Assembly (NCBI RefSeq): GCF_010499455.1
Contig: NZ_JAAGOH010000019.1
Location: 1-64,000 of the forward strand
DNA length: 64,000 bases
Direction of reading: 5' to 3'
Origin: Ideonella livida
GTDB lineage: Bacteria; Pseudomonadota; Gammaproteobacteria; Burkholderiales; Burkholderiaceae_C
This document shows positions 1-64,000 of the stretch, piece by piece (positions within the stretch are counted from its first letter, which is position 1; every line of letters starts with the position of its first letter). The notes beneath the pieces were generated by a model. That model was not told where the DNA came from. It searched no databases and saw only the letters and a program-made list of their open reading frames with translations. A program made the translations under genes and the position numbers.

Positions 1-681
1 GGCCGCTGGGGCTTCTGGAAGTGTTTCGACCGTCTGCGCCTGGATGGGCGGCCTTGGAATCACAAGCGGGTCTGGCGCGTGTATTGCGAGTTGGGCCTGA
101 ACATCCCGCGCCGCACGAAACGACGCATTCCCAAGCGAGATCCGGTGCCGCTGGCAGCGGCGCCCTTGGTGAATCAGGGTTAGGCCCTGGACTTGATGCA
201 CGCCGTGCTCTACGACGGCAGGCGGTTCCGCACGCTCAACGTGATCGACAAGGCCAACCGGGAGGCTCTGGCCATCCAGGTGGCCCAGTCGCTGCCGGCG
301 TCGATGCTGATTCGGACGATGGACCGCTTGGTCGATTGGTACGGCGTACCGCAGTCGATCCGGATGGACAACGGGCCGGAGATGACCAGCCACGACTTCG
401 TCGAATGGGCCTGGCGCCGGGGCATCACGCTCAACTACATCGAGCCCGGCGAGCCCAACCAGAACGCCCACATCGAGCGCTTCAACCGGACGTTCCGCAC
501 CGAGGTGCTGGACGCCTGGCTGTTCAACTCCATCGAACAGGTCCAGGCCATCGCCGACGACTGGCTGACCCAATACAACGACTACCGACCGCATGACGCG
601 CTGGGCGGCGTACCGCCTCGACAGTTCATGCCACGACTGACCACCACCGCCGCGGACTCTGGAAATCGACTGTCTACTTGA
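1..681 (+). pseudogene. IS3-family transposase OrfB, C-terminal part, with nonsense mutation
   Basis: Frame 1 reads through the C-terminal half of an IS3 OrfB integrase (rve/DDE domain). It starts in the HTH-linked region ([15 protein letters not shown]) and continues to a natural stop at 679-681. The DDE residues can all be recognised: the first Asp in ALDLMH just after the break, the second in MDNGPEM, and the Glu in NAHIERFNRTFR. An in-frame TAG at 181-183 falls where family members have the Trp of the motif VWALDF, so a single G-to-A change in TGG explains it. The part after the stop could restart at 193 or 196 but would lack the N-terminal DNA-binding region. The 5' end is outside the window. 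The family call is firm; inactivity is inferred from the stop. Confidence 0.8.
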
Positions 682-695
682 CGGGGGAGCTTACG
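1..695 (+). mobile_element. Right end of an IS3-family insertion sequence
   Basis: The window opens inside an IS3-family element. Its transposase reading frame runs to the stop at 679-681. Just after it the sequence acgggggagcttacg (681-695) resembles the terminal inverted repeat of IS407/IS511-like elements; that resemblance is from memory. The left end and OrfA lie outside the window, so target duplication cannot be checked. The transposase is interrupted (see pseudogene). Confidence 0.6.
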
Positions 696-721
696 GCAAC
701 GGCTGCCTCTTGCGTGGGGCC

Positions 722-913
722 TCAGCCGCGCGGTGCGCGCGGCTCCGGGTTGAACCACTTGTCCCACTCGTCCCAGGTGGACTCCATGACGTCCAGGCCT
801 TCCAGCCCCGGCACGCCACTGTGGGGGGCCGTGGACGTGCGGCCGGCCGGTTCGTGGCCAGACGGGGCGTGGGGCGCGTGGTGCGGGTGGTGGGGGGGCA
901 GGGGGGCGCGCAT
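722..913 (-). CDS. 63-residue small protein of unknown function
   Basis: No family is recognised. The start codon is preceded by a strong ribosome binding site on the minus strand (ccaggagaccgcc, AGGAGA six bases before ATG), which favours a real gene. The N-terminal half is rich in His and Pro (PPHHPHHAPHAP). The C-terminal half changes to an acidic, aromatic stretch (VMESTWDEWDKWF) with four aromatic residues, then PEPRAPRG. There is no membrane segment and no signal peptide. A perfect 8-bp hairpin (agccgcgc / gcgcggct, 724-744) covers the stop codon and could end the transcript. It sits between the IS remnant and the divergent sensory operon, so it may be local accessory DNA. A chance frame in GC-rich DNA remains possible. 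Confidence 0.45.
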   Translation of the reverse strand: MRAPLPPHHPHHAPHAPSGHEPAGRTSTAPHSGVPGLEGLDVMESTWDEWDKWFNPEPRAPRG

Positions 914-1193
914 GGCGGTCTCCTGGGAAAAGTGAACAGCTGAAGGGGCCGCGTTGGGCGGGCTGAAGCCTGCGTGGGCGACGAGGCGGCAGTCTGTCCG
1001 AGGCCCTGCGCTGCAGCATCCCCCATCCAGGGGGTCCCCCCTGCCTCGAAATGGGGGGGGTTGAGCGGTCGTTTACCGCCGATTGGCGGTGGCCTGGGGC
1101 CCCTGGGGTGTGCGGCTGGCGGTGGGGCGGGTCAAGTCTTGGGGCCGGCGGCCGATACAGAGGCGTCTTGGCCCATCGCCTGAGGACCCGTCC
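914..1193. other. Intergenic region, no gene seen
   Basis: This 280-base stretch separates the minus-strand small gene from the plus-strand sensory operon, so it should hold both promoters. The only structure seen is a perfect inverted repeat accgcc-gatt-ggcggt at 1075-1090. No convincing sigma70 hexamers were found. Confidence 0.4.
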
Positions 1194-2408
1194 ATGTCCG
1201 TCACCCTCCGTCAGCCGGCCACGCGTCGGCGCTGCCTGGGCCGCTTGGCCGCCGCCGGCGTGGCCGCCACCTGGCCCGGCCTTGCTGCGCGTGCGCAGGG
1301 GCCGGCACCGGTGCGGGTGGGCTTGACCGCCGAGTTCAAGATGAGCCTGAGCACCAGCGACGACGCGCTCCGGCTGGGGCTGCAGCTGGCGGTGGAGGAC
1401 ATCAACGCCAGCGGCGGGGTGCTGGGGGGGCGGCCCCTGCAGCTGGAGCTGCGCGATGACCGCAGCGTGCCGGCCCGGGGGGTGGAGAACCTGCGCGAGC
1501 TGGCGGCGCTGCCGGATCTGGTGGCGGTGTTCGGCAGCCGCTTCAGCCCGGTCGTCAGCGAGATGGCGCAGGTGGCGCCCGAGGTGCGCTGCCCGGTCAT
1601 CACGCCCTGGTCGGCCGGCAACACGGTGCTGGACCCCAAGCGCCGGCCGGAGTGGGCCTTCCGCGTCTCGCTCAATGACACTTGGGCCCTGCGCACCCTG
1701 ATGCGTGCGGCCCAGGCGGAGGGCCACAGCCGGCTGGGCCTGCTGGTGCCCAACTCAGGCTGGGGGCGCAGCTGCCATGCCGCGGCCGAGGCATATGCCG
1801 CCGCCCACCGTGGCGTGCAGCTGCTGCCGGCGCGCTGGTACAACTGGGGGGGTGAATCCACGCTGGTCGAGCATGTGATCCAGCTGCGCCAGGCCGGCAT
1901 GCAGGGGCTGGTGCTGGTGGCCAATGAGCCAGAAGGCAAGGTGCTTTGCCATGAGCTGCTGGCGCTGCCGGCGGCCAGCCGGCCGCCGATCTACAGCCAC
2001 TGGGGCATTGCCGCCGGAGACTTTCCGCAGCTGGTGGGCGCCCGTCTGGCCGAGCTGGACCTGCGCGTGGTGCAGACCCGCGCGCTGCTGATGCACCGGG
2101 ATCCCCGGGGCCAGCGGCTGCTGCAGCGCGCCGCGCAGCAGATGGGGCTGGCCGATCCCCTGCGCCTGCCGTCGCTGGTGGGCTTGGGTCATGCCTACGA
2201 TGCCTTGCAGTTGCTGCGCTTGGCGGTGCAGCAGGCTGGCAGCACCCGGCGCGAGGCGGTGCGCGAAGCGTTGGAGCACTTGCCGGCCCATGAGGGGGTG
2301 GTGCGCCGCTATGCGCCTGCCTTCACGCCGGAGCGGCATGAGGCGCTGGCCGAATCCGATGTGCTGTTGGCCCGCTGGGACGCCCAGGGCCGCCTGCAGG
2401 CGGTGTAA
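1194..2408 (+). CDS. Periplasmic binding protein, branched-chain amino acid type (LivK-like), probable sensory partner
   Basis: A 404-residue Peripla_BP_6 family protein. Start at 1194 gives an N-terminus MSVTLRQPATRRRCLGRL followed by a hydrophobic Ala/Gly stretch and AARAQG, a Tat-like signal peptide (RRRCLGRL) with a likely cleavage near residue 36. Typical family features follow: VRVGLTAEF, LQLAVEDINASGGVLGGRPLQL and FGSRFSPVV, then the second lobe with HRGVQLLPARWYNWG. Such proteins bind small ligands in the periplasm, usually for an ABC importer. No permease or ATPase gene is nearby. Instead the gene ends two bases before the start of a membrane histidine kinase, so I infer that it presents a ligand to that kinase. 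The ligand is not predictable. An upstream in-frame ATG at 1083 would spoil the signal peptide. Confidence 0.8.
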   Translation: MSVTLRQPATRRRCLGRLAAAGVAATWPGLAARAQGPAPVRVGLTAEFKMSLSTSDDALRLGLQLAVEDINASGGVLGGRPLQLELRDDRSVPARGVENLRELAALPDLVAVFGSRFSPVVSEMAQVAPEVRCPVITPWSAGNTVLDPKRRPEWAFRVSLNDTWALRTLMRAAQAEGHSRLGLLVPNSGWGRSCHAAAEAYAAAHRGVQLLPARWYNWGGESTLVEHVIQLRQAGMQGLVLVANEPEGKVLCHELLALPAASRPPIYSHWGIAAGDFPQLVGARLAELDLRVVQTRALLMHRDPRGQRLLQRAAQQMGLADPLRLPSLVGLGHAYDALQLLRLAVQQAGSTRREAVREALEHLPAHEGVVRRYAPAFTPERHEALAESDVLLARWDAQGRLQAV

Positions 2409-2410
2409 GC

Positions 2411-5400
2411 ATGGCGCTCACCCCTACACCGCCTGGCGAGCCCCGACGCGGCCCGCAGGGGCCTGAAGGCCCGGCCAGCCTGGCCGCGCGCTTGAGCCAG
2501 GGGGGGCGGCGCATGGTGCGCCTGGGCATGGCCTTGGTGGGCAGCCTGTCGCTGGTGGTCATCGTCTGGCTGCTGCTGCAGCGCGCCGACGCCGAACTGG
2601 TGCAGGCGGGTCAGGACATGGGCCAGGCCCTGCAGCGCCAGCTGGGGCAGAGCCGCGCCGGGTTGGCGGAGCTGGCACGTCGTTCATTGGTGCGCAATGC
2701 GCTGGTGGACCCGGCGGGCCGGGCGGCCTACCTCAGCCCCACGCTGCGTGAGCACCGGGCGGGTCACCCGGCCCTGGCGGCCCTGTGGCTGACCGACCAC
2801 CGCGGCGAAGTGCTGGCCCGTGCCGAGGGCGGCCCCGGGCCGATGGCGCCGCCGGCCGACCTGCACCGCGCGGTGTTGGCGCTGGCCACCGAGGTGCTGC
2901 GCACAGAGCGCGCGGGCGAGCGTCTGGTGCAGGCCGAAGGCCGCTGGTGGTGGGTGCTGGGCGAGCCGGTGGTGTTTGCCACCACGGGCACGACCGAGGG
3001 CAGCCTGGTGGGCTGGCTGGACTTGGGTCAGCTGGTGCTGCCCGAGCTGGCAGGCCTGGCGCCGCGCTGGCACCTGGCGCTGCGTCACCAGGGCGTGCCG
3101 GTGCTGGTGGCTGGACCGGGGCAGGCGGTGCGCACGGCCGAGGCGGCGCCAGGCGCCGCCCAGCCCGGCGCCTGGCGGATGTTCACCCGCCGCTGGGACT
3201 TGGGCCTGGCGCGCCGGGCGGGCATGCCGGCCGCGCCGGGCTTTGAGTTGTCACTGGCCATGCCTTGGCACGTGGCGCTGGGGCCGGCCGTCTGGGTGGC
3301 GCTGGGCTACCTGCTGACCGGCTGGGGCCTGCTGGCCCTGGTGGTGCGGCGCACTGGTCGGCTGGCCGAGCAGGCGGTGGCGCCGCTGCGTGAGCTGCAG
3401 CAGGCCGCTCAGCTGGTGGCTGGGCAGGGGCTGGACGCCAGCCGGCCGCTGCGGGTGGTGGCCGCGGGGCAGGGCGGCTCGGAGGTGCTGAGCCTGACGG
3501 CCAGCTTTGAGGCCATGCTCCATCGCCTGGCCGAGGCGCAGGCCAGTCTGGAGGAACAGGTGGCCCGGCGCACCGCCGAACTGACCCAGGCCAAGCGCCG
3601 TCTGGACGACACCCTGGCCAGCCTGAGCGACGGGGTCTACGCCCTCGACCCCGAGGGCCGCGAGCTGGTGTTCGCCAGCCCGCCCACCTGGGCCCTGCTG
3701 GGGCTGGCCCAGGACGCCACACCCATGGTGCGCGACTGTCTGGCCCGACTCCTGAGGCCGCAGGACTGGCAGGCGCAGGAGGCCGCGCGCCAGCAGGCCC
3801 TGGCCACCGGCCGGGCCTGCGTGCGGTTGCCCTTGCACCGGCCTGGCCAGCCCCCGCGCTGGCTGGAGAACCGCATGACCGTGCAGCGTGACGCCCAGGG
3901 CGAGCCTTTGCGCATTGACGGCCTGCTCACCGACATCACGGCCACGGTGCAGGCCACGCACGACCGGGAGCAGGCGCAGGCCGGCCTGCGCCTGCGGGAC
4001 CGGGCCCTGGCCTCCACCGGCAACGGTGTGCTCATCCTGGCCATGCAGGTGGACGGCCCGGCGCGGGCGGTCTATGCCAACCCCGCCATGGCCCAGATCT
4101 CCGGCACCAGCCTGGAGGACCTGCTGAGCCTGGACGGTGAGGTGCTGGCCGGCCATGTGGTGGGCGACGAGGTGCGCGAGGCCCTGCGGGCCTGCGTGCT
4201 GGAGCACCGCGACGTGCGCACCACCACCCGCCTGCGCCGGCGCGACGGCAGCCAGATCTGGTGCGACATCACCATCAGTCCCATGGCCCGCGAGGATGAC
4301 CTGCCCACGCCGCAGGCCCTGGGCGGCAGGCCCTGGACCGAGCATGTGGTGGTGGTGCTGGATGACGTGACCGCCCAGCACCACGCCCAGGAAACATTGG
4401 AGCTGCGCAACCGCGCCATCGACGCCAGCCACAACGGCATCGTGCTGACCGATGTGCGCCAGCCCGGCGGCCCCATGGTGTTTGTCAACGAAGGCTTCAC
4501 CCGGCTGACCGGCTACACGCGGCAGCAGGCCCTGGGGCGCAGCTGCAGCTTTCTGCAGGGCCCTGAGCGCGACCAACCCGGCCTGCAGGCGTTGCGCCAC
4601 GCCATCGAGGCGGGCCAGCCCTGCCGCGTGGTGCTGTCCAACTACCGGCGGGACGGCCGGCGCTTTGACAACGACCTGTCCATCGCCCCGCTGCGCGACG
4701 AGGCCACCGGCGAGGTCACGCACTACATCGGCGTGCTCACCGACATCACCAGCCAGCTGCACAGCCAGCGCCTGCTGGCCGACCAGTTCGCGCGGCTGGA
4801 CGCCATCCTGGCGCTCAGTCCCGACGGATTCGTCTCATTTGACGCCCAGGGCCATGCGGTGTCGGTCAACCCCGCCTTCGAGCGGCTGACGGGGCTGCCG
4901 GTGGCCGAGCTCATCGGCCTGTCCGGTCCCGACTTCGAGGCCCGGATGGCCGACCAGATCCAGGAGGTCAACCCGCCGGGCGTGGCCCATTGGCTGGCTG
5001 AACTGGGGCAGGATGCCACCGGCGACCCGGAGGACGCCGAGACCCGCGCCGTGCAGTCCGACGTGCTGGTCCTGCGTGGACCGCCCCAGCGGGTGGTGGT
5101 GCGCAGCGTGCGCGAATGCAGCGCCGCCAGTGTCACCCGTGTCATGCAGCTGCGCGACATCACCCGAGAAACCGAGGTGGACCGCATGAAGAGCGAATTC
5201 CTCTCCACCGCCGCCCACGAGCTGCGCACCCCCATGGCCAGCATCCGCGGCTTCTCCGACCTGCTGCTCATGCGCAAGTTCGACGAGGCCCGCACCCGGG
5301 ACATCCTGCAGACCATCAACCGCCAGTCCATCTGGCTGACCGACATGGTCAACGAGCTGCTGGACCTGGCGCGCATCGAGGCCCGCAAGGGCAAGGACTT

Positions 5401-5938
5401 CACCCTGGAATGCTGCCCGCTGCAGGACCTGGTGCAGGCGGGCGTGCAGGGCCTGCTGGTGCCCGGTGACACCCGCAAAGTCCAGGTCGATCTGCCCGAG
5501 GCCCCGGTATGGGTGAGCGTGGACCGCGCCAAGTTCCAGCACGCCTTGGGCAATGTGCTGTCCAACGCCTACAAGTATTCGCCCGGCGGTGGCGAGATCC
5601 ACCTGGCGGTGCTGTCCCCGGCGGCGCCGGGGGCGCGGGTGGGCGTGCAGGTGCGCGACCAGGGCATCGGCATGAGCCCCGAGCACGCCCGCCGCGCCTT
5701 CGAGCGCTTCTTCCGGGCCGACGCCTCAGGCAACATCCCCGGCACCGGCCTGGGCCTGGCCCTGGTCAAGGAGATCGTCGAGCTGCACGGCGGCGAGGTG
5801 GCGTTGCACAGCGCGCTGGGGGAGGGCACCACCGTCACCCTGTGGTGGCCGGCCTGTGAGCCGCCGCCGTCCTCTGCCCTGGCCGCAGACGCGCCGGCCC
5901 CTGAGGTCGCCACGGCGGTGACGGAGTCCGCCCCATGA
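2411..5938 (+). CDS. Membrane histidine kinase with four PAS domains, one LOV-type
   Basis: An 1175-residue sensor kinase. Membrane segment 1 lies near residues 37-57 and segment 2 near 283-313, with a periplasmic sensing region of about 225 residues between them. A HAMP-like linker and a coiled coil (about 370-395) lead into four PAS domains near 396-515, 528-655, 663-780 and 785-920. The third has the LOV signature GRSCSFLQGPERD with Cys712, and Asn744 and Asn754 at the FMN-contact positions. HisKA follows (AAHELRTPMAS, His936), then the ATPase domain with an N box near Asn1052, DQGIGM and GTGLGLALVKEI. There is no receiver domain of its own. The gene is tightly coupled to the binding protein before it and overlaps the receiver-kinase gene after it by 4 bases. 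Likely inputs are a periplasmic ligand and light or flavin redox state; the output is unknown. Confidence 0.9.
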   Translation: MALTPTPPGEPRRGPQGPEGPASLAARLSQGGRRMVRLGMALVGSLSLVVIVWLLLQRADAELVQAGQDMGQALQRQLGQSRAGLAELARRSLVRNALVDPAGRAAYLSPTLREHRAGHPALAALWLTDHRGEVLARAEGGPGPMAPPADLHRAVLALATEVLRTERAGERLVQAEGRWWWVLGEPVVFATTGTTEGSLVGWLDLGQLVLPELAGLAPRWHLALRHQGVPVLVAGPGQAVRTAEAAPGAAQPGAWRMFTRRWDLGLARRAGMPAAPGFELSLAMPWHVALGPAVWVALGYLLTGWGLLALVVRRTGRLAEQAVAPLRELQQAAQLVAGQGLDASRPLRVVAAGQGGSEVLSLTASFEAMLHRLAEAQASLEEQVARRTAELTQAKRRLDDTLASLSDGVYALDPEGRELVFASPPTWALLGLAQDATPMVRDCLARLLRPQDWQAQEAARQQALATGRACVRLPLHRPGQPPRWLENRMTVQRDAQGEPLRIDGLLTDITATVQATHDREQAQAGLRLRDRALASTGNGVLILAMQVDGPARAVYANPAMAQISGTSLEDLLSLDGEVLAGHVVGDEVREALRACVLEHRDVRTTTRLRRRDGSQIWCDITISPMAREDDLPTPQALGGRPWTEHVVVVLDDVTAQHHAQETLELRNRAIDASHNGIVLTDVRQPGGPMVFVNEGFTRLTGYTRQQALGRSCSFLQGPERDQPGLQALRHAIEAGQPCRVVLSNYRRDGRRFDNDLSIAPLRDEATGEVTHYIGVLTDITSQLHSQRLLADQFARLDAILALSPDGFVSFDAQGHAVSVNPAFERLTGLPVAELIGLSGPDFEARMADQIQEVNPPGVAHWLAELGQDATGDPEDAETRAVQSDVLVLRGPPQRVVVRSVRECSAASVTRVMQLRDITRETEVDRMKSEFLSTAAHELRTPMASIRGFSDLLLMRKFDEARTRDILQTINRQSIWLTDMVNELLDLARIEARKGKDFTLECCPLQDLVQAGVQGLLVPGDTRKVQVDLPEAPVWVSVDRAKFQHALGNVLSNAYKYSPGGGEIHLAVLSPAAPGARVGVQVRDQGIGMSPEHARRAFERFFRADASGNIPGTGLGLALVKEIVELHGGEVALHSALGEGTTVTLWWPACEPPPSSALAADAPAPEVATAVTESAP

Positions 5939-7125
5939 ACGCCCGCACTCCCCATGAGCGCCCGCTGCGGGTGCTGGTCATCGACGACTCCAGCGTGGTG
6001 CGCCAGCTGGCGGTGGCCATGCTGGCCCGCGCCGGCTACGTGGTGGAGCAGGGCAGCCAGGGCGAGGAAGGCCTGGCCCTGGCCCGGCGCACGCCGCCCG
6101 ACCTCATCGTCTGCGACATCCACATGCCCGTGCTCGACGGCTGGGGCTTTGTCGCCCAGGCCCGCGCCTGCCCGGAGCTGCAGACCGTGCCCATCCTCAT
6201 GCTCACCGGCATCCAGGACCGGGAGAGCGCCCGTCGCGCCATGTCCACCGGCGCCGACGACTACCTGACCAAACCCTGGAAATCCGAGGAACTGCTGCAG
6301 GCGGTGCAGGCCCTGGCCCACAAGCGCGCCCGCCACCGGGCCGAGACCGAGCGCTCCCTCAACCACCTGCGCGGCGCCATCCTCTCCACCGTGCCCCACG
6401 AGCTGCGCACCCCGCTCACCAGCATCCTGGGCCTGACCCGGCTGATGATCGACCGCCTGGACCGCTACCCGCCTGAGCGCCTGCGCGAGATGCTCGCCAA
6501 CGTGCACGAGTCCGCCACCCGCCTGGGCCGCACCATCACCCGGATGATGGAATGGTCCGAGCTCACCGCCCATGCCCCGGTGCCGGTCCTGGCCCCGCCG
6601 GTGGCCGCCCTCGATCACCTGCAGGCCCTGCTGCATGACCCCGCCATGCTGCGCGAGATTGCCGCCGGCGTGGGGGGCGACTGCCGCATCGCCCCCCCGC
6701 TGGTGCTCAACGGCCACAGCCTGCAGCTGCGGCTGGAGCCCGGCGCGCTGTGCTGCGCGCCGGAGGACCTTCGGCGCATGCTGGTGGAGCTGTTGGCCAA
6801 TGCGGTGCGCTTCTCCCAGGCCGGCATGCCTGTGGGCCTGACCGGGCGGACGCTGGAGGGCGGCTACCGCCTGGAGGTTGCCAACGTCGGCGTGGGCATC
6901 GCCGCAGACTTCCTGGCCCGCATGGGCGCCTTGGCCCAGGCCGACCGCGAGCGCCACGAACAGCAGGGCATGGGCCTGGGCCTGGCCATGACCCAGCTGT
7001 GGGCCCAGCGCAACGGCGCGCAGCTCAGCTGGCCGCGCCACGACGGCCACCCCACCATCTTCCGGCTGGACTTTCCCGCACCGGCCGACAAGGCACCGTC
7101 CCTGCCCGCCCCCTCGCCCCCCTGA
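5935..7125 (+). CDS. Response regulator-histidine kinase hybrid (receiver + HisKA + ATPase)
   Basis: A soluble 396-residue protein. An N-terminal receiver domain has the acidic pair in VLVIDDSS, the phospho-acceptor Asp61 in IVCDIHMP, the Thr of MLTG and the Lys of LTKPW. A HisKA-like helix follows with His155 in VPHELRTPLTS, then a GHKL ATPase domain with LLANAVRFSQ, a rather loose GVGIAADFL and GMGLGLAMTQLW. No DNA-binding or enzymatic output domain is present, so this is a relay or modulator rather than a classical transcription factor. It overlaps the upstream kinase by ATGA (5935-5938), consistent with coupled translation. The final target of the phosphorelay is not in the window. Confidence 0.88.
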   Translation: MNARTPHERPLRVLVIDDSSVVRQLAVAMLARAGYVVEQGSQGEEGLALARRTPPDLIVCDIHMPVLDGWGFVAQARACPELQTVPILMLTGIQDRESARRAMSTGADDYLTKPWKSEELLQAVQALAHKRARHRAETERSLNHLRGAILSTVPHELRTPLTSILGLTRLMIDRLDRYPPERLREMLANVHESATRLGRTITRMMEWSELTAHAPVPVLAPPVAALDHLQALLHDPAMLREIAAGVGGDCRIAPPLVLNGHSLQLRLEPGALCCAPEDLRRMLVELLANAVRFSQAGMPVGLTGRTLEGGYRLEVANVGVGIAADFLARMGALAQADRERHEQQGMGLGLAMTQLWAQRNGAQLSWPRHDGHPTIFRLDFPAPADKAPSLPAPSPP

Positions 7126-7314
7126 GCCACCGGCCCCCGGGTGCAGGCGCCACCCTTGGCCGCCCGGCCGGCGCCCTCTGTCCATCCTGGGCAACCCCTC
7201 CCCAGCTTGGGCACTTCCCGGCGGCCGGATCACTGGAGAAACTCCGCCGACCGCGGCGGCCTGCGGTGGGCCCTCCGGCCCCAGCCGCCGCCCTGATCCA
7301 AGGGGAGTGCCTGC

Positions 7315-8925
7315 ATGCGTGGTGGACAGCAGATCAAGAACCGGGGCCGTGGACCGCGCCCCCTGGGTGCCGCGCGCACCGTGGTGGGCCTGGGCCTGGC
7401 GGCTGCGGCCGCGGCCGCGGCCTGGGCGCCGGCCAGCCTGGCCGCAGGCGAGGACGTCCAGCGGGTCATCGTGGTGTTCAAGCCGCAGGTGGGCGCGGCC
7501 GCCCGCACGGCCTTGCCGCTGCAGGGCGGACAGGTCCGCCTGAGCCTGCCGGAGGACAACGCCGTCGCCGTCGAGCTGCCGGCCGGTGCGGTGGAGGCCC
7601 TGCGCCGCCATCCCTCGGTGGCCCAGGTGCATGAGGATGTGCGCCGCTACCCCATGGGGCTGGCCGACCCGTCCAAGCCGCCCTACCGCCGCGGTCAGCT
7701 GGTGCCCTACGGCATCCCCATGGTGCAGGCCGACCAACTGCCCGTCGGCGATGCCCAAACCGGCAACCGCAAGCTCTGCATCATCGACTCGGGCTACGAC
7801 CGCAGCCACGAGGACCTGGCCACCAACAAGGTGGACGGCGAGTACGACAGCGGTACCGGCTGGTGGCACACCGACGAGACCCACCACGGCACCCATGTGG
7901 CCGGCACCATCGCCGCCATCAACCAGGCCGGCGTGGGGGTGGTGGGCGTCAACCCCGGGCGCCGCCTGCAGCTGCACATCGTCAAGGTCTTCGGCGAGGG
8001 GGGGGACTGGACCTACTCCTCCAGCCTGACCAAGGCCGCGCGCAAATGCCAGGCCGCGGGCGCCAACATCATCTCCATGTCCTTGGGCGGCGCCACGCCG
8101 ACGCCCTTCGAGCGCGACGCCTTCGCCAGGCTGGCGGCCGACGGCATCTTGTCCATCGCCGCGGCCGGCAACGCCGGCACTTCCGCCACCTCGTACCCGG
8201 CGGGCTATCCCAGCGTCATGTCCGTGGCGGCGGTGGACATCCAGCGCAAGCGCGCATCGTTCTCGCAGTTCAACCCTGACGTGGAGATCGCTGCCCCGGG
8301 CGTGGCGGTGCTGTCCACCGTGCCCATGGGCCAAGGGCGTGAAGCCACGCTCAGCGTGGCCGCCACCGCCTACGCCCCCCAGCCGTTTGACGGCACGCCG
8401 GTGGCCAGCGCCAGCGGCCCCCTGGCCGACTTTGGCGAAGGCACGGCGGTGGACCCGGCCATGGCCGGCAAGGTCTGCCTGATCCGGCGGGGCACCATCT
8501 CCTTTGCCCAGAAGGTGGTCAACTGCCAGCAGAGCGGCGGCGTGGCGGCGGTGGTCTACAACAACGAGGCCGGCGGCTTGGCGGGCACCTTGGGCGGCGT
8601 GACCACCACCATCGCCTCGGTGGGCGTCTCCGACACCGAGGGCCAGGCCCTGCGGGCCCAGCTGGGGCAGGGTGCCACGGTGCAAGTCAGTGCCACCGAC
8701 TACGCCTACTTTGACGGCACGTCCATGGCCACGCCGCATGTCTCCGGTGTGGCGGCCCTGGTGTGGAGCTATTTCCCCCAGTGCAGCGCGGCGCAGATCC
8801 GCACCACGCTGCAGAAGTCGGCCCTGGACTTGGGGCCCGCCGGTCGCGACAAGTGGTACGGCTTCGGTCTGGTCCAGGCCAAGGCGGCCCATGACCGCCT
8901 GGCCAGCCTGGGCTGCGCCAACTGA
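7315..8925 (+). CDS. Secreted subtilisin-like serine protease (S8) with PA insert
   Basis: A 536-residue subtilase. The start has a good ribosome binding site (aaggggag, 7 bases before ATG). The N-terminus has a basic stretch, an Ala-rich hydrophobic core and a cleavage region near ASLAAG (residue 44), so it is exported. An inhibitor_I9-like propeptide covers about residues 48-112. The catalytic triad is Asp158 (CIIDSG), His191 (HHGTHVAG) and Ser470 (DGTSMATPHVSG), with oxyanion Asn286 (AAAGNAG). A protease-associated (PA) domain is inserted between Asn and Ser at about 345-457 (GKVCLIRRGTISF, GVAAVVYNN), as in many extracellular subtilases. It has its own short upstream region (189 bases after the kinase operon) and is probably a degradative exoenzyme. 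No C-terminal sorting domain is present. Confidence 0.93.
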   Translation: MRGGQQIKNRGRGPRPLGAARTVVGLGLAAAAAAAAWAPASLAAGEDVQRVIVVFKPQVGAAARTALPLQGGQVRLSLPEDNAVAVELPAGAVEALRRHPSVAQVHEDVRRYPMGLADPSKPPYRRGQLVPYGIPMVQADQLPVGDAQTGNRKLCIIDSGYDRSHEDLATNKVDGEYDSGTGWWHTDETHHGTHVAGTIAAINQAGVGVVGVNPGRRLQLHIVKVFGEGGDWTYSSSLTKAARKCQAAGANIISMSLGGATPTPFERDAFARLAADGILSIAAAGNAGTSATSYPAGYPSVMSVAAVDIQRKRASFSQFNPDVEIAAPGVAVLSTVPMGQGREATLSVAATAYAPQPFDGTPVASASGPLADFGEGTAVDPAMAGKVCLIRRGTISFAQKVVNCQQSGGVAAVVYNNEAGGLAGTLGGVTTTIASVGVSDTEGQALRAQLGQGATVQVSATDYAYFDGTSMATPHVSGVAALVWSYFPQCSAAQIRTTLQKSALDLGPAGRDKWYGFGLVQAKAAHDRLASLGCAN

Positions 8926-8949
8926 GTGGGCTCCCGCCGCCGCCGGCCC

Positions 8950-9789
8950 TCAGGCGGTGGCCTCCATCACCATCAGGCCGGCGGCCGTGTTGGAGATGGG
9001 GATGTGGTAGTTGCGGTGCACCTCGCGGGCGCCCTCGCCCAGCGCGGCGCGGCTGGCCAGCCACATCAGCAGCTCAATGCCCTGGGTGCCGGCCTTCTCC
9101 ACCAGCTCGGCCGAGTTCCACTGCGTGGCCCACTGCGGGTTGGTGGTCAGGCTGTCCATGAAGGCCAGGTCGAAGGGCTTGTTGATATGCCCGGCGCGCT
9201 CGCCTTCCAGCTGGTGGCTCAGGCCGCCGGTGCCCAGGATCAGCACGCGGGAGTCGCTGTCCCAGCCGCGGATGGCCTGGCCGATCTGCTCGCCCAGCTT
9301 CCAGCAGCGCTTGGCCGAAGGCACCGGGAACTGCACGGTGTTGATGCACACCGGCACCACCTTCACCGGCCAGTTCTGGTCAGGCCACAGCAGCGCCATC
9401 GGCAGGGTGAAGGCATGGTCCACCAGCATTTCCTGGCAGGTGGTCAGGTCAAATTCCGCCTCGGTCAGGCGCTCGATCAGGTGCCAGGACAGGTCTTGGT
9501 CGCCGGTGAACGCCGGGATGGTGGGGATGCCCCAGCCTTCGTCAGCATTGGTGTAGCGGGGGGCAGCGCCGATGGCGAAGGTCGGCATCTTGTCCAGGAA
9601 GAAGTTCAGGCCGTGGTCGTTGTAGAGCACGACGACGGTGTCGGGCCGCGCGTCTTTCAGCCAGGTGCGGGCGTTGAGGTAGCCGTCAAAGAAGGGCTTC
9701 CAGTACGGCTCGTTCTGGAGGTTCTTGAAGATGGCCTTGCCGATGGCAGGCACGTGCGAGGTGGTGATCGCGCCGACGATGTGAGCCAT
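8950..9789 (-). CDS. Class III extradiol dioxygenase beta subunit (LigB family), second copy
   Basis: A 279-residue LigB-type catalytic subunit. Starting at MAHIVGAITTSHVP (9789) puts the iron ligands where the family has them: His12, His59 (LYNDHG) and Glu239 (GIEL), with the catalytic His192 in GGLSHQLEG. Members of this family open protocatechuate, gallate, 3-O-methylgallate or related catechols next to a hydroxyl group using Fe(II) and O2. It pairs with the small alpha-subunit gene just upstream. It is clearly divergent from the second LigB in this window (28809-29666), so a different ring substrate such as gallate or a methylated derivative is likely. That substrate is inference. An upstream in-frame start at 9855 would add 22 unlikely residues. 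Confidence 0.85.
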   Translation of the reverse strand: MAHIVGAITTSHVPAIGKAIFKNLQNEPYWKPFFDGYLNARTWLKDARPDTVVVLYNDHGLNFFLDKMPTFAIGAAPRYTNADEGWGIPTIPAFTGDQDLSWHLIERLTEAEFDLTTCQEMLVDHAFTLPMALLWPDQNWPVKVVPVCINTVQFPVPSAKRCWKLGEQIGQAIRGWDSDSRVLILGTGGLSHQLEGERAGHINKPFDLAFMDSLTTNPQWATQWNSAELVEKAGTQGIELLMWLASRAALGEGAREVHRNYHIPISNTAAGLMVMEATA

Positions 9790-9835
9790 GGTGTGTGTTC
9801 TCCGGTGTGCGTTGCTGCGGGTGGGGCAGGGGCTT

Positions 9836-10174
9836 TCAGTCTTGGGCGTAGGCATTGAGCTTGGCCTGGAACTCGGCCTTGGTCATGCCCGTCTGCTGCG
9901 CCCCGATGTCCTGCATGTCCAGCCCGAAGATGCCGGCGAACTTGGCCAGGTAGTAGGCGTTGCCGCCCGCCTCCAGCAGCTGCAGCACGTTCTTGGCACG
10001 GATGGCGGCGGCCTGCTGCTCGTTCAGGCCGTACTTGGCCATGTAGCCCTCTTCGTCGGCCACAAAGGCCTGGCGGTTGGCGGCCTCGTTGAAAGAGAAG
10101 CACATCTTGTTGAGCGCGTAGCCCTTGCGGGCCATGGCGGCGTCAAACAGCTGGGTGCCGGGGATGTTGCACAT
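9836..10174 (-). CDS. Extradiol dioxygenase alpha subunit (LigA family), second copy
   Basis: A 112-residue all-helical LigA-type subunit. It begins MCNIPGTQLFDAAMARKGY, a typical N-terminus, and contains LEAGGNAYYLAKFAGIFG, which matches the LigA core that caps the active site of LigB. A GGAGA ribosome binding site precedes the ATG. It is the first gene of a two-gene unit with the LigB homologue, separated by about 45 bases, and is divergent from a LysR regulator. It is shorter than the other LigA in this window, which has a long C-terminal tail. Confidence 0.85.
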   Translation of the reverse strand: MCNIPGTQLFDAAMARKGYALNKMCFSFNEAANRQAFVADEEGYMAKYGLNEQQAAAIRAKNVLQLLEAGGNAYYLAKFAGIFGLDMQDIGAQQTGMTKAEFQAKLNAYAQD

Positions 10175-10219
10175 GGGTTGTCTCCGTCGTTGCCGTGGGT
10201 GGGTAAGGCGATGAGCGCC

Positions 10220-10260
10220 AGTATCGGAATCACCACTCCATCAATAAACAGATGGATACT
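10220..10260. promoter_or_regulatory. Nested inverted repeat between ligAB-like genes and LysR gene
   Basis: Two perfect inverted repeats sit one inside the other: agtatc (10220-10225) with gatact (10255-10260), and tccatc (10237-10242) with gatgga (10251-10256). The stretch is AT-rich against its surroundings and lies in the 96-base gap between divergent genes. It is the natural place for the LysR-type protein to bind and control both directions. Confidence 0.5.
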
Positions 10261-10270
10261 CATTAAACGC

Positions 10271-11179
10271 ATGAGCAATTTCGATCATTTGGACCTGGAC
10301 GGCCACGCCTTGCGCCTGCTGCTGGCGGTGCAGGAGGAGGGCTCCATCACCCGCGCGGCGCACCGGCTGGGCGTGACCCAGTCCGCCGTGAGCCATGGGC
10401 TGGACAAGCTGCGCGCCATCGTGGGCGACCCGCTCTTCGTCAAGTCGGGGCGCGGCATCGTGGCCACCGCCCAGGCCGAGCTGCTGGCGCGCCGCGCCCG
10501 CACCCTGCTGGAGGACCTGCGCGCCTTCAGCCTGGCGGCAGGCTTCGAGCCGGCCCGGTTGACCGCGCAGTTCACCGTGGCCGCCAATGACCTGCAGCGG
10601 GACCTGCTGTTGCCGGCGCTGCTGCGGCGGCTGCGCGCCCAGGCGCCGCAGGTCAGCCTGCGCATCATCCCGTCCGGCGCGCCGCGGCCCGAGCTGCTGC
10701 GCGAGGGGGGATGCGACCTGGTCATCACCCCGCGCCCGCCCGAGGCCGGCGACCTGGTGCAGAAGCGCCTGTTCACCGACCGCTACGCCGTGTTCTACGA
10801 CCCGGCCTGCCGCACCGCACCCGAGAGCGCCGAGGCCTACCTGGCGGCCGAGCATGTCACGGTGGTCTACGAGCCCCGCCGTGCGCTGGACGTGGACCAG
10901 TGGCTGGCCGCGCAGGGGGTGTCGCGGCGCTTTGTGGCCACCGTGCCCGGCCTGGGGGGGTTGGGGGCCCTGCTGCGCGGGGGGGACTGGCTGGCCACCG
11001 CCCCTTCGCTGATGGCGCGTGGCGCCTTGCGCGACCTGGCCCACGCCCCGGTGCCCGTGCCCACGCCGCCCATGCCCATGTATGCGGTGTGGCACCAGCG
11101 CCACCACAGCGACCCGGTGCACCAGTGGCTGCGCGCCCAGCTGGAGGCGGTGGTGGGGCCGGCGCTGGTGGCGGATTGA
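10271..11179 (+). CDS. LysR-family transcriptional regulator
   Basis: A 302-residue LysR regulator. The N-terminal winged helix-turn-helix is clear (LLAVQEEGSITRAAHRLG, VTQSAVSHGLDKLR), followed by the linker helix and a periplasmic-binding-like effector domain starting near residue 95 (FTVAANDLQRDLLLPALL). Start at MSNFDHLDLDG (10271) gives the normal family length; an in-frame ATG at 10211 would add unlikely residues and run through the palindrome. It is divergent from the LigA/LigB pair, the usual layout for a regulator that answers to the ring-cleavage substrate. Autoregulation is likely, as usual for the family. Confidence 0.9.
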   Translation: MSNFDHLDLDGHALRLLLAVQEEGSITRAAHRLGVTQSAVSHGLDKLRAIVGDPLFVKSGRGIVATAQAELLARRARTLLEDLRAFSLAAGFEPARLTAQFTVAANDLQRDLLLPALLRRLRAQAPQVSLRIIPSGAPRPELLREGGCDLVITPRPPEAGDLVQKRLFTDRYAVFYDPACRTAPESAEAYLAAEHVTVVYEPRRALDVDQWLAAQGVSRRFVATVPGLGGLGALLRGGDWLATAPSLMARGALRDLAHAPVPVPTPPMPMYAVWHQRHHSDPVHQWLRAQLEAVVGPALVAD

Positions 11180-11281
11180 GGCACCGCGCCGCGCCGGTTG
11201 GGGGCCGGCGCGCGGCGGTCGCGGGTCGGCGGCGGGCCTGGTGTGTCCAGGGTTTTGCAGCACCCTCCTGCGGACAGGGGC

Positions 11282-11301
11282 GATAATGAAAAGTTGTTAT
11301 C
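11282..11301. promoter_or_regulatory. Fur-like palindrome upstream of TonB receptor
   Basis: An AT-rich inverted repeat gataa-N10-ttatc stands out in very GC-rich DNA, 54 bases before the receptor start. It resembles the Fur box (gataatgat-a-atcattatc), but the arms are one base further apart than in the classical 19-mer. Zur or another metal regulator, or part of the core promoter, is also possible. Confidence 0.4.
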
Positions 11302-11355
11302 AATAAAGAGCGGCGCCCGGGGCGCGTTAGCCCGACAGGCCGCCGCCCACGCCCC

Positions 11356-13479
11356 ATGTCCTCCCGCTTCCTGTGCCCTGTGCCGCCTGCCCGCCCTGCC
11401 GTCTCTTTCCGTCCGCGTCCGAGTGCGGTGGCCCTGGCGGCCCTGGCGAGCCTGACCCTGGGCTTGGCCGCGCCCTACGCCTGGGCCGATGGCGAGTCCG
11501 CCATGTCGATGAGCCGCGTCACCGTCACCGCCGCCGCCACCGGCCCGCTGAGCAGCCGCAGCGTGCTCACCTCCGTCGACGTGCTGGGCGGTGAGGAGGT
11601 GGCCGAGCACCAGGTGATGAACAGCTGGGCGCTGCTGGGCCGGCTGCCGGGCGTGCAGCTCACCGAGACGGGCATGGGCGCGGAGTCGGGCAAGGCGACC
11701 TTTCGCGCCTTCAACGGCGAGGGCTACCTCAACGGCATCAAGGTGCTCATCGACGGCATTCCCAGCAACGTCAACAGCGGCAACCAGCGTTTCATCGACA
11801 TGGTGCTGCCCCTGGACGTGGAGCGTATCGAGGTGGTGCGCGGCACCAACGACCCCCGCTGGGGCCTGCATGCCATCGGTGGCCATGTCGACCTGCAGAC
11901 CCGCCAAGGGGGGCAATACACCGAGGGGCGCCTGTCCGCCGGCACTGCCGGGCTGCGCGAGGGGCAGCTGGCTGTGGGCCGCGAGTCCGATGGACTGGCG
12001 CAGAACTACATCCTGGGCCTGCAGCAGGCGCAGGGCTACCGCCGCCATGCCGCCAGCGACAAGCTGACGCTGGGCGGGAAGTGGTTCTACAGCCTGCCCG
12101 GCCAGGGCCTGCGCCTGGGGCTGGTGGCCCGGGCGCAGCACCACGAGGCCGAGGAACCGGGCTTCCTGACCGCCACCCAGATGGCCGAGGACCGGCGCCA
12201 GAGCCCTGCCCACAACGCCCACGATGGCGACGAGCGCGAGATGCGTCAGCTCAGCGGGCACCTGGATTGGGCGCTGCGGCCGACGCTGCACCTGAGCACC
12301 CGGCTCTACCTCAACCGCTACGAAGACGACCGCCGGGTGACCTTCACCGGCAACGCCGGTCTGGGCAACAGCCCGCGCCAGCGCCGCCAGTGGGACGAGA
12401 CCCAGCAGGGCGTGTTGGCCTCGCTGACCTGGCGCGCCAGTCCCGCGCTGGTGGTGGAGGGCGGCCTGCAGCATGAGCGCCAGGACAACACCTACCGCCG
12501 CGACCGCTATGCCTACGCCCTGCCGACCGATTTCGACACCCCGGCCAGCACCTCCAACGACGACCGCTACACCTTGAACCACACCGGCCTCTGGTCCCAG
12601 GTGGTGCTGCGTCCGGCCGAGCGCTGGCGGGTGGTGCCCGGCCTGCGGCTGGACCACCTGGATGGCGACACCCTGCTGCGCACCAGCGGCGTGCAGGGGG
12701 AGCTGCAGAAGAGCGGCTGGATCCGCCAGCCCAAGCTGAGCGTGCTCTACACCCTGGCGCCGCAGGCGAGTGTGTACGCCAACTGGGGCCGCACCTTCCA
12801 GGTCCTCACCGGCTCGCGGGCCCCGGCCTATCTCACCGCCACCGGCCAGGCCACCTTCGCGCCGTCGATCAACACCGGGCGCGAGCTGGGCGTGAAGTTC
12901 GAGCCGCTGTCCACGCTGACGGTGCGCGGCGCCCTCTGGCGCCAGGACGCCACCGACGAGGTGGCCAACATGCCCAGCACCGGCACCACCGTCGGCCTGG
13001 GCCGCACCCGACGCCAGGGCGTGGACCTGCAGGCCCGCTGGACGCCTTCGGAGGTCTGGCTGCTGTGGACCGCCCTGGCCTGGCAGGAGGCCCGCGTGGT
13101 GCAGGCCTACACCGCCGCCGGCACCTCGCTGGCGGGTCGCGAGGTGTTTGCCACCCCGCGCCATGTCAGCCAGGCCGGGTTGGAGTACCGGCCTGATGCG
13201 CAGTGGCGCCTGGGGCTGCAGGCCCGCGCTCAGGGCGACTACTACATCGACGACCTCAATGCCCAGGGCAAGTGGGGGGCCCAGCGCCAGGTTGACCTGA
13301 GCGTGCGGCGCCAGCTTGGCCCGCAGCTCAGCGTGGACCTGGAGGTCAAGAACCTCACCGACCGCGAGCAGGCCTACGTCTGGTACGACAGCTTCTTCTG
13401 GCCCACCGGGCAGGCGCAGCCCATGTTCTCGCCGGCGGCGCCGCGCACCGTGGTGCTCTCCCTGCACCTGCGGCAGTGA
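11356..13479 (+). CDS. TonB-dependent outer-membrane receptor
   Basis: A 707-residue receptor. A signal peptide (about residues 1-45, ending APYAWADG) precedes the plug domain, where LLGRLPGVQLTETG, INSGNQ-like and IEVVRGTNDPRWG motifs match the family. The rest is a beta barrel with alternating aromatic residues, ending in PRTVVLSLHLRQ rather than the usual aromatic last residue. Such receptors import iron-siderophore, nickel, cobalamin or similar complexes with energy from TonB. The stop codon overlaps the start of a NikA-type binding protein gene, so it forms one operon with a complete ABC importer. That suggests a metal or metal-chelate as cargo, most likely nickel or a metallophore. Cargo is inference. 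Confidence 0.9.
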   Translation: MSSRFLCPVPPARPAVSFRPRPSAVALAALASLTLGLAAPYAWADGESAMSMSRVTVTAAATGPLSSRSVLTSVDVLGGEEVAEHQVMNSWALLGRLPGVQLTETGMGAESGKATFRAFNGEGYLNGIKVLIDGIPSNVNSGNQRFIDMVLPLDVERIEVVRGTNDPRWGLHAIGGHVDLQTRQGGQYTEGRLSAGTAGLREGQLAVGRESDGLAQNYILGLQQAQGYRRHAASDKLTLGGKWFYSLPGQGLRLGLVARAQHHEAEEPGFLTATQMAEDRRQSPAHNAHDGDEREMRQLSGHLDWALRPTLHLSTRLYLNRYEDDRRVTFTGNAGLGNSPRQRRQWDETQQGVLASLTWRASPALVVEGGLQHERQDNTYRRDRYAYALPTDFDTPASTSNDDRYTLNHTGLWSQVVLRPAERWRVVPGLRLDHLDGDTLLRTSGVQGELQKSGWIRQPKLSVLYTLAPQASVYANWGRTFQVLTGSRAPAYLTATGQATFAPSINTGRELGVKFEPLSTLTVRGALWRQDATDEVANMPSTGTTVGLGRTRRQGVDLQARWTPSEVWLLWTALAWQEARVVQAYTAAGTSLAGREVFATPRHVSQAGLEYRPDAQWRLGLQARAQGDYYIDDLNAQGKWGAQRQVDLSVRRQLGPQLSVDLEVKNLTDREQAYVWYDSFFWPTGQAQPMFSPAAPRTVVLSLHLRQ

Positions 13480-15050
13480 GCGTCGTGCCGTTGACCGGGT
13501 GGCAGGCCCGCTGCGGCCCGTCCCGCCGCGGCCTGCTGGCCGGCGCCGGGACCTTGCTGCTGCCCGCAGGCGCAGCCGGCCGGGCCGCGACTGCCGAGGG
13601 GCCCCTGCGCATCGTCGGCCCCTGGGAGATCAGCGGCCTGGAGCCGGCCAGCAGTGGCCATTTCTTCACCGGTCTGCAGGTGGCCCAGACCCTGGTGGAC
13701 GCTGACGACACCGGCCGTCTGCGGCCTGGCCTGGCCGCCGCCTGGCAGGTGGCCGAGGAGGGCCTGAGCTGGCGGCTGACCCTGCGCGCGGGCGTGCAGT
13801 TCCATGATGGCAGCCCCCTCACCGCGACCAGCGTGGCCCGGGCCCTGCAGCGCGCCCATGGTCGGCCGGGCTTGCTGCGTCTGGCGCCGCTGACGGCGGT
13901 GGATCCTGAAGGTCCGCTCCAGCTGCGGTTGCGGCTCAGCCGCCCCTTTGCCCTGCTGCCGGCGCTGCTGGCCCATCCCAGCACGCTGGTGCTGGCCCCG
14001 GCCAGCCTGGGCGCGGGGGGAGGGGTGGAGCGCATCATCGGCACCGGCCCCTACCGGGTGGCGGCCTTGGCCGCCCCCCAGCGCGTGCAGGTGCAGGCCG
14101 CCGACCCCGCCTCCCCTTGGCCGGTGCGCCGGGCGCACTACCTGCAGGCCTCGCGGGCCGAGACCCGGGCGCTGATGGCCGAGGCCGGCCAGGCCGACCT
14201 GGCCATTGGCCTGGACCCCGCCAGCCTGGCCCGCCTGCGTGGGCATCCGGCGGTGCGGGTGCTGCAGGTCATGCTGCCGCGCACCCTGATCCTCAAGCCC
14301 CACTGCGGCCACCGCTGGCTGGCCGACCTGCGCGCCCGCCAGGCCCTGTCGCTGGCACTGGACCGTGCGGGCATCGCCGCGGGCCTGCTGCGCGACCCCA
14401 CCCTGGCCGCCGGCCAGCTCCTGCCGCCGCTGCTGAAGGACTGGCACCAGCCCGCGCTGCCCGCGCTGCGGCACGATCCCGGACAGGCCCGCGCCCTGTG
14501 GGCCCAACTGGGCTGGCGGCCCGGGCCCGACGGGATCTTGCAGCGGGGCCAAGAGCGCTTGCGCCTGACCCTGCGCACCTTTCCGGACCGGCCCGAGCTA
14601 CCCCTGGTGGCCGCCGCGGTGCAGGAGCAGCTGCGGCTGACCGGCGTGGACTGCCGGGTGCTGGTGGGCAACGCCAGCGAGCTGCCCCTGCGCCACCGCG
14701 ACGGCAGCCTGGAGCTGTCCTTGGCCGCCCGGCACTACGCCCTGGTGCCCGATCCCCTGGGCACGCTGCTGCAGGACTTCGGCCCCGAGGGCGGTGACTG
14801 GGGGGCCCTGGGCTGGCACAGCCCGGCGCTGCAACAGGCCCTGGACGCCCTCAGCCGGGGCAAGGGCGACGCCGCGCGCTGGCGGCGGCAGGCCGTGACC
14901 GCCTTGCATGAAGGCCTGCCGGTCATCCCTCTGGCCTGGTACCGGCACAGCGTGGCGGTGCCCCCCGCGCTGGCCGGCCTGTCCCTGGACCCCCTGGAGC
15001 GCAGCTGGCGCCTGACGGAGATGGCATGGCCCCGGCCCGTGGTGTCCTGA
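13476..15050 (+). CDS. ABC transporter substrate-binding protein, family 5 (NikA/OppA type)
   Basis: A 524-residue SBP_bac_5 protein starting with GTG inside the stop of the receptor gene (gtga overlap). The N-terminus holds a twin-arginine signal (PSRRGLLAGAG) and a hydrophobic stretch ending near GAAGRAAT. Family features are GLQVAQTLV, GLSWRLTLRAGVQFHDG, TGPYRV and the second lobe near residues 270-440. In the operon it should take ligand delivered by the TonB receptor and hand it to the two permeases that follow. Homologues include nickel and peptide binders; the nickel ligands cannot be judged from sequence. Confidence 0.85.
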   Translation: MSVVPLTGWQARCGPSRRGLLAGAGTLLLPAGAAGRAATAEGPLRIVGPWEISGLEPASSGHFFTGLQVAQTLVDADDTGRLRPGLAAAWQVAEEGLSWRLTLRAGVQFHDGSPLTATSVARALQRAHGRPGLLRLAPLTAVDPEGPLQLRLRLSRPFALLPALLAHPSTLVLAPASLGAGGGVERIIGTGPYRVAALAAPQRVQVQAADPASPWPVRRAHYLQASRAETRALMAEAGQADLAIGLDPASLARLRGHPAVRVLQVMLPRTLILKPHCGHRWLADLRARQALSLALDRAGIAAGLLRDPTLAAGQLLPPLLKDWHQPALPALRHDPGQARALWAQLGWRPGPDGILQRGQERLRLTLRTFPDRPELPLVAAAVQEQLRLTGVDCRVLVGNASELPLRHRDGSLELSLAARHYALVPDPLGTLLQDFGPEGGDWGALGWHSPALQQALDALSRGKGDAARWRRQAVTALHEGLPVIPLAWYRHSVAVPPALAGLSLDPLERSWRLTEMAWPRPVVS

Positions 15051-16045
15051 CTCGTTTGGCGCCGTCCGTCGGTGGCGCGCGCTTGCGCTTGATCCTGGCG
15101 CTGCTGCGTCAGGTCCTCAAGGCCACGGCCACGGCGGTCTGGGTGGGCTTGGTGGTGGGCGTGCTCAGCTTTCTGGCGCTGCGCGCCCTGCCAGGTGATG
15201 ACGCCTACCGTGTGGCCGCCGCCCGCTACGGCCACGACCTGGTGGATGGCCATGCCGCCGCTGCCGTGCGGGCCGAACTGGCCGGCGACGCCGCCCCCGG
15301 CGCCGCCCTGTGGCGCTGGCTCTGCGGCCTGGCGCAGGGGGAACTGGGCGTCTCGCGGGTCAATGCCGAGCCGGTGGCCGCGCTGCTGGCGCATGAGGCG
15401 GCCGCCAGCCTGAGCCTGGCCGGCGCGGCGCTGGCGCTGGCCCTGCTGGGGGCCGTGCCCTTGGGCCTGGCCAGTGGACTGCGCCCGGGCGGTGCGGTCG
15501 ACCGCCTTAGCCTGGCGCTGGCGGCAGTGCTGCGTGCCGTGCCGCCCTTTGTGCTGGGCCTGTTGCTGATGCTGTTGATGTCGGTGCAGGCGGGGGTGCT
15601 GCCCGTGGCGGACCCCAGCCAGGGCGGCGGCCCCTGGCTGCCCGCGCTCACCCTGGCCTTGCCCCTGGCCGCCGGTGCGGCGCGGGTGCTGCGCGAGACG
15701 GTGCTGACCGTGGCCGCCTCACCCGCCTGGGCCTTTGCCTGCAGCAAGGGCCTGCCGGCACCCGTGCGGTGGTGGCGCCATGGCCTGCGGGTGGCAGTGG
15801 CGCCGCTGCTGAGCTGGCTGGGCGTGCAGGCCGTGCTGCTGGTGGAAGGGGTGGTGGTGGTGGAGTCCCTGTTCGCGCGCCCGGGTTTGGGCCACGCCTT
15901 GGTACACGCCATTTTTGGGCGCGACGTGCCCGTGCTGCAGGGCGCCGCCTTGGCGCTGGGCGGCGGGCTCGTGCTGTTCAACCTGCTGCTGGAGTCGGCC
16001 CTGCTGCTGCTCGACCCCCGGCGGCGCGATGGGGAGGTGGGCTGA
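15026..16045 (+). CDS. ABC importer permease, NikB/DppB type
   Basis: A 339-residue inner-membrane permease with about six hydrophobic segments. It starts with a helix near residues 35-55 (VWVGLVVGVLSFLALRALPGD), typical of DppB/NikB. The cytoplasmic EAA-like loop is recognisable in ACSKGLPAPVRWWRHGLR, and LFARPGLGHALVHAIFGRDVP matches the conserved C-terminal loop of this permease class. It overlaps the binding-protein gene by 25 bases and touches the next permease, so the operon is tightly packed. Confidence 0.87.
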   Translation: MAPARGVLTRLAPSVGGARLRLILALLRQVLKATATAVWVGLVVGVLSFLALRALPGDDAYRVAAARYGHDLVDGHAAAAVRAELAGDAAPGAALWRWLCGLAQGELGVSRVNAEPVAALLAHEAAASLSLAGAALALALLGAVPLGLASGLRPGGAVDRLSLALAAVLRAVPPFVLGLLLMLLMSVQAGVLPVADPSQGGGPWLPALTLALPLAAGAARVLRETVLTVAASPAWAFACSKGLPAPVRWWRHGLRVAVAPLLSWLGVQAVLLVEGVVVVESLFARPGLGHALVHAIFGRDVPVLQGAALALGGGLVLFNLLLESALLLLDPRRRDGEVG

Positions 16046-16872
16046 TGGCCGGGACATGGCGATGGCGAGGCCCCGGGTGGGCGGTGGGCTGGGGCGTGGG
16101 CCTGCTGCTGGCCTTGGCCGTGCTGGCGCTGCTGGGGCCGGTGCTGGGGGCGGATCCGCGAGTGCAGGACCTCTCTCGCGTGCGGGAGGCGCCGTCCGCC
16201 CGCCACTGGCTGGGCACCGACCTGCTGGGCCGTGACCAATTCAGCCGGCTGACCCACGCCCTGCGCCTGTCCCTGAGCCTGGCGCTGGGGGCGGTGGCAC
16301 TGGCTGCCGCCGCCGGCACGGCCCTGGGCTTGTGGGCCGCCTGGCGCGGGGGCTGGGCCGATGGGTTGTGCCGCCGCCTGGCCGACGCGGTGCAGGCCCT
16401 GCCTGCCCTGCTGCTGGTCCTGCTGGTGGCGGCGGTGGCCCCCGGGGCCTTCTGGCCGCTCTACGCCGGCTTGGTGCTGTGCCTGTGGGTGGAGTTCTTC
16501 CGCGTGGTGCGGGTCCAGGCGCGGCAGGTGCTGGCGGGCCCGCCGGTGGAGGCCTCACGCCTGCTGGGCTTCGGGTCGGGCTGGATCCTGCGGCATCACG
16601 TGGTGCCGGCGCTGGCGCCGGTGCTGCTCACCCAGGCGGCCCTGGGCGCTGCGACCACGGTGCTGGCCCTGTCAACCCTGGGATTTGTGGGCGTGGGCCT
16701 GCAGCCGCCCGCGGCCGAGCTGGGGGTGATGCTGGTGGAGCTGCTGCCCAGTTGGCGCGAGGCGCCCTGGCTGCTGCTGCCGCCACTGCTGGCCCTGGCC
16801 GTGCTGAGCGTCGCGTTGCTGCTGCTGGCGGATGCTCTGGGCGCCACGCGCCCGATGGAGTCGGCTGCATGA
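16045..16872 (+). CDS. ABC importer permease, NikC/DppC type
   Basis: A 275-residue inner-membrane permease. The start ATG shares one base with the stop of the previous gene (tgatg). The typical DppC-class opening is present: a first membrane helix, then RHWLGTDLLGRDQFSRL, the signature that follows it. The EAA loop appears as SRLLGFGSGWILRHHVVP, and STLGFVGVGLQPPAAELG is the conserved region before the last helices. It forms the second half of the membrane channel with the NikB-type protein. Confidence 0.88.
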   Translation: MAGTWRWRGPGWAVGWGVGLLLALAVLALLGPVLGADPRVQDLSRVREAPSARHWLGTDLLGRDQFSRLTHALRLSLSLALGAVALAAAAGTALGLWAAWRGGWADGLCRRLADAVQALPALLLVLLVAAVAPGAFWPLYAGLVLCLWVEFFRVVRVQARQVLAGPPVEASRLLGFGSGWILRHHVVPALAPVLLTQAALGAATTVLALSTLGFVGVGLQPPAAELGVMLVELLPSWREAPWLLLPPLLALAVLSVALLLLADALGATRPMESAA

Positions 16873-18272
16873 CCCCCTTGCTGGCGCTGCGTGGCCTGGG
16901 TGTGTGGGCTGGCGGGCAGGCGCTGCTGCAGGACGTGTCGCTGCGGCTGGCCCCCGGCGGCGCGCTGTGCGTGCTGGGCCAGAGCGGCAGTGGCAAATCC
17001 TTGCTGGTGCAAGCCGTGCTGGCCCAACTGCCCGCCGGGCTGCGCGCCACGGGTGAGGTGGTGGTGCAAGGCCGGGTGTTGGATGAGACGGCCCGCCGCG
17101 CCGCCTGGGGCCGCCAGCTGGCGGTGCTGCCGCAGGAGCCGGTGGTGGCGCTCAACCCCTGCCTGCGGGCCGACAGTCAGGTGGCCGAGGTGCACCGCTG
17201 GGTGCTGCGCCGGCCTGCGGCGCAGGCCTGGGCCGCGGCCCGCCAGGCGCTGCAGGCCTTGGGCCTGCCGCCGGCCGTGCAGTCGCGCTGGCCGCACCAG
17301 CTCTCCGGTGGCATGGCCCAGCGGGTGGCGCTGGCCGCGGCGTTGGCGGGTGGTGCGCCCCTGGTGCTGGCCGACGAGCCCACCAAGGGCCTGGACCCGC
17401 AGCGCCGTGACGAGGTGGTGGCCCAGCTGCAGGCGGTACGTGCGGCCGGCGGGGCGGTGCTGGTGGTCACCCACGACCTGACCGTGGCCCGGGCCTTGGG
17501 CGACCAGGTGCTGGTGGTCAACGGCCAGGGCGTGGTGGAGCAGGGCCCGGCCGACGAGGTGCTGCAGCGGCCGCGGCAGGCCTACACCCGCGCGCTGCTG
17601 GCGGCCGATCCGTCCGCCTGGGCGGCGCGCCCGGCGGCCCGTCCGCCAGCCGCTGCGGCCACGCCGCTGCTGCAGGCCCAGGGCCTGCGCTGGGCGGGCC
17701 GTGGACCGGCGCTGCACGGTGCCGCCGGGCTGGACTTGACGGTGCAGGCCGGTGAACGCTGGGCGCTGCTGGGGCCCAGCGGTGTGGGCAAGACCTCCTT
17801 GGGGCAGCTGTTGCTGGGCCTGGCCCGGCCCGATGCCGGCCAGGTGCAGCGGGCCTCGGGGCTGGGACCTCAGGCCTTTCAAAAGCTCTACCAAGACCCG
17901 ATTTCGGCCTTTGCGCCCCAGCGGTCCTTGCGGCGGTCCTTGCAGGCGCTGCTGCGCCTGCACCGCCTGCCCGAACGGGCGCTCTGGCAGGGCTGTGAGG
18001 CCCTGGGCCTGAGCCCAGACCTGCTGGCGCGCTGGCCGCAGGCGGTCTCGGGCGGAGAGCTGCAGCGGGTGGCGCTGCTGCGCGTGCTGCTGCTGCGCCC
18101 CGCGCTGATCTTTGCCGACGAGCCCACCTCGCGCCTGGACCCCCTCACCCAGCAGCGGGTGCTGGGCGTGCTGGACCGGGAACTGCAGGCCCGCGGCACG
18201 GCGCTGCTGCTGGTCACCCATGAACCGGGCCTGGCCCGGCACCTGACCGACCGGGCCCTGACCCTGGGCTGA
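16869..18272 (+). CDS. Fused double ABC ATPase (NikD-NikE / DppD-DppF type)
   Basis: A 467-residue protein made of two ATPase halves in one chain. The first half has Walker A GQSGSGKS, signature LSGGMAQR and Walker B LVLADEPTKG. The second half, after a Pro/Ala linker near residue 265, has GPSGVGKT, VSGGELQR and LIFADEPTS. In most nickel/peptide importers these are two separate proteins; here they are fused. It overlaps the upstream permease by 4 bases (atga) and completes the importer: receptor, binding protein, two permeases, fused ATPase. Both halves look intact. Confidence 0.9.
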   Translation: MTPLLALRGLGVWAGGQALLQDVSLRLAPGGALCVLGQSGSGKSLLVQAVLAQLPAGLRATGEVVVQGRVLDETARRAAWGRQLAVLPQEPVVALNPCLRADSQVAEVHRWVLRRPAAQAWAAARQALQALGLPPAVQSRWPHQLSGGMAQRVALAAALAGGAPLVLADEPTKGLDPQRRDEVVAQLQAVRAAGGAVLVVTHDLTVARALGDQVLVVNGQGVVEQGPADEVLQRPRQAYTRALLAADPSAWAARPAARPPAAAATPLLQAQGLRWAGRGPALHGAAGLDLTVQAGERWALLGPSGVGKTSLGQLLLGLARPDAGQVQRASGLGPQAFQKLYQDPISAFAPQRSLRRSLQALLRLHRLPERALWQGCEALGLSPDLLARWPQAVSGGELQRVALLRVLLLRPALIFADEPTSRLDPLTQQRVLGVLDRELQARGTALLLVTHEPGLARHLTDRALTLG

Positions 18273-18314
18273 GGGGGCCCGTCAGCGCCGGGCCACCCCA
18301 GGGGACAGGCCCGT

Positions 18315-19571
18315 TCAGGCCGCCTGGGCCCGTGCCGGCAGGCCGGACAGCGTCTGCGCCAGCAGGTCCAGCCCGGTGCTGATCTCGCCTTCGCTGCTGT
18401 TGAGGCGAGGCATGAAGCGCAGGCAGTGCGGCCGGGCGGCGTTGATCAGCAGGCCGCGCTGGCGCGCCGCGGCCACCAGGGCCGGGCCACGGGTGTCACC
18501 CAGCTCCAGCGCCCACAGCAGGCCGGCGCCGCGCACCCCGCCCAGGCCATGCTGCGCGGACAGGGCCCGCAGCCCCTCGGCCAGTTGGGTGCCGCGGGCC
18601 TGCACCTGGGCCAGAAAGGCAGGCCGGGCCAGCTCCTCCAGCACCGCCAGCGCGCCGGCGCACATCAACGGGTGGCCGCCAAAGGTGCCGCCCTGGTCGC
18701 CGGGCTCGAACACACTGGCCTCGCGGCTGGCCAACAGGGCCGAGATGGGAATGCCGCCGCCCAGGCCCTTGCCCAGGGTCAGGATGTCGGGCCGCACGCC
18801 GTAGTGCTCAAAGCCGAACAGCGTGCCCAGCCGGGCGCAGCCGGTCTGCACCTCGTCCAGGATCAGCAGCAGGCCGTGGGCATCACACAGGTCGCGCAAG
18901 CCGTGAAGGAAGTCCGGTGTTGCCGGGCGCACGCCGGCCTCACCCTGCACCGGCTCCAGCATCACCGCCACGGTCTGCGGGCCGATCAGGGCGCGCACCG
19001 AGTCCAGGTCGTTCCAGCGCGCCTTGGCAAAGCCGGCCGGCTGCGGGGTGAACATCGTCTCCCAGCCCGGCTTGCCGCTGGCCGCCATGGTGGCCAGTGT
19101 GCGGCCGTGGAAGGCGTTGTCAAAGGTGATGATCTCCCAGGCCCCGGACCTTCGGGCTCGCCCCCACTTGCGCGCCAGCTTGATCGCCCCCTCGTTCGCC
19201 TCCGCCCCGGTGCTCCCGAACCAGGCCTGGTGCATCCCCGTCAAGCCGCACAGCCGCTCGGCCAGGGCCAGCGAGGGCTGGTTGTGCAGGGCCGGGCTGG
19301 GCGTGAGCAGGGCGCCCGCCTGCGCCTGCAGCGCCTGGGCCAACACCGGCGGGCAATGGCCCAGCGCGTTCACCGCCCAGCCTTGCAGCCAGTCCAGGTA
19401 GCAGCGGCCCTGGGCGTCCCACAGCCAGGCGCCTTCACCGCGCACAAAGACCTCGGCCGGGCGCTCGGTGATGGGCATCAGGTGGCGGGCGGCGTCCAGG
19501 CGCTGGCCGGCGGGGTGGGGCTGTTGCAGCGGCGTCTGGCGCGGGACTTGGGGCGGCATGACGGGGAACAT
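18315..19571 (-). CDS. argD: Class III aminotransferase, acetylornithine aminotransferase type
   Basis: A 418-residue PLP enzyme of the ArgD/ornithine-aminotransferase family. Visible landmarks are GSTGAEANEGAIKLAR (phosphate binding), FHGRTLATMAASG, the PLP-contacting Asp239 in LILDEVQTG, and the Schiff-base Lys268 in ILTLGKGLGGG. It would transfer an amino group between N-acetylornithine (or succinyl-DAP) and 2-oxoglutarate in arginine or lysine synthesis. It stands alone, convergent with the ABC operon and separated from the AraC gene by a terminator. A second start at Met5 is possible. Close relatives act on GABA or other omega-amines, so the exact substrate is less certain than the fold. 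Confidence 0.82.
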   Translation of the reverse strand: MFPVMPPQVPRQTPLQQPHPAGQRLDAARHLMPITERPAEVFVRGEGAWLWDAQGRCYLDWLQGWAVNALGHCPPVLAQALQAQAGALLTPSPALHNQPSLALAERLCGLTGMHQAWFGSTGAEANEGAIKLARKWGRARRSGAWEIITFDNAFHGRTLATMAASGKPGWETMFTPQPAGFAKARWNDLDSVRALIGPQTVAVMLEPVQGEAGVRPATPDFLHGLRDLCDAHGLLLILDEVQTGCARLGTLFGFEHYGVRPDILTLGKGLGGGIPISALLASREASVFEPGDQGGTFGGHPLMCAGALAVLEELARPAFLAQVQARGTQLAEGLRALSAQHGLGGVRGAGLLWALELGDTRGPALVAAARQRGLLINAARPHCLRFMPRLNSSEGEISTGLDLLAQTLSGLPARAQAA

Positions 19572-19622
19572 GGCGGTGGCCTTTCAGGGGGGAGGGGAGG
19601 GAGTGGCCCGGGAGCGGGCCGG

Positions 19623-19659
19623 AAAAACAAAAAGGCCACGGGGTGAGCCGTGGCCTTTT
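19623..19659 (-). terminator. Strong hairpin terminator
   Basis: A perfect 12-bp stem, aaaaggccacgg (19630-19641) and ccgtggcctttt (19648-19659), with a six-base loop. Read on the minus strand it ends in a run of T broken by one G, a classical intrinsic terminator. It ends transcripts from the AraC gene, whose stop is about 180 bases before it, and insulates argD. With its A/T-flanked stem it could also work in the other direction. Confidence 0.8.
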
Positions 19660-19840
19660 CGGGGGAGCGCGGTGGGGGGGGTCTTCAGGTCCTCATCGCG
19701 GGGTTCCTCCGGCGGCGCACGGCGGCATCGCACGGGCTCGAATAGCTCGTGCGGCGGCAGCGGCGGCGGAGGAAGCGCGGACAGCGCGGGACAAAACGCA
19801 AGACATGGGGGCGGAGTGTGGCGGCTTGAACTGTTCGCCG

Positions 19841-20839
19841 TCAAGCGGCTTTTGTCGGCATCTGCGGGCTTCGTGCGCGAGCGTCCGCGTCCACGCCTGA
19901 GCGTTGCGCCTGCTCGCGCCACGCGCGAGGGGCGTGGCCGGTGTGGCGCTTGAAAAAGCGGCAAAAGTAGGCCGGGTCCTCAAAGCCCAGCTCAAAGGCC
20001 AGGCGCGAGACGGGTGCCGCCACATGCACCAGGCGGCGGCAGGCTTCGCGCGCCAGTCGGGCATGCAACAGGGCCTGCGCGGTCAGGCCGGTTTCGGCCT
20101 TGACCATGCGGTTGAGCCGCTCCTCAGACAAGCCCAGCCGCTCAGCGTAGCGGCTCACTGGCCAGTGGCTCAGGTAGTGCGCCTCCAGCAGCACCACCCA
20201 GCGGGTGTAGAGGGCGCGCTGGCCGGGGCGCTCGGGCAGGCGGGCGGCGGCGTCTTGGCGGCGGGCGCAGCGGGCCAGGCGCCACACCACGCTGCGCGCC
20301 AGCCAGCCGGGCACGGGGCTGCCGTCACCGGGGCCGGCTTCGCGTTCGGCCTGCCGGTGCTCGGCCAGCAGGTTAGCCAGCAGCGCGGAGAGGGCGGCGG
20401 CCTCCTCGGCCTCGGGCTGCAGGGTGCGCGGCTGGGCGAACAGGGTCTGCAGCGCCTGGCCCACGCCGGCGGCGTCGCCCTCGGCCAGGGCGGCTGCGCT
20501 CAGCGTGAGCACCTGCCCCACTGCCCCCGGCGTGAAGCGGAAGGCGTGCACCACGCCCGGCGGGATCACCACCGCCACCGGTCCGGCCACGCAGGTGCCG
20601 GATTCGTCCAAGATCACCTCGGCCTCACCCAGCTGCAACCACAGCACTTGGTGCAAACCCTGATGGATGTGGGCCTGGATCTCCCAGGCGTACTGGCTGC
20701 TGCGGGCCTCGATTTCTTCCACGTGCAGCAAGGACATGCCGGGGGCGGCGGCCTCGCCATACAGGGCAAAGCTGGGCAAGGTGGTGGCGGTGGCGGGGCG
20801 GCGGCGAGGCATGAGGTGAGCATGCCGAGAGCACGGCAA
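19841..20839 (-). CDS. AraC-family transcriptional regulator
   Basis: A 332-residue regulator. The N-terminal half is a cupin-like sensing domain (HQVLWLQLGEAEVILDESG, IPPGVVHAFRF), as in the PobR-like AraC proteins that answer to aromatic acids. The C-terminal half has the double helix-turn-helix: YAERLGLSEERLNRMVKAET and SRLAFELGFEDPAYFCRFFK, ending with TGHAPRAWRE. It is divergent from a cytochrome P450 operon, its most likely target. The start could also be Met10 (20812). Effector identity is inference from the neighbours. Confidence 0.88.
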   Translation of the reverse strand: MPCSRHAHLMPRRRPATATTLPSFALYGEAAAPGMSLLHVEEIEARSSQYAWEIQAHIHQGLHQVLWLQLGEAEVILDESGTCVAGPVAVVIPPGVVHAFRFTPGAVGQVLTLSAAALAEGDAAGVGQALQTLFAQPRTLQPEAEEAAALSALLANLLAEHRQAEREAGPGDGSPVPGWLARSVVWRLARCARRQDAAARLPERPGQRALYTRWVVLLEAHYLSHWPVSRYAERLGLSEERLNRMVKAETGLTAQALLHARLAREACRRLVHVAAPVSRLAFELGFEDPAYFCRFFKRHTGHAPRAWREQAQRSGVDADARARSPQMPTKAA

Positions 20840-20841
20840 AA

Positions 20842-20876
20842 GTGCAAGTTTGTGGGGGGATTCGTCCAGTGTGCAA
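20842..20876. promoter_or_regulatory. Paired direct repeats gtgcaa in the araC-P450 gap
   Basis: The hexamer gtgcaa occurs at 20842-20847 and 20871-20876, 29 bases apart (almost three helix turns), in the 119-base gap between the divergent regulator and P450 genes. Direct repeats with this spacing are what AraC proteins usually bind. Only two short copies are seen, so this is tentative. Confidence 0.35.
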
Positions 20877-20958
20877 AGGCCGGCCGGTTCGCAGAATTCG
20901 CTCCCATGGCGCCAAGACCCTGACGGCAGTCAGGTTTCAGAACCCCCAGGAGACAGCC

Positions 20959-22134
20959 TTGTTCAGCTTCGATCCTTACTCGCCGGCGGTGGACGCCGAT
21001 CCGTTCCCGTACTACCAACGGCTGCGTGACGAGTTCCCCTGCTTCTGGAGCCCCGAGGCCCAGATGTGGATCCTCTCGCGCTACAGCGACATCGTCTCGG
21101 CCGGCCAAGACTGGCAGACCTACTCCAGCGCCAGCGGCAACCTGATGACCGAGCTGCCCGGCCGTGCCGGCGCCACCCTGGGCTCGTCAGATCCCCCCCG
21201 CCATGACCGCCTGCGTGGCTTGATCCAGCACGCCTTCATGAAGCGCAACCTGCTGGCGCTGGAAGAGCCCATCCGCGCCGTGGCGCAGCAGGTGTTTGGC
21301 CAACTGCAGGGGGTGGACGCGTTCGATTTCAAGGACGTGTCCTCGCAGTTCACCGTCAAAGTGTTGATGGCCGCCCTGGGTCTGCCCATGGGTGAAGACG
21401 CGCTGGTGCCCGAGCACGAGGTGCGCGAAAACGCCGTGCTGATGGTGCAGAGCGATGCCCGCACCCGGGCCAAGGGCCCGGAGCACATCGCTGCCTACAA
21501 CTGGATGCAGGACTACGCCAGCCAGGTCATCGCCATGCGCCGGGCCGAGCCGCGCAATGACCTGATCAGCCACTTTGCTGCGGCTGAGATCGACGGCGAC
21601 AAGCTTGACGAGCGCGAGGTGCTGCTGACCACCACCACCCTGATCATGGCCGGCGTGGAAAGCCTGGGCGGCTTCATGATGATGTTCGCCTACAACCTGG
21701 CCACTTTTGGCGAGGCCCGCCAAGCGGTGGTGGCCCAGCCCGAGTTGCTGCCCGACGCCATTGAGGAGAGCCTGCGCTTCAACACCTCGGCCCAGCGTTT
21801 CCGCCGCCGGCTGATGAAGGACGTGACCCTGCACGGCCAGACCCTGAAGGCCGGTGACTTCGTCTGCCTGGCCTACGGCTCGGGCAACCGCGACGAGCGC
21901 CAGTACCCCAACCCGGACCTCTATGACATCCACCGCAAGCCGCGCGGCCACCTGGGTTTTGGCGGTGGCGTGCATGCCTGCCTGGGCACGGCCATCGCTC
22001 GCCTGGCGGTGAAGATCGCCTTTGAAGAGTTCCACAAGGTGGTGCCGCAGTACCGCCGCGTGGCCGACCAGCTCCCGTGGATGCCTTCCTCCACCTTCCG
22101 CAGCCCGCTGGTGCTGATGCTCACCACGAAGTGA
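20959..22134 (+). CDS. Cytochrome P450 monooxygenase (bacterial class I)
   Basis: A 391-residue soluble P450. I place the start at TTG 20959, because AGGAGA stands five bases before it and MFSFDPYSPAVDADPFPYYQ is a normal P450 N-terminus. The only in-frame ATG (20842) would overlap the divergent promoter. The K helix has ESLRF and the heme loop is HLGFGGGVHACLG with the iron ligand Cys341. The I-helix oxygen-activating pair is Glu234-Ser235 (MAGVES), in place of the usual Asp/Glu-Thr. Ferredoxin and ferredoxin reductase genes follow directly, giving a complete NAD(P)H-driven system. The AraC regulator and nearby aromatic genes suggest an aromatic or plant-derived substrate, for example O-demethylation, but the subfamily is not assigned. 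Confidence 0.9.
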   Translation: MFSFDPYSPAVDADPFPYYQRLRDEFPCFWSPEAQMWILSRYSDIVSAGQDWQTYSSASGNLMTELPGRAGATLGSSDPPRHDRLRGLIQHAFMKRNLLALEEPIRAVAQQVFGQLQGVDAFDFKDVSSQFTVKVLMAALGLPMGEDALVPEHEVRENAVLMVQSDARTRAKGPEHIAAYNWMQDYASQVIAMRRAEPRNDLISHFAAAEIDGDKLDEREVLLTTTTLIMAGVESLGGFMMMFAYNLATFGEARQAVVAQPELLPDAIEESLRFNTSAQRFRRRLMKDVTLHGQTLKAGDFVCLAYGSGNRDERQYPNPDLYDIHRKPRGHLGFGGGVHACLGTAIARLAVKIAFEEFHKVVPQYRRVADQLPWMPSSTFRSPLVLMLTTK

Positions 22135-22158
22135 ACCTTGACCCCCGGAGACGTCCCC

Positions 22159-22482
22159 ATGCCCACCATCACCTTTGTTGAAGCCAACGGCACCCCAACC
22201 CCCGTGGACGTGCCCGAGGGCTGGAGCCTGATGCAGGCCGCCACCGCCCACGGCGTGGACGGCATCGTGGGCGAATGCGGGGGCTCCTGCGCCTGCGCCA
22301 CCTGCCACTGCTATGTGGACGATCTGCTGGCCGCCCTGCTGCCGCCGGCCAGTGACAACGAGCTGGGCATGCTGGAGAACGTGGTGGCCGAGCGCCGCCC
22401 CCACAGCCGCCTGGCCTGCCAGATCAAGGCCACCGCCGCCATGGCCGGCGCGGTGGTCACGCTGCCGGAGTGCCAGGAGTGA
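22159..22482 (+). CDS. [2Fe-2S] ferredoxin, putidaredoxin/adrenodoxin type
   Basis: A 107-residue electron carrier. The four cluster ligands fit the vertebrate-type pattern exactly: Cys40, Cys46, Cys49 and Cys87 (C-x5-C-x2-C-x37-C), in GECGGSCACATCHCYV and RLACQ. Extra cysteines at 44 and 51 are not part of the pattern. It would pass electrons one at a time from the reductase encoded next to the P450 encoded before. An GGAGAC ribosome binding site precedes the ATG. The gene overlaps the reductase start by 4 bases. Confidence 0.93.
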   Translation: MPTITFVEANGTPTPVDVPEGWSLMQAATAHGVDGIVGECGGSCACATCHCYVDDLLAALLPPASDNELGMLENVVAERRPHSRLACQIKATAAMAGAVVTLPECQE

Positions 22483-23765
22483 GCACGCCCACGCCCACTG
22501 CGACGGCCGCCCCACTGGCGGCCGGTGAGGCGGCGCGCTTTGTGGCGGTGGGCGCCGGCCAGGCCGCGCTGGCCTGCGCCGAGGCGCTGCGCGCCCAAGG
22601 CTTCACCGGCGCCATCACCCTGCTGGGCGACGAGCCCTGGGGCCCCTATCACCGTCCGCCGCTCTCCAAGGCCTGGCTGGCCGGCGAGCTGGGTGCCGAG
22701 CAGCTGGCCATGCGGGCGCCCGCGCTGCTGGCCAAGAAGGGCATCACCCTGCGCACCGGCACCACCGTGCAAGCCATTGACCGTGCCGCCCGCGAGGTGC
22801 TGCTGGCGGGGGGTGAGCGCCTGCCCTACGACGGCCTGCTGCTGGCCACCGGCGCCACCCCGCGCCGCCTGCCGCTGCCCGGCGGCGACGCGCCCAACGT
22901 GCTGCCCCTGCGCACCCGTGCCGAGGCCGATGCCCTGGCCGCGGGCCTGGCCCGCTGCGCCGAGCTGAACCTGCCTCTGGTGGTCATCGGCGGCGGCTTC
23001 ATCGGCCTGGAAGTGGCCGCCACCGCCCGCAAGAAGGGCTTGGCCGTGACCGTGCTGGAGGCCGCACCGCGCCTGCTGGGCCGGGTGCTGGCCCCAGTGC
23101 TGTCCGACTGGTTTGCCCAGTTGCACCGCCAGCACGGTGTGGCCCTGCACCTGGGTGCGCAGATCGAGGCCCTCGAAACCGATGCCGACGGCCTGGCCAG
23201 GGCCGTGCACCTGAAGGACGGCACCCGCCTGCCCTGCGCCCTGGTGGTGCTGGGCGTGGGCGTGGGCGCCAACGACGCCCTGGCCAGCGCCTGCGGCCTG
23301 CCCACAGAGCGCGGCATCGTGGTGGACGCCTGCGGCCGCACCGCCGACCCGGCCATCGTGGCCGCCGGGGATTGCGCCGCCCGCCGCCTGCCCGACGGCA
23401 GCCTGCTGCGCCTGGAATCGGTGCAGAACGCCACCGAACAAGGCAAATCCGCCGCCGCCGCCCTGCTGGGCCAAGACCGCCCGTTTACCGCCACGCCCTG
23501 GTTCTGGAGCGACCAGTACGACAAGAAGCTGCAGATGGCCGGCCTGAGCACCGGCGCCGACGCCTGGGCGGTGCGCGGCGAGTTGACTGGCGAGGCCGGC
23601 TTCTCGGTCTGGCACTTCCGCGCCGGCCGGCTGATCGCGGTGGATGCCGTGAATCACGCCAAAGACCACCTGCTCAGCCGCAAGCTGCTGGAGGCGGGGG
23701 TGAGCCCGACGCCCGAGCAGGTGGTGGATCTGGGGTGTGACTTGGCGGCTAGGCTTCAGGCCTGA
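22479..23765 (+). CDS. Ferredoxin-NAD(P)+ reductase, FAD-dependent (putidaredoxin reductase type)
   Basis: A flavoprotein of about 428 residues. The FAD-binding Rossmann motif is VGAGQAALACAEALR near residue 20; the NAD(P)-binding motif is VIGGGFIGLEVAATARKKG in the middle. GDCAAR sits in the second FAD segment, and WFWSDQYDKKLQMAGL is the conserved start of the C-terminal domain. It oxidises NAD(P)H and reduces the ferredoxin for the P450. The start is uncertain between GTG 22479, which overlaps the ferredoxin stop (gtga), and GTG 22470. The three genes 20959-23765 form one operon. Confidence 0.92.
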   Translation: MSTPTPTATAAPLAAGEAARFVAVGAGQAALACAEALRAQGFTGAITLLGDEPWGPYHRPPLSKAWLAGELGAEQLAMRAPALLAKKGITLRTGTTVQAIDRAAREVLLAGGERLPYDGLLLATGATPRRLPLPGGDAPNVLPLRTRAEADALAAGLARCAELNLPLVVIGGGFIGLEVAATARKKGLAVTVLEAAPRLLGRVLAPVLSDWFAQLHRQHGVALHLGAQIEALETDADGLARAVHLKDGTRLPCALVVLGVGVGANDALASACGLPTERGIVVDACGRTADPAIVAAGDCAARRLPDGSLLRLESVQNATEQGKSAAAALLGQDRPFTATPWFWSDQYDKKLQMAGLSTGADAWAVRGELTGEAGFSVWHFRAGRLIAVDAVNHAKDHLLSRKLLEAGVSPTPEQVVDLGCDLAARLQA

Positions 23766-23796
23766 ACCCTGGCCGGGCCGGGCCGAAGGGTTCCCA
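23761..23796. terminator. Hairpin between convergent genes
   Basis: An imperfect inverted repeat surrounds the end of the reductase gene: cctg-aaccct on the left and agggtt-cc-cagg on the right, with a GC-rich centre. It lies between convergent genes, so a shared terminator is plausible, although no T run follows. Confidence 0.35.
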
Positions 23797-23801
23797 GGTG
23801 C

Positions 23802-24779
23802 TCAGTCCGGCCGCACATTCCCCGCCCGCACCACCTCGCGCCAGCGCGGGATCTCCTGGGCGATAAGCTGGCCGAAGGCCTGGGGGCTCATGGGCTCGGG
23901 GTCCGCGCCTTCGTGGCTGAGCTGGCGCTCCACCTCGGCGCTGCTCAGGCCCTTGTTGACGCGATCGTTGAAGGCGCTGACCAGGGCTGCCGGCGTGCCG
24001 GCGGGCGCGACGAGGCCGTACCACTGGTCGGCCTCAAAGCCCTTGAAGCCGCGCTCGGCCACGGTGGGCACGTCGGGCAACACGGCCAGGCGGCGGCTGC
24101 TGGAGACGGCCAGCGCCCGCAGCTTGCCCGCCTTCAAATGGGGCAGCAGGGCGGGGATGCCGGTGAAGGTGGCCTGCACCTGGCCGGCCAGCAGGTCGGT
24201 CACCGCCGGGGCCGTGCCCCGGTAGGGAATGTGTTCGGCTGGAAAGCCCGCGCGCAGCTTGAGCGACTCAAACGTGATGTGCGCCGCGCTGCCATTGCCG
24301 CCCGAGGCGTAGCTGAATTCACCGGGCTTGGCTTTGGCCCGGGCGATGAGGTCTTCCAGCGTGCGGATGTCGCTGTGGGCGTTGACCACCAGCACATTGG
24401 GAATGCGGGCCACATGGGCCACCGGGGCGAAATGCCGCAGCGGGTCATACGGCAGCTTGGGGTAGAGCGAGGGGTTGACCGCCATTGTGCCCACATGGCC
24501 CATCAGCAGCGTTTGCCCGTCGGGCTCGGCCTTGGCCACCAGATCCGCGGCGATGCTGCCGCCGGCGCCGGGTTTGTTGTCGATCACCACCGTCTGGCCG
24601 GGGGCGCCCAGAAAGGGCGCGACCGCCCGCGCCAGGATGTCGGCCGTGCCACCGGGCGTGAAGGGCACGATCAGGCGGATGGGCTTGGTCTGGGCCCGGG
24701 CCGGGCCCGAGAGCAGGGCGGCGAGGCTGCCCAGACTGCCCAGCAACAGGGGGCGGCGGGCAAGGGGGCGATGCGGCAT
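23802..24779 (-). CDS. Bug-family (TctC) periplasmic solute-binding protein
   Basis: A 325-residue Bug protein. Its signal peptide ends at GPARAQ (near residue 30). The family pattern follows: KPIRLIVPFTPGGTADILAR, VIDNKPGAGGSIA, then DVPTVAERGFKGFEA in the C-terminal lobe. Bug proteins bind carboxylates, including aromatic ones, and may serve TTT transporters or sensors. No TctA/TctB membrane genes are present here. It lies at the end of the minus-strand block, 27 bases after an alpha/beta hydrolase gene. Confidence 0.9.
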   Translation of the reverse strand: MPHRPLARRPLLLGSLGSLAALLSGPARAQTKPIRLIVPFTPGGTADILARAVAPFLGAPGQTVVIDNKPGAGGSIAADLVAKAEPDGQTLLMGHVGTMAVNPSLYPKLPYDPLRHFAPVAHVARIPNVLVVNAHSDIRTLEDLIARAKAKPGEFSYASGGNGSAAHITFESLKLRAGFPAEHIPYRGTAPAVTDLLAGQVQATFTGIPALLPHLKAGKLRALAVSSSRRLAVLPDVPTVAERGFKGFEADQWYGLVAPAGTPAALVSAFNDRVNKGLSSAEVERQLSHEGADPEPMSPQAFGQLIAQEIPRWREVVRAGNVRPD

Positions 24780-24806
24780 GGGGGCGTCCTTGGACAGAGG
24801 TTCAGT

Positions 24807-25559
24807 TCAGGTCAGCAGGGCCAGCCAGTCTTGCAGTGCCCGGGTGACGGCCTCGGGCGACTCCATGGGCGCCATGTGGCCGGCGCCCGGCACCACGGTG
24901 AGGGCGGTGGTGCCCCCGCCTTCTTGGATCAGGGCTTGCATCTCAGCGTGCCGGCTGGCGGGGCTCCAGGCGTCGTGCTCGCCGCACAGCAACAGGCTGG
25001 GCACGGTGACGCTGCGCAGGGTCGGGGCGGCGTCGGGCCGCTTGAGCAGGGCCTGGATCTGGGCGGCGTGGTGGGCGGGGGTGCGGCGGGCGATCATGGC
25101 CACCACCTGCGCGAACAGCGGGCCGTCCAGGAAGGCCGGGGCCACCATGCCACGCGCCCAGTCGCGCGCCATGGCGGCCATGCCTTGCTCGCGGCCCATC
25201 TGCAGCAGGCGCTCGCGGCCCGCCCGCTCGGCCACCCCGGCCTCACCCGGCGGCAGCGGGTGGGCGGCGGTGTCCAGCAGGGCCAGGCCGGCCACGCGCT
25301 GCGGGGCCAGGCGCCACAAGGCCATGGCCACCCGGCCGCCCATGGAATGGCCGACCACGGCCAGCCGGCCTAAGCCGGCGGCGTCGGCTTGGGCCAGGGC
25401 CTGCGCGGCCATCGTGTCGATGGCGTCGGCCAGGCCGTGTTCCACCACTGTGCAGCGCCAGCCGGCGGCGGCCAGCGGGCCGGTCTGGCCGGCCCAGACC
25501 TCCGCATCACACAGCAGGCCGGGGAGGAACAGCAGGTCGGGGCGGGTGGTGGCGGTCAT
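24807..25559 (-). CDS. Alpha/beta-hydrolase fold enzyme
   Basis: A 250-residue hydrolase without signal peptide. The nucleophile elbow is VVGHSMGG with Ser72; the acid is in LLCGEHDAWSP and the His in PGAGHMAPMESPE. The oxyanion region is FLPGLLCD near the N-terminus. It lies between two Bug genes in a block linked to aromatic-acid catabolism and overlaps the upstream Bug gene by 4 bases. An ester or lactone from that pathway is a reasonable guess, as for 3-oxoadipate enol-lactonases; the substrate is not known. Confidence 0.8.
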   Translation of the reverse strand: MTATTRPDLLFLPGLLCDAEVWAGQTGPLAAAGWRCTVVEHGLADAIDTMAAQALAQADAAGLGRLAVVGHSMGGRVAMALWRLAPQRVAGLALLDTAAHPLPPGEAGVAERAGRERLLQMGREQGMAAMARDWARGMVAPAFLDGPLFAQVVAMIARRTPAHHAAQIQALLKRPDAAPTLRSVTVPSLLLCGEHDAWSPASRHAEMQALIQEGGGTTALTVVPGAGHMAPMESPEAVTRALQDWLALLT

Positions 25560-26524
25560 TCCGGTTCGATCTTGGCGGCGCGCACCACCTTGCCCCAGTG
25601 CTCGATTTCACTGGCCAGCAGGGCGGCCTGCTCGGCCGGGGTGCCGGCTTGGGCGCGCACGCCCAGGCTGCGCAGGCGCTCCACCACGGCGGGCTGGGTC
25701 AGCGCCTGGGCGGCGGCGGCACGCACCCGCTCGATGGCAGCGGCCGGCGTGCCGGCTGGCGCGGCCAAGGCGTTCCAGCTGTCCACGGTGTAGTCGGCAA
25801 TGCCCTGCTCGATGGCGGTGGGCACGTCCGGCAGACCGGGGAAGCGCTTGGGCCCGGTCACGGCCAGCGCGCGGATGACCTTGGCCTGCAACTGCGGCAG
25901 CAGCGGGCTGAGGATTTCAAAGGCCACATCGATTTCACCCGCGCGCAGGGCGTTGATGACCGCCGGCGAGCCCTTGTAGGGCACCACCACGGCGTCAATG
26001 CCGGCCTTGGCCTTGAACAGCTCGGCGCTCAGGTGCTGGGTGCTGCCCACGGCGATGGTGCCGATGGTGAGCTTGCCGGGCTTGGCCTTGGCATGCGCCA
26101 CCAGGTCCTTGAGCGTCTGGAAGGGCGAGTTGGCGGGCACGGCCAGACCCAGTTCAAAGAAGCCCAGGGTGGTGATGGGCAGCAGCTGCTTCTGCACGTC
26201 AAACGGCAGTTTCTTGACCAGGTGCACGCTCACGGCGGTGGCGTTGCTCATCAGGAGCAGGGTGTGGCCGTCGGGCTGGGCGCCCAGCACCGCCTGGGTG
26301 GCGACGATGCCGCCGGCGCCCGGTTTGTTGTCGATGACGATGCTCTGGCCCAGCAGCGGGGCCATGGCCTGGCCTACGGTGCGGGCGGTGATGTCGGCCA
26401 CGCCACCGGGGGCGAAGGGCACCACCAGGGTGATGGGCCGGCTGGGGAAGTCCGACGCCCAGGCGGTGGGCAGGCAGGGGGCCAGGGCGGCGGCGGCCAG
26501 CAGGTGGCGTCGTGCAATCGTCAT
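25556..26524 (-). CDS. Bug-family (TctC) periplasmic solute-binding protein
   Basis: A 322-residue Bug protein starting at MTIARRHLLAAA (26524), where GGAGA stands upstream. The signal peptide ends near PTAWAS. Family motifs are RPITLVVPFAPGGVADI, VIDNKPGAGGIVATQA and LPDVPTAIEQG. It overlaps the hydrolase gene by 4 bases (ATGA). Sequence differs clearly from the neighbouring Bug protein at 23802-24779, so the two probably bind different carboxylates. Confidence 0.9.
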   Translation of the reverse strand: MTIARRHLLAAAALAPCLPTAWASDFPSRPITLVVPFAPGGVADITARTVGQAMAPLLGQSIVIDNKPGAGGIVATQAVLGAQPDGHTLLLMSNATAVSVHLVKKLPFDVQKQLLPITTLGFFELGLAVPANSPFQTLKDLVAHAKAKPGKLTIGTIAVGSTQHLSAELFKAKAGIDAVVVPYKGSPAVINALRAGEIDVAFEILSPLLPQLQAKVIRALAVTGPKRFPGLPDVPTAIEQGIADYTVDSWNALAAPAGTPAAAIERVRAAAAQALTQPAVVERLRSLGVRAQAGTPAEQAALLASEIEHWGKVVRAAKIEPE

Positions 26525-26612
26525 CGTTGTCTCCAGGGGGGTCGGCAAGGCCCGGCACACGGGCCGGGCGGGGGAGGGAGAGGGCGGCCGGCGGGCCGGC
26601 GGCCTCTGGGGG

Positions 26613-27623
26613 TCAGCCGGCGAACTCTTCGGTGTCGATCTCGGCTTGGGTGGCGCTGTTGTAGCGGGTGCCCTGCACGGCGCCGGGGGCGAAGGCGGCC
26701 TCCAGCCGGGCCATCTGCTCAGGGCTCAGCGTGACGGCGGCGGCCCCCAGGTTGTCGTCCAGGTGGGCCAGCGAGGTGGTGCCGGGGATGGGCAGGATGT
26801 CCGGACCACGGTGCAGCAGCCAGGCCAGGGCCACCTGGGCCACGCTGGCGCCCGCTTCGGCGCCCACGGCCTTGACCGTCTCCAGCAGCGCCAGGTTGGC
26901 CGCGTAGTTGCCGGGCAGGAAACGCGGCATGGCGCGGCGGATGTCTTTGGCGTCGAAGTGGGCCACGTCCAGCACGCGGTCGGTCAGGTAGCCGCGGGCC
27001 ACCGGGCTGAAGGCCACAAAGGCCACGCCCAGCGCACGGCAGGCGTCGAGCACGGCGATCTCGGGGTTGCGCGTCCACAGCGAGTATTCGGTCTGCAGCG
27101 CGGTGATGGGGTGCACGGCATGGGCGCGGCGCAGCGTGGCGGCCGAGACTTCGCTCAGGCCCAGGGTGCGGACCTTGCCCTCTTGCACCAGGCGGGCCAT
27201 TTCACCCACCGAGTCCTCAATGGGTACTTGCTTGTCCCAACGGTGCAGGTAGTAGAGGTCAATGACGTCGGTGCCCAGGCGCTGCAGGCTGGCCTCCACA
27301 TCGCGGCGCAGGCTTTCCGGGCGGCCGTCGATCACGCGCTGCAGGGCCCCGTTGGCGCCGGTGGGCTGACCGGTCATGCCGCCCTTGCTGCACAGCGTGA
27401 TGCGCTGGCGGTGCGGGCCGAGCACCTGGCCGACGAGCTTCTCATTGGCACCAAAACCGTAGAGCGCGGCGGTGTCGAACAGGGTCACGCCCTGGTCCAG
27501 GGCGCGCTCCAGCAGGGCCTTGGCGGCCTCAAAGCTCGGGGGCTGGCCGTACGCATGGCTGAGGTTCATGCAGCCCAGGCCGATGGCGGAGACCTGGAAG
27601 GGGCCGAGTTGTCGTTGTGGCAT
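26613..27623 (-). CDS. Aldo/keto reductase
   Basis: A 336-residue NADP(H)-dependent reductase of the aldo/keto family, probably cytosolic. Start at MPQRQLGPFQVS (27623) gives the normal N-terminus. The catalytic tetrad can be placed: Asp and Tyr in FDTAALYGFG, Lys in LCSKGG and His in YYLHRW. GLSEVSAATLRRA and the NADPH-binding PIPGTTSLAHLDDN are further family marks. It is the first gene after the terminator that closes the lig operon and probably starts a unit with the Bug and hydrolase genes. The substrate is unknown. Confidence 0.9.
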   Translation of the reverse strand: MPQRQLGPFQVSAIGLGCMNLSHAYGQPPSFEAAKALLERALDQGVTLFDTAALYGFGANEKLVGQVLGPHRQRITLCSKGGMTGQPTGANGALQRVIDGRPESLRRDVEASLQRLGTDVIDLYYLHRWDKQVPIEDSVGEMARLVQEGKVRTLGLSEVSAATLRRAHAVHPITALQTEYSLWTRNPEIAVLDACRALGVAFVAFSPVARGYLTDRVLDVAHFDAKDIRRAMPRFLPGNYAANLALLETVKAVGAEAGASVAQVALAWLLHRGPDILPIPGTTSLAHLDDNLGAAAVTLSPEQMARLEAAFAPGAVQGTRYNSATQAEIDTEEFAG

Positions 27624-27673
27624 GGGGTCAGGCGGGTTCGGTGCGATGGCGCCGCGAGGCAATGTCGGCGAAG

Positions 27674-27709
27674 AAAAAAGGCCCCGGCAGCCATGGGGCT
27701 GCAGGGGCC
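27674..27709 (-). terminator. Intrinsic terminator after ligC
   Basis: The stem ggccccggcagcc / ggctgcaggggcc (27680-27709, one mismatch) is followed on the minus strand by TTTTTTCTTC. It lies about 90 bases past the ligC stop and closes the protocatechuate operon. A separate perfect palindrome ttcttcc-c-ggaagaa lies at 27715-27729 between this hairpin and ligC. Confidence 0.75.
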
Positions 27710-27800
27710 GTCAATTCTTCCCGGAAGAAGGAAGAAGAAGGAGATCGGTTCAAGCCGGGTGCAGGCACGGTCGGCGTTGAAGGGGCCTGGGCGTCGACGC

Positions 27801-28757
27801 TCAGCCGTTGAGCTGTTGCTCCAGCTGGTGCAGCACCTGGTAGCAGGGCAGCACGCTGGCCACGCTGCTGTTGGGCTGGCGGCCTTCGCGGATGGCGGCG
27901 AAGAACTCGCGGTCCTGCAGCTCGATGCCGTTCATCGACACGTCCACCTGGGACACGTCGATCTTTTCTTCCTTGCCGTTGACCAGATCGTCGTAGCGGG
28001 CGATGTAGGTGCCGGTGTCACCGATGTAGCGGAAGAAGGTGCCCAGCGGGCCGTCGTTGTTGAAGGACAGGCTCAGCGTGCAGATCGCGCCGTTGGCGGC
28101 CTGGAGCTGGATGCTCATGTCCATGGCGATGCCCAGGGTCGGGTGGATCGGGCCCTGGAGGGCGTTGGCCTTCACGATGGGGCTGCCGCACTGGTAAGCG
28201 AACAGGTCCACGGTGTGGGCGGCGTGGTGCCACAGCAGGTGGTCGGTCCAGCTGCGCGGCTGGCCCAGCGCGTTCATGTTGGTGCGGCGGAAGAAGTAGG
28301 TCTGCACATCCATCTGCTGGATGTTGAATTCGCCGGCCGTGATCTTCTTGTGCACGTACTGGTGGCTGGGGTTGAAGCGGCGGGTGTGGCCGCACATGGC
28401 CACTAGGCCGCTCTCGGCGGCCACGCGCACCACTTCTTCACCTTCGGCCAGGATGTCGCACAGGGGGATTTCCACCTGCACATGCTTGCCGGCCTTCAGG
28501 CAGGCCAGGGTTTGGCTGGCGTGCATCTGGGTGGGGGTGCACAGGATGACGGCGTCCAGCTCGGGCAGGGCCAGGCTGTCGGCCAGCTCGGTGGTGACGT
28601 GGCCGATGCCGTACTTGGCGGCCACTTCGCGGGTCTTCTCCAGGTCGCGGCTGATCAGCGAGATGACTTCGACGCCGTCGATGTTCTTGATGCCGTCCAG
28701 GTGCTTGATGCCGAAGGCGCCGGCACCGGCCAGGGCGACCTTGATGGTCTTGCTCAT
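27801..28757 (-). CDS. ligC: 4-carboxy-2-hydroxymuconate-6-semialdehyde dehydrogenase
   Basis: A 318-residue GFO/IDH/MocA-fold dehydrogenase closely matching LigC/PmdC. It oxidises the semialdehyde product (hemiacetal form) made by the LigAB dioxygenase to 2-pyrone-4,6-dicarboxylate with NAD(P)+. The nucleotide-binding motif is VALAGAGAFGIKHLDG at the N-terminus. QVEIPLCDILAEGEEV and the substrate-domain stretch RSWTDHLLWHHAAHTVDLF are as in the family. It is the last gene of the operon, 51 bases after ligB, with a terminator behind it. Confidence 0.93.
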   Translation of the reverse strand: MSKTIKVALAGAGAFGIKHLDGIKNIDGVEVISLISRDLEKTREVAAKYGIGHVTTELADSLALPELDAVILCTPTQMHASQTLACLKAGKHVQVEIPLCDILAEGEEVVRVAAESGLVAMCGHTRRFNPSHQYVHKKITAGEFNIQQMDVQTYFFRRTNMNALGQPRSWTDHLLWHHAAHTVDLFAYQCGSPIVKANALQGPIHPTLGIAMDMSIQLQAANGAICTLSLSFNNDGPLGTFFRYIGDTGTYIARYDDLVNGKEEKIDVSQVDVSMNGIELQDREFFAAIREGRQPNSSVASVLPCYQVLHQLEQQLNG

Positions 28758-28808
28758 GGGTGTTGTCCTTGTGAGTCGTGTCGGAGACGGGGGAGGGGCA
28801 ACGCCGGA

Positions 28809-30139
<1,331 letters not shown>

Positions 30140-30142
30140 GGC

Positions 30143-31084
30143 TCAGGCTCCCTTCACTTCTTCAGGCCAATACAGGCGCATCGGGTTGTCCACCAGCAGC
30201 TTTTGTTGCAGCTCAGGCGTGGGCGCGATGGCGGGGATGAAGTCCACCAGCAGGCCGTCGTCGGGCATGTGGTCCTTCAGGTTGGGGTGGGGCCAGTCGG
30301 TGCCCCAGAGCACGCGGTCCGGGAATTCCTCGACCACACGGCGGGCAAAGGGCACCACATCGCGGTAAGCGGCCTGTTCGCCGTTCAGGGCCTTGGGGCC
30401 GGTGACAGACAGGCGTTCGGGGCAGCTGACCTTGCTCCAGACGTTGGAGTGCTCGCGCATGAACTTCAGGAACAGCTCGAACTCCGGGCCGTCGATGGGC
30501 TTGCTCACGTCCGGGCGGCCCATGTGGTCCACCACCACGGTGGTGGGCAGGGCGGTGAAGAAGTCCCACAGCTCGGGCAGGTCCACCGCTTCAAAGTAGA
30601 TCACCACGTGCCAGCCCAGCTTGGCGATGCGGCCGGCAATTTCCAGCAACTCGTCCTTGGGCGTGAAGTCCACCAGGCGCTTGACGAAATTGAAGCGCAC
30701 GCCGCGCACGCCAGCGTCGTGCAGTTCTTGCAGTTGCTCGTCGGTGATGCTGCGGCGCACCGTGGCCACGCCACGCGCCTTGCCGCCGCTGCTCAGGCAG
30801 GCGTCCACCATGGCGCGGTTGTCGGCGCCGTGGCAGGTGGCCTGCACCACCACGTTGCGGGCAAAGCCCAGGTGGTCGCGCAGGGCGTACAGCTCGGCCT
30901 TGCTGGCGTCGCAGGGGGTGTACTTGCGCTCGGGCGCGTAGGGGAACTCGGCCCCCGGGCCGAAGACATGGCAGTGGGCGTCCACCGCGCCGGCGGGCAG
31001 CTGGAAGCGGGGCTTGGCCGGGCCGGTGTACCAGTCCAGCCAGCCGGCGGTCTTGGTGAAGTCGCCCGTGGTCGGTTTGCTCAT
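30143..31084 (-). CDS. ligI: 2-pyrone-4,6-dicarboxylate hydrolase
   Basis: A 313-residue amidohydrolase-fold lactonase (LigI/PmdD). It hydrolyses 2-pyrone-4,6-dicarboxylate, the LigC product, to 4-oxalomesaconate. Family marks are the N-terminal VDAHCHVFGPG, ATCHGADNRAMVDA, VRGVRFNFVKRLVD, VVDHMGRPD and LWGTDWPHPN with the catalytic Asp. The enzyme is cytoplasmic and, unlike most of its superfamily, works without a metal. It stands between the DUF1932-type oxidoreductase and ligA in the operon. Confidence 0.93.
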   Translation of the reverse strand: MSKPTTGDFTKTAGWLDWYTGPAKPRFQLPAGAVDAHCHVFGPGAEFPYAPERKYTPCDASKAELYALRDHLGFARNVVVQATCHGADNRAMVDACLSSGGKARGVATVRRSITDEQLQELHDAGVRGVRFNFVKRLVDFTPKDELLEIAGRIAKLGWHVVIYFEAVDLPELWDFFTALPTTVVVDHMGRPDVSKPIDGPEFELFLKFMREHSNVWSKVSCPERLSVTGPKALNGEQAAYRDVVPFARRVVEEFPDRVLWGTDWPHPNLKDHMPDDGLLVDFIPAIAPTPELQQKLLVDNPMRLYWPEEVKGA

Positions 31085-31130
31085 GATGGGTGAGTCCTTG
31101 GAGGGTGTCGTGCGTGGTCTTCTGGCGTGG

Positions 31131-32147
31131 TCAGGCTCGTGGCGGCCTGTTCACGGGGAGGGGCTCCGGCGGCGCCGGAGCGGTTGGGTTCTGGGCGGGC
31201 CGTGCGGCGGCGGCGGCCCGCAGGCGGTCGGCTTCGGGGCGCCAGTCGGGGCTGCGGGCAAAGCCGGGGGTGCCGCGTTCGCCAAACACCCCGGCGTCGG
31301 CCAGGTCGGCCACCCAGGCCTGGCGCGCGGCGGTGCCGCTGGCGCTCCAGGGGGTCAGGCCGGCTTCGGCCACGGTGGCGGCCACTTCGCGCACCTCTTC
31401 GCTTCGGCGGCGGCCATGCTCGATCACGCGCTGGAAGAAGTAGGCCGCTTGCTTCTCCCAGTCGATGCCGGGAAAGGTTTCTTGCAGGCTGTCGATCAGG
31501 GCGTCTTCCACGCCAAAGTGGCGGGCGGCGGTGAAGCTCTCGATGACCATGGCCTCCAAGCCCTTGATCATCACGCTGCGGCACATCTTGGTGGCGCTGG
31601 CCACGCCCAGCGTGGGGCTGCCCACGCGGCTGGCAAAACCCAGGGCGTTGACCAGCGGGCTGAGCGTGGCGGCCCAGGGCCCACCGAGCAGCAGCGGCAC
31701 GCGGCTGCGGTAGGGCGGCACGCTGGTCATCACCGCACCCTCCACATAGCGGCCACCGGCGGCGTCAATGAGCGCGGCGGCCTGCCCCTTGGTGCCGGGT
31801 GAGGCGGAATTGAAATCCAGGAAAAAGGCCCCGGCACTCAGCGCCGGGGCACAGGCTCGGGCCACGGCCAGTGTCTGGCTGGCGGTGACGGCGCTGATGA
31901 TGAAGTCCGACGTGCCGGCCAGCGCGGCGTGGTGGGGGGCCAGCACCACCCCATGCGCGGCGGCGTGGGCCTGCAGCGGGGCGGCGCTGGCGGCCTCGAC
32001 CAGCTTGAGGTCAAAGGCCGTGACGGCCACGCCCCGGGCACGCAGGTCCTCGGCCAGGATGCGGCCCACCTCGCCGTAGCCCACCAGGCCGATGCGCCAG
32101 GCGCGCGGGTCGGTCGGGAGCGGTGCGGCGGGCAGGGGGGGCATCAT
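31131..32147 (-). CDS. NAD(P)-dependent oxidoreductase, 6PGDH-like with DUF1932
   Basis: A 338-residue protein with an N-terminal Rossmann domain (WRIGLVGYGEVGRILAEDL) and a helical C-terminal domain of the DUF1932 type (GLEAMVIESFTAARHFGVED). The middle contains FLDFNSASPGTKGQA, resembling the substrate segment of beta-hydroxyacid dehydrogenases. The start is Met at 32147 or 32144. A Pro/Ala-rich C-terminal tail follows the last helix. Such genes often sit in protocatechuate 4,5-cleavage operons, as here between a Bug gene and ligI, but their reaction in the pathway is not established to my knowledge. Reduction of a keto-acid intermediate is a guess. Confidence 0.8.
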   Translation of the reverse strand: MMPPLPAAPLPTDPRAWRIGLVGYGEVGRILAEDLRARGVAVTAFDLKLVEAASAAPLQAHAAAHGVVLAPHHAALAGTSDFIISAVTASQTLAVARACAPALSAGAFFLDFNSASPGTKGQAAALIDAAGGRYVEGAVMTSVPPYRSRVPLLLGGPWAATLSPLVNALGFASRVGSPTLGVASATKMCRSVMIKGLEAMVIESFTAARHFGVEDALIDSLQETFPGIDWEKQAAYFFQRVIEHGRRRSEEVREVAATVAEAGLTPWSASGTAARQAWVADLADAGVFGERGTPGFARSPDWRPEADRLRAAAAARPAQNPTAPAPPEPLPVNRPPRA

Positions 32148-32158
32148 GGCGGGGCCTT

Positions 32159-33157
32159 TCAGTCCAGCGCGGCCTTGGCGCGTTCGATCACCTTGCCCCA
32201 CTTGTTGGACTCTGCGGCAATGAAGGCGTTGAACAGCTGCGGCGTGGTCGGGAAGGGCTCGTAGCCGAAGGTGGCGAACCGGTCCTTGAAGTCCGGCTCG
32301 GCCAGCGCGGCCTCCACGTCCTTCTGGATCTTCTCGGCCACGGCCTTGGGCAGGCCCTTGGGCGCGGCGATGGCGGTCCAGCCGGTCACCTCATAGCCGG
32401 CGGGGCCACCGCTCTCGGCCACGGTGGGCACGTCGGGGAAGGCCGGGTGGCGCTTGGGCGCGGTCACGGCGATGAACTTGATCTTGCCGGTGCGCTGCAG
32501 CGGGCCGGCGGTGGCCAGCGAACCCAGGGACCAGTCCAGCTCCCCATTGGCCACGCCGGTGTACAGCATCGACGTTTCCTTGTAGATGACGTGCTGCATC
32601 TCGGTGCCGCTCTGGGCCTCCAGCAGGGCCGAGCCCAGGTGCACCGGGTTGCCCACGCTCCAGGAGCCGTAGTTCAGCTTGCCCGGCCGGGCCTTGGCGT
32701 CGGCCAGGATGTCGCCCACCGTCTTGTAGCGGCTGCCGGCCGACACGCCCACGAAGAAGTAGGTGCGGAACAGCGGCGCCAGCGTGTCGAAGTCCTTGCC
32801 TGCGTCGTAGGGCAGCTTCTTGAACAGGTGCGGGTAGGCCACCAGGTGCACGTTGTCCAGCTGGATCAGGTCGTGACCGTCGTTGGCACCGCGCTTGAAG
32901 GCGTCGATGGCGATGAAGCCGTTACCACCCGGCTTGTTCTCGATGATGACCGGCTGGCCCCACTTCTTCTGGAGCTTCTCGGCCAGCACGCGCAGCACGG
33001 CCTCCGGGCCGGCACCGGCCGGGAAGGGCGTGATGATCCGCACCGGACGGGTCGGGAAGGTGACTTGCTGCTGGGCCTGGGCGGCGGGCAGCAGGGTGGC
33101 GGCAGCGCCCAGGGTCAGCAGGGCGCGGCGCAGCAGGGACGAGGTCTTCTTGTGCAT
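32159..33157 (-). CDS. Bug-family (TctC) periplasmic solute-binding protein
   Basis: A 332-residue Bug protein starting at MHKKTSSLLRRALL (33157), with a signal peptide ending at PAAQAQ. It has RPVRIITPFPAGAGPEAVLR, IIENKPGGNGFIA and FPDVPTVAESGG. Its place inside the protocatechuate operon, 11 bases before the DUF1932 gene, suggests that it binds an aromatic or dicarboxylic acid of this pathway. It has no membrane partner nearby and differs from the two Bug proteins further downstream. Confidence 0.9.
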   Translation of the reverse strand: MHKKTSSLLRRALLTLGAAATLLPAAQAQQQVTFPTRPVRIITPFPAGAGPEAVLRVLAEKLQKKWGQPVIIENKPGGNGFIAIDAFKRGANDGHDLIQLDNVHLVAYPHLFKKLPYDAGKDFDTLAPLFRTYFFVGVSAGSRYKTVGDILADAKARPGKLNYGSWSVGNPVHLGSALLEAQSGTEMQHVIYKETSMLYTGVANGELDWSLGSLATAGPLQRTGKIKFIAVTAPKRHPAFPDVPTVAESGGPAGYEVTGWTAIAAPKGLPKAVAEKIQKDVEAALAEPDFKDRFATFGYEPFPTTPQLFNAFIAAESNKWGKVIERAKAALD

Positions 33158-33336
33158 GGGAGTCTCCAGGGTCGGCACGGTGCCGCCCGCTCGGCGGGAT
33201 GCCGGGGAGGGGCGTGGCGGCACGCGTGGTCGGATTCGCGGGTCTGGGTGCCAGGCGTCTGGGCCTGGCCTGGCATCTTCGTCCGGTGCCCGCTTTGGCG
33301 GTGGCGGCCGGCCCGGTCAGGGCGCGGCCGTCCGCG

Positions 33337-34020
33337 TCAGTCGATGTAGCGCAGGCCGGCCTGGGCCAGCGGTTCGCGCATCTTGTACATGTCCAGGCCC
33401 AGCACGCCGGAGGCCAGCTTGGCGCGCTTCTCGCCTTCAAAGCTCTCGCGCTTGGCGGCGGCGGCGGCCACCACGGCGGCCTGGGCGGCCGGCACGCAGC
33501 ACACGCCGTCGTCGTCGGCCACGATGGCGTCACCCGGGTTCACCAGCATGCCGGCGCAGACCACGGGGATGTTGACCGAGCCCAGCGTGGCCTTGATGCA
33601 GCCCTTGCTGCTGATGGCCTTGCTCCACACCGGGAAGCCCATTTCCTGCAGCGTGCGCACATCGCGCACACCGGCGTCGATGATCAAGGCCCGGGCGCCC
33701 CGGGCCTGGAAGCTGGTGGCCAGCAGGTCGCCGAAGTAGCCGTCGGTGCACTCGGCGGTGATGGCGGCCACCACCACGTCGCCGGGCTGGATCTGCTCGG
33801 CGGCCACGTGCAGCATCCAGTTGTCGCCCGGGTGCAGCAGTACGGTCACGGCAGTGCCGCTGACCTGGGCGCCGGGATAGATCGGACGCATGTAGGGCTT
33901 GAGCAGACCCACACGGCCCTGGGCTTCGTGCACCGTGGCCGAGCCCAGCGCCGCCATGCGGTCGGTGGCCTCGCGGTCGGCGCGGCGGATGTTGCGGTAG
34001 ACGACGCCCAGTTCGTACAT
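33337..34020 (-). CDS. ligK: 4-carboxy-4-hydroxy-2-oxoadipate aldolase
   Basis: A 227-residue RraA-fold aldolase (LigK/PmdF, also ProA). It splits CHA into pyruvate and oxaloacetate, the last step of the 4,5-cleavage pathway. Start at [15 protein letters not shown] (34020) is preceded by AAGGA. The divalent-metal and substrate region is seen in [21 protein letters not shown] and [20 protein letters not shown], with the conserved Arg/Asp pair. It is the first gene of the operon, so the promoter should lie in 34021-34135, shared with the divergent mtfA. An upstream in-frame start (34092) adds residues unlike the family. Confidence 0.93.
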
Positions 34021-34135
34021 GCTTGGAATCCTTGTGGAATGTCGGGGAAGCCCCAGATTCGAGTCCATCGGATTCTGCGGGCGCTCTGCCATGCCGGCTA
34101 GGAAGCGCTGGCACTAGCAGCTATCGCATTTCGGC

Positions 34136-35035
34136 ATGGATTTCCCCGACGGCAGCGGGGTGGAAGGCAAAGGGCATGGCGTGGAGGGGCTGAACGGTGT
34201 CGGGGTGGCGGTGTTGCTGGGGCTGGCCGCGGCCTTGGCCATGGTGCTGCAGCCGCGGTGGCGCCGGGCGCGCCGCGAGCGGGTGGCCGCGCAGCCCCTG
34301 CCTGAGGCGTGGCGGCAGGCGCTGCGCGATCAGGTGCCGTTGCTGGCCCGCCTGCCGGCGCCGCGGCAGCGACAGCTGAGGCAGCGCCTGCAGGTGTTTC
34401 TGGCGGAGGTGCCCTTCATCGGCTGCGCCGGCCTGGAGGTGACCGAGGCCATGCGCCTGAGCATTGCCGCGCAGGCCTGCCTGCTGCTGCTGGGGCGGCC
34501 GGAGGCGAGCTATGAGTCGCTGCGCCAGGTGCTGGTCTACCCGGGGGGCTTTGTGGTGGACCGCCAGCGCCGCGACGAGGCCGGCGTGGTCCATGAGGAG
34601 CGGGTGGCCCATGCCGGCGAGAGCTGGGCCGAGGGCCAGGTGGTGCTGAGCTGGGACGACGTGGCCTATGGCGCGGAGGTGCCCGACGACGGGATGAACG
34701 TGGTGTTGCATGAATTCGCCCACCAGCTGGACCAGGCCGGGCTGCGTGTGCTCAGCGGCCCGCCGGGACCGCAGGACGCGCCGGCACCGCCGGCCACGGC
34801 GCGGGCCCATGCGGCCTGGCAGGCCCGCCTGGATGAAGCCTTCGAGGCGTTCTGTGCACGCTGCGCCGCCGGGCGGCCAGGCCTGCTCGACCCCTACGGG
34901 GCCACGGCGCCTGAGGAGTTCTTTGCCGTGGCCACCGAGGCCTTCTTTGAGCAGCCCCTGGCCATGCGCTACCAGCTGCCCGGCCTCTACGCCGACCTGC
35001 AGGCCTTCTACGGACAGGACCCCGCGGGCTGGTGA
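34136..35035 (+). CDS. mtfA: Zinc metallopeptidase MtfA (M90 family)
   Basis: A 299-residue MtfA homologue. The zinc site is LHEFAHQLD with His192, Glu193 and His196, and a further ligand Glu in ATEAFFEQP near the C-terminus. An N-terminal hydrophobic stretch (about residues 20-40) may anchor it to the membrane, unlike the soluble E. coli protein. In E. coli MtfA binds the repressor Mlc and modulates glucose PTS genes; whether that applies here is open. It is monocistronic and divergent from ligK. No clear ribosome binding site precedes the ATG. Confidence 0.88.
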   Translation: MDFPDGSGVEGKGHGVEGLNGVGVAVLLGLAAALAMVLQPRWRRARRERVAAQPLPEAWRQALRDQVPLLARLPAPRQRQLRQRLQVFLAEVPFIGCAGLEVTEAMRLSIAAQACLLLLGRPEASYESLRQVLVYPGGFVVDRQRRDEAGVVHEERVAHAGESWAEGQVVLSWDDVAYGAEVPDDGMNVVLHEFAHQLDQAGLRVLSGPPGPQDAPAPPATARAHAAWQARLDEAFEAFCARCAAGRPGLLDPYGATAPEEFFAVATEAFFEQPLAMRYQLPGLYADLQAFYGQDPAGW

Positions 35036-35066
35036 GTGGCGCTGGCGGGGCGCTCCCCGGCGCGGC

Positions 35067-35987
35067 TCAGCCCCGCAGACGCCGCCGCAGGCGGCGCAGT
35101 GCCGGGCGGACATGGAAGTCCACCACGTCCTTGCGGAACGAGGCCCACAGCCCGTCCACGGGCACGCCCGAAGCCCGGAACAGGCGCCAGAGTTCGCGGT
35201 GGTAGTGCCAGGGCGCCTCGTTGGCGGCAAAGTGCATCATCACCGGCTCATAGACTTGGCCGTCCAGCCGCTCGACCAGGCGGCAGTGGCCATGCCGCGC
35301 GTCCATCTCCAGTGTGCCGGGCTGGGCCGACAGGTAGCGGGCCAGCACGCCGGACTCCAGCATTGGCGGCAGACCCAGGCGGGTCAGGACGATGTTGAGG
35401 GCATCCTCATCGGCAAAACGGATGTCGCCGGCGATCTCGCGGTAGCGCGCTGCCACGTCCCGCGCCATGTCGAACACCTCGCGGCAGCCAGGTTTGACGA
35501 ACAGCGCATGGCCGGCTCCGTCGATGCAGGTGAAGCGGGCCGCGCCGATGTCGCGCAGCATGCGGGCACGGTCCAGGCCGAAGCTGCTGAAGCCCTCATT
35601 GCAGTAAATGCCCACCGCCGCGTAGGGCTGGTGGCACCAGCGGGCCACCAGGGGCGCGATGGGCTTGAACACCAGCATGTCCGAGTCCAGGAAGAAGGTG
35701 GTCTGGAACGGGCTGTAGTCGTCCAGGTGCACCTTGTGGATGAAGCCCCTGAGCCCGGGCTTCTCCAGGATGACCTGGTCAAAGTAGGGCCTCAGGCGTT
35801 CACCCACCGCCGCCGAACAGGCCACCGCGGTGGGCACGCCCGGGTTGCTGACGCGCAGCGACAGGGCCAGGCCGATGGCCTTGACGGCATCGGAAGGGGT
35901 GGCCAGCGTGAGGATGCCGAAGTCCGGCCGGCCCGCCGCGGCGGGGGGCGTTGCGGGGTGTTCGGTGGGAGGGTCCTGGGCGGCCAC
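35067..35987 (-). CDS. Glycosyltransferase-like protein (GT8-type fold)
   Basis: A protein of about 306 residues. After a Pro-rich leader it shows GILTLATPSDAVKAIGLALS, then FFLDSDMLVFKP. That DxD motif is placed as in nucleotide-sugar transferases of the GT8 kind. Later FADEDALNIVLTRLGLP and MHFAANEAPWHYHREL are reminiscent of the same fold. No signal peptide or membrane helix is seen. The start is uncertain: GTG 35987 has a plausible ribosome binding site (agaagag), while GTG 36092 would add residues without family character. It is downstream of comF and trmL. Donor and acceptor are unknown. Confidence 0.65.
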   Translation of the reverse strand: MAAQDPPTEHPATPPAAAGRPDFGILTLATPSDAVKAIGLALSLRVSNPGVPTAVACSAAVGERLRPYFDQVILEKPGLRGFIHKVHLDDYSPFQTTFFLDSDMLVFKPIAPLVARWCHQPYAAVGIYCNEGFSSFGLDRARMLRDIGAARFTCIDGAGHALFVKPGCREVFDMARDVAARYREIAGDIRFADEDALNIVLTRLGLPPMLESGVLARYLSAQPGTLEMDARHGHCRLVERLDGQVYEPVMMHFAANEAPWHYHRELWRLFRASGVPVDGLWASFRKDVVDFHVRPALRRLRRRLRG

Positions 35988-36095
35988 GTACTTCTCTTCT
36001 GGGATGGCGAGCGTTTCATTGTGCCCGGGCCGCCCGCGCTGGCCTGTCGCCCAAACCCGGTCTGGCGGGCAGACCCGGGCAGGGTGATGCACCCC

Positions 36096-36557
36096 TCAAC
36101 TGAATCCGTTCTGCCGCCAGGCCTCAAACACGGCCACCGCCACCGCATTGCTCAGGTTGAGGCTGCGCTGGCCGGCCCGCATGGGCAGCCGCAGCCACTG
36201 CGCCTGTGGATAAGTCTCGCGCAGTGCCGGTGGCAGGCCGGCGCTCTCGGCGCCGAACACCAGGGTGTCTCCCGGTTGCCAGGCGATGTCCACATGGCGG
36301 GCCGTGCCCCGGGTGGTGAACAGGAAGCAGCGTGCCGGATCGGGCTGCTCGGCCTGCAGGAAGGCGGCCCAGTCCGCATGGCGGCGCACGGGGGCGTACT
36401 CGTGGTAGTCCAGGCCGGCGCGGCGCAACAGCTTGTCGTCCATGGAAAAGCCCAGCGGCTCCACCAGATGCAGGCTGCAGCCGGTGTTGGCGGCCAGGCG
36501 GATGACGTTGCCCGTGTTGGGGGGGATCTCGGGATGGACCAGGACAATGCGGAACAT
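36096..36557 (-). CDS. trmL: tRNA (cytidine(34)-2'-O)-methyltransferase
   Basis: A 153-residue SPOUT methyltransferase (TrmL, formerly YibK). It methylates the ribose of nucleotide 34 in leucine tRNAs. The family pattern is complete: VHPEIPPNTGNVIRLAANTG at the start, VEPLGF, LVFGAESAGLP (AdoMet loop) and MRAGQRSLNLSNAVAVAVFEA (knot). No Shine-Dalgarno is visible; the ATG is preceded by cacaat and six bases, a -10-like box in leaderless position. It lies 38 bases after the comF stop. Confidence 0.93.
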   Translation of the reverse strand: MFRIVLVHPEIPPNTGNVIRLAANTGCSLHLVEPLGFSMDDKLLRRAGLDYHEYAPVRRHADWAAFLQAEQPDPARCFLFTTRGTARHVDIAWQPGDTLVFGAESAGLPPALRETYPQAQWLRLPMRAGQRSLNLSNAVAVAVFEAWRQNGFS

Positions 36558-36595
36558 GCCGGCATTGTGGGCGCAAGCCGCGCCACCGCCGCGGC

Positions 36596-37369
36596 TCAGG
36601 GTGTGCGGGTCACCACCCACCAGCAGACGCCGGCCACACCGGCCTCGCGCAGCGCCTGGCTGGCCGCGCGCAGCGTGGCACCGGTGGTCAGCACGTCGTC
36701 CACCAGGGCGACCTGCCGGCCGGCCAGCAGGTCGCGGCAGCCCGGGGCGGGCATGAAGGCACCCTGCAGGTTGGCCAGCCGCGCCTGGCGTCCGTCCTGT
36801 CCGGTCTGGGCGTCGGTGTCGCGCCATCGCAGCAACAGGTCGGGCCTGGCGGTCAGCCCCAGGGGGCCCGCCAGCCGCCGGGCCACCTCCCAGGCCTGGT
36901 TGTAGCCGCGGACCTGCAGCCGCCGCGGCGCCAGCGGCACCGGCACCACCCAGTCCACGGGCGCCCGGGCCACCGGCAGTCGGTCCAGGGCCTGGGCCAG
37001 CAGCGGTGCCAGCCACGCCGCCAGTTCGGGCTGTTGCTGAAACTTCAGGCGGCTGACCAGACCGTCCCAGGGCAGGCCGTAGTCCGCCCCCACCACCACC
37101 TGGGTGGCGCGCGCCGAGGCGGGCGGACAGTCGTGGCAGGCATTGCACCAGACGTGGCGGGGCATGCCGCAGCCCAGGCAACGCGGCTGCGGCGCGGCAA
37201 AGCGCGCCAGGCACAAGGTGCAGCGGTGGCCCCGGGTCCACAGCCCGCAGGCCGGACAGCGGGCGGGCAGGGCCTGCCAAGCGCGGTGCACCGCCGGCAG
37301 CAAGGCCTGTCTCAGGCCCCGGCCCGGGCTGGGGGAGGACATGGGCGGGGCCGGGCAAGGCTCAGGCAT
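36596..37369 (-). CDS. comF: ComF-family phosphoribosyltransferase-like protein
   Basis: A 257-residue ComF protein. Cysteine pairs CPACG, CTLC, CLGCG and CNAC in the first 80 residues make a double zinc-finger region. The C-terminal half is a PRTase fold with VALVDDVLTTGAT, the PRPP loop, and PVPLAPRRLQVRGYNQA before it. ComF proteins are needed for DNA uptake in naturally competent bacteria and occur widely elsewhere. Translation may start at Met10 (37342). It is divergent from the methyltransferase-like gene, only 20 bases away. Confidence 0.9.
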   Translation of the reverse strand: MPEPCPAPPMSSPSPGRGLRQALLPAVHRAWQALPARCPACGLWTRGHRCTLCLARFAAPQPRCLGCGMPRHVWCNACHDCPPASARATQVVVGADYGLPWDGLVSRLKFQQQPELAAWLAPLLAQALDRLPVARAPVDWVVPVPLAPRRLQVRGYNQAWEVARRLAGPLGLTARPDLLLRWRDTDAQTGQDGRQARLANLQGAFMPAPGCRDLLAGRQVALVDDVLTTGATLRAASQALREAGVAGVCWWVVTRTP

Positions 37370-37376
37370 GGCTCAA

Positions 37377-37382
37377 TATACT
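37377..37382 (+). promoter_or_regulatory. -10 box (tatact) seven bases before an ATG
   Basis: TATACT stands at 37377-37382, followed by exactly seven bases and then the ATG at 37390. Initiation at normal distance would place the first transcribed base on or next to the A of the start codon. No Shine-Dalgarno is present, so a leaderless mRNA is likely. No good -35 box is seen. Confidence 0.5.
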
Positions 37383-37389
37383 GCCCGAC

Positions 37390-38358
37390 ATGTCTGTGCT
37401 GCCGCCGTCCACCGCCGTCTACCTGCCGTCTGCCGAGGGGGGGGAGGCCGCGTCCGGCCGCTCGCGTGGGCTGGATTTGCGGGCCAGCCGGCGGGCTTTG
37501 CGTCGTCGGCTGCAGGCCCCCCAGTCGCCCTGGCTGGACCAGGAGGTCTCGCGTCGCATGGCCGAGCGACTGGGGGTCATCCGCCAGCCGCCGGCCCGGG
37601 TGCTGGACTGGTCCTGTGCACCCGCCTCGCCCGATCCCGCCCTGCGCGCAGCCCTTCAGCCGGTGCAATGGGGCCAGGTGTGGCCCGCCGGTGGCGACTT
37701 GCCGGCGCCGCTGGCCGCGCCGTGGTGGCGCCAGGCCTGGCGCCAGGTCCGTGGTGCGGGTCAGGCGGCGGTGCCGGTGCCGCAGGACGAGGTGGCCCGG
37801 GGGGGCTGGGATCTGGTCTGGTCGGTCATGGCGCTGCCACTGGTCGATGACCCGGTGGCCCTGCTGCGCCAGTGGCACCGTGCATTGGTGCCGGGGGGCT
37901 TCCTGATGTTCGCCACCCTGGGGCCGGGCAGTCTGGCCAGCCTCCGGGGGCTCTACCAGCGCCTGGGTTGGGGCCCGGCCATGGCGCCGTTGGTGGACAT
38001 GCACGACCTGGGGGACATGCTGGTGGAGGCGGGTTTTGCCGACCCGGTGATGGACCAGGAGACGCTCACCCTGACCTTCTCCCGTCCCCAGGACCTGATG
38101 GCCGAGCTGCGTGGCCTGGGGGCCAACCTCGACCCGGGCCGCCATGCCGGCCTGCGCACGCCCCGCTGGCTGGACCGTTGGCAGCAGGCCCTGCTGGCCT
38201 TGGGGTCGGTGGCGCCGCAGGGGCGGATTCCGCTGGAGCTGGAGCTGGTTTACGGTCATGCCTTCCGTGGGCCGGACCGCGGACCGGCGGTGAGCGCCGA
38301 AGCCCGCATCGGGCTGGAGGACATGACCGCCATGCTGCGCCGACGGCCCCCGGGCTGA
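37390..38358 (+). CDS. Degenerate BioC-like SAM methyltransferase homologue
   Basis: A 322-residue protein resembling malonyl-ACP O-methyltransferase BioC, especially WDLVWSVMALPLVDDPVALL and RALVPGGFLMFATLGPGSL. DMHDLGDMLVEAGFADPVMD and LMAELRGLGAN follow, as in BioC. The glycine-rich SAM loop expected as VLDLGCGTG reads VLDWSCAPASPD, so the cofactor site looks altered. The N-terminal extension is basic and longer than usual. The true BioC may be elsewhere and this copy a relative with another role. No biotin genes flank it. Its 3' end overlaps the convergent ctaA gene by 103 bases. Confidence 0.65.
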   Translation: MSVLPPSTAVYLPSAEGGEAASGRSRGLDLRASRRALRRRLQAPQSPWLDQEVSRRMAERLGVIRQPPARVLDWSCAPASPDPALRAALQPVQWGQVWPAGGDLPAPLAAPWWRQAWRQVRGAGQAAVPVPQDEVARGGWDLVWSVMALPLVDDPVALLRQWHRALVPGGFLMFATLGPGSLASLRGLYQRLGWGPAMAPLVDMHDLGDMLVEAGFADPVMDQETLTLTFSRPQDLMAELRGLGANLDPGRHAGLRTPRWLDRWQQALLALGSVAPQGRIPLELELVYGHAFRGPDRGPAVSAEARIGLEDMTAMLRRRPPG

Positions 38359-39464
38359 GGTGCGCCCGGCGCTGGCGCATGCCGCGCCCAGGCTTCGCCT
38401 GCCAGCAGCGCCACCAGCAGGGTGAAAAGCAGGGCTGCGCCCACGGAGTGCACCAGCGCCGCGGCCAGCGGCCAGCTCAGCACCACGTTGGACACTCCCG
38501 TGACCAGTTGCAACGCCAGCAGCCCGGCCAGTGCCTGGCCCCAACGCCGCTCCACCGGCTGGCGCCACAGCCGCCACGCCAGCACACCCAGGCAGCCCAG
38601 CACCAGCATCGCAAACAGCCGGTGGGTCCAGTGGATGGCCACCAGTGCCTCAAAGGCCAGCAGCCCGCCGTCCTGGGCATGGCCCAGCGGGCGCAGCGGC
38701 GAGAAGCCTTGTGACCACGCCATCGACGGCCAGAAACTGCCGTTGCAGGCCGGAAATCCCTGGCAGGCCAGCACAGCATAGTTGGTGCTGACCCAGCCAC
38801 CCAGCGCCACCTGCACCGTCAGCAGGCCCAGGCCTACCCCGGCCAGGCGGCGCCAGGTCTGGGGGTGCATCGCCGGTGGGGGGGCCAGCGCCTGACGGTA
38901 GGACATGTGCTGCAGCGCCAGCAGGCCCAGCAGCACCAGGGCGCCCAGCAGGTGCAAGGTGACGATGGCGGGGTAGAGCTTGAGGGTCACCGTGTACTTG
39001 CCGAACAGGCCCTGCACAACCACCCAGACCAGCGTGAGCGCGGCCCAGCCGGGGGAATGGGGCAGGGCGCGGCGGTGCCGCCAGGCCGCCACCGCCCCGA
39101 TGAGGATCAGCAGCCCCACGGCCATGGCCAGGTAGCGGTGAACCATCTCGATCCAGGCCTTGGCCCAGGTCACCGGTCCGTCGGGCTGCGCAGCCTCGGC
39201 CTGCGCAATATGGGCCTGGGCCCCCACCGGGCTGGCCAGACCGTAGCAGCCTGGCCAGTCCGGGCAGCCCAAGCCGGAATCGCTCAGCCGGGTGAAGACG
39301 CCGAAGGCGAGCAGGTCCAGGGTCAGGAACAGGGTCAGGGCGGTCAGGGCCGCCAGCCGGCGTGCCGGCGGCTGGCCCCGCTGGCTCAACAGCCACCAGG
39401 TCAGCGGCACGGCGGCCAGCAGGCCGCCGACCAGGGCCAGTCGGATCAAGGCATCCACGTTCAC
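38256..39464 (-). CDS. ctaA: Heme A synthase (COX15/CtaA)
   Basis: A 402-residue membrane enzyme with about eight transmembrane helices. It oxidises the C8 methyl of heme O to a formyl group to make heme A for the cytochrome oxidase encoded next door. Start is GTG 39464. Heme-ligand histidines appear in EMVHRYLAM, VTLHLLGALV, IHWTHRLFAM and LVHSVGAALL. LGCPDWPGCYG and LACQGFPACNG are the paired extracellular Cys motifs of the two halves. The last 35 or so residues run beyond the family end and lie antisense to the BioC-like gene. It is divergent from the oxidase operon. Confidence 0.92.
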   Translation of the reverse strand: MNVDALIRLALVGGLLAAVPLTWWLLSQRGQPPARRLAALTALTLFLTLDLLAFGVFTRLSDSGLGCPDWPGCYGLASPVGAQAHIAQAEAAQPDGPVTWAKAWIEMVHRYLAMAVGLLILIGAVAAWRHRRALPHSPGWAALTLVWVVVQGLFGKYTVTLKLYPAIVTLHLLGALVLLGLLALQHMSYRQALAPPPAMHPQTWRRLAGVGLGLLTVQVALGGWVSTNYAVLACQGFPACNGSFWPSMAWSQGFSPLRPLGHAQDGGLLAFEALVAIHWTHRLFAMLVLGCLGVLAWRLWRQPVERRWGQALAGLLALQLVTGVSNVVLSWPLAAALVHSVGAALLFTLLVALLAGEAWARHAPAPGAPQPGGRRRSMAVMSSSPMRASALTAGPRSGPRKA

Positions 39465-39808
39465 GGGCGGCGGGCTCCGGGGTAGGGGCAGGACAGGGCG
39501 CAGGCTCTCAGGCTCATCCTCTGGGCCGCGTCCTGCGGGGCTGACCCGGGGGCAGGGCGCACCTGCGTGATCCGATTGTGCGGCCGCGCAGACGTGCATT
39601 CCTGCACGGCGCCATCAGGGCAAATGCTGACGGCGTGCGTTTGTCATCTGTCAAGCCAGCGGCTAGCATGATCCAAACAAAGGGGCGGCCTCGCTTGACA
39701 CTTCGCATGCTTGTCAGGGGCGAGCCAGAACCCCCATCCACCCACCCAGCCGCCCATGGCGCCGCACACAGCCGGCGACGCGGCGTGGCCTGAGCCACAG
39801 GAGACAGC
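39465..39808. other. Intergenic region between ctaA and the oxidase operon
   Basis: No gene is seen in this 344-base gap. It should hold both divergent promoters. The best plus-strand candidate is annotated separately. A good ribosome binding site (aggagacagc) stands just before the subunit III start. Confidence 0.5.
39641..39669 (+). promoter_or_regulatory. Candidate sigma70 promoter of the oxidase operon
   Basis: TTGTCA (39641-39646) and TAGCAT (39664-39669) are 17 bases apart in an AT-richer patch, about 140 bases before the subunit III start. Direction and position fit the oxidase operon. The long 5' untranslated region leaves room for additional control. Confidence 0.45.
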
Positions 39809-40609
39809 ATGTCGCATGACGCCAGCGCGGCCCACGGCCACCCTCACGGCCATTCCCATGGTCATGAGCACGACCCTGGCCACCACGGCGGGCACTGGGA
39901 ATGGAGCGCGTATCCCTTCCTGGCCAGCATGGGCATCCTGGCCTTGGCCCTGGCCTTCAGCTTCCAGTTCGTGTACCACAGCGGTCTGTGGGCGGCCGTC
40001 ACCCTGGGGGTGGGCGTGGTGCTGGTGCTGGCCGGGGTGGTGGGCTGGACGTCCGAGGCCATGGGTGCCGGCGAAGGCCTGTCCTACGGCGCCATGGGCT
40101 GGTTCATCCTGGCCGAGGCGATGATCTTCGTCTCCTTCTTCGCCAACTACTGGTTCAACCGCCTCAATGCGCCCTTTTGGCCCCCCGAGGGCACGCCCCA
40201 CATCGACACGATGCTCCCGCTGGTCATGACCGCGGTGCTCGTGGCGTCCTCCTTCACCATCCACCACGCTGAGTCGCAGATGCACCATGGCCGCCTGGCC
40301 AGCGCGCGCACCTGGATCCTGCTGACCGTGGTGCTGGGGGCGATCTTCCTGGGCATGTCCATGTGGGAGTGGAGCCACCTGATGCACGGGGGCTTCAAGC
40401 CTGGCACCAACCTGTTCAGCACCAGCTTCTTTGCGATCACCGGTTTCCACGGTGGTCACGTGATCGTGGGCCTGTCCATCTTCTTGGCCGGGGTGCCCAG
40501 CCTGATGCGCGGCCAGCCCAACCTGGGCTTCTGGCGGTCGGCGGGGCTGTACTGGCACTTCGTGGACATCATCTGGTTCTTCGTGGTCTCCCAGATCTAT
40601 TTCTGGTGA
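39809..40609 (+). CDS. coxC: Cytochrome c oxidase subunit III
   Basis: A 266-residue membrane protein with seven hydrophobic segments. The N-terminus is strikingly His-rich (HGHPHGHSHGHEHDPGHHGGH), which could bind metal. The conserved core is present: EAMIFVSFFANYWFNR, FTIHHAESQMHHG, GFHGGHVIVGLSIFL and the C-terminal YWHFVDIIWFFVVSQIYFW. It supports subunit I in an aa3/caa3-type terminal oxidase. It heads the operon, ahead of Sco, subunit II and subunit I, an order different from the common II-I-CtaG-III cluster. Confidence 0.92.
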   Translation: MSHDASAAHGHPHGHSHGHEHDPGHHGGHWEWSAYPFLASMGILALALAFSFQFVYHSGLWAAVTLGVGVVLVLAGVVGWTSEAMGAGEGLSYGAMGWFILAEAMIFVSFFANYWFNRLNAPFWPPEGTPHIDTMLPLVMTAVLVASSFTIHHAESQMHHGRLASARTWILLTVVLGAIFLGMSMWEWSHLMHGGFKPGTNLFSTSFFAITGFHGGHVIVGLSIFLAGVPSLMRGQPNLGFWRSAGLYWHFVDIIWFFVVSQIYFW

Positions 40610-40649
40610 TCTGACGCCGGCCGGCCGTCTTCGGACTGGGTGCAGGACC

Positions 40650-41564
40650 ATGAACGCTTCCCGGCATGCCCGTGCTCGGTGCGAACGCCGCAGGGCCGCC
40701 ACGCCGTCGGTGGGGTGGCGCGCGCACGCGTGGTGGCTGGCCGGTCTGCTGGCCCTGGTGTTGGGCGGGGCCCGGGCGGGGGCCTTGCCGCCTGGTGAGG
40801 GGCACACCCAGTTCGACCCGGCGATCATGAAGATCGATGAGGCCCGCCACCTGGGGCAGGCCCTGCAGCGCGACACCGTGCTGCTGGACGAGGCGGGCAG
40901 GCCGTTCACCCCGGGGCAGCTGTTGGGCCAGCCGGTGGTGCTGGTGCTGTCCTACTACGGCTGCGACGGCACCTGTCCGGTGGTCAACCGCAACCTGGCC
41001 CAGGTGCTGGCGGGGGTGGACCGCTTCCGCGCGGGGCGCGACTTCCAGGTGCTCACCGTGTCCTTTGACGATCGGGACGACCCCGCGTTGGCCGGCCGCT
41101 TCCGCCAGGCCCTGACGGCCGAGGTGCCGGGGGCCGGGGCCGGCTGGCGCTTTGCCGTGCTGGGCGACCGCTCGCCCGAGGCGGTGCGCGCCTTCGCCGC
41201 CCAGGTCGGTTTCAACTTCTTCTGGTCGCGTACCGACCGCATGTTCGTCCACCCCAACGTGCTGGTCTTCCTCACGCCCGAGGGGCGTGTGGCCCGCTAC
41301 CTCTACGGCACCCGCCTGGAGGCCCGCACCGTGGAGCTGGCGCTCATCGATGCCGACTGGGGGCGCATCAGCAACAGCGCTGACGCCTTCTTTGACATGG
41401 TCACCGGCGCCTGCTTCAGCTACAGCTACGCCGACGGCCGCTACCAGCCCAACTACGCGCTGCTGGCCGGCGTGGGCTCCCTTCTCCTCGGCCTGGGCCT
41501 GATGGCCACAGGCGCGATCGTCTACCGCAGAAAACTAGCCCGGAGAACCGTGCATGCCCACTGA
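40650..41564 (+). CDS. SCO1/SenC-family copper chaperone, membrane anchored
   Basis: A 304-residue protein. An N-terminal hydrophobic segment (signal or anchor) ends near RAGALPPG. The thioredoxin-like Sco domain holds the copper ligands in YYGCDGTCPVVN (C-x3-C) and a His in FVHPNVLVF. A second membrane helix close to the C-terminus (LLAGVGSLLLGLGLMATGAI) makes it longer than typical Sco proteins. It sits between subunits III and II and probably delivers copper to the CuA centre. The last codons overlap subunit II by 11 bases. Confidence 0.87.
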   Translation: MNASRHARARCERRRAATPSVGWRAHAWWLAGLLALVLGGARAGALPPGEGHTQFDPAIMKIDEARHLGQALQRDTVLLDEAGRPFTPGQLLGQPVVLVLSYYGCDGTCPVVNRNLAQVLAGVDRFRAGRDFQVLTVSFDDRDDPALAGRFRQALTAEVPGAGAGWRFAVLGDRSPEAVRAFAAQVGFNFFWSRTDRMFVHPNVLVFLTPEGRVARYLYGTRLEARTVELALIDADWGRISNSADAFFDMVTGACFSYSYADGRYQPNYALLAGVGSLLLGLGLMATGAIVYRRKLARRTVHAH

Positions 41565-42387
41565 CACCTTGGACCCCCACAACCGGCCTCGCCGCGGGCC
41601 GCAGGCCGCCGGGAGGATCCTGCGCGGGATCGGACTGGCCTTGGGCACTGCATGCCTGAGCGGTATGGCGATGGCCTATGAGGCGGCCACCGCCCCTGCG
41701 GGCCGCATCAACGACCCGGCTGCCGGCTACGACCGGCTCTGGCACGAGGTGCTGGTGGACATCACCATCATTGGTGTGCTGTTCGCCGTGGTCATGGCCT
41801 GGTTCCTGTTCCGCTACCGCCAGAAAAAGCCTGGCGAGGTGGGCACCGCCCCGCCCCTGTCGGTGGCCTCCGCCGTGGGCTGGGCGGTGATTCCCATCTT
41901 CCTGTTCCTGGCCGACGACCTGTACCTGGCCGCCAACGGCTGGAAGCTCTGGAACGACTACCGCGAGGTCCCGGCCGACCGGCTGGAGGTCAAGCTGGAG
42001 TCGGGCATGTACAGCTGGGACTACACCTATCCCAACGGGGTCCAGGCGCAGAACGTGCTGCGGGTGCCGGCGGGCAAGCCGGTGATGCTGCGCATGACCA
42101 GCCGCGACACCCTGCACAGCCACTACATCCCCGACTTCCGGGTCAAGGAGGACTCGATGCCGGGGCGGGTGACCTACCTCTGGTTCTACCCCCAAAAGCC
42201 CGGCGAGCACATCGTCACCTGCGCCGAGTACTGCGGCGTGATGCACGGCTACATGGCCGGCAAGGTGGTGGTGCTGCCTGAAGCCGAATTCAAGGCCTGG
42301 CTGGAGGCCGAGGCCGCCCAGCAGGGCGCCAAGGCCGCCGCTGCCGGCACCGCGACCCCCGCGGCCACGGCCGCCAAGCCGGCCTGA
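41554..42387 (+). CDS. coxB: Cytochrome c oxidase subunit II (CuA)
   Basis: A 277-residue subunit with two N-terminal membrane helices (near 55-80 and 105-125) and a periplasmic cupredoxin domain. CuA ligands can be read from HSHYIPDFRVKEDSMPG (first His) and VTCAEYCGVMHGYM (two Cys, Glu carbonyl, His, Met). No cytochrome c domain is fused at the C-terminus, which is an Ala-rich tail instead. It receives electrons from cytochrome c, possibly the diheme protein encoded at 46397. Confidence 0.94.
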   Translation: MPTDTLDPHNRPRRGPQAAGRILRGIGLALGTACLSGMAMAYEAATAPAGRINDPAAGYDRLWHEVLVDITIIGVLFAVVMAWFLFRYRQKKPGEVGTAPPLSVASAVGWAVIPIFLFLADDLYLAANGWKLWNDYREVPADRLEVKLESGMYSWDYTYPNGVQAQNVLRVPAGKPVMLRMTSRDTLHSHYIPDFRVKEDSMPGRVTYLWFYPQKPGEHIVTCAEYCGVMHGYMAGKVVVLPEAEFKAWLEAEAAQQGAKAAAAGTATPAATAAKPA

Positions 42388-42403
42388 AGAGGAGACCAAG
42401 ACC

Positions 42404-43975
42404 GTGAATCTCAAGGAATGGCTGTTCACCACCGACCACAAGCGGGTCGGCATCCTCTACCTCATCGGCTCCATCGCCGCCTTTGCCGTGGCCGGCCTCG
42501 CCGCCATGCTGATGCGGCTGGAGCTCTCGCAGCTGGGCCCGACGCTCACCGACAACCCCACCCGCTACAACGTCTGGCTCTACACCCACGGCGCAGTGAT
42601 GATCCTGGGCTTCCAGATCCCGGCGCTCACCGGCTTCTTCGCCAACTACTGCATCCCGCTGATGATCGGCGCCAAGGATGTGGCCTTCCCGCGGGTCAAC
42701 GCCTTGTCGGTGTGGCTGTTCTACGTGGGCCTCATCCTGGCGCTGCTGACCTTCGTGGTGCCCGATCCGCCCGATGTCATGTGGACCGGCTACCCGCCGT
42801 ACTCCACCATCACCACCGGCAACACGGCGCTCTACACCTTCACGGTGCTGATCCTGGGCTTTGCCTCCATCATCGGCGGGGTCAACTTCCTCACCACCGT
42901 GGCCTACATGCGCGCCCCGGGGCTCAAGTGGAGCAACCTCAACGTCTTCGTGTGGTGCACCCTGGGCGCCTTCGTGCTGCAGCTGATCTTTGTGCCGGTG
43001 CTGGGCACGGCCGTCACCCTGCTGAGCTTTGACAAGTACCTGGGCACGCACTTCTTCGACCCCGCCGCCGGCGGCGACGTGCTGACTTACCAGAACCTGT
43101 TCTGGTTCTACTCCCACCCCGCGGTGTACGTGATCTTCATGCCCTTCATCGGCGTGGTCTTCGAGATCGTGGCCACCTTTGCCCGCAACCGGGTGTTCAA
43201 CCTCAAGGCCGCGCTGTGGGGCGGCATCGGGGGCATCGTCATCCTCTCGGGCGTGGTGTGGGTGCATCACCTCTACGTCTCGGGCATGGCCGACTGGATC
43301 CGCATCGGCCAGATGATCACCACCCTCATGATCTCGGTGCCGGTGGGCCTGTTGGTCATCAGCCTGGCGGGCACGCTCTACAAGGGCTCGATCACTTTCG
43401 AGACCCCCATGCTCTACGCCCTGGGCGTGCTGTTCCTGTTCCTCATCGGCGGCCTGACCGGCATCCCGCTGGCCCTGACCTCGCTGACCCTGCACCTGTC
43501 GGACACCTATTACGTCGTGGGTCACTTCCACTATGTGATGGCCGTGGCCGGCACCTTCGCCATCTTTGGCGGCGTGTACTACTGGTTCCCCAAGATGACG
43601 GGCCGCATGTACAACGAGTTCTGGGGCAAGGTGGGGTTCTGGCTCACCTTCGTCGGTGTCAACCTGGTCTTCTGGATCATGATGACCGTGGGTGTCAAGG
43701 GCATGCCGCGGCGCTACTACGACTACCAGCACTTTCCCCAGTTCGAGAGCGCGCACCAGTGGATGACCGTGGGCGCGGCCATCCTCGGCGTGGGCTTCGC
43801 CATCGCGGTGCTCAACTGGATCATCGGCGCCATGAAGGGCCCGCTGGCCGGCGACAACCCCTGGGGCTCCAAGTCGCTGGAATGGACCACCGTCTCGCCG
43901 CCGCCACATGGCAACTGGCCCCACCCGCCCAGTGTGGACCACGACTGGACGCCCTACGACTACGCCAAGCGCTGA
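42404..43975 (+). CDS. coxA: Cytochrome c oxidase subunit I, A2-type
   Basis: A 523-residue heme-copper oxidase core subunit starting with GTG 42404. Heme a ligand His is in YTHGAVMILGF; the CuB ligands are His238 and the pair in WVHHLYVSG; the helix X motif is GHFHYVMAVAG. The cross-linked Tyr242 follows in YSHPAVY. The glutamate of GHPEVY, the D-channel residue of A1 oxidases, is missing; instead the YSHP motif typical of A2 (caa3-like) enzymes is present. K-channel residues are in SITFETPMLYALG. It is the proton-pumping core and is followed by a 10-bp hairpin and another sco gene. Confidence 0.94.
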   Translation: MNLKEWLFTTDHKRVGILYLIGSIAAFAVAGLAAMLMRLELSQLGPTLTDNPTRYNVWLYTHGAVMILGFQIPALTGFFANYCIPLMIGAKDVAFPRVNALSVWLFYVGLILALLTFVVPDPPDVMWTGYPPYSTITTGNTALYTFTVLILGFASIIGGVNFLTTVAYMRAPGLKWSNLNVFVWCTLGAFVLQLIFVPVLGTAVTLLSFDKYLGTHFFDPAAGGDVLTYQNLFWFYSHPAVYVIFMPFIGVVFEIVATFARNRVFNLKAALWGGIGGIVILSGVVWVHHLYVSGMADWIRIGQMITTLMISVPVGLLVISLAGTLYKGSITFETPMLYALGVLFLFLIGGLTGIPLALTSLTLHLSDTYYVVGHFHYVMAVAGTFAIFGGVYYWFPKMTGRMYNEFWGKVGFWLTFVGVNLVFWIMMTVGVKGMPRRYYDYQHFPQFESAHQWMTVGAAILGVGFAIAVLNWIIGAMKGPLAGDNPWGSKSLEWTTVSPPPHGNWPHPPSVDHDWTPYDYAKR

Positions 43976-43994
43976 ACGACGCCACCCGCGCGTG

Positions 43995-44019
43995 GCCGGC
44001 GCGGCACGTCCGCGCCGGC
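43995..44019 (+). terminator. Perfect 10-bp GC hairpin after coxA
   Basis: gccggcgcgg (43995-44004) and ccgcgccggc (44010-44019) form a perfect stem with a five-base loop, 20 bases after coxA. There is no T run, so it may stabilise or attenuate the coxCBA transcript before the next sco gene rather than fully terminate it. Confidence 0.45.
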
Positions 44020-44064
44020 GAGATGGCGCCGCCCGTCTGACGCCCGCCATCCTCCTTCCGCACT

Positions 44065-44784
44065 GTGAACCCGTCCCACGCCCCCCTTGCCACTGACGCG
44101 GCCGACACCGCGCCGCCGAACCGCGCCGGGCGCCGGCTGCTGCTGGCGGGCACCCTGCTGGGCGCCGCGGGCGCAGCCTTGCTGGTCCGATCCTGGCCGG
44201 CGGCACCCCGGCCTGCCGCGCCGGATGCGGGCTCGGGAGCGCCGGCCGCCCCGGCCCTGCGCTGGCGTGAGCCGGCAGGTCCGGTACCTGCCTTCCGGGC
44301 CACCGGTCCGCAGGGCCGTGTCGACCGGCAGAGCCTGCTCGGCCGCTGGAGTCTGGTGTTCTTCGGCTACACCCAATGCCCGGACATCTGCCCGGGTACC
44401 TTGGGTATGCTCACCGAGGTTTTCCGGTTGCTGCCTGCCGAGCTGCCTCGACCCGGGGTGCTCTTCCTCTCGGTGGATCCGGAGCGGGATCTGCCCGGCC
44501 TGCTGGCGGAGTACCTGCCGGCCTTCCATCCCGACTTCCGTGGCGCGGCAGGTACCGATGCCGACCTGGCCGCCCTGGTGGCCCACCTGGGGGTGCGCTA
44601 CCACCGCCATGCGCCAGGCCCTCAGGGTCAGTACACGGTGGACCACACCGCGTCGATGTTCCTGCTGGACCCGCAAGCGCGCTGGCGCGCCGAGCTGGAG
44701 CCGCCCCATGAACCACAAGCCATCGCCCGGGCGCTGACGCCCCTGTTGGCCGCCGTTTCGGCAGCCGCGCAGGGGCGCTCATGA
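44065..44784 (+). CDS. SCO1/SenC-family protein, second copy
   Basis: A 239-residue Sco protein starting with GTG. A membrane anchor lies near residues 24-42 (LLLAGTLLGAAGAALLV), followed by an Ala/Pro linker. The copper motif is FFGYTQCPDICPGTL and the distal His is in YTVDHTASMFLLDP. It is better matched to classical Sco1 than the copy at 40650. Position after coxA suggests copper delivery to the same oxidase or a thiol-redox role. It is convergent with the subunit I-like gene, 14 bases away. Confidence 0.88.
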   Translation: MNPSHAPLATDAADTAPPNRAGRRLLLAGTLLGAAGAALLVRSWPAAPRPAAPDAGSGAPAAPALRWREPAGPVPAFRATGPQGRVDRQSLLGRWSLVFFGYTQCPDICPGTLGMLTEVFRLLPAELPRPGVLFLSVDPERDLPGLLAEYLPAFHPDFRGAAGTDADLAALVAHLGVRYHRHAPGPQGQYTVDHTASMFLLDPQARWRAELEPPHEPQAIARALTPLLAAVSAAAQGRS

Positions 44785-44798
44785 GGCCGGCGCGATCC

Positions 44799-46208
44799 TT
44801 AGGTGGGCTGCGCGCGGCCCTCGCCGCCGCCGGTGTCCGGCCGGGCGGCCCGGCCGTCCGGCCACATCGCCTGCAAGCAGGCCAGCACGAACATCACGCC
44901 ACCCACGATGGCGATCAAGCCACCCAGGCCCATCATGCCCATGCCCAGGCGCTCGGGCAGGCTGCTGAGCACCTGTTCGGTGCCGGCCACCTTGCGCTGC
45001 ACGCCGTAGCCACCCGACCAGGCCAGACCCAGCACGTGCAAGAGCTGGCCACCGCCGTAGACCAGGGGCTGCCAGCGGGCCCAGCGTGCCACCACGGGGC
45101 GAAAGCCCAGTGCTGGCAGCAAGGCGTAGGCCAGGCCCATGAAAGCCAGGGTCACGCCCACGATGGAGCCGTGGTAGTGCGCCGGCACCACCACATTGGC
45201 CCCGCGGATCAAGAAGGCCAGCAGCCCTCCGATGGCAAACAACAGCAGCGAGGCCAGGAAGGCCGAGCGCGGCGCACTGCCCGGCTGGCGCCACACGCCG
45301 GGCAAGGCCGCCACCGCCAGCAGGCCCAGGGGCAGCATGCCCAGATGGCCCCACTGCATGAGCCGGGCGAAGGCGCCCATCTGCTCGCCGCCGCCAGCCG
45401 GCCACAGGCCCAGCAGCACCGGCACCACGGCCAGCGGCAGGGCGCTCAGCACCACAGCAGGCACTGCAAGACGGCGCAGACCCGGCAGAACGCGCACGCC
45501 CAGGCCGCCCGCCAGCCACAGCCAGGCCACGCCCACCAGCAAGGCATGCTGGAACTGCAGCACATGCCCGGCCGCCCAGAACAGGCGTTCATAGTAAGCG
45601 GTGCCGCTGCCTGCCGGCAGCTGCCACAAGGTCCAGGCCAGGGTCATCCAGGCCAGCGCGCCCGCAGCGGCCGACAGCCGGATACCCAGGTGCAGCGGCC
45701 GCTGCCCCTCGCTCAGGTCCGCCCGGGGCCAGGCCAGCAGCAGGGTGCGCAGCCAGGCCACCGCAAAGCCCAAGCCGCACATCATCAGGGCCAGCAGGAA
45801 GGCCGGCTGCTCCAGCACGGGGATGTAGTTGTTGAGCAAGGGCTGTGCCCCGGGCAGGAAGGGCGAGACCATCATCAGCAGGGTGCCGCCCGCGGCCAGC
45901 GCCCAACCCAGCCAGCCCAGGCCCAGCGCGCGTGCCGGGGTGACCATGCCCCAGGCCACCGAGGCAAAGGTCATGAACCAGATCAGCACCGACAGGTCCA
46001 CGTGCACCACCAGTGCGGCACGGAACAAGTCGGTCAGGGGGAACAGCCGGGCCATCAGGTCCTTGACCCCCGGCGTGCGCGAGAGCACCAGCACCACGGC
46101 CAGCAGGCCCGAGCCCATGAGGGCCAGCACCCCCAGCCACAGGTGCGCGCGCACCAGACGGGCGCCGGCGGGAGAGGGGGGGCTCAGGGTCCAGTGCGTG
46201 TCGGACAT
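44799..46208 (-). CDS. Stand-alone heme-copper oxidase subunit I homologue
   Basis: A 469-residue polytopic membrane protein with about twelve helices, related to the COX1 superfamily (closest in style to cbb3/NOR-type subunit I). Histidines in family positions are His69 (VVHVDLSVLIWF), His215 (GHVLQFQH) and His344/His346 (VPAHYHGSIVG). The helix VII His pair is reduced to a single His288 (QWGHLG), so the copper site may be incomplete. No subunit II or NorC partner is adjacent, and it is on the opposite strand from the coxCBA genes. Start at MSDTHWTLS (46208) is well placed. It might be a heme protein, an NO-handling or an assembly-linked factor; the function is unknown. Confidence 0.7.
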   Translation of the reverse strand: MSDTHWTLSPPSPAGARLVRAHLWLGVLALMGSGLLAVVLVLSRTPGVKDLMARLFPLTDLFRAALVVHVDLSVLIWFMTFASVAWGMVTPARALGLGWLGWALAAGGTLLMMVSPFLPGAQPLLNNYIPVLEQPAFLLALMMCGLGFAVAWLRTLLLAWPRADLSEGQRPLHLGIRLSAAAGALAWMTLAWTLWQLPAGSGTAYYERLFWAAGHVLQFQHALLVGVAWLWLAGGLGVRVLPGLRRLAVPAVVLSALPLAVVPVLLGLWPAGGGEQMGAFARLMQWGHLGMLPLGLLAVAALPGVWRQPGSAPRSAFLASLLLFAIGGLLAFLIRGANVVVPAHYHGSIVGVTLAFMGLAYALLPALGFRPVVARWARWQPLVYGGGQLLHVLGLAWSGGYGVQRKVAGTEQVLSSLPERLGMGMMGLGGLIAIVGGVMFVLACLQAMWPDGRAARPDTGGGEGRAQPT

Positions 46209-46396
46209 GGCGCGCTCGGCTTGCGGTGGGGGTTCAGGGGCTGGGCAGTAGAGCACAGCCCCTGGCCACCCACCACCGGGGCTGACCCCGCCTTCCTCCA
46301 CGCGGCCCGGCCGCGCGTTTCTGCCTACGGACAACTGCCCATGGCGCCCGGACGCCCGTCCTTCCTAGCATTCCACCGACCCAGGAGTTCTTGACC

Positions 46397-47047
46397 ATGC
46401 CTTCACGTTTGATTCCCTGGCTGCTGGCCACCGCTGCCCTGACCGCGCTCACGCCGGCCGGTGCCGCGGGCAATGCCGAGGCGGGCAAGACCAAGGCCGC
46501 CGTGTGCATGGGCTGCCACGGCCCCGATGGCAACAGCCCGGCGGACATGTGGCCCAAGATCGCCGGACAGCTGCAGGTCTACCTGGTGCGGCAACTCCAC
46601 GACTTCAAGGCCGGGCGCCGGGTCAACGAGCAGATGAGCCCCATGGCCGCCCCGCTGGGCGACCAGGACATCGAGGACCTGGCGGCGTTCTTTGCCACGC
46701 AGAAGGTCAGCAAGGTGGAGAACCTCAAGCCGGAGCTGGTGGCCGCCGGCCGCCAGATCTACCTCAAGGGCAAGGGGCGTCCGGCGGTGGTGCCCGCCTG
46801 CCTGGGCTGTCACGCCCCGGCCGGCCAAGGCAAGGCCGATTGGTCCGCCACCATGAAGGCGCCGCCCACCACCCTGGCGCCGGCCATCGGGGGTCAGCAC
46901 CCGGCCTACCTGGTGCGTCAGCTCACCGCCTACCGTGACGGCACCCGTGCCAATGACGCGGCCCACGTCATGCGTGACGTGGCCAGCCGCCTGACCGACG
47001 CCGACATCGCCGCCGTGGCCGAGTACGCCGCCTCGCTGGCCCGCTGA
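46397..47047 (+). CDS. Diheme cytochrome c (c4 type)
   Basis: A secreted cytochrome of 216 residues with a signal peptide ending near PAGAAG. Two heme c sites are present, CMGCHG (first domain) and CLGCHA (second domain), each followed by a distal Met region (MSPMAAPLG and AAHVMRDVA). The two halves are related, as in cytochrome c4: [22 protein letters not shown] and [22 protein letters not shown]. It can feed electrons to the CuA oxidase. Start ATG 46397 has AGGAG nine bases before it; TTG 46391 is an alternative. It heads a cluster with ctaB and a Sco lipoprotein. Confidence 0.92.
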
Positions 47048-47085
47048 GCCGCGCCGCTGCCCCCTTCCTTCACCCCCACCGCACC

Positions 47086-47973
47086 ATGAGCCTCCAAGCC
47101 CTGCCACGCCGCCGCTCCACCCTGGGGCAGTTCCTGGCCCTGGCCAAGCCCCGGGTCGTCTCGCTCATCGTGTTCTGCGCGGTGATCGGCATGTTCCTGG
47201 CCACGCCGGCCCTGCCGCCGCTGCAGGTGCTGGTCTTCGGCACGCTGGGCATCGCGCTGACGGCGGGCTCCGCGGCGGCGGTGAACTGCCTGCTGGAGCA
47301 GCACATCGACGCGCAGATGGCCCGCACCAAAGGGCGTCCCCTGCCGTCGGGCACCATCACCTCCACCCAGACGGTGACCTTCGCCTTCCTGGTGGGTGGC
47401 CTGGGATTGGTGCTGCTCCACCATTTCGTCAACCCGTTGACGATGTGGCTGACCTTTGCCACCTTCGTCGGCTATGCCTTCATCTACACCCTGTGGCTCA
47501 AGCCGGCCACGCCGCAGAACATCGTCATCGGCGGCGCCTCGGGGGCCATGCCCCCGGTGCTGGGCTGGTCGGCGGTGACGGGGACCGTGCCGGCCGAGGC
47601 CTGGCTGTTGTTCCTCATCATCTTCATGTGGACCCCGCCGCACTTCTGGTCGCTGGCGCTGTACCGCACCAAAGACTACGAGCGTGCCGGCCTGCCCATG
47701 CTGCCGGTCACCCACGGCTCGCTCTACACCCGCCGCTCCATCGTGGCCTACACGGTGGCCCTGATCGGGGTCACGGTCATGCCCTACGCCATGGGCATGA
47801 ATGGGATACCCTACCTGCTGTGCGCGCTGGTGCTCGGGGGCGTGTTCCTCTACCGCGCGGTGAAGATGCTGCTGTCCTACAGCGATGCCTGGGCGCGCGG
47901 CACCTTCAAGTTCTCCATCCTCTACCTCGCGGCCCTGTTCGCCGCCCTGCTGGTGGACCACTACTGGGTCTGA
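47086..47973 (+). CDS. ctaB: Protoheme IX farnesyltransferase (heme O synthase)
   Basis: A 295-residue UbiA-family prenyltransferase with about eight or nine membrane helices. It adds a farnesyl group to heme B, giving heme O, the substrate of CtaA. The Asp-rich motif region is seen in [20 protein letters not shown], and the second conserved loop in [34 protein letters not shown] is a further family mark. It follows the diheme cytochrome by 38 bases and is followed by a sco gene. Confidence 0.95.
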
Positions 47974-48017
47974 CCGGCGGGCTGGCCGGCAGGTGCCGCC
48001 GCCTTTGCGTCCGCGCC

Positions 48018-48641
48018 ATGCCCACCCGCCGTGCCAGCCTTGCCGCCTTCACCGCCCTGAGCCTGTCTGCCGCCTCCGGCCTGCTGGCCGGCTGCCAGCC
48101 CACCGGGGGCAGCAGCGCTGGCGGCCGTTTCAAGGGCATCGACCTGGCCGGTCTGGACTACGCCCGTCGTCTGGACCTGACCGACCCGGAGGGGCGTCGC
48201 CGCAGCCTGGCGGAATTCAAGGGCAAGGTGCTGGTGGTGTTCTTCGGTTACACCCAGTGCCCCGACGTCTGCCCCACCACCCTGGCCGAACTGGCGGCGG
48301 TGCGCCAGCAGCTGGGCCCTGACGGTGCGCGGGTGCAAGGCATCTTCGTCACCGTGGATCCGGAGCGCGACACATCCGAGGTGCTGCGCCACTACGTGGG
48401 CAGCTTTGGCTCGGACTTCGTGGCCCTGCGCGGCACGCTGGAGGAGACCCAGGCCGTGGCCAAGGAATTCAAGGTCTTCTTTGCCAAGGCGCAGGGCAAG
48501 ACCGAAGGCGCCTACACGGTGGACCACACCGCGGGCTCCTACCTGTTTGACGCCCAAGGCCGTGTGCGGGTGTTCAGCCGTTACGGGGCCGGGGCCGAGG
48601 CCCTGGTGCACGACCTCAAGCTGCTGCTGCAGGAGGGCTGA
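48018..48641 (+). CDS. SCO1/SenC-family lipoprotein, third copy
   Basis: A 207-residue Sco protein with a lipoprotein signal: hydrophobic stretch then LLAGC, with the lipidated Cys at residue 26. The copper-binding C-x3-C is in FFGYTQCPDVCPTTL and the His in YTVDHTAGSYLFD. It is a standard-length Sco and the third in this 9-kb respiratory region. Together with ctaB it belongs to the assembly kit for the oxidase. It is convergent with rpoH. Confidence 0.92.
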   Translation: MPTRRASLAAFTALSLSAASGLLAGCQPTGGSSAGGRFKGIDLAGLDYARRLDLTDPEGRRRSLAEFKGKVLVVFFGYTQCPDVCPTTLAELAAVRQQLGPDGARVQGIFVTVDPERDTSEVLRHYVGSFGSDFVALRGTLEETQAVAKEFKVFFAKAQGKTEGAYTVDHTAGSYLFDAQGRVRVFSRYGAGAEALVHDLKLLLQEG

Positions 48642-48709
48642 GGTCGCCGCGACGGCGGCAGGCCGAGCCCTGCAGAAGGCAGGCGCGGCGGACGCCCGGC
48701 GCTTGACAT

Positions 48710-48736
48710 GTGCCGAGCGTGCCGAGCGTGCCGTGT
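48710..48736. repeat. Short 9-bp tandem repeat
   Basis: gtgccgagc occurs twice in tandem (48710-48718, 48719-48727) and is followed by the related gtgccgtgt. It lies between the convergent sco and rpoH genes. No function is apparent. Confidence 0.5.
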
Positions 48737-48756
48737 GTCCCGTGTGCCCCGGGCCT

Positions 48757-49680
48757 TCAGGCCGCTTCCAGCGCCTTGCGCATCTTCTTGAGCGCGGCCA
48801 CCTCGATCTGGCGGATGCGCTCGGCGCTGACGCCGTACTCGGCGGCCAGCTCATGCAGCGTCATGCCGCCGGAGCTGTCGTCGTTGACCTTGAGCCAGCG
48901 CTCCTCGACGATGCGGCGGCTGCGGGCATCGAGCACCTCCAGCGCCTGCGTGATGCCGTCGCCCGACTGGTGGTCGCGCGCACGGGCCTCCAGCACCCGG
49001 GTGGGCTCGTGGCGGTCGTCGGCCAGATAGGCGATGGGGGCGTAGCTCTCCTCGCCGTCCTCGGTCTGCGGCTCCAGGGCCACATCGCCGCCGGACAGGC
49101 GGGTCTCCATCTCGACCACCTCTTCAGGCTTGACGTTGAGTTGGCGCGCCACGACCTCCACCTCGTCGGGCGTCAGGGTGTTGCGGAAGGTCTCGTGGTC
49201 GGCGGCCTGGTCCTTCAGGCCCTGCTTCATGGAGCGCAGGTTGAAGAACAACTTGCGCTGCGCCTTGGTGGTGGCGACTTTGACCATGCGCCAGTTGCGC
49301 AGGATGTAGTCGTGGATCTCGGCCTTGATCCAGTGCATGGCGTAGCTCACCAGTCGCACACCCTGGTCGGGATCGAAGCGCTTGACCGCCTTCATCAAGC
49401 CGACGTTGCCTTCCTGGATCAGGTCGCCTTGCGGCAGGCCATAGCCCAGGTACTGGCGGGAGATCGAGACGACCAGGCGCAGGTGCGAGAGCACCAGCTT
49501 GCCGGCGGCCTGCACGTCGCCCTGCTGCTGCAGCCGGCGGGCCAGCTCGCCTTCCTCTTCGGCGCTGAGCATCGGCATCCGGTTGACGGCGCTGATGTAG
49601 GCGTCCAGGTTGCCGATGGAGGGCACCAGGCCCCAGGGGTCACGGACAGCCAGGGCGGAGGGGGCGGGAGTGGTGTTCAT
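48757..49680 (-). CDS. rpoH: RNA polymerase heat-shock sigma factor (sigma 32)
   Basis: A 307-residue sigma factor. Start at [12 protein letters not shown] (49680). Region 2 is complete ([60 protein letters not shown]). It is followed by the RpoH box, recognisable as QRKLFFNLR, which marks sigma 32 proteins. The C-terminal region 4 helix-turn-helix is [19 protein letters not shown]. It directs polymerase to heat-shock promoters. Upstream lies a perfect CIRCE element overlapping the probable promoter, so HrcA repression is expected, a link between the two heat-shock circuits. Confidence 0.96.
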
Positions 49681-49718
49681 GCGGGTTTTGAGGCCTCGAC
49701 GAGGATCGGGTTCCGTTG

Positions 49719-49748
49719 ATATTAGCACTCGGTCGGGAGGAGTGCTAA
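49719..49748 (-). promoter_or_regulatory. CIRCE operator over the rpoH promoter
   Basis: TTAGCACTC (49722-49730), nine spacer bases, GAGTGCTAA (49740-49748): a perfect CIRCE, the HrcA binding site. On the minus strand TTAGCA can act as -35 and TAATAT (49719-49724) as -10, 18 bases apart, with the rpoH ATG about 40 bases downstream. Operator and promoter coincide, so HrcA would block initiation directly. Confidence 0.9.
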
Positions 49749-49812
49749 GCCCGGAAATGCGCCACCTTGCACGCCCTGTGGCCAAAACGGCAGGCCTGAC
49801 CCCGCCGCCCGT

Positions 49813-50445
49813 TCAGGGGCTGAGGCGGATCTCCACCCGCCGGTTGGCGTCGGCGGCCGGCTCGGTGTCGGCCAGCGGCTTGTCCGGGCCGAAGCCGTAG
49901 GCGGCCAGGCGGTCCGCGGCCACGCCAGCCTTGATCAGGTGCCGGCGCACCGCGATGGCGCGGGCGCACGAGAGCTGCAGGTTGCGGTCCCGGGGGCCGG
50001 TGTCGCTGGTGTGGCCGGCGATCACGAATCGCTTGCCGTCCAGGTCAGGGCTGCGCAGGGCCTGGGCCAGCTTGTCCAACAGCGCCCGGCTGGCCGGGCT
50101 GACCGCGTCGGAGTCGTTGGCAAAGCCGATGGCCAGGTCCACATGCGGGGCCTCGGGCGCATAGGCCACCACTTCCAGGTTGCGGGTGCCGGCGCTGCGG
50201 GTGCCGGGGGCGGCTTCGCTGGCCCCGGCACCGGGGCACAGCCCGTCCTGGGTGGGCGGCTGGGTGCGGGTGAAGCTGCGGGCCAAGGGGTTGGCCGGGG
50301 GGGTGGCGGGGGCCAGGGCGGCGCGCAGGTCCTGCACGCTGGGGTTTTGCAGCAGCCCGGCCGCTGGGCAGGTGGTGCTGAGCACCAGCAGGGCCAGGGG
50401 GGCCAGGAGGGTGGGCATGGGGGGGCGGAAGCGGACTTTGCGCAT
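49813..50445 (-). CDS. OmpA-family C-terminal domain protein, exported
   Basis: A 210-residue protein with a signal peptide (LLAPLALLVLSTTCPAAG). After a Pro/Ala-rich segment the OmpA peptidoglycan-binding fold covers about residues 95-208. It shows AIGFANDSDAVSPASRALLDKL, VIAGHTSDTGPRDRNLQLSCAR and RRHLIKAGVAADRL, ending NRRVEIRLSP. The domain normally binds diaminopimelate in the cell wall. There is no beta barrel. It is the last gene of a three-gene unit with the serpin and the caspase-like protease and may tether that system to peptidoglycan; this is inference. Confidence 0.85.
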   Translation of the reverse strand: MRKVRFRPPMPTLLAPLALLVLSTTCPAAGLLQNPSVQDLRAALAPATPPANPLARSFTRTQPPTQDGLCPGAGASEAAPGTRSAGTRNLEVVAYAPEAPHVDLAIGFANDSDAVSPASRALLDKLAQALRSPDLDGKRFVIAGHTSDTGPRDRNLQLSCARAIAVRRHLIKAGVAADRLAAYGFGPDKPLADTEPAADANRRVEIRLSP

Positions 50446-50490
50446 GGACGGGCCTCGACAAAGGGGGAGAGGGCGGTGTGCCGTGGCGGA

Positions 50491-51807
50491 TCAGTTTCGC
50501 AGCGGCTCGGCCAGCTGTCCCATGAACAGCGGCACCCCACTGGCACGGTGCATCACCGCAAAGAAGAAGGGCCGGTCGGCGGCGCAGGCAGGGGCGTCGG
50601 AGACCGGTGCGAAGGACTTGAGACCCACCACCGCGGCGGTGGCGGCGCTGGCCTCGGCCCCGGTTTCGTCCAGGGCGATGGCGGCAGACTGGAAGACGTT
50701 CTCCAGCCGCAAGCCGCGATGGCCTTGCCGCAGCAGCGGGCTGAAGTCGGCCCGGTCGCTGAAGGGGGTCTTCAGGCCCAGGGCCTGCAGCGTGTCCTTC
50801 AGGGGGCGGCTGCGCGGTGCCAGGTCCAGCCGGGGCAGGCTGAGCTGGCAGCGCTTGGGCTGCAGGGCTCCACGCCAGCGTGCCAGGTCGGTGCCGTGCA
50901 GGGTCTGCACAAAGTCACCCAGCCGCTGGCCGGCGGGCGGCAGGGCCAGCAGCAGGCTGTAGGCCGGGGCATCGCGGCCTTCCTGTGTGGCGAAGGGCAG
51001 CTCCATCACCGTCACGCCCTGGACGCTGGCCTGCAGCACCTCCCGCTCGTCCTGCATCTGCCGGGCCTGCACCACGGCACCATCGTCGCCGGTGAAGGGG
51101 CGCAGCTGGGTGCCGGTGACCGGAAAGGGCTGGGCCCAGGCGCGCTTGAAGTGCAGGGCATTGGTCAGCACCAGCCGGGTGCTGCCCTGCAGGCTGCCTT
51201 CGGGCAGCAGCTCCGCGATGCGTTGCTGGGTCTGCTCGCCGACCCAGCGGTTGATCTGGCTGCGTGCCAGCTCGGCGTCAAAGGCCGGGATGACACCGGC
51301 CGGAGTGCCCTGCCGGGCCTGCACGCGCTGGGCATAGCTGGGCTGCAGGGCCTTGACCAGGCTGTCGTCCAGCCACAGGCGGTTGGCCTGGTGCAGGCCC
51401 TCGTCACGGGCCAGGCGTTCGGCCAGGTCGGGCAAGCGCTGCTGGTACAGGCGCTGACCGGCGCTCACCCGGCCGTCGCCCATCAGGCGGTTGAGTTCAT
51501 GGGCCGAGGCGCCGGCCGTGCCCGCCTGCAGCAGCCCCAGGGCCTGGGCCAGCGACAGCGAGGAGACGACGCTGTTGCCGACCGGGGACGCGGCGCTGGC
51601 GGGACGATCGGCCCGCAGCAGCTTGAGCCCGAGCTCGCCCAGGGCGGCGGCGGTGGCTGCATCGTTGGCGGCGGGGCTGGGGCGCGGTGCCCCTGAGGCC
51701 GCAGCGGCCCCGCCCAGCAGGGCCGCTGCCATGGCGGCGGTCGGGAGGCGGCGCAGGGCGGTGCGCAGGCAGGCGCCGGCGCGGCCGAAGGCGGGGGGGC
51801 GTTGCAT
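50491..51807 (-). CDS. Serpin (serine/cysteine protease inhibitor), exported
   Basis: A 438-residue serpin with an N-terminal signal-like stretch (AAMAAALLGGAAAASGAP). Serpin landmarks are SPVGNSVVSSLSLAQALGLL, LTNALHFKRAWAQPF and the C-terminal RPFFFAVMHRASGVPLFMGQ. The hinge of the reactive loop, ETGAEASAATAAVV (residues 381-394), has the small residues needed for loop insertion, so it should be inhibitory. Counting from the conserved Gly383 as P15, the scissile bond would be Lys397-Ser398 (in GLKSFA). Its start shares one base with the stop of the caspase-like gene, so the two are translationally coupled. A basic P1 fits trypsin-like or metacaspase targets. Confidence 0.92.
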   Translation of the reverse strand: MQRPPAFGRAGACLRTALRRLPTAAMAAALLGGAAAASGAPRPSPAANDAATAAALGELGLKLLRADRPASAASPVGNSVVSSLSLAQALGLLQAGTAGASAHELNRLMGDGRVSAGQRLYQQRLPDLAERLARDEGLHQANRLWLDDSLVKALQPSYAQRVQARQGTPAGVIPAFDAELARSQINRWVGEQTQQRIAELLPEGSLQGSTRLVLTNALHFKRAWAQPFPVTGTQLRPFTGDDGAVVQARQMQDEREVLQASVQGVTVMELPFATQEGRDAPAYSLLLALPPAGQRLGDFVQTLHGTDLARWRGALQPKRCQLSLPRLDLAPRSRPLKDTLQALGLKTPFSDRADFSPLLRQGHRGLRLENVFQSAAIALDETGAEASAATAAVVGLKSFAPVSDAPACAADRPFFFAVMHRASGVPLFMGQLAEPLRN

Positions 51808-53318
51808 CAGCGCTCCTGCACGGCCAGCACATTGCTGGCGCCGTAGATCGAGGGGTTGCCCGCGCCTTCCACGGCCTCCACCACCAGGGTGCGGGCGGTG
51901 GCGGTGTTGGCCTTGGCGCTGGGGAAGGTCTGGCTCAGGTCCAGGGCCTTGCCGATGTTGCGCTTGGTGGGCGAGACGATGGCCAGCACATGGCTGGTGC
52001 CGGCGGGGCCGGCGGCGCGCACGCGCCACTGCGGGCGGGGCAGGCGCGTGGTGCCGGCGGCGATCTGGTTGTCCTCGTCCAGCTTGTTGGGGAAGAGCAG
52101 GTCGAAGGTCTTGCCGTCGCTGCCCACATGCAGCACGTACAGGTAGCCCGGCTTGTTGCTGGTGACCTGGAAGTCCAGGAAATCCTTCTGGATGGTCAGC
52201 GGCGAGTTGCCGCTCAGGCTCACCTGGATGGATGGGCTGCCGCCTGCCCGCAGGTCCTGCAGCGTGCTCACCGGGTTGACCGGCTCCTCCGGTGGGGTCG
52301 GGGCTTCGGCCTGCGGCGCCGGGGGCGGGGCGGGCGCGGGGGTGGGGGCCGGGGTGGGGGCCGGGGTGGGCGCGGCGGCTTGCGGGGCCGGGGCCGCCGG
52401 CGGGCTGCTGGGCGCGGCGGTGGTGAAGGCCAGTGGCAGCTTGCCGTTGCCCACCAGCGTGATGGTCTGCGGCCGTCCGCCGCGTTGGTTGATCAGGCGC
52501 TGGGCGCAGCGCTGCATTTCCTCGCCGTTGACGGCGCCGGAGCGGTCGGCGTCCGCGCCCCCGCTCAGGCAGGCGGCCCAGGCCAGGGTGGCGATGCTGC
52601 CCTGGGAGGTGGCCCCGGCCACCTCGGTGGCCGAGGCGGCGGCCAGGTAGACCACGCGCGGGCCCTCGGCCTTGGCCCCGACCAGCTCCAGGCCGCGGGC
52701 CATCTTGTTGACGGCGTTGCCGCACTGGTGGCTGTCACCGGCGGCCGATCCATCCTTGACCGAGCCGGGGAAGAACTTGGGCACCACGCCGCCCACGTTG
52801 ATGGCCCGGGTGGCGGCGCCGCCGGAGAAGCAGGAGTCGTTGAGGAAGACCACCTGGCCGGCCTTGCTGCCCAGGGTGTCGAGGTCCTGCTCCAGCCGGG
52901 CATCCTCGTACAGGGTGGGCTCGTAGGTCACCATGCCCTCGGTGCACTTGCCTCCACCGCTGCCGCTGCGGTTGCCGATCTGGGCGCCGTGGCCGGAGTA
53001 GTAGAGGAAGACGTTGTCGCCCGGGGCGATGCGCCGGGTCAGCTCGCCCAGGGCGGCGCTGACGTTGCCCTTGGTGAAGGCGGCGTTGCTCAGCTCGCGG
53101 ATGTTGCCGTCGGGCACCCCCATGGCCCGGGCAATCTTGCGCGCCATGGCCGCGTCCAGGTCGATGCCCGGCAGGTTGTTGCGCGGGTTGGAGTACTCGC
53201 CGATCCACATGATCAGCGCGTGGTTGGCGGCCTGGGCGGGCAGGGCGCCCAAGCCGGCGGCGGCCAGGGCGGAGGCGGCGGCCAGATGGCGCAGGACAGG
53301 GCGGAAGGCAACAGGCAT
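51807..53318 (-). CDS. Caspase-fold protease (bacterial metacaspase/orthocaspase) with EF-hand loop and DUF4384
   Basis: A 503-residue exported protein. The signal peptide ends at LPAQAA (residue 31). The peptidase C14 domain covers about 32-295, with the catalytic dyad His110 (YYSGHGAQ) and Cys163 (NDSCFSGG); DSC is the metacaspase form of the motif. A perfect EF-hand calcium loop, DADRSGAVNGEE, sits at 256-267 near the end of this domain. A Pro/Ala linker (about 302-345) leads to a DUF4384 domain (QKDFLDFQVTSNKPGYLYVL, LLFPNKLDEDNQIAAG). GAGGAG precedes the ATG. It heads the operon with serpin and OmpA-like genes. Metacaspases cut after Arg or Lys and often need calcium, which fits both the loop and the serpin. 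Confidence 0.9.
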   Translation of the reverse strand: MPVAFRPVLRHLAAASALAAAGLGALPAQAANHALIMWIGEYSNPRNNLPGIDLDAAMARKIARAMGVPDGNIRELSNAAFTKGNVSAALGELTRRIAPGDNVFLYYSGHGAQIGNRSGSGGGKCTEGMVTYEPTLYEDARLEQDLDTLGSKAGQVVFLNDSCFSGGAATRAINVGGVVPKFFPGSVKDGSAAGDSHQCGNAVNKMARGLELVGAKAEGPRVVYLAAASATEVAGATSQGSIATLAWAACLSGGADADRSGAVNGEEMQRCAQRLINQRGGRPQTITLVGNGKLPLAFTTAAPSSPPAAPAPQAAAPTPAPTPAPTPAPAPPPAPQAEAPTPPEEPVNPVSTLQDLRAGGSPSIQVSLSGNSPLTIQKDFLDFQVTSNKPGYLYVLHVGSDGKTFDLLFPNKLDEDNQIAAGTTRLPRPQWRVRAAGPAGTSHVLAIVSPTKRNIGKALDLSQTFPSAKANTATARTLVVEAVEGAGNPSIYGASNVLAVQER

Positions 53319-53524
53319 GGACAGGCTCCTCGGTCAGGCCGGCGGCACGTGGGCCGCGGTTCAACAGGTCTCTTGCCGGTGTACGCAGATTGCGCGGCGC
53401 TCACGGCTCATCCGCGGGACCGCGCACCCGGCGGGGTGGGCGGCACCCATGTTGGGGCGCAGGGGGGGAGCTGTCCAGCCCGCCGGACAAACCTGCCTGT
53501 GCTTGGCGGGGCGTGGGGCTGGAG

Positions 53525-53545
53525 GGGGCGGCCTGGGGCCGCCCC
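53525..53545 (-). terminator. Hairpin after ychF
   Basis: A perfect 9-bp stem, ggggcggcc (53525-53533) and ggccgcccc (53537-53545), lies five bases past the ychF stop. There is no T run, so it is a GC hairpin of the kind that may need Rho or act as an RNA end stabiliser. Confidence 0.5.
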
Positions 53546-53550
53546 GGAGA

Positions 53551-54645
53551 TCACACGTTGAACAGGAAGTTCATCACGTCGCCGTCCTTGACGACGTATT
53601 CCTTGCCTTCGGCGCGCATCTTGCCGGCATCCTTGGCGCCTTGTTCGCCACCGAACTTGATGAAGTCGTCGAAGGCGATGGTCTGGGCGCGGATGAAGCC
53701 GCGTTCGAAGTCGCCGTGGATCACGCCGGCGGCCTGCGGGGCGGTGTCACCGATGCGGATGGTCCAGGCGCGCACTTCCTTGACCCCGGCGGTGAAGTAG
53801 GTCTGCAGGCCCAGCAGCTTGAAGCCGGCGCGGATCAGGCGGTTCAGGCCCGGCTCGTCCTGGCCCATCTCGGCCAGGAACAGGGCCTTGTCCTCGTCCT
53901 CCATCTCGGCCAGCTCGGACTCGGTCTTGGCGCAGATGGCCACCACCTCGCCCTTCTGGGCGGCGGCGTATTCCTTCAGGCGGTCCAGGAAGGGGTTGTT
54001 CTCGAAGCCGGTCTCCGAGACGTTGCCCACAAACATCGCCGGCTTGGCGGTGATCAGGCACAGCGGCTTGAGGATGACCAGCTCCTCCTTGGTGAAGTCG
54101 ATCGAGCGCACCGGCTTGGCCTGGTCCAGGGCGGCCTGGCACTTCTCCAGCACCTTGACCAGGGCGGCGGCGTCCTTGTCGTTGCCCGAGCGGGCGGCCT
54201 TGGTGTAGCGCTGCAGGCTTTTCTCGACGGTGCCCAGGTCGGCCAGGCACAGCTCGGTCTGGATGACCTCGATGTCGGCGATGGGGTCGACCTTGCCGGC
54301 CACGTGGATGACGTTGTCGTCCTCGAAGCAGCGCACCACGTTGACGATGGCGTCCGTCTCGCGGATGTGGCTGAGGAACTGGTTGCCCAGGCCTTCGCCC
54401 TTGGAGGCACCGGCCACCAGGCCGGCGATGTCGACGAACTCGACGATGGCCGGCACGATGCGCTCGGGCTGCACGACCTTGGCCAGGTCGGCCAGGCGGG
54501 GATCGGGCACTTCCACCACGCCCACATTGGGCTCGATGGTGCAGAAGGGGTAGTTCTCGGCCGCGATGCCGGCCTTGGTCAGGGCATTGAACAGGGTGGA
54601 CTTGCCGACGTTGGGCAGGCCGACGATGCCGCACTTGAGGCTCAT
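53551..54645 (-). CDS. ychF: Redox-regulated Obg-like ATPase YchF
   Basis: A 364-residue P-loop ATPase of the OLA1/YchF group. It has [18 protein letters not shown] at the N-terminus, [19 protein letters not shown] (G3 and switch region) and a coiled-coil hairpin domain (residues about 130-200). The TGS domain lies at the C-terminus ([18 protein letters not shown] to MNFLFNV). It binds ATP rather than GTP and associates with ribosomes. Length and ends match the family. It is monocistronic and divergent from the UbiH-family gene. Confidence 0.96.
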
Positions 54646-54764
54646 GGCGGGGCTTTCGCTGCAGAAGGGAAGAAAAGGGGAACGGCGGCGCCGGCGGCGT
54701 GCCGCGGCGCTGCCACGGCCGGTCAGGGCGACCGGCGGGCCATCCTCGATTTTAGGTGCCTCCC

Positions 54765-54770
54765 TACAAT
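54765..54770 (+). promoter_or_regulatory. -10 box (tacaat) seven bases before an ATG
   Basis: TACAAT at 54765-54770 is followed by seven bases and then the ATG at 54778. No Shine-Dalgarno is present in cggccgc. This is the geometry of a leaderless transcript, identical to that at 37377. No strong -35 hexamer is visible 17 bases upstream. Confidence 0.55.
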
Positions 54771-54777
54771 CGGCCGC

Positions 54778-55890
54778 ATGAGCAAGTCCGCCGACGTCCG
54801 CATCCTGGGTTCTGGCATCGTCAGCCGCAGTCTGGCCCTGTGCCTGGCCCACCAGGGGCTGCAGGTGGCGCTGCAGGCGCGGCCGGCCGCGTCGCCGCGG
54901 ACCGACGATGTCCGCGCCTATGCCCTGAACCCCAGCTCGGTGGCCCTGCTGCAGCGCCTGCGTGCTTGGGATGCCTTGCCGGCCGAGGCACGCACTGCCG
55001 TGCTGGACATGAAGGTCGCCGGCGATGCGCCGGGGGCCGGCATCGAGTTTTCGGCCTGGCAGCAGGCGGTGGACGCCCTGGCCTGGATCGTGGACGCTGC
55101 CGAGCTGGAGAACAGCCTGGAGACGGCGGTGCGCTACAACCCGCGCATCGATCTGCAGCCGCAACCCGGGCCCGCGGCCCTGACCGTGGTGGCCGAGGGC
55201 AAGGCATCGGCCGAGCGCGAACGCCTGGGGGTGGCCTTCGAGCGCCACGGCTACGGCCACAGCGCCCTGGCCACCCGGCTGGTGGCCGAGGGCCCGCACC
55301 AGGGCACGGCCTGGCAGTGGTTCCGCGCACCGGAGGTGCTGGCCCTGCTGCCGCTGGACCGGCCCGAGTGCGGACACGGTTACGCCCTGGTCTGGTCACA
55401 GCCGGCCGAGCAGGCCGAGCATTGGCGGCAGGCTGCGCCGGAGGCCCTGGAAGAGGTGCTGCTGCAGCTGACCGGCGGGGTGGTCGGTCGGCTGCGTGTG
55501 GCCGGGGATCGCGCCACCTGGCCGCTGGCCCTGGGGCGGGCGCAGGCCGTCAGCGGCCCGGGCTGGGCGCTGGTGGGCGATGCCGCGCATGTGGTGCATC
55601 CACTGGCCGGACAGGGCCTGAACCTGGGGCTGGCCGATGTGCAGGCCCTGGACGAGGTGCTGGCGGCCCGCGAGAGCTGGCGCGACCTGGGCGATGCCGC
55701 CCTGCTGCGCCGCTATGCCCGCAAGCGCGCCTGGGGCACCTGGGCCATGGCCCAGGGCACCGACGGCCTGTGGCAGCTCTTTGCGCAGGATGCCCCAGGC
55801 CTGAGGGAACTCCGCAACCACGGCATGACTCTGGTCAATCGCATCGCCCCGCTCAAGCGTTGGCTGGTGCGTCAGGCGCTGGACGTCTGA
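54778..55890 (+). CDS. FAD-dependent monooxygenase, UbiH/UbiF family
   Basis: A 370-residue flavoprotein hydroxylase. The N-terminal Rossmann motif is [16 protein letters not shown], slightly altered from GxGxx[18 protein letters not shown] corresponds to the usual DxRxxAL region, and the second FAD motif is [20 protein letters not shown]. Such enzymes hydroxylate the ring of ubiquinone precursors. The genome probably has several, so which position it modifies is not clear. The start has a -10 box seven bases upstream instead of a ribosome binding site. The next gene, dsbC, follows after about 110 bases. Confidence 0.88.
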
Positions 55891-56003
55891 TGCGCTGTCA
55901 CACGGCCCTGCCATCCTCCTGAGCCTCTTTCCGGGCCTCGCGCCCCAGACCGAACCCGACCGCCGCGCGGCCTTGGCCGCCGGACAACTCAAGGACACCC
56001 GCC

Positions 56004-56753
56004 ATGCGTCGCCTTTCCCCTGCCCTTGCGCTGCGTGCGCCGCTCGCCGTGGCCGGCTTGTGCCTGGCCGTCCTGGCCACCGCCGCCCATGCCAACGAGG
56101 AGGCCATCCGCAAGGCCCTGACCGAGCGCATGCCCGGCCTGCCCAAGATCGACGAGATCAGCAAGAGCCCCATCCCCGGCCTCTACGAGGTCCGCATGGG
56201 CGCCGACATCCTCTATGTCGACGAGACCGGCGACCACGTGATCGAGGGTTCGATCTACAACACCCGCACCCGCACCGACCTGACCAAGGCCCGCATCGAC
56301 AAGCTCACGGCCGTGGCCTTTGCCGACCTGCCGCTCAAGGACGCCATCGTCATCAAGCAGGGCAACGGCAGCCGCCGTCTGGCGGTCTTCGTCGACCCGA
56401 ACTGCGGCTACTGCAAGCGCCTGGAAAAAGACCTGCAGGCGCTCAAGGACGTGACCATCTACAACTTCGTCATCCCCATCCTGGGCCCGGATTCACAGGC
56501 CAAGGCCAAGGACATCTGGTGCGCCAAGGACGCGGGCCGCGTCTGGCGCAACTGGATGGTCGAGGGCACGGTGCCGCCGCGGGTGATGGACAAGTGCGAC
56601 ATCGCCGCCATCGACCGCAACCTGGAGTTCAGCCGCAAGTACCGCATCAACGGCACGCCGGCGCTGATTTTCGAGGACGGCACCCGTACCCCCGGGGCCA
56701 TCCCGGCCGATCGCATCGAGAAGCAGCTGCAGGCCGCCCGCCGGCCGGCCTGA
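56004..56753 (+). CDS. dsbC: Thiol:disulfide isomerase DsbC/DsbG family
   Basis: A 249-residue periplasmic isomerase. The signal peptide ends at TAAHAN (residue 30). An N-terminal dimerisation domain (about 31-95) is followed by the thioredoxin domain with the active site CGYC (Cys134, Cys137) in FVDPNCGYCKRL and the cis-Pro loop NGTPALIF. Two further cysteines (DIWCAKD and DKCDIA) form the structural pair expected in DsbC. It reshuffles wrong disulfides in exported proteins, useful for the many periplasmic enzymes encoded here. Confidence 0.93.
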   Translation: MRRLSPALALRAPLAVAGLCLAVLATAAHANEEAIRKALTERMPGLPKIDEISKSPIPGLYEVRMGADILYVDETGDHVIEGSIYNTRTRTDLTKARIDKLTAVAFADLPLKDAIVIKQGNGSRRLAVFVDPNCGYCKRLEKDLQALKDVTIYNFVIPILGPDSQAKAKDIWCAKDAGRVWRNWMVEGTVPPRVMDKCDIAAIDRNLEFSRKYRINGTPALIFEDGTRTPGAIPADRIEKQLQAARRPA

Positions 56754-56807
56754 CCGCGTCGCGACCGGGACAGCTGGCGCGTCCAGGCGCCTCCAGAATG
56801 CGGAGGC

Positions 56808-57485
56808 ATGGGAACACTCTGCCTCGTGCGTCACGGCCAGGCCTCCTTGGGCGCGGCCGACTATGACCAGCTCAGCCCGCTGGGCCATGAGCAGTGCGAA
56901 CGCTTGGGCCGCCACCTGCGCTGGCAAGGGCGCCGTTTCCAGGCGGTGCACCTGGGGGGCCTGCGGCGCCACCGCCAGTCGCTGGACGCCCTGGCCGCCG
57001 GCTACGGGCCCGGCCTGCCCCCGGCCCAGGTCTGGCCCGGGCTCAACGAGTACGACAGCGACGCCCTGGTGCGGCCGCTGGTGGGCGGGGCGGCACCCCG
57101 CGCCCTGACCCCGGGGGAGCGCCGGCAGCACTTCCGCCTGCTGCGCCAGGCCCTGCTGCGCTGGATGGCCGGCGAGGCGGCGCCTGCGGGCCACCTCGCC
57201 TTCACCGACTTCCGGCAGGGCGTGGTGCAGGCGCTGGAGGCCATCCGTCAGGCCGCCACCGGGCCGGAGGATGTGCTGGTGGTCAGCAGTGGCGGCCCCA
57301 TCTCGGTGGCCATGGGCTGGCTGCTGGGCCTGGCGCCCGAGGCCACCATCGAGCTCAACATGCGTCTGCGCAACAGCGCCCTGAGCGAGTGGCTGATCAC
57401 CCCGCGGCGCTATGCCCTGCAGAGCTTCAACATGCTGCCCCACCTCGACGGCCCCGAGGCCGACAGGCTCATCAGCCACGCCTGA
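56808..57485 (+). CDS. Histidine phosphatase-superfamily protein lacking the second catalytic His
   Basis: A 225-residue protein of the phosphoglycerate-mutase-like superfamily. The nucleophile motif is LVRHGQAS with His9, Arg8 present, and an acidic residue in LNEYDSD. The second catalytic His, expected in a SHGG motif, is replaced: DVLVVSSGGPISV has Ser161 there. Substrate is unknown, and activity may be changed. CAGAAT lies eight bases before the ATG, with ggagg in between, so the start could use either a leaderless or a weakly led transcript. Confidence 0.82.
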   Translation: MGTLCLVRHGQASLGAADYDQLSPLGHEQCERLGRHLRWQGRRFQAVHLGGLRRHRQSLDALAAGYGPGLPPAQVWPGLNEYDSDALVRPLVGGAAPRALTPGERRQHFRLLRQALLRWMAGEAAPAGHLAFTDFRQGVVQALEAIRQAATGPEDVLVVSSGGPISVAMGWLLGLAPEATIELNMRLRNSALSEWLITPRRYALQSFNMLPHLDGPEADRLISHA

Positions 57486-57521
57486 GCCCGCGGCCCGGCG
57501 CGGCGCGCCAGAATGCCCGGC

Positions 57522-57581
57522 ATGAGGGCCACCGCCGCACGACCAGACCGCCCGCGCTGCGCGCCGCCGGAGGCCGCATGA
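57522..57581 (+). CDS. Possible 19-residue leader peptide overlapping the exonuclease start
   Basis: An ATG at 57522 opens a 19-codon frame, rich in Arg, Pro and Ala, whose stop TGA overlaps the exonuclease ATG (atga, 57578-57581). CAGAAT (57509-57514) stands exactly seven bases before it, the same arrangement as other leaderless candidates here. It could serve as a translated leader that couples ribosomes to the exonuclease gene, which also has its own ribosome binding site (ggagg). No similarity is known. Confidence 0.35.
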   Translation: MRATAARPDRPRCAPPEAA

Positions 57582-58681
57582 GTCTTGCGACCTGCGACGA
57601 CCTGGTGGTCCAGCGGCCGGAGGGTCTGTACTGCCCACCGGCTGACCTCTACATCGACCCCTGGCGCCCGGTGGCGCGCGCCGTCATCACCCACGCCCAT
57701 GCCGACCACGCCCGGCCCGGCCACGGCCACTACCTGGCGGCGACGCCGGGGCTGGGCCTGCTGCGGGCCCGGCTGGGCGAGGTGAGCCTGCAGGGCCTGG
57801 CCTACGGGCAGGCCCTCAGCCACCGCGGCGTGCGCGTGAGCCTGCACCCGGCCGGGCATGTGCTGGGCTCGGCCCAGGTGCGGCTGGAGCACCGTGGTCA
57901 GGTCTGGGTGGTCTCCGGAGACTACAAGACCGGTCCCGACCCCACTTGCACCGCCTTCGAGCCGGTGCGCTGTCACACCTTCATCACCGAATGCACCTTC
58001 GGCCTGCCGATCTACCGCTGGGCGCCCCAGGCTCAAACCCTGGCGCAGGTGCGGGCCTGGTGGCAAGCGCAGGCCGCGCAGGGCCGCACGGCCGTGCTGT
58101 ATGCCTATGCCCTGGGCAAGGCCCAACGCCTGCTGGCCGGCCTGGGTCAGGCGGGTGAGGGGCCCGGGCCGGTCCTCAGCCACGGGGCCATGCTGCCTCT
58201 GCACCAGGTCTACCGCCAGGCCGGCATTCTGCTGCCCGCCAGCGCCCCGGTGTTGGCCCAGGGCGGCACCCTCCCGCCGGGTACCCTGGTGCTGGCACCG
58301 CCCGCGGCCGCCGGCTCGCGCTGGCTGCGCCGCCTGGGGCCGGTAGCCGAGGCATTTGCCAGCGGCTGGATGCGGGTGCGGGGCCAGCGGGCCCGACGCG
58401 GCCTGGACCAAGGATTTGTCCTCTCCGACCATGCCGACTGGCCGGGCCTGCTCGGCGCGATCGAGGCCACCGGGGCCGGGCGGGTCATCGTCACCCACGG
58501 TGACAGCCATGCCCTGGTGCGCTGGCTGCAGGAGGTGCGCGGCCTGCGGGCCGAGGTCTTCCGCACCGAGTACGGACAGGAGGAGCAGGAGGACGGTCTG
58601 CCCGAGCCGCTTGCGCCTTCAGTGCCGCCCCCCGTCATGCCCCCGCTGCCGGTTGCTAGCCCGGACGGCGACCGCCCATGA
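57578..58681 (+). CDS. Ligase-associated DNA exonuclease (metallo-beta-lactamase fold)
   Basis: A 367-residue nuclease of the beta-CASP/MBL group that is regularly encoded next to ATP-dependent DNA ligases. The metal site is ITHAHADHARPGHG, with further ligands in HPAGHVLGSAQV, SGDYKTGPD and LSDHADWPGL and VTHGDSHALVRWL at the C-terminus. TECTFGLPIYRW is a typical family segment. The last 30 residues are Pro-rich and disordered-looking. It overlaps the ligase gene by ATGA. The pair probably acts in DNA end processing and sealing during repair. Confidence 0.92.
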   Translation: MSLATCDDLVVQRPEGLYCPPADLYIDPWRPVARAVITHAHADHARPGHGHYLAATPGLGLLRARLGEVSLQGLAYGQALSHRGVRVSLHPAGHVLGSAQVRLEHRGQVWVVSGDYKTGPDPTCTAFEPVRCHTFITECTFGLPIYRWAPQAQTLAQVRAWWQAQAAQGRTAVLYAYALGKAQRLLAGLGQAGEGPGPVLSHGAMLPLHQVYRQAGILLPASAPVLAQGGTLPPGTLVLAPPAAAGSRWLRRLGPVAEAFASGWMRVRGQRARRGLDQGFVLSDHADWPGLLGAIEATGAGRVIVTHGDSHALVRWLQEVRGLRAEVFRTEYGQEEQEDGLPEPLAPSVPPPVMPPLPVASPDGDRP

Positions 58682-60417
58682 GCCCGCTGCTGGCCCTGCT
58701 GCAGGCCCTGGAGGGTGACACCCGCCAGAAGGCCCGGGTGGCCGCCTTGCGCCACTACCTGCGCCACACGCCCGCACCCGATGCCGCCTGGGGCCTCTAC
58801 CTGCTGGCGGGTGGCAAGCCGCGGCAACTGGTGCCTACCGCCGTGCTGCGCCGTGCCGCCCTGCAGGGCAGCGGCTTGCCCGACTGGCTGTTCGAGGACT
58901 GCTATGCCGCCGTGGGCGATCTGGCCGAGACCATCGCCCTGGTCTGGCCGCGGCCCGCCGGGCTGCAGACACCGGCCGAAGAGTCGCCGGCGCTACCGGC
59001 GGGTCTGGCCGCCTGCATGGACCAGTGCCTGCTGCCGCTGCGGGGCCGCCCGCCGGAGGTCCAGACCGACGCCCTGGTCCGGCTGTGGACGGCGTTGGCC
59101 CGGGCGCAGGCCGACGCCGGGCAGGCCGAGCGGGCGGTCTGGCTGGCGGCCAAGCTGGTGACCGGCCACCTGCGCACCGGTGTGGCCGCAGGACTGGTGC
59201 GCCAGGCGCTGGCTGAGGAGGCCGGCGTGCCGCCGGCCCTCATGGCCCAGCGCCTGATGACCTTCGCCCGCCGCGACCACCTGCCCGGCACGCAGGACCT
59301 GGCCGCCCTGCTGGCCCCGGCCGATCCCGCGGCCGATACCCGGCCCACCGGCGGCAGCCCCTATCCCTTCTTCCTGGCCCAGCCCTGGCCGCGCGAGCGC
59401 CTGCAGACGGCCTCCCTGCAGGAGGTCTTCGGACCCTTGCCGGACTGGCAGGTGGAATGGAAGTGGGACGGCATCCGCGCCCAGTGGGTGGGGCGCGAGG
59501 GGACGGTCTGCCTGTGGTCGCGCGGGGAGGAGCTGATCACCCCGGCCTTTCCCGAGCTCGCGCCGCTGGCCCGGGCCCTGCCCGCGGGCACTGTGCTCGA
59601 TGGCGAGCTGCTGGTGTGGCCGGCGGGCGCGGCGCAGCCCGCCGCCTTCAACCGCCTGCAGCAGCGCCTGGGTCGCACCGCGCCCGGCGCGGCGGTGCAA
59701 CGTGCGGATCCGGTGCTGCTCATGGCCTATGACCTGCTGGAAGACGCGGGCCAGGACTGCCGTGCCCTGCCGCAGGCGGAGCGCCGGCGCCGCCTGGAGG
59801 CGCGGGTGCAGGAGGCGCTGCGTGCCCAGCCCGGGCTGCCGCTGCGGCTGTCGCCCCTGGTGCAGGCCCCGGACTGGGCCACGCTGGCCCGGTGGCAGGC
59901 GCAGGCGCGCCAGCAGGGGGCCGAGGGGCTGATGCTCAAGGCGGGGACCGCCCCTTACGGCGTGGGCCGCAGCCGGGCCGGTGCCAGCCCGGGGCAGGCG
60001 CCCTGGTGGAAGTGGAAGCTCGACCCCCTGACGGTGGATGCGGTGCTGCTGTATGCACAGGCCGGTCACGGCCGGCGCGCCAACCTGCACACCGACTACA
60101 CCTTCGGCGTGTGGGTGCCCGGCCCGCCGGGCCAGCCCCGGCAGCTGGTGCCGGTGGCCAAGGCCTACTCCGGCCTGACCGATGCGGAGGTCCAGGCCGT
60201 GGACCGCTGGGTCCGCCAGCACACCCAGGAGCGTTTTGGCCCGGTGCGGCGGGTGGCCCCGGTGCTGGTGTTCGAGCTGGCTTTCGAGGGCCTGGGGCCC
60301 AGTCCCCGCCACAAGGCGGGCCTGGCCCTGCGCTTTCCCCGCATCCTGCGCTGGCGCCAGGACAAGACGGCCGAGGAGGCCGACACCCTGGACAGCTTGC
60401 GCGCCCTGATGCCGTAG
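58678..60417 (+). CDS. ATP-dependent DNA ligase
   Basis: A 579-residue ligase of the LigB/LigC type found with the exonuclease. An N-terminal alpha-helical DNA-binding domain (about 1-225) precedes the adenylation domain. The AMP-accepting lysine is Lys262 in EWKWDGIRAQ, with GTVLDGELLVW (motif III), LLMAYDLLEDAG (motif IIIa), GAEGLMLKAG (motif IV) and WWKWKLDPLTVDAVLL (motif V). The C-terminal OB domain follows (about 470-560). It joins nicks with ATP, in addition to the essential NAD-dependent LigA expected elsewhere in the genome. Confidence 0.94.
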   Translation: MSPLLALLQALEGDTRQKARVAALRHYLRHTPAPDAAWGLYLLAGGKPRQLVPTAVLRRAALQGSGLPDWLFEDCYAAVGDLAETIALVWPRPAGLQTPAEESPALPAGLAACMDQCLLPLRGRPPEVQTDALVRLWTALARAQADAGQAERAVWLAAKLVTGHLRTGVAAGLVRQALAEEAGVPPALMAQRLMTFARRDHLPGTQDLAALLAPADPAADTRPTGGSPYPFFLAQPWPRERLQTASLQEVFGPLPDWQVEWKWDGIRAQWVGREGTVCLWSRGEELITPAFPELAPLARALPAGTVLDGELLVWPAGAAQPAAFNRLQQRLGRTAPGAAVQRADPVLLMAYDLLEDAGQDCRALPQAERRRRLEARVQEALRAQPGLPLRLSPLVQAPDWATLARWQAQARQQGAEGLMLKAGTAPYGVGRSRAGASPGQAPWWKWKLDPLTVDAVLLYAQAGHGRRANLHTDYTFGVWVPGPPGQPRQLVPVAKAYSGLTDAEVQAVDRWVRQHTQERFGPVRRVAPVLVFELAFEGLGPSPRHKAGLALRFPRILRWRQDKTAEEADTLDSLRALMP

Positions 60418-60428
60418 CCGCCAGCCGC

Positions 60429-61163
60429 TCAGGTCCCGGGCGGCCCCCCGCTCCCCAAGCCCAGGGCCCGGGCCCGTGCCAGCAGGTGCTGGGTGGTGGC
60501 CGCATCCCAATGTCCCGCCAGCCGCTGCCAGCGACGTTGCACCACCGGGCTGGACCAGGCCAGCCCCAGGCGCTCCTGCTGGTCGGCCGGGCTGCGAGGC
60601 AGGCCGTGCTGCTGCCGCAACCCCAGCCAGCGGGCCCACAGCGACTGCACCCACACCTGGGCGTCGCGCCGCTGGGCCTGGCTGGGCAGGGACTCCACCC
60701 ACTGCCGCCAGGGCTGGCTCCCGCCGGCCGGCGGCTGGGCCTGGCCCAGCAGTGCCTGGCCCAGCAGTGCCTGGCCCAGCAGTGCCTGCAGCGGGTCCAA
60801 CGCCACGACGGGCGGGGCCGCTGGCGGTGCGGGGGCGTTGTCTGGGTCTGCCGTGTCAACCGGCGCCGGGCCCCGGGCGGCCGCGCCTTGACCCCAGGCC
60901 TGCAGGCGAATGCCCAGGCCCAGCCGGGTGCGGGCGGGTACCGGCGGCCGTCGCGGCCCCAGTGCGGCGCGCCCGTCCTGCCAGCCGGTGCCCACCGGGT
61001 GGCCGGGGCGCAGGTGCTCGGCCGGCGGCGTCAGGCCCAGCAGGGCGTGGTCCCAGCCCAGCTGGTAGCCCACCGGGTCGTCGGCATCGCGGGCGTCTGG
61101 GGTGGGGCAGGGCGATGGCAGGCGGGCACCGGCGGGCCGGATCGGGGACAGGGCAGGCGACAT
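60429..61163 (-). CDS. Hypothetical protein with LLGQA repeats
   Basis: A 244-residue protein of unknown function. The N-terminal half is Pro/Ala/Gly-rich with WDHALLGLTPPAEHLRPG. The middle contains three tandem copies of LLGQA, encoded by perfect 15-bp repeats. The C-terminal third is more helical, with several Trp and Arg (QVWVQSLWARWLGLRQQ, VQRRWQRLAGHWDAATTQHL). No signal peptide or membrane helix is apparent. It is convergent with the ligase gene and divergent from the WYL regulator. The composition is compatible with a real but poorly conserved gene. Confidence 0.55.
   Translation of the reverse strand: MSPALSPIRPAGARLPSPCPTPDARDADDPVGYQLGWDHALLGLTPPAEHLRPGHPVGTGWQDGRAALGPRRPPVPARTRLGLGIRLQAWGQGAAARGPAPVDTADPDNAPAPPAAPPVVALDPLQALLGQALLGQALLGQAQPPAGGSQPWRQWVESLPSQAQRRDAQVWVQSLWARWLGLRQQHGLPRSPADQQERLGLAWSSPVVQRRWQRLAGHWDAATTQHLLARARALGLGSGGPPGT
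60741..60785. repeat. Three perfect 15-bp tandem repeats
   Basis: The unit ctggcccagcagtgc is repeated three times without change (60741-60755, 60756-60770, 60771-60785). It is in frame with the hypothetical gene and encodes LLGQA on the minus strand. Perfect identity suggests recent expansion by slippage. Confidence 0.9.
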
Positions 61164-61356
61164 GGCGTACTCCTCAGGGCGTGCCGGACCAGTCTGTCAG
61201 CCCACAGGCTCATGGCGTGACCCCTGCCCTGCAGACATGCCCCCAGGCCCTTGGGGGGCGGTCGCCTTCGCGCTATGCTGCAGCGCAGACGTGCGGGCCC
61301 AGGCCGCGGTCGCCAGGCAGGCGTCCGCCCCCGCGCACACTGGCTGGGGGGTGGCG

Positions 61357-62337
61357 ATGGACCGGACCGAACGCTTCTACCGCATCGAGCTGCTGATCCG
61401 CAACCGCGGTGGTGTCAACTTCGAGACCCTGCTTGAGGAGTTGGAGGTCTCGCGGGCCACCCTCAAGCGCGACCTGCAGTACCTGCGCGAGCGCATGGAC
61501 GCGCCCATCGTCTACCACCGCGCCGACAACCTCTACCGACTGAGCGATGACGGCCAGCATGGCGACGCCTCGCACCAATTGCCGGGCGTGTGGTTCAGCG
61601 AGCCGGAGCTGCACGCCCTGCTGAGCATGTACCAGCTCATCCAGGGGCTGGACAGCGCCGAGGTGCTGGGCCGCCACCTGCAGCCGCTGCTGGACAAGCT
61701 GCCCGCGATGATGGGCACCACCGCGGCCGAGGCCCGCGAGCTGATGCGCCGGGTGCGGATCGTCCAGCCGGCTCGCCGCAGCGTACCCGCCCGGTGGTTC
61801 GAAGTGGTGGGCAGCGCGCTGCACCGGCGCCAGCGCCTGGCGCTGGCCTACTTCTCCCGCGGGCGCCAGGAAGAGAGTGACCGGGTCGTGTCGCCCCAGC
61901 GGCTGGTGCACTACCGCAGCACCTGGTACCTGGACGCCTGGTGCCACGCCAGTGAAGGCCTGCGCCGCTTCGCGCTGGATGCCGTGCGCCATGCCGAGAC
62001 CCTGCCGCAGAAGGCCAAGAACGTCGCCATGTCCACGGTGGAGGCCGAGCTGGACGGCAGCTACGGCATCTTTGGTGGCAAGCCGCGTGGCCAGGCCACG
62101 CTTATCTTCAGCCGGGAGGCGGCGCAATGGGTGAGCCATGAAGAATGGCACCCCGAGCAGCGCCTGCGCACCCTGGCCGATGGTCGATTGGAAATGCGTC
62201 TGCCGTATGCGGATGCCACCGAGCTGACCATGGACATCCTGCGGCATGGGCCTGACGTCAAGGTGATGGCGCCGGCGTCACTGGCCAAGCTGGTGGGGCA
62301 GAGGCTGCGCGATGCCGCGTCGCAGTACGGTGGCTGA
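61357..62337 (+). CDS. WYL-domain transcriptional regulator
   Basis: A 326-residue regulator. The N-terminal helix-turn-helix is YRIELLIRNRGGVNFETLLE followed by LEVSRATLKRDLQYLRERM, a DeoR/HTH_11-like unit. The WYL sensing domain starts near residue 155 with RQRLALAYFSRGRQEESDR and contains VSPQRLVHYRSTWYLDAWCH, where the name-giving triad appears as WYL. A C-terminal WCX region follows. WYL proteins often bind nucleic acids or nucleotides and respond to DNA damage or phage. Its place beside a DNA ligase-exonuclease pair fits a repair theme, but this is inference. It overlaps the next gene by 26 bases. Confidence 0.88.
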   Translation: MDRTERFYRIELLIRNRGGVNFETLLEELEVSRATLKRDLQYLRERMDAPIVYHRADNLYRLSDDGQHGDASHQLPGVWFSEPELHALLSMYQLIQGLDSAEVLGRHLQPLLDKLPAMMGTTAAEARELMRRVRIVQPARRSVPARWFEVVGSALHRRQRLALAYFSRGRQEESDRVVSPQRLVHYRSTWYLDAWCHASEGLRRFALDAVRHAETLPQKAKNVAMSTVEAELDGSYGIFGGKPRGQATLIFSREAAQWVSHEEWHPEQRLRTLADGRLEMRLPYADATELTMDILRHGPDVKVMAPASLAKLVGQRLRDAASQYGG

Positions 62338-62629
62338 GGCGGCAGGCCCGTCGCTGGCCCAGAGGGCGGGGCTGGGGCCGAAGTCGGCCCTGTGGCTGGC
62401 CGAGGCGGGCATTTCCACCTGGGAGCAGCTCCAGGCACTGGGGGCGGTGGCGGCCTATGTGCAGGTCAGGCAAGCCGGGCGGCCAGCCTCGCTGAACCTG
62501 CTCTGGGCGCTGGAGGGCGCGCTGTCGGGGTTGCACTGGCAGGTGGTGGCCCGTGAGCACAGGACCAGCCTGCTGCTGGCGCTGGAGGACGCCCTGCACG
62601 CGCTGTCTGGAAGGCCTGGGGCGTCCTAG
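62312..62629 (+). CDS. TfoX C-terminal domain protein
   Basis: A 105-residue protein consisting of a TfoX_C domain alone. It shows LGPKSALWLAEAGISTWEQL and LGAVAAYVQVRQAG, then SLNLLWALEGALSGLHWQVV, all typical. In TfoX/Sxy, a competence regulator, this domain follows an N-terminal domain that is missing here. The helix-hairpin-like fold could contact DNA or protein. The start lies inside the WYL gene (26-base overlap), so the two are probably co-translated. Confidence 0.85.
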   Translation: MPRRSTVAEAAGPSLAQRAGLGPKSALWLAEAGISTWEQLQALGAVAAYVQVRQAGRPASLNLLWALEGALSGLHWQVVAREHRTSLLLALEDALHALSGRPGAS

Positions 62630-62649
62630 GGGTTGGCCGTGCCGGGCGA

Positions 62650-63360
62650 TCAGGCAGCGCGCCGTTGGCGTCGGCGTGCGGCGGCGCCCACAAAGCCCAG
62701 GCCGGCCAGCATCATGGCGTAGGTTTCGGGCTCGGGCACGGGCAGGCCCGGGGTGGCGCTGCCAAAGGTGATGTCGTCAAACGCGATCTGGTTGGCCACG
62801 CCGCCAAAGGCGACCGAGCGGGCGACGCCGGCAAAACTCACCCCCGCCGGGCCGAAGGGGCAGAACTGTGCGCCGTAGCCTGGGCAGCTGCCGGCGTTGG
62901 GCGACAGGTTGATGGTGGCCAGCAGGTTGCCGGTGCCATCCAGCCCGTCGTACACCTGCACCGAGCCTGAGTAGCTCAAGGAGACGTAGTTGAACGAAAA
63001 GCCGGTGTCAAAGCCGGCGGCCACATTCATGTAGGTCTCTGTCCCGCTCAGAAAGAACAGGCCGCTTTGTTCGGACCCCGGGTCCGTGCCGCCGTGCGAG
63101 GCGTTGGAGCAGAACACCGAGGTGCTGTTCAGGCAGACGAGCAGGGCGTTGCTGCCGAAGCTGACCCCGTAGTCGGTCCCCGAGGTGCCGAGGCTGCTGG
63201 TGCCACCGTTGTAGTAGTCCTGCACGAACACCGAGTTGTTGTTGGGGTAGGGCGCGATGTTCTCAAAGTCCAGCACCACCACCGCTTGGGCGGCGCTGGC
63301 GGCGGTCAGCAGGGTGCCGGCGGCAAGTGAAGTCCAAAGACCAGTCTTTCGCATGTTCAT
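62650..63360 (-). CDS. PEP-CTERM sorting domain protein, exported
   Basis: A 236-residue secreted protein. The signal peptide (residues 1-26, ending AASAAQA) starts at MNMRKTGLW with GGAGAG before the ATG. The mature part is Gly/Ser/Asn-rich beta-type sequence with possible Cys pairs (LVCLNSTSVFC, GSCPGYGAQFC). The C-terminus is a full PEP-CTERM tag: VPEPETYAMMLAGLGFVG then AAARRRQRR. Exosortase (EpsH-type) recognises this tag in strains that make exopolysaccharide; none is in the window. The function of the mature domain is unknown. Base composition is lower in GC than the neighbours in the Asn/Tyr-rich part. Confidence 0.9.
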   Translation of the reverse strand: MNMRKTGLWTSLAAGTLLTAASAAQAVVVLDFENIAPYPNNNSVFVQDYYNGGTSSLGTSGTDYGVSFGSNALLVCLNSTSVFCSNASHGGTDPGSEQSGLFFLSGTETYMNVAAGFDTGFSFNYVSLSYSGSVQVYDGLDGTGNLLATINLSPNAGSCPGYGAQFCPFGPAGVSFAGVARSVAFGGVANQIAFDDITFGSATPGLPVPEPETYAMMLAGLGFVGAAARRRQRRAA

Positions 63361-63523
63361 GTCTCTCCGTTTACCAATGGGCTGGATCGGTGTCGCAGCG
63401 GGAGGCGACCTCGGGGCGCAGAGGTTAGGGGAGGCATGGCAGGGCACCGGGCCCTGGAGTTGGGGAGGAATGGGCCTGTTTTGTGACTGTTGGTTTATCG
63501 GGGTCTCCAAACCCTTCAGGTGC

Positions 63524-64000
63524 TTACACCTGTGCGTTTTCCACCAGCAGTGCCATTCCCTGACCGCCGCCGATGCAGGCCGAGGCCACGCCCCAGCGGC
63601 GGCCGCGGCGGCGCAGTTCACGGGCCACGGTGATCGTCAGCCGCAAGCCGGTGGCGGCCAGGGGGTGGCCCAGGGCGATGGCGCCGCCGTTGACGTTGAG
63701 CTTGTCCTCGTCCAGGCCCAGCTCGCGCACGCAGGCCACGATTTGCGCCCCCTGGGCCTCATTGATCTCGATGAGGTCCACGTCGTCGAGGGTCAGTTCG
63801 CAGCGCTGCAGCAGGGCGCGGATGGCCGGCGCCGGGCCGATGCCCATGATTTCCGGCGGCACGCCGGCCACGGCGGCGCCAGCCAGGCGCGCCAGCGGCT
63901 TCAGGCCCCGGGCGCTGACGAAGCGGCCGTGCGCCAGGAGGGCGGCGGCGGCACCGTCCACCAGGCAGGAGGAGTTGCCGGCGGTCTGCACGCCGCCCGG
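63524..64000 (-). CDS. Thiolase (acetyl-CoA acyltransferase), C-terminal part
   Basis: The 3' end of a thiolase gene that continues past the window edge; 158 codons are visible. The C-terminal catalytic residues are present: His in NVNGGAIALGHPLAATG and Cys in SACIGGGQGMALLVEN. MGIGPAPAIRALLQRCELTLDD and EINEAQGAQIVACVREL are typical of the family. It would cleave or form 3-ketoacyl-CoA, in fatty-acid, polyhydroxyalkanoate or aromatic catabolism. The N-terminal nucleophile Cys is outside the window. Confidence 0.92.
   Translation of the reverse strand, partial: PGGVQTAGNSSCLVDGAAAALLAHGRFVSARGLKPLARLAGAAVAGVPPEIMGIGPAPAIRALLQRCELTLDDVDLIEINEAQGAQIVACVRELGLDEDKLNVNGGAIALGHPLAATGLRLTITVARELRRRGRRWGVASACIGGGQGMALLVENAQV

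What the first reader, a model, noticed from the sequence alone, without database searches (positions are those of the whole stretch)
49813..53318. Exported caspase-serpin-OmpA operon
Three adjacent minus-strand genes with signal peptides encode a caspase-fold protease, a serpin and a peptidoglycan-binding OmpA domain. The protease and inhibitor genes share one base (TGATG), so they should be made in step. A metacaspase encoded with a dedicated serpin and a wall anchor would be a self-contained, inhibitor-controlled proteolytic device in the periplasm. I know of plant serpins that block metacaspases, but not of such a bacterial operon. That the serpin inhibits this caspase is inference.
Basis: partly seen in the sequence, partly recalled or inferred. 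Interest (0 to 1): 0.82.

Follow-up and report, generated by a model that had tools for sequence, protein, structure and literature searches.

The report
Exported bacterial caspase–serpin gene cassette
Three neighbouring bacterial genes encode a probably exported caspase-like protease, a serpin that looks suited to trap such a protease, and a cell-envelope protein; similar gene sets recur in distantly related bacteria, offering a testable home-grown job for bacterial serpins, whose role is largely unexplained.

Summary
In detail: caspase (51807-53318, -), serpin (50491-51807, -, one-base TGATG overlap), OmpA-family gene (49813-50445, -). It is not unique to this strain. A caspase gene lies beside the serpin gene in 11 of 26 serpin-bearing genomes of the phylum found here (7 of 16 genera); in draws made before I searched around a linked genome, 4 of 11, the window included. 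Linked serpins fall in three places on the serpin tree. A congener has the caspase-serpin pair beside other genes. In the class of G837, and on Rhizobium plasmids (R. johnstonii 3841 pRL11), the set also holds a trypsin. The caspase keeps its catalytic and acidic pocket residues and the serpin's predicted P1 is Lys, a fit. One relative lacks the block and has ychF next to rpoH.

Best reading: an exported Lys/Arg-specific protease made in step with its own suicide inhibitor. Inhibition is inferred; where a trypsin is present it is an equally good target. "Wall anchor" is weak: the OmpA domain lacks the usual peptidoglycan-binding Asp. No structure could be predicted. No report of such a cassette was seen in the library's listings.

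The parts
51807..53318 (-). Caspase gene, 503 aa: signal-peptide-like start, Peptidase_C14 match (residues 32-182), Pro-rich linker, DUF4384 (380-451)
   Evidence: relatives P0005 in G404 (62%) and L040 6754-8163 in G431 (43%)
52989..52991 (-). Predicted catalytic His110 codon (YYSGHG)
   Evidence: alignments
52830..52832 (-). Predicted catalytic Cys163 codon (NDSCFSGG); D161 and D55 are the predicted acidic S1 residues
   Evidence: alignments; the role of D55 and D161 is recalled from metacaspase structures
50491..51807 (-). Serpin gene, 438 aa with signal-peptide-like start; its ATG overlaps the caspase stop by one base
50578..50667 (-). Reactive-centre loop region (residues 381-410; hinge ETGAEASAATAA, predicted scissile bond K397-S398)
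   Evidence: P1 position inferred by counting from the hinge
49813..50445 (-). OmpA-family gene, 210 aa, signal-peptide-like start, C-terminal OmpA domain (108-202); GHTSD in place of GHTD
   Evidence: 45% relative in the G431 caspase cluster
49722..49748 (.). Inverted repeat TTAGCACTC-N9-GAGTGCTAA (CIRCE type) before the rpoH-like gene; downstream edge of the inserted block
   Evidence: the name CIRCE is recalled

Best explanation
The block encodes an exported proteolytic unit with a built-in brake. The caspase is sent to the periplasm (or beyond) and, by its acidic pocket, should cut after Lys or Arg. The serpin is translated in step with it and exported too; its loop offers a Lys-Ser bond as bait, and on cleavage it would trap the enzyme covalently. 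The OmpA protein and the DUF4384 domain are probably envelope or scaffold parts of the same module. Shown: gene content, order, overlap, intact catalytic and hinge motifs, recurrence. Inferred: export, specificity, inhibition, trigger and purpose.
For: Recurrence: 11 of 26 serpin-bearing genomes, 7 of 16 genera, have a caspase gene beside the serpin (serpin searches; neighbours). Linked serpins sit in three places on a 47-row ML tree, at least 3 label changes forced by supported branches (the four linked genomes were fetched later and are not in it). In the congener G404 the pair stands beside other genes. K or R at the predicted bond (strict count P1 or P2) in 11 of 11 linked serpins. Catalytic dyad and acidic S1 residues intact in the window, G404 and G431 caspases. 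Trypsin-family matches in G000 and G404 (4 each) start at profile position 15 or later and score E 1e-16 to 1e-19, against 1-220 and about 1e-55 for most cluster trypsins; they look like HtrA-type proteases (inferred). An OmpA-domain gene lies in or next to the cluster in 9 of 11 linked genomes. Empty site in G402: ychF stop, 46 bases, CIRCE repeat, rpoH. Precedent: serpins inhibit metacaspases AtMC9, AtMC1 and CrMCA-I (PMC10609998, passages); metacaspases and the orthocaspase MaOC1 prefer Arg/Lys (PMC8283722, PMC7475262, passages).
Against: No biochemical evidence. In 8 of 11 linked genomes a trypsin gene lies directly upstream of the serpin, so the shared basic P1 may track trypsin, not caspase. 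Basic residues at this place are not unique to linked serpins: the five unlinked g517 genomes have R-S, G869/G1005 R-T, G1353 R-A, G1414 R-V; by genus 7 of 7 linked versus about 4 of 9 unlinked (by eye; the G1558 loops were not read), which is weak. 15 of 26 serpin genomes show no caspase beside the serpin (in three of them, G1334, G1266, G1292, one lies about 8 kb away). 0 of 27 loci of other or unclassified phyla do (some are short contigs; one, L058, has a caspase about 7.5 kb away on the other strand). The G404 pair lies only about 16 kb from that genome's rpoH, so its place may share descent with the window's rather than show an independent move. The caspase relative in G431 stands in a cluster without a serpin match.
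Confidence: 0.58

Rival explanations
1. The serpin guards against trypsin-like proteases, not the caspase: in the enlarged clusters its partner is the trypsin(-caspase) protein, and in the window lineage it keeps that role against another own or foreign trypsin-like enzyme.
For: Trypsin gene directly upstream of the serpin in 8 of 8 linked genomes of the class of G837; all 8 keep the TAAHC and KD[AST]C/RDTC-QGDSGG motifs, i.e. a trypsin-type pocket; a basic P1 suits trypsin.
Against: Window, G404 and G795 pair the serpin with a caspase and no trypsin was seen beside it (the G795 contig is only 3.5 kb). G000 and G404 have only HtrA-like trypsin-family matches. The window serpin lies outside the well-supported clade of the enlarged clusters' serpins, so a relict of that cluster is not indicated.
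Confidence: 0.2
2. Both proteins are an outward-facing set: the caspase digests or attacks foreign proteins and the serpin independently blocks proteases of competitors, predators or hosts (as miropin and siropins do); there is no enzyme-inhibitor pairing within the producer.
For: The characterised bacterial serpins described in PMC8233489 section 12 act on host proteases. Export-like signals vary (Sec-like, a lipobox in G1591, a twin-Arg start in G1283, by eye).
Against: Protease stop and serpin start overlap in 5 of 11 linked genomes (start codons chosen by eye), and the same protease class is paired again and again.
Confidence: 0.15
3. Chance or hitch-hiking neighbours with no functional tie.
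For: Only 2 of 16 species in the genus have the pair; 15 of 26 serpin genomes lack the linkage.
Against: With an assumed 10 caspases in 4000 genes and six neighbour places, 7 of 16 genera linked has probability about 1.7e-9, and 3 of 16 about 1.6e-3 (assumes independence, and two of the searches were aimed at relatives of a linked genome). Three tree positions.
Confidence: 0.04
4. The serpin is non-inhibitory, for example a chaperone or export partner of the caspase.
For: P14 is Ala, not the usual Thr/Ser; the strict register of the scissile bond varies by one residue among linked serpins.
Against: Small hinge residues P12-P9 and Thr P8 are kept; the alignment with 18 other bacterial serpins has 30 invariant columns, all shared by the window protein.
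Confidence: 0.03

Closest known systems
Plant and algal serpin-metacaspase pairs (AtSerpin1-AtMC9/AtMC1, CrSERPIN-CrMCA-I)
   Same: A serpin inhibiting a caspase-fold protease, AtMC9 as suicide inhibitor by the cited paper's title (PMC10609998, passages)
   Different: Eukaryotic; here bacterial, adjacent genes, export signals, DUF4384 and OmpA parts
Orthocaspases (e.g. MaOC1) and caspase-DUF4384 proteins
   Same: C14 domain with SGHG/DSC motifs; DUF4384 is a listed accessory domain of cyanobacterial orthocaspases (PMC8283722, passages)
   Different: The passages read mention no serpin partner; the window protein has a signal-peptide-like start
Bacterial protease-cognate inhibitor operons (staphopain-staphostatin, KLIKK protease-potempin; recalled, not read)
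   Same: Exported or secreted protease encoded next to its inhibitor
   Different: Inhibitors there are not serpins and the proteases are not caspase-fold (recalled)
Bacterial serpins miropin, siropins, Bifidobacterium serpins
   Same: Serpin family, inhibitory loop
   Different: Targets named in PMC8233489 section 12 are host proteases; no own-protease gene partner is mentioned there
Rhizobium plasmid cluster DUF4384/OmpA - caspase - trypsin-caspase-DUF4384 - serpin - kinase (R. binae p3; R. johnstonii 3841 pRL11 RL_RS32735 to RL_RS32715)
   Same: Caspase, serpin, OmpA domain and DUF4384 with signal-peptide-like N-termini on four of the five proteins (Pfam scan on R. binae only)
   Different: Adds a trypsin and a Ser/Thr kinase; annotated gene by gene

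Membership tests
Peptidase family C14 (caspase fold) | C14 domain above curated cut-off | tested here: met
   35.6 bits versus 21.4, residues 32-182; profile positions 2-131 of 233 only
Peptidase family C14 (caspase fold) | His/Cys catalytic dyad | tested here: met
   YYSGHG and NDSCFSGG aligned
Metacaspase/orthocaspase type (Arg/Lys at P1) | Acidic S1 residues | tested here: met
   D55 and D161 conserved in sequence; role of these positions recalled
Metacaspase/orthocaspase type (Arg/Lys at P1) | Cleavage after Arg/Lys in vitro | not testable with these tools
   needs purified enzyme
Metacaspase/orthocaspase type (Arg/Lys at P1) | Caspase-fold structure; presence or absence of p10 | not tested
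   structure machine busy at all 12 attempts
Serpin (I4) | Serpin domain over nearly the full profile | tested here: met
   225.9 bits, profile 14-370 of 370
Inhibitory serpin | Hinge with small residues P12-P9 and Thr P8 | tested here: met
   ETGAEASAATAA
Inhibitory serpin | SDS-stable covalent complex with target | not testable with these tools
   bench assay
OmpA-like peptidoglycan-binding domain | OmpA domain above cut-off | tested here: met
   70.3 bits versus 27.2
OmpA-like peptidoglycan-binding domain | Conserved Asp (GHTD) contacting diaminopimelate | tested here: not met
   GHTSD aligned to GHTDS; the Arg of LSxxRA is kept; roles of the residues recalled. Filed only as OmpA-family
Known anti-phage caspase systems (PADLOC) | Partner genes of a listed system | tested here: inconclusive
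   Caspase model 44.4 bits; serpin no match; OmpA protein matches only ZorB (MotB) models through its OmpA domain; other neighbours not scanned

The most novel reading that the evidence does not exclude
Bacteria run exported, serpin-regulated proteolytic modules of their own: caspase, pseudo-caspase and trypsin units joined by DUF4384 and OmpA domains and held in check by a dedicated serpin. The native job of a class of proteobacterial serpins would then be to restrain the cell's own envelope caspases and trypsins, a bacterial counterpart of animal serpin-controlled cascades. Paired live and dead caspases in some clusters hint at pseudo-enzyme regulation as well.
Probability: 0.45. Interest if true: 0.85.

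Novelty: new variant of a known kind. Interest (0 to 1): 0.72.

Why it matters
[quoted passage not shown] A recurrent gene set that pairs a serpin with a protease of matching predicted specificity gives a direct, cheap test of a native target, here and in a laboratory strain (R. johnstonii 3841). It would also place bacterial caspases in the envelope under a covalent inhibitor.

Tried and rejected
Viral contigs scanned with the caspase alignment: 62 stretches matched a pattern, none confirmed. Plasmids searched with the window serpin and caspase: 17 and 8 records, all under 60% identity and none covering 80% of the query. The three plasmid serpin loci that I opened (Novosphingobium, Psychrobacter, Porphyrobacter) show no caspase by my profile. 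The genome-contig scan with the two-row serpin alignment returned 27 loci and not the known congener, so it is not a census. Promoter/terminator scan of 49600-53700 found none, uninformative for so GC-rich a genome. Considered and rejected: 'OmpA is a chance neighbour' (OmpA-domain genes in or beside 9 of 11 clusters, and a 45% relative in the G431 caspase cluster); 'restricted to this strain'; 'basic P1 is diagnostic of linkage' (also in some unlinked serpins).

Limits and dropped rows: caspase neighbours were sought with a profile built from nine caspase sequences, not with Pfam, except for the linked clusters scanned. From the tree I left out duplicate loci and L042, L071, L072, L086 (fragments or split frames). 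In one search L071, L072 and L086 gave no usable loop, and the window's own loop was read. The G558-type gap: the two G1558 serpins did not match my serpin queries, so their loops were not read. G791 and G831 serpins are fragments. G795's contig is 3.5 kb and its caspase ORF runs off the contig start, so its signal peptide and an OmpA gene there cannot be judged. In L170 the free caspase had no Pfam match at 1e-3 and in L172 only a marginal one; they were recognised by similarity to the G837 caspase.
Full report
OBSERVATION. Pfam gives Peptidase_C14 plus DUF4384 for the first, Serpin for the second, OmpA for the third, all above cut-off. The caspase stop and serpin start share one base; the OmpA gene starts 45 bases after the serpin stop. 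All three N-termini look like signal peptides by eye. The genome has a single serpin gene and three caspase genes.

IS IT A UNIT? In G402, a congener without a serpin, ychF is followed after 46 bases by the CIRCE-type repeat and rpoH. In the window the three genes stand between ychF and CIRCE-rpoH, with no other gene that I recognise. Of 11 congeners whose rpoH flank was read, ychF was found there in 2: G402 and G409. In G409 the gap holds another gene (fumarase-like by eye). So the block looks inserted as one piece, on the evidence of one clean empty site.

IS THE NEIGHBOURHOOD CONSERVED? In the genus, serpins occur in 2 of 16 species. The other one, G404, has a 62% caspase followed 16 bases later by a 47% serpin, beside different genes and without a match to the window OmpA protein. 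It lies only about 16 kb from the rpoH of G404, on the same strand, so an independent insertion is not proven. Serpins are in 4 of 399 genomes of the family draw, 2 of 399 of the order draw and 7 of 398 of the phylum draw. Of these 11 different serpin genomes (window included) 4 have a caspase directly upstream: G000 (the window), G404, G795 and G837. Because G837 showed an enlarged cluster I then searched its order (9 of 199) and class (9 of 385), and the genus of G795 (1 of 5). In all, 26 different serpin genomes were seen. Eleven are linked: G000, G404, G795, G837, G1253, G1220, G1283, G1591, G1507, G1405, G1593. Fifteen are not: G258, G791, G868, G831, G869, G932, G1005, G1201, G1235, G1266, G1292, G1334, G1353, G1414, G1558. 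By genus 7 of 16. In three of the unlinked ones (G1334, G1266, G1292) a caspase lies about 8 kb away. The later draws were aimed at relatives of a linked genome, so 4 of 11, or 3 of 10 without the window, is the fairer rate; it is still well above what a random neighbour would give (rough model). Loci of other or unclassified phyla: 0 of 27 adjacent.

THE ENLARGED FORM. In G837, G1507, G1405 and G1593 the order is OmpA gene (with DUF4384 in G837), caspase, trypsin-caspase-DUF4384 fusion, serpin. G1591 has DUF4384, OmpA, the fusion and the serpin. G1283 has OmpA, caspase, trypsin-DUF4384, serpin and a TPR-caspase. G1253 and G1220 have trypsin-DUF4384, serpin and a TPR-caspase, with an OmpA gene on the opposite strand next door. 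The serpin start overlaps the preceding stop by four bases in G1591, G1507, G1405 and G1593, by one base in the window; elsewhere the gap is 10 to 153 bases. Named examples are on Rhizobium plasmids. R. binae p3, Rhizobium sp. N621, R. johnstonii 3841 pRL11 and R. hidalgonense show DUF4384, caspase, trypsin-like protease, serpin and kinase genes, 4 of 5 annotated regions opened. The fifth (R. leguminosarum Ta6k) lists trypsin and kinase with an unannotated serpin match in two pieces between them; a sixth record has no annotation. The R. binae proteins carry DUF4384+OmpA, C14, trypsin+C14+DUF4384, serpin and kinase domains. Its serpin matches 101 plasmid records, 88 of them Rhizobium, many of them strains of a few species.

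TREE. On 47 serpins the linked ones fall in three places: window + G404, G795, and the clade of the enlarged clusters; supported branches force at least three changes of the label (which may be gains or losses). That last clade also holds five unlinked serpins of genus g517. Many deep branches are weak, and the four linked genomes are not in the tree.

SPECIFICITY. The window caspase keeps His110, Cys163, D55 and D161. The serpin loop reads ETGAEASAATAAVVGLK-SFAP; counting from the hinge, P1 is K397. G404 (SVK-S) and G1591 (ATR-A) also have the basic residue at strict P1. G795 (IAK-S), G837 (TER-S), G1253/G1220 (VTR-S), G1283 (ASR-S) and G1507/G1405/G1593 (GTR-A) have it one place earlier. So all 11 linked serpins have K/R at the likely bond; unlinked proteobacterial ones are mixed. 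The eight cluster trypsins keep a trypsin-type pocket motif, so they too should cut after K/R. In G1507, G1405 and G1593 the free caspase has lost His and Cys while the fused one keeps them; in G837 and two Rhizobium clusters the fused one has SGQG while the free one is intact.

OmpA AND DUF4384. A 45% relative of the window OmpA protein sits in a cluster of about 17 kb in G431 (L040 and L159) together with seven caspase genes, one of them the P0001 relative, an ECF sigma factor gene, a second OmpA gene and DUF4384 proteins, without a serpin match. This ties the OmpA gene to caspase-DUF4384 systems. The motif that normally contacts peptidoglycan is altered, so anchoring is not established.

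MECHANISM. Most likely the serpin is a co-made suicide inhibitor of the exported caspase. Steps shown: genes, order, overlap, motifs, recurrence. Steps inferred: export, Lys/Arg specificity, covalent trapping, threshold behaviour, role of OmpA. The main rival is that trypsin is the serpin's true partner in the enlarged form. The three pairs without a trypsin beside them (window, G404, G795), and the finding of only HtrA-like trypsin-family matches in G000 and G404 (their type is inferred), favour the caspase for the window.

LITERATURE. Searches of the held open-access library listed no paper whose title or abstract start describes a bacterial caspase or metacaspase encoded with a serpin; for 29, 33, 67 and 78 only part of the hits was listed (20 of 32, 15 of 29, 25 of 54, 10 of 77). 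I read one section and passages of PMC8233489 and passages of PMC8283722, PMC7475262, PMC2853523, PMC4933709 and PMC10609998. Most subscription papers and preprints are not held, so a report may exist.

CHECK. The main confidence did not need to change.

Noticed in passing
window 49722-49748: CIRCE-type repeat directly upstream of an rpoH-like sigma factor gene (48757-49680, -), also present before rpoH in G402 (L150); suggests HrcA-type control of the heat-shock sigma factor.
   Followed up: partly
L040 6754-19319 and L159 1409-8171 (G431): About 17-kb cluster with seven caspase genes, two fused to TctC and one to SBP_bac_3 solute-binding domains, two with DUF4384, plus an ECF sigma factor and two OmpA genes: could be ligand-sensing envelope caspases.
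   Followed up: partly
L084, L170, L171, L172, L176, L178: Live and dead caspase domains occur side by side in the same cluster, the dead one being either the free protein or the trypsin-fused one.
   Followed up: partly
L178 2820-12565 (R. johnstonii 3841 pRL11): Five-gene DUF4384, caspase, trypsin-like, serpin, kinase cluster in a laboratory strain, annotated only gene by gene.
   Followed up: partly
L103 5875-7011, L104 5500-6879: Plasmids of Novosphingobium and Psychrobacter carry a lone serpin gene near transfer or replication genes.
   Followed up: no
L179 6001-7112: Serpin match in R. leguminosarum Ta6k comes in two pieces and is not annotated, possibly a decayed copy.
   Followed up: no
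L102 and L169 serpin N-termini: Serpins of linked clusters seem to use different export signals: twin-arginine-like in G1283, lipobox-like in G1591, Sec-like in several others (by eye).
   Followed up: no
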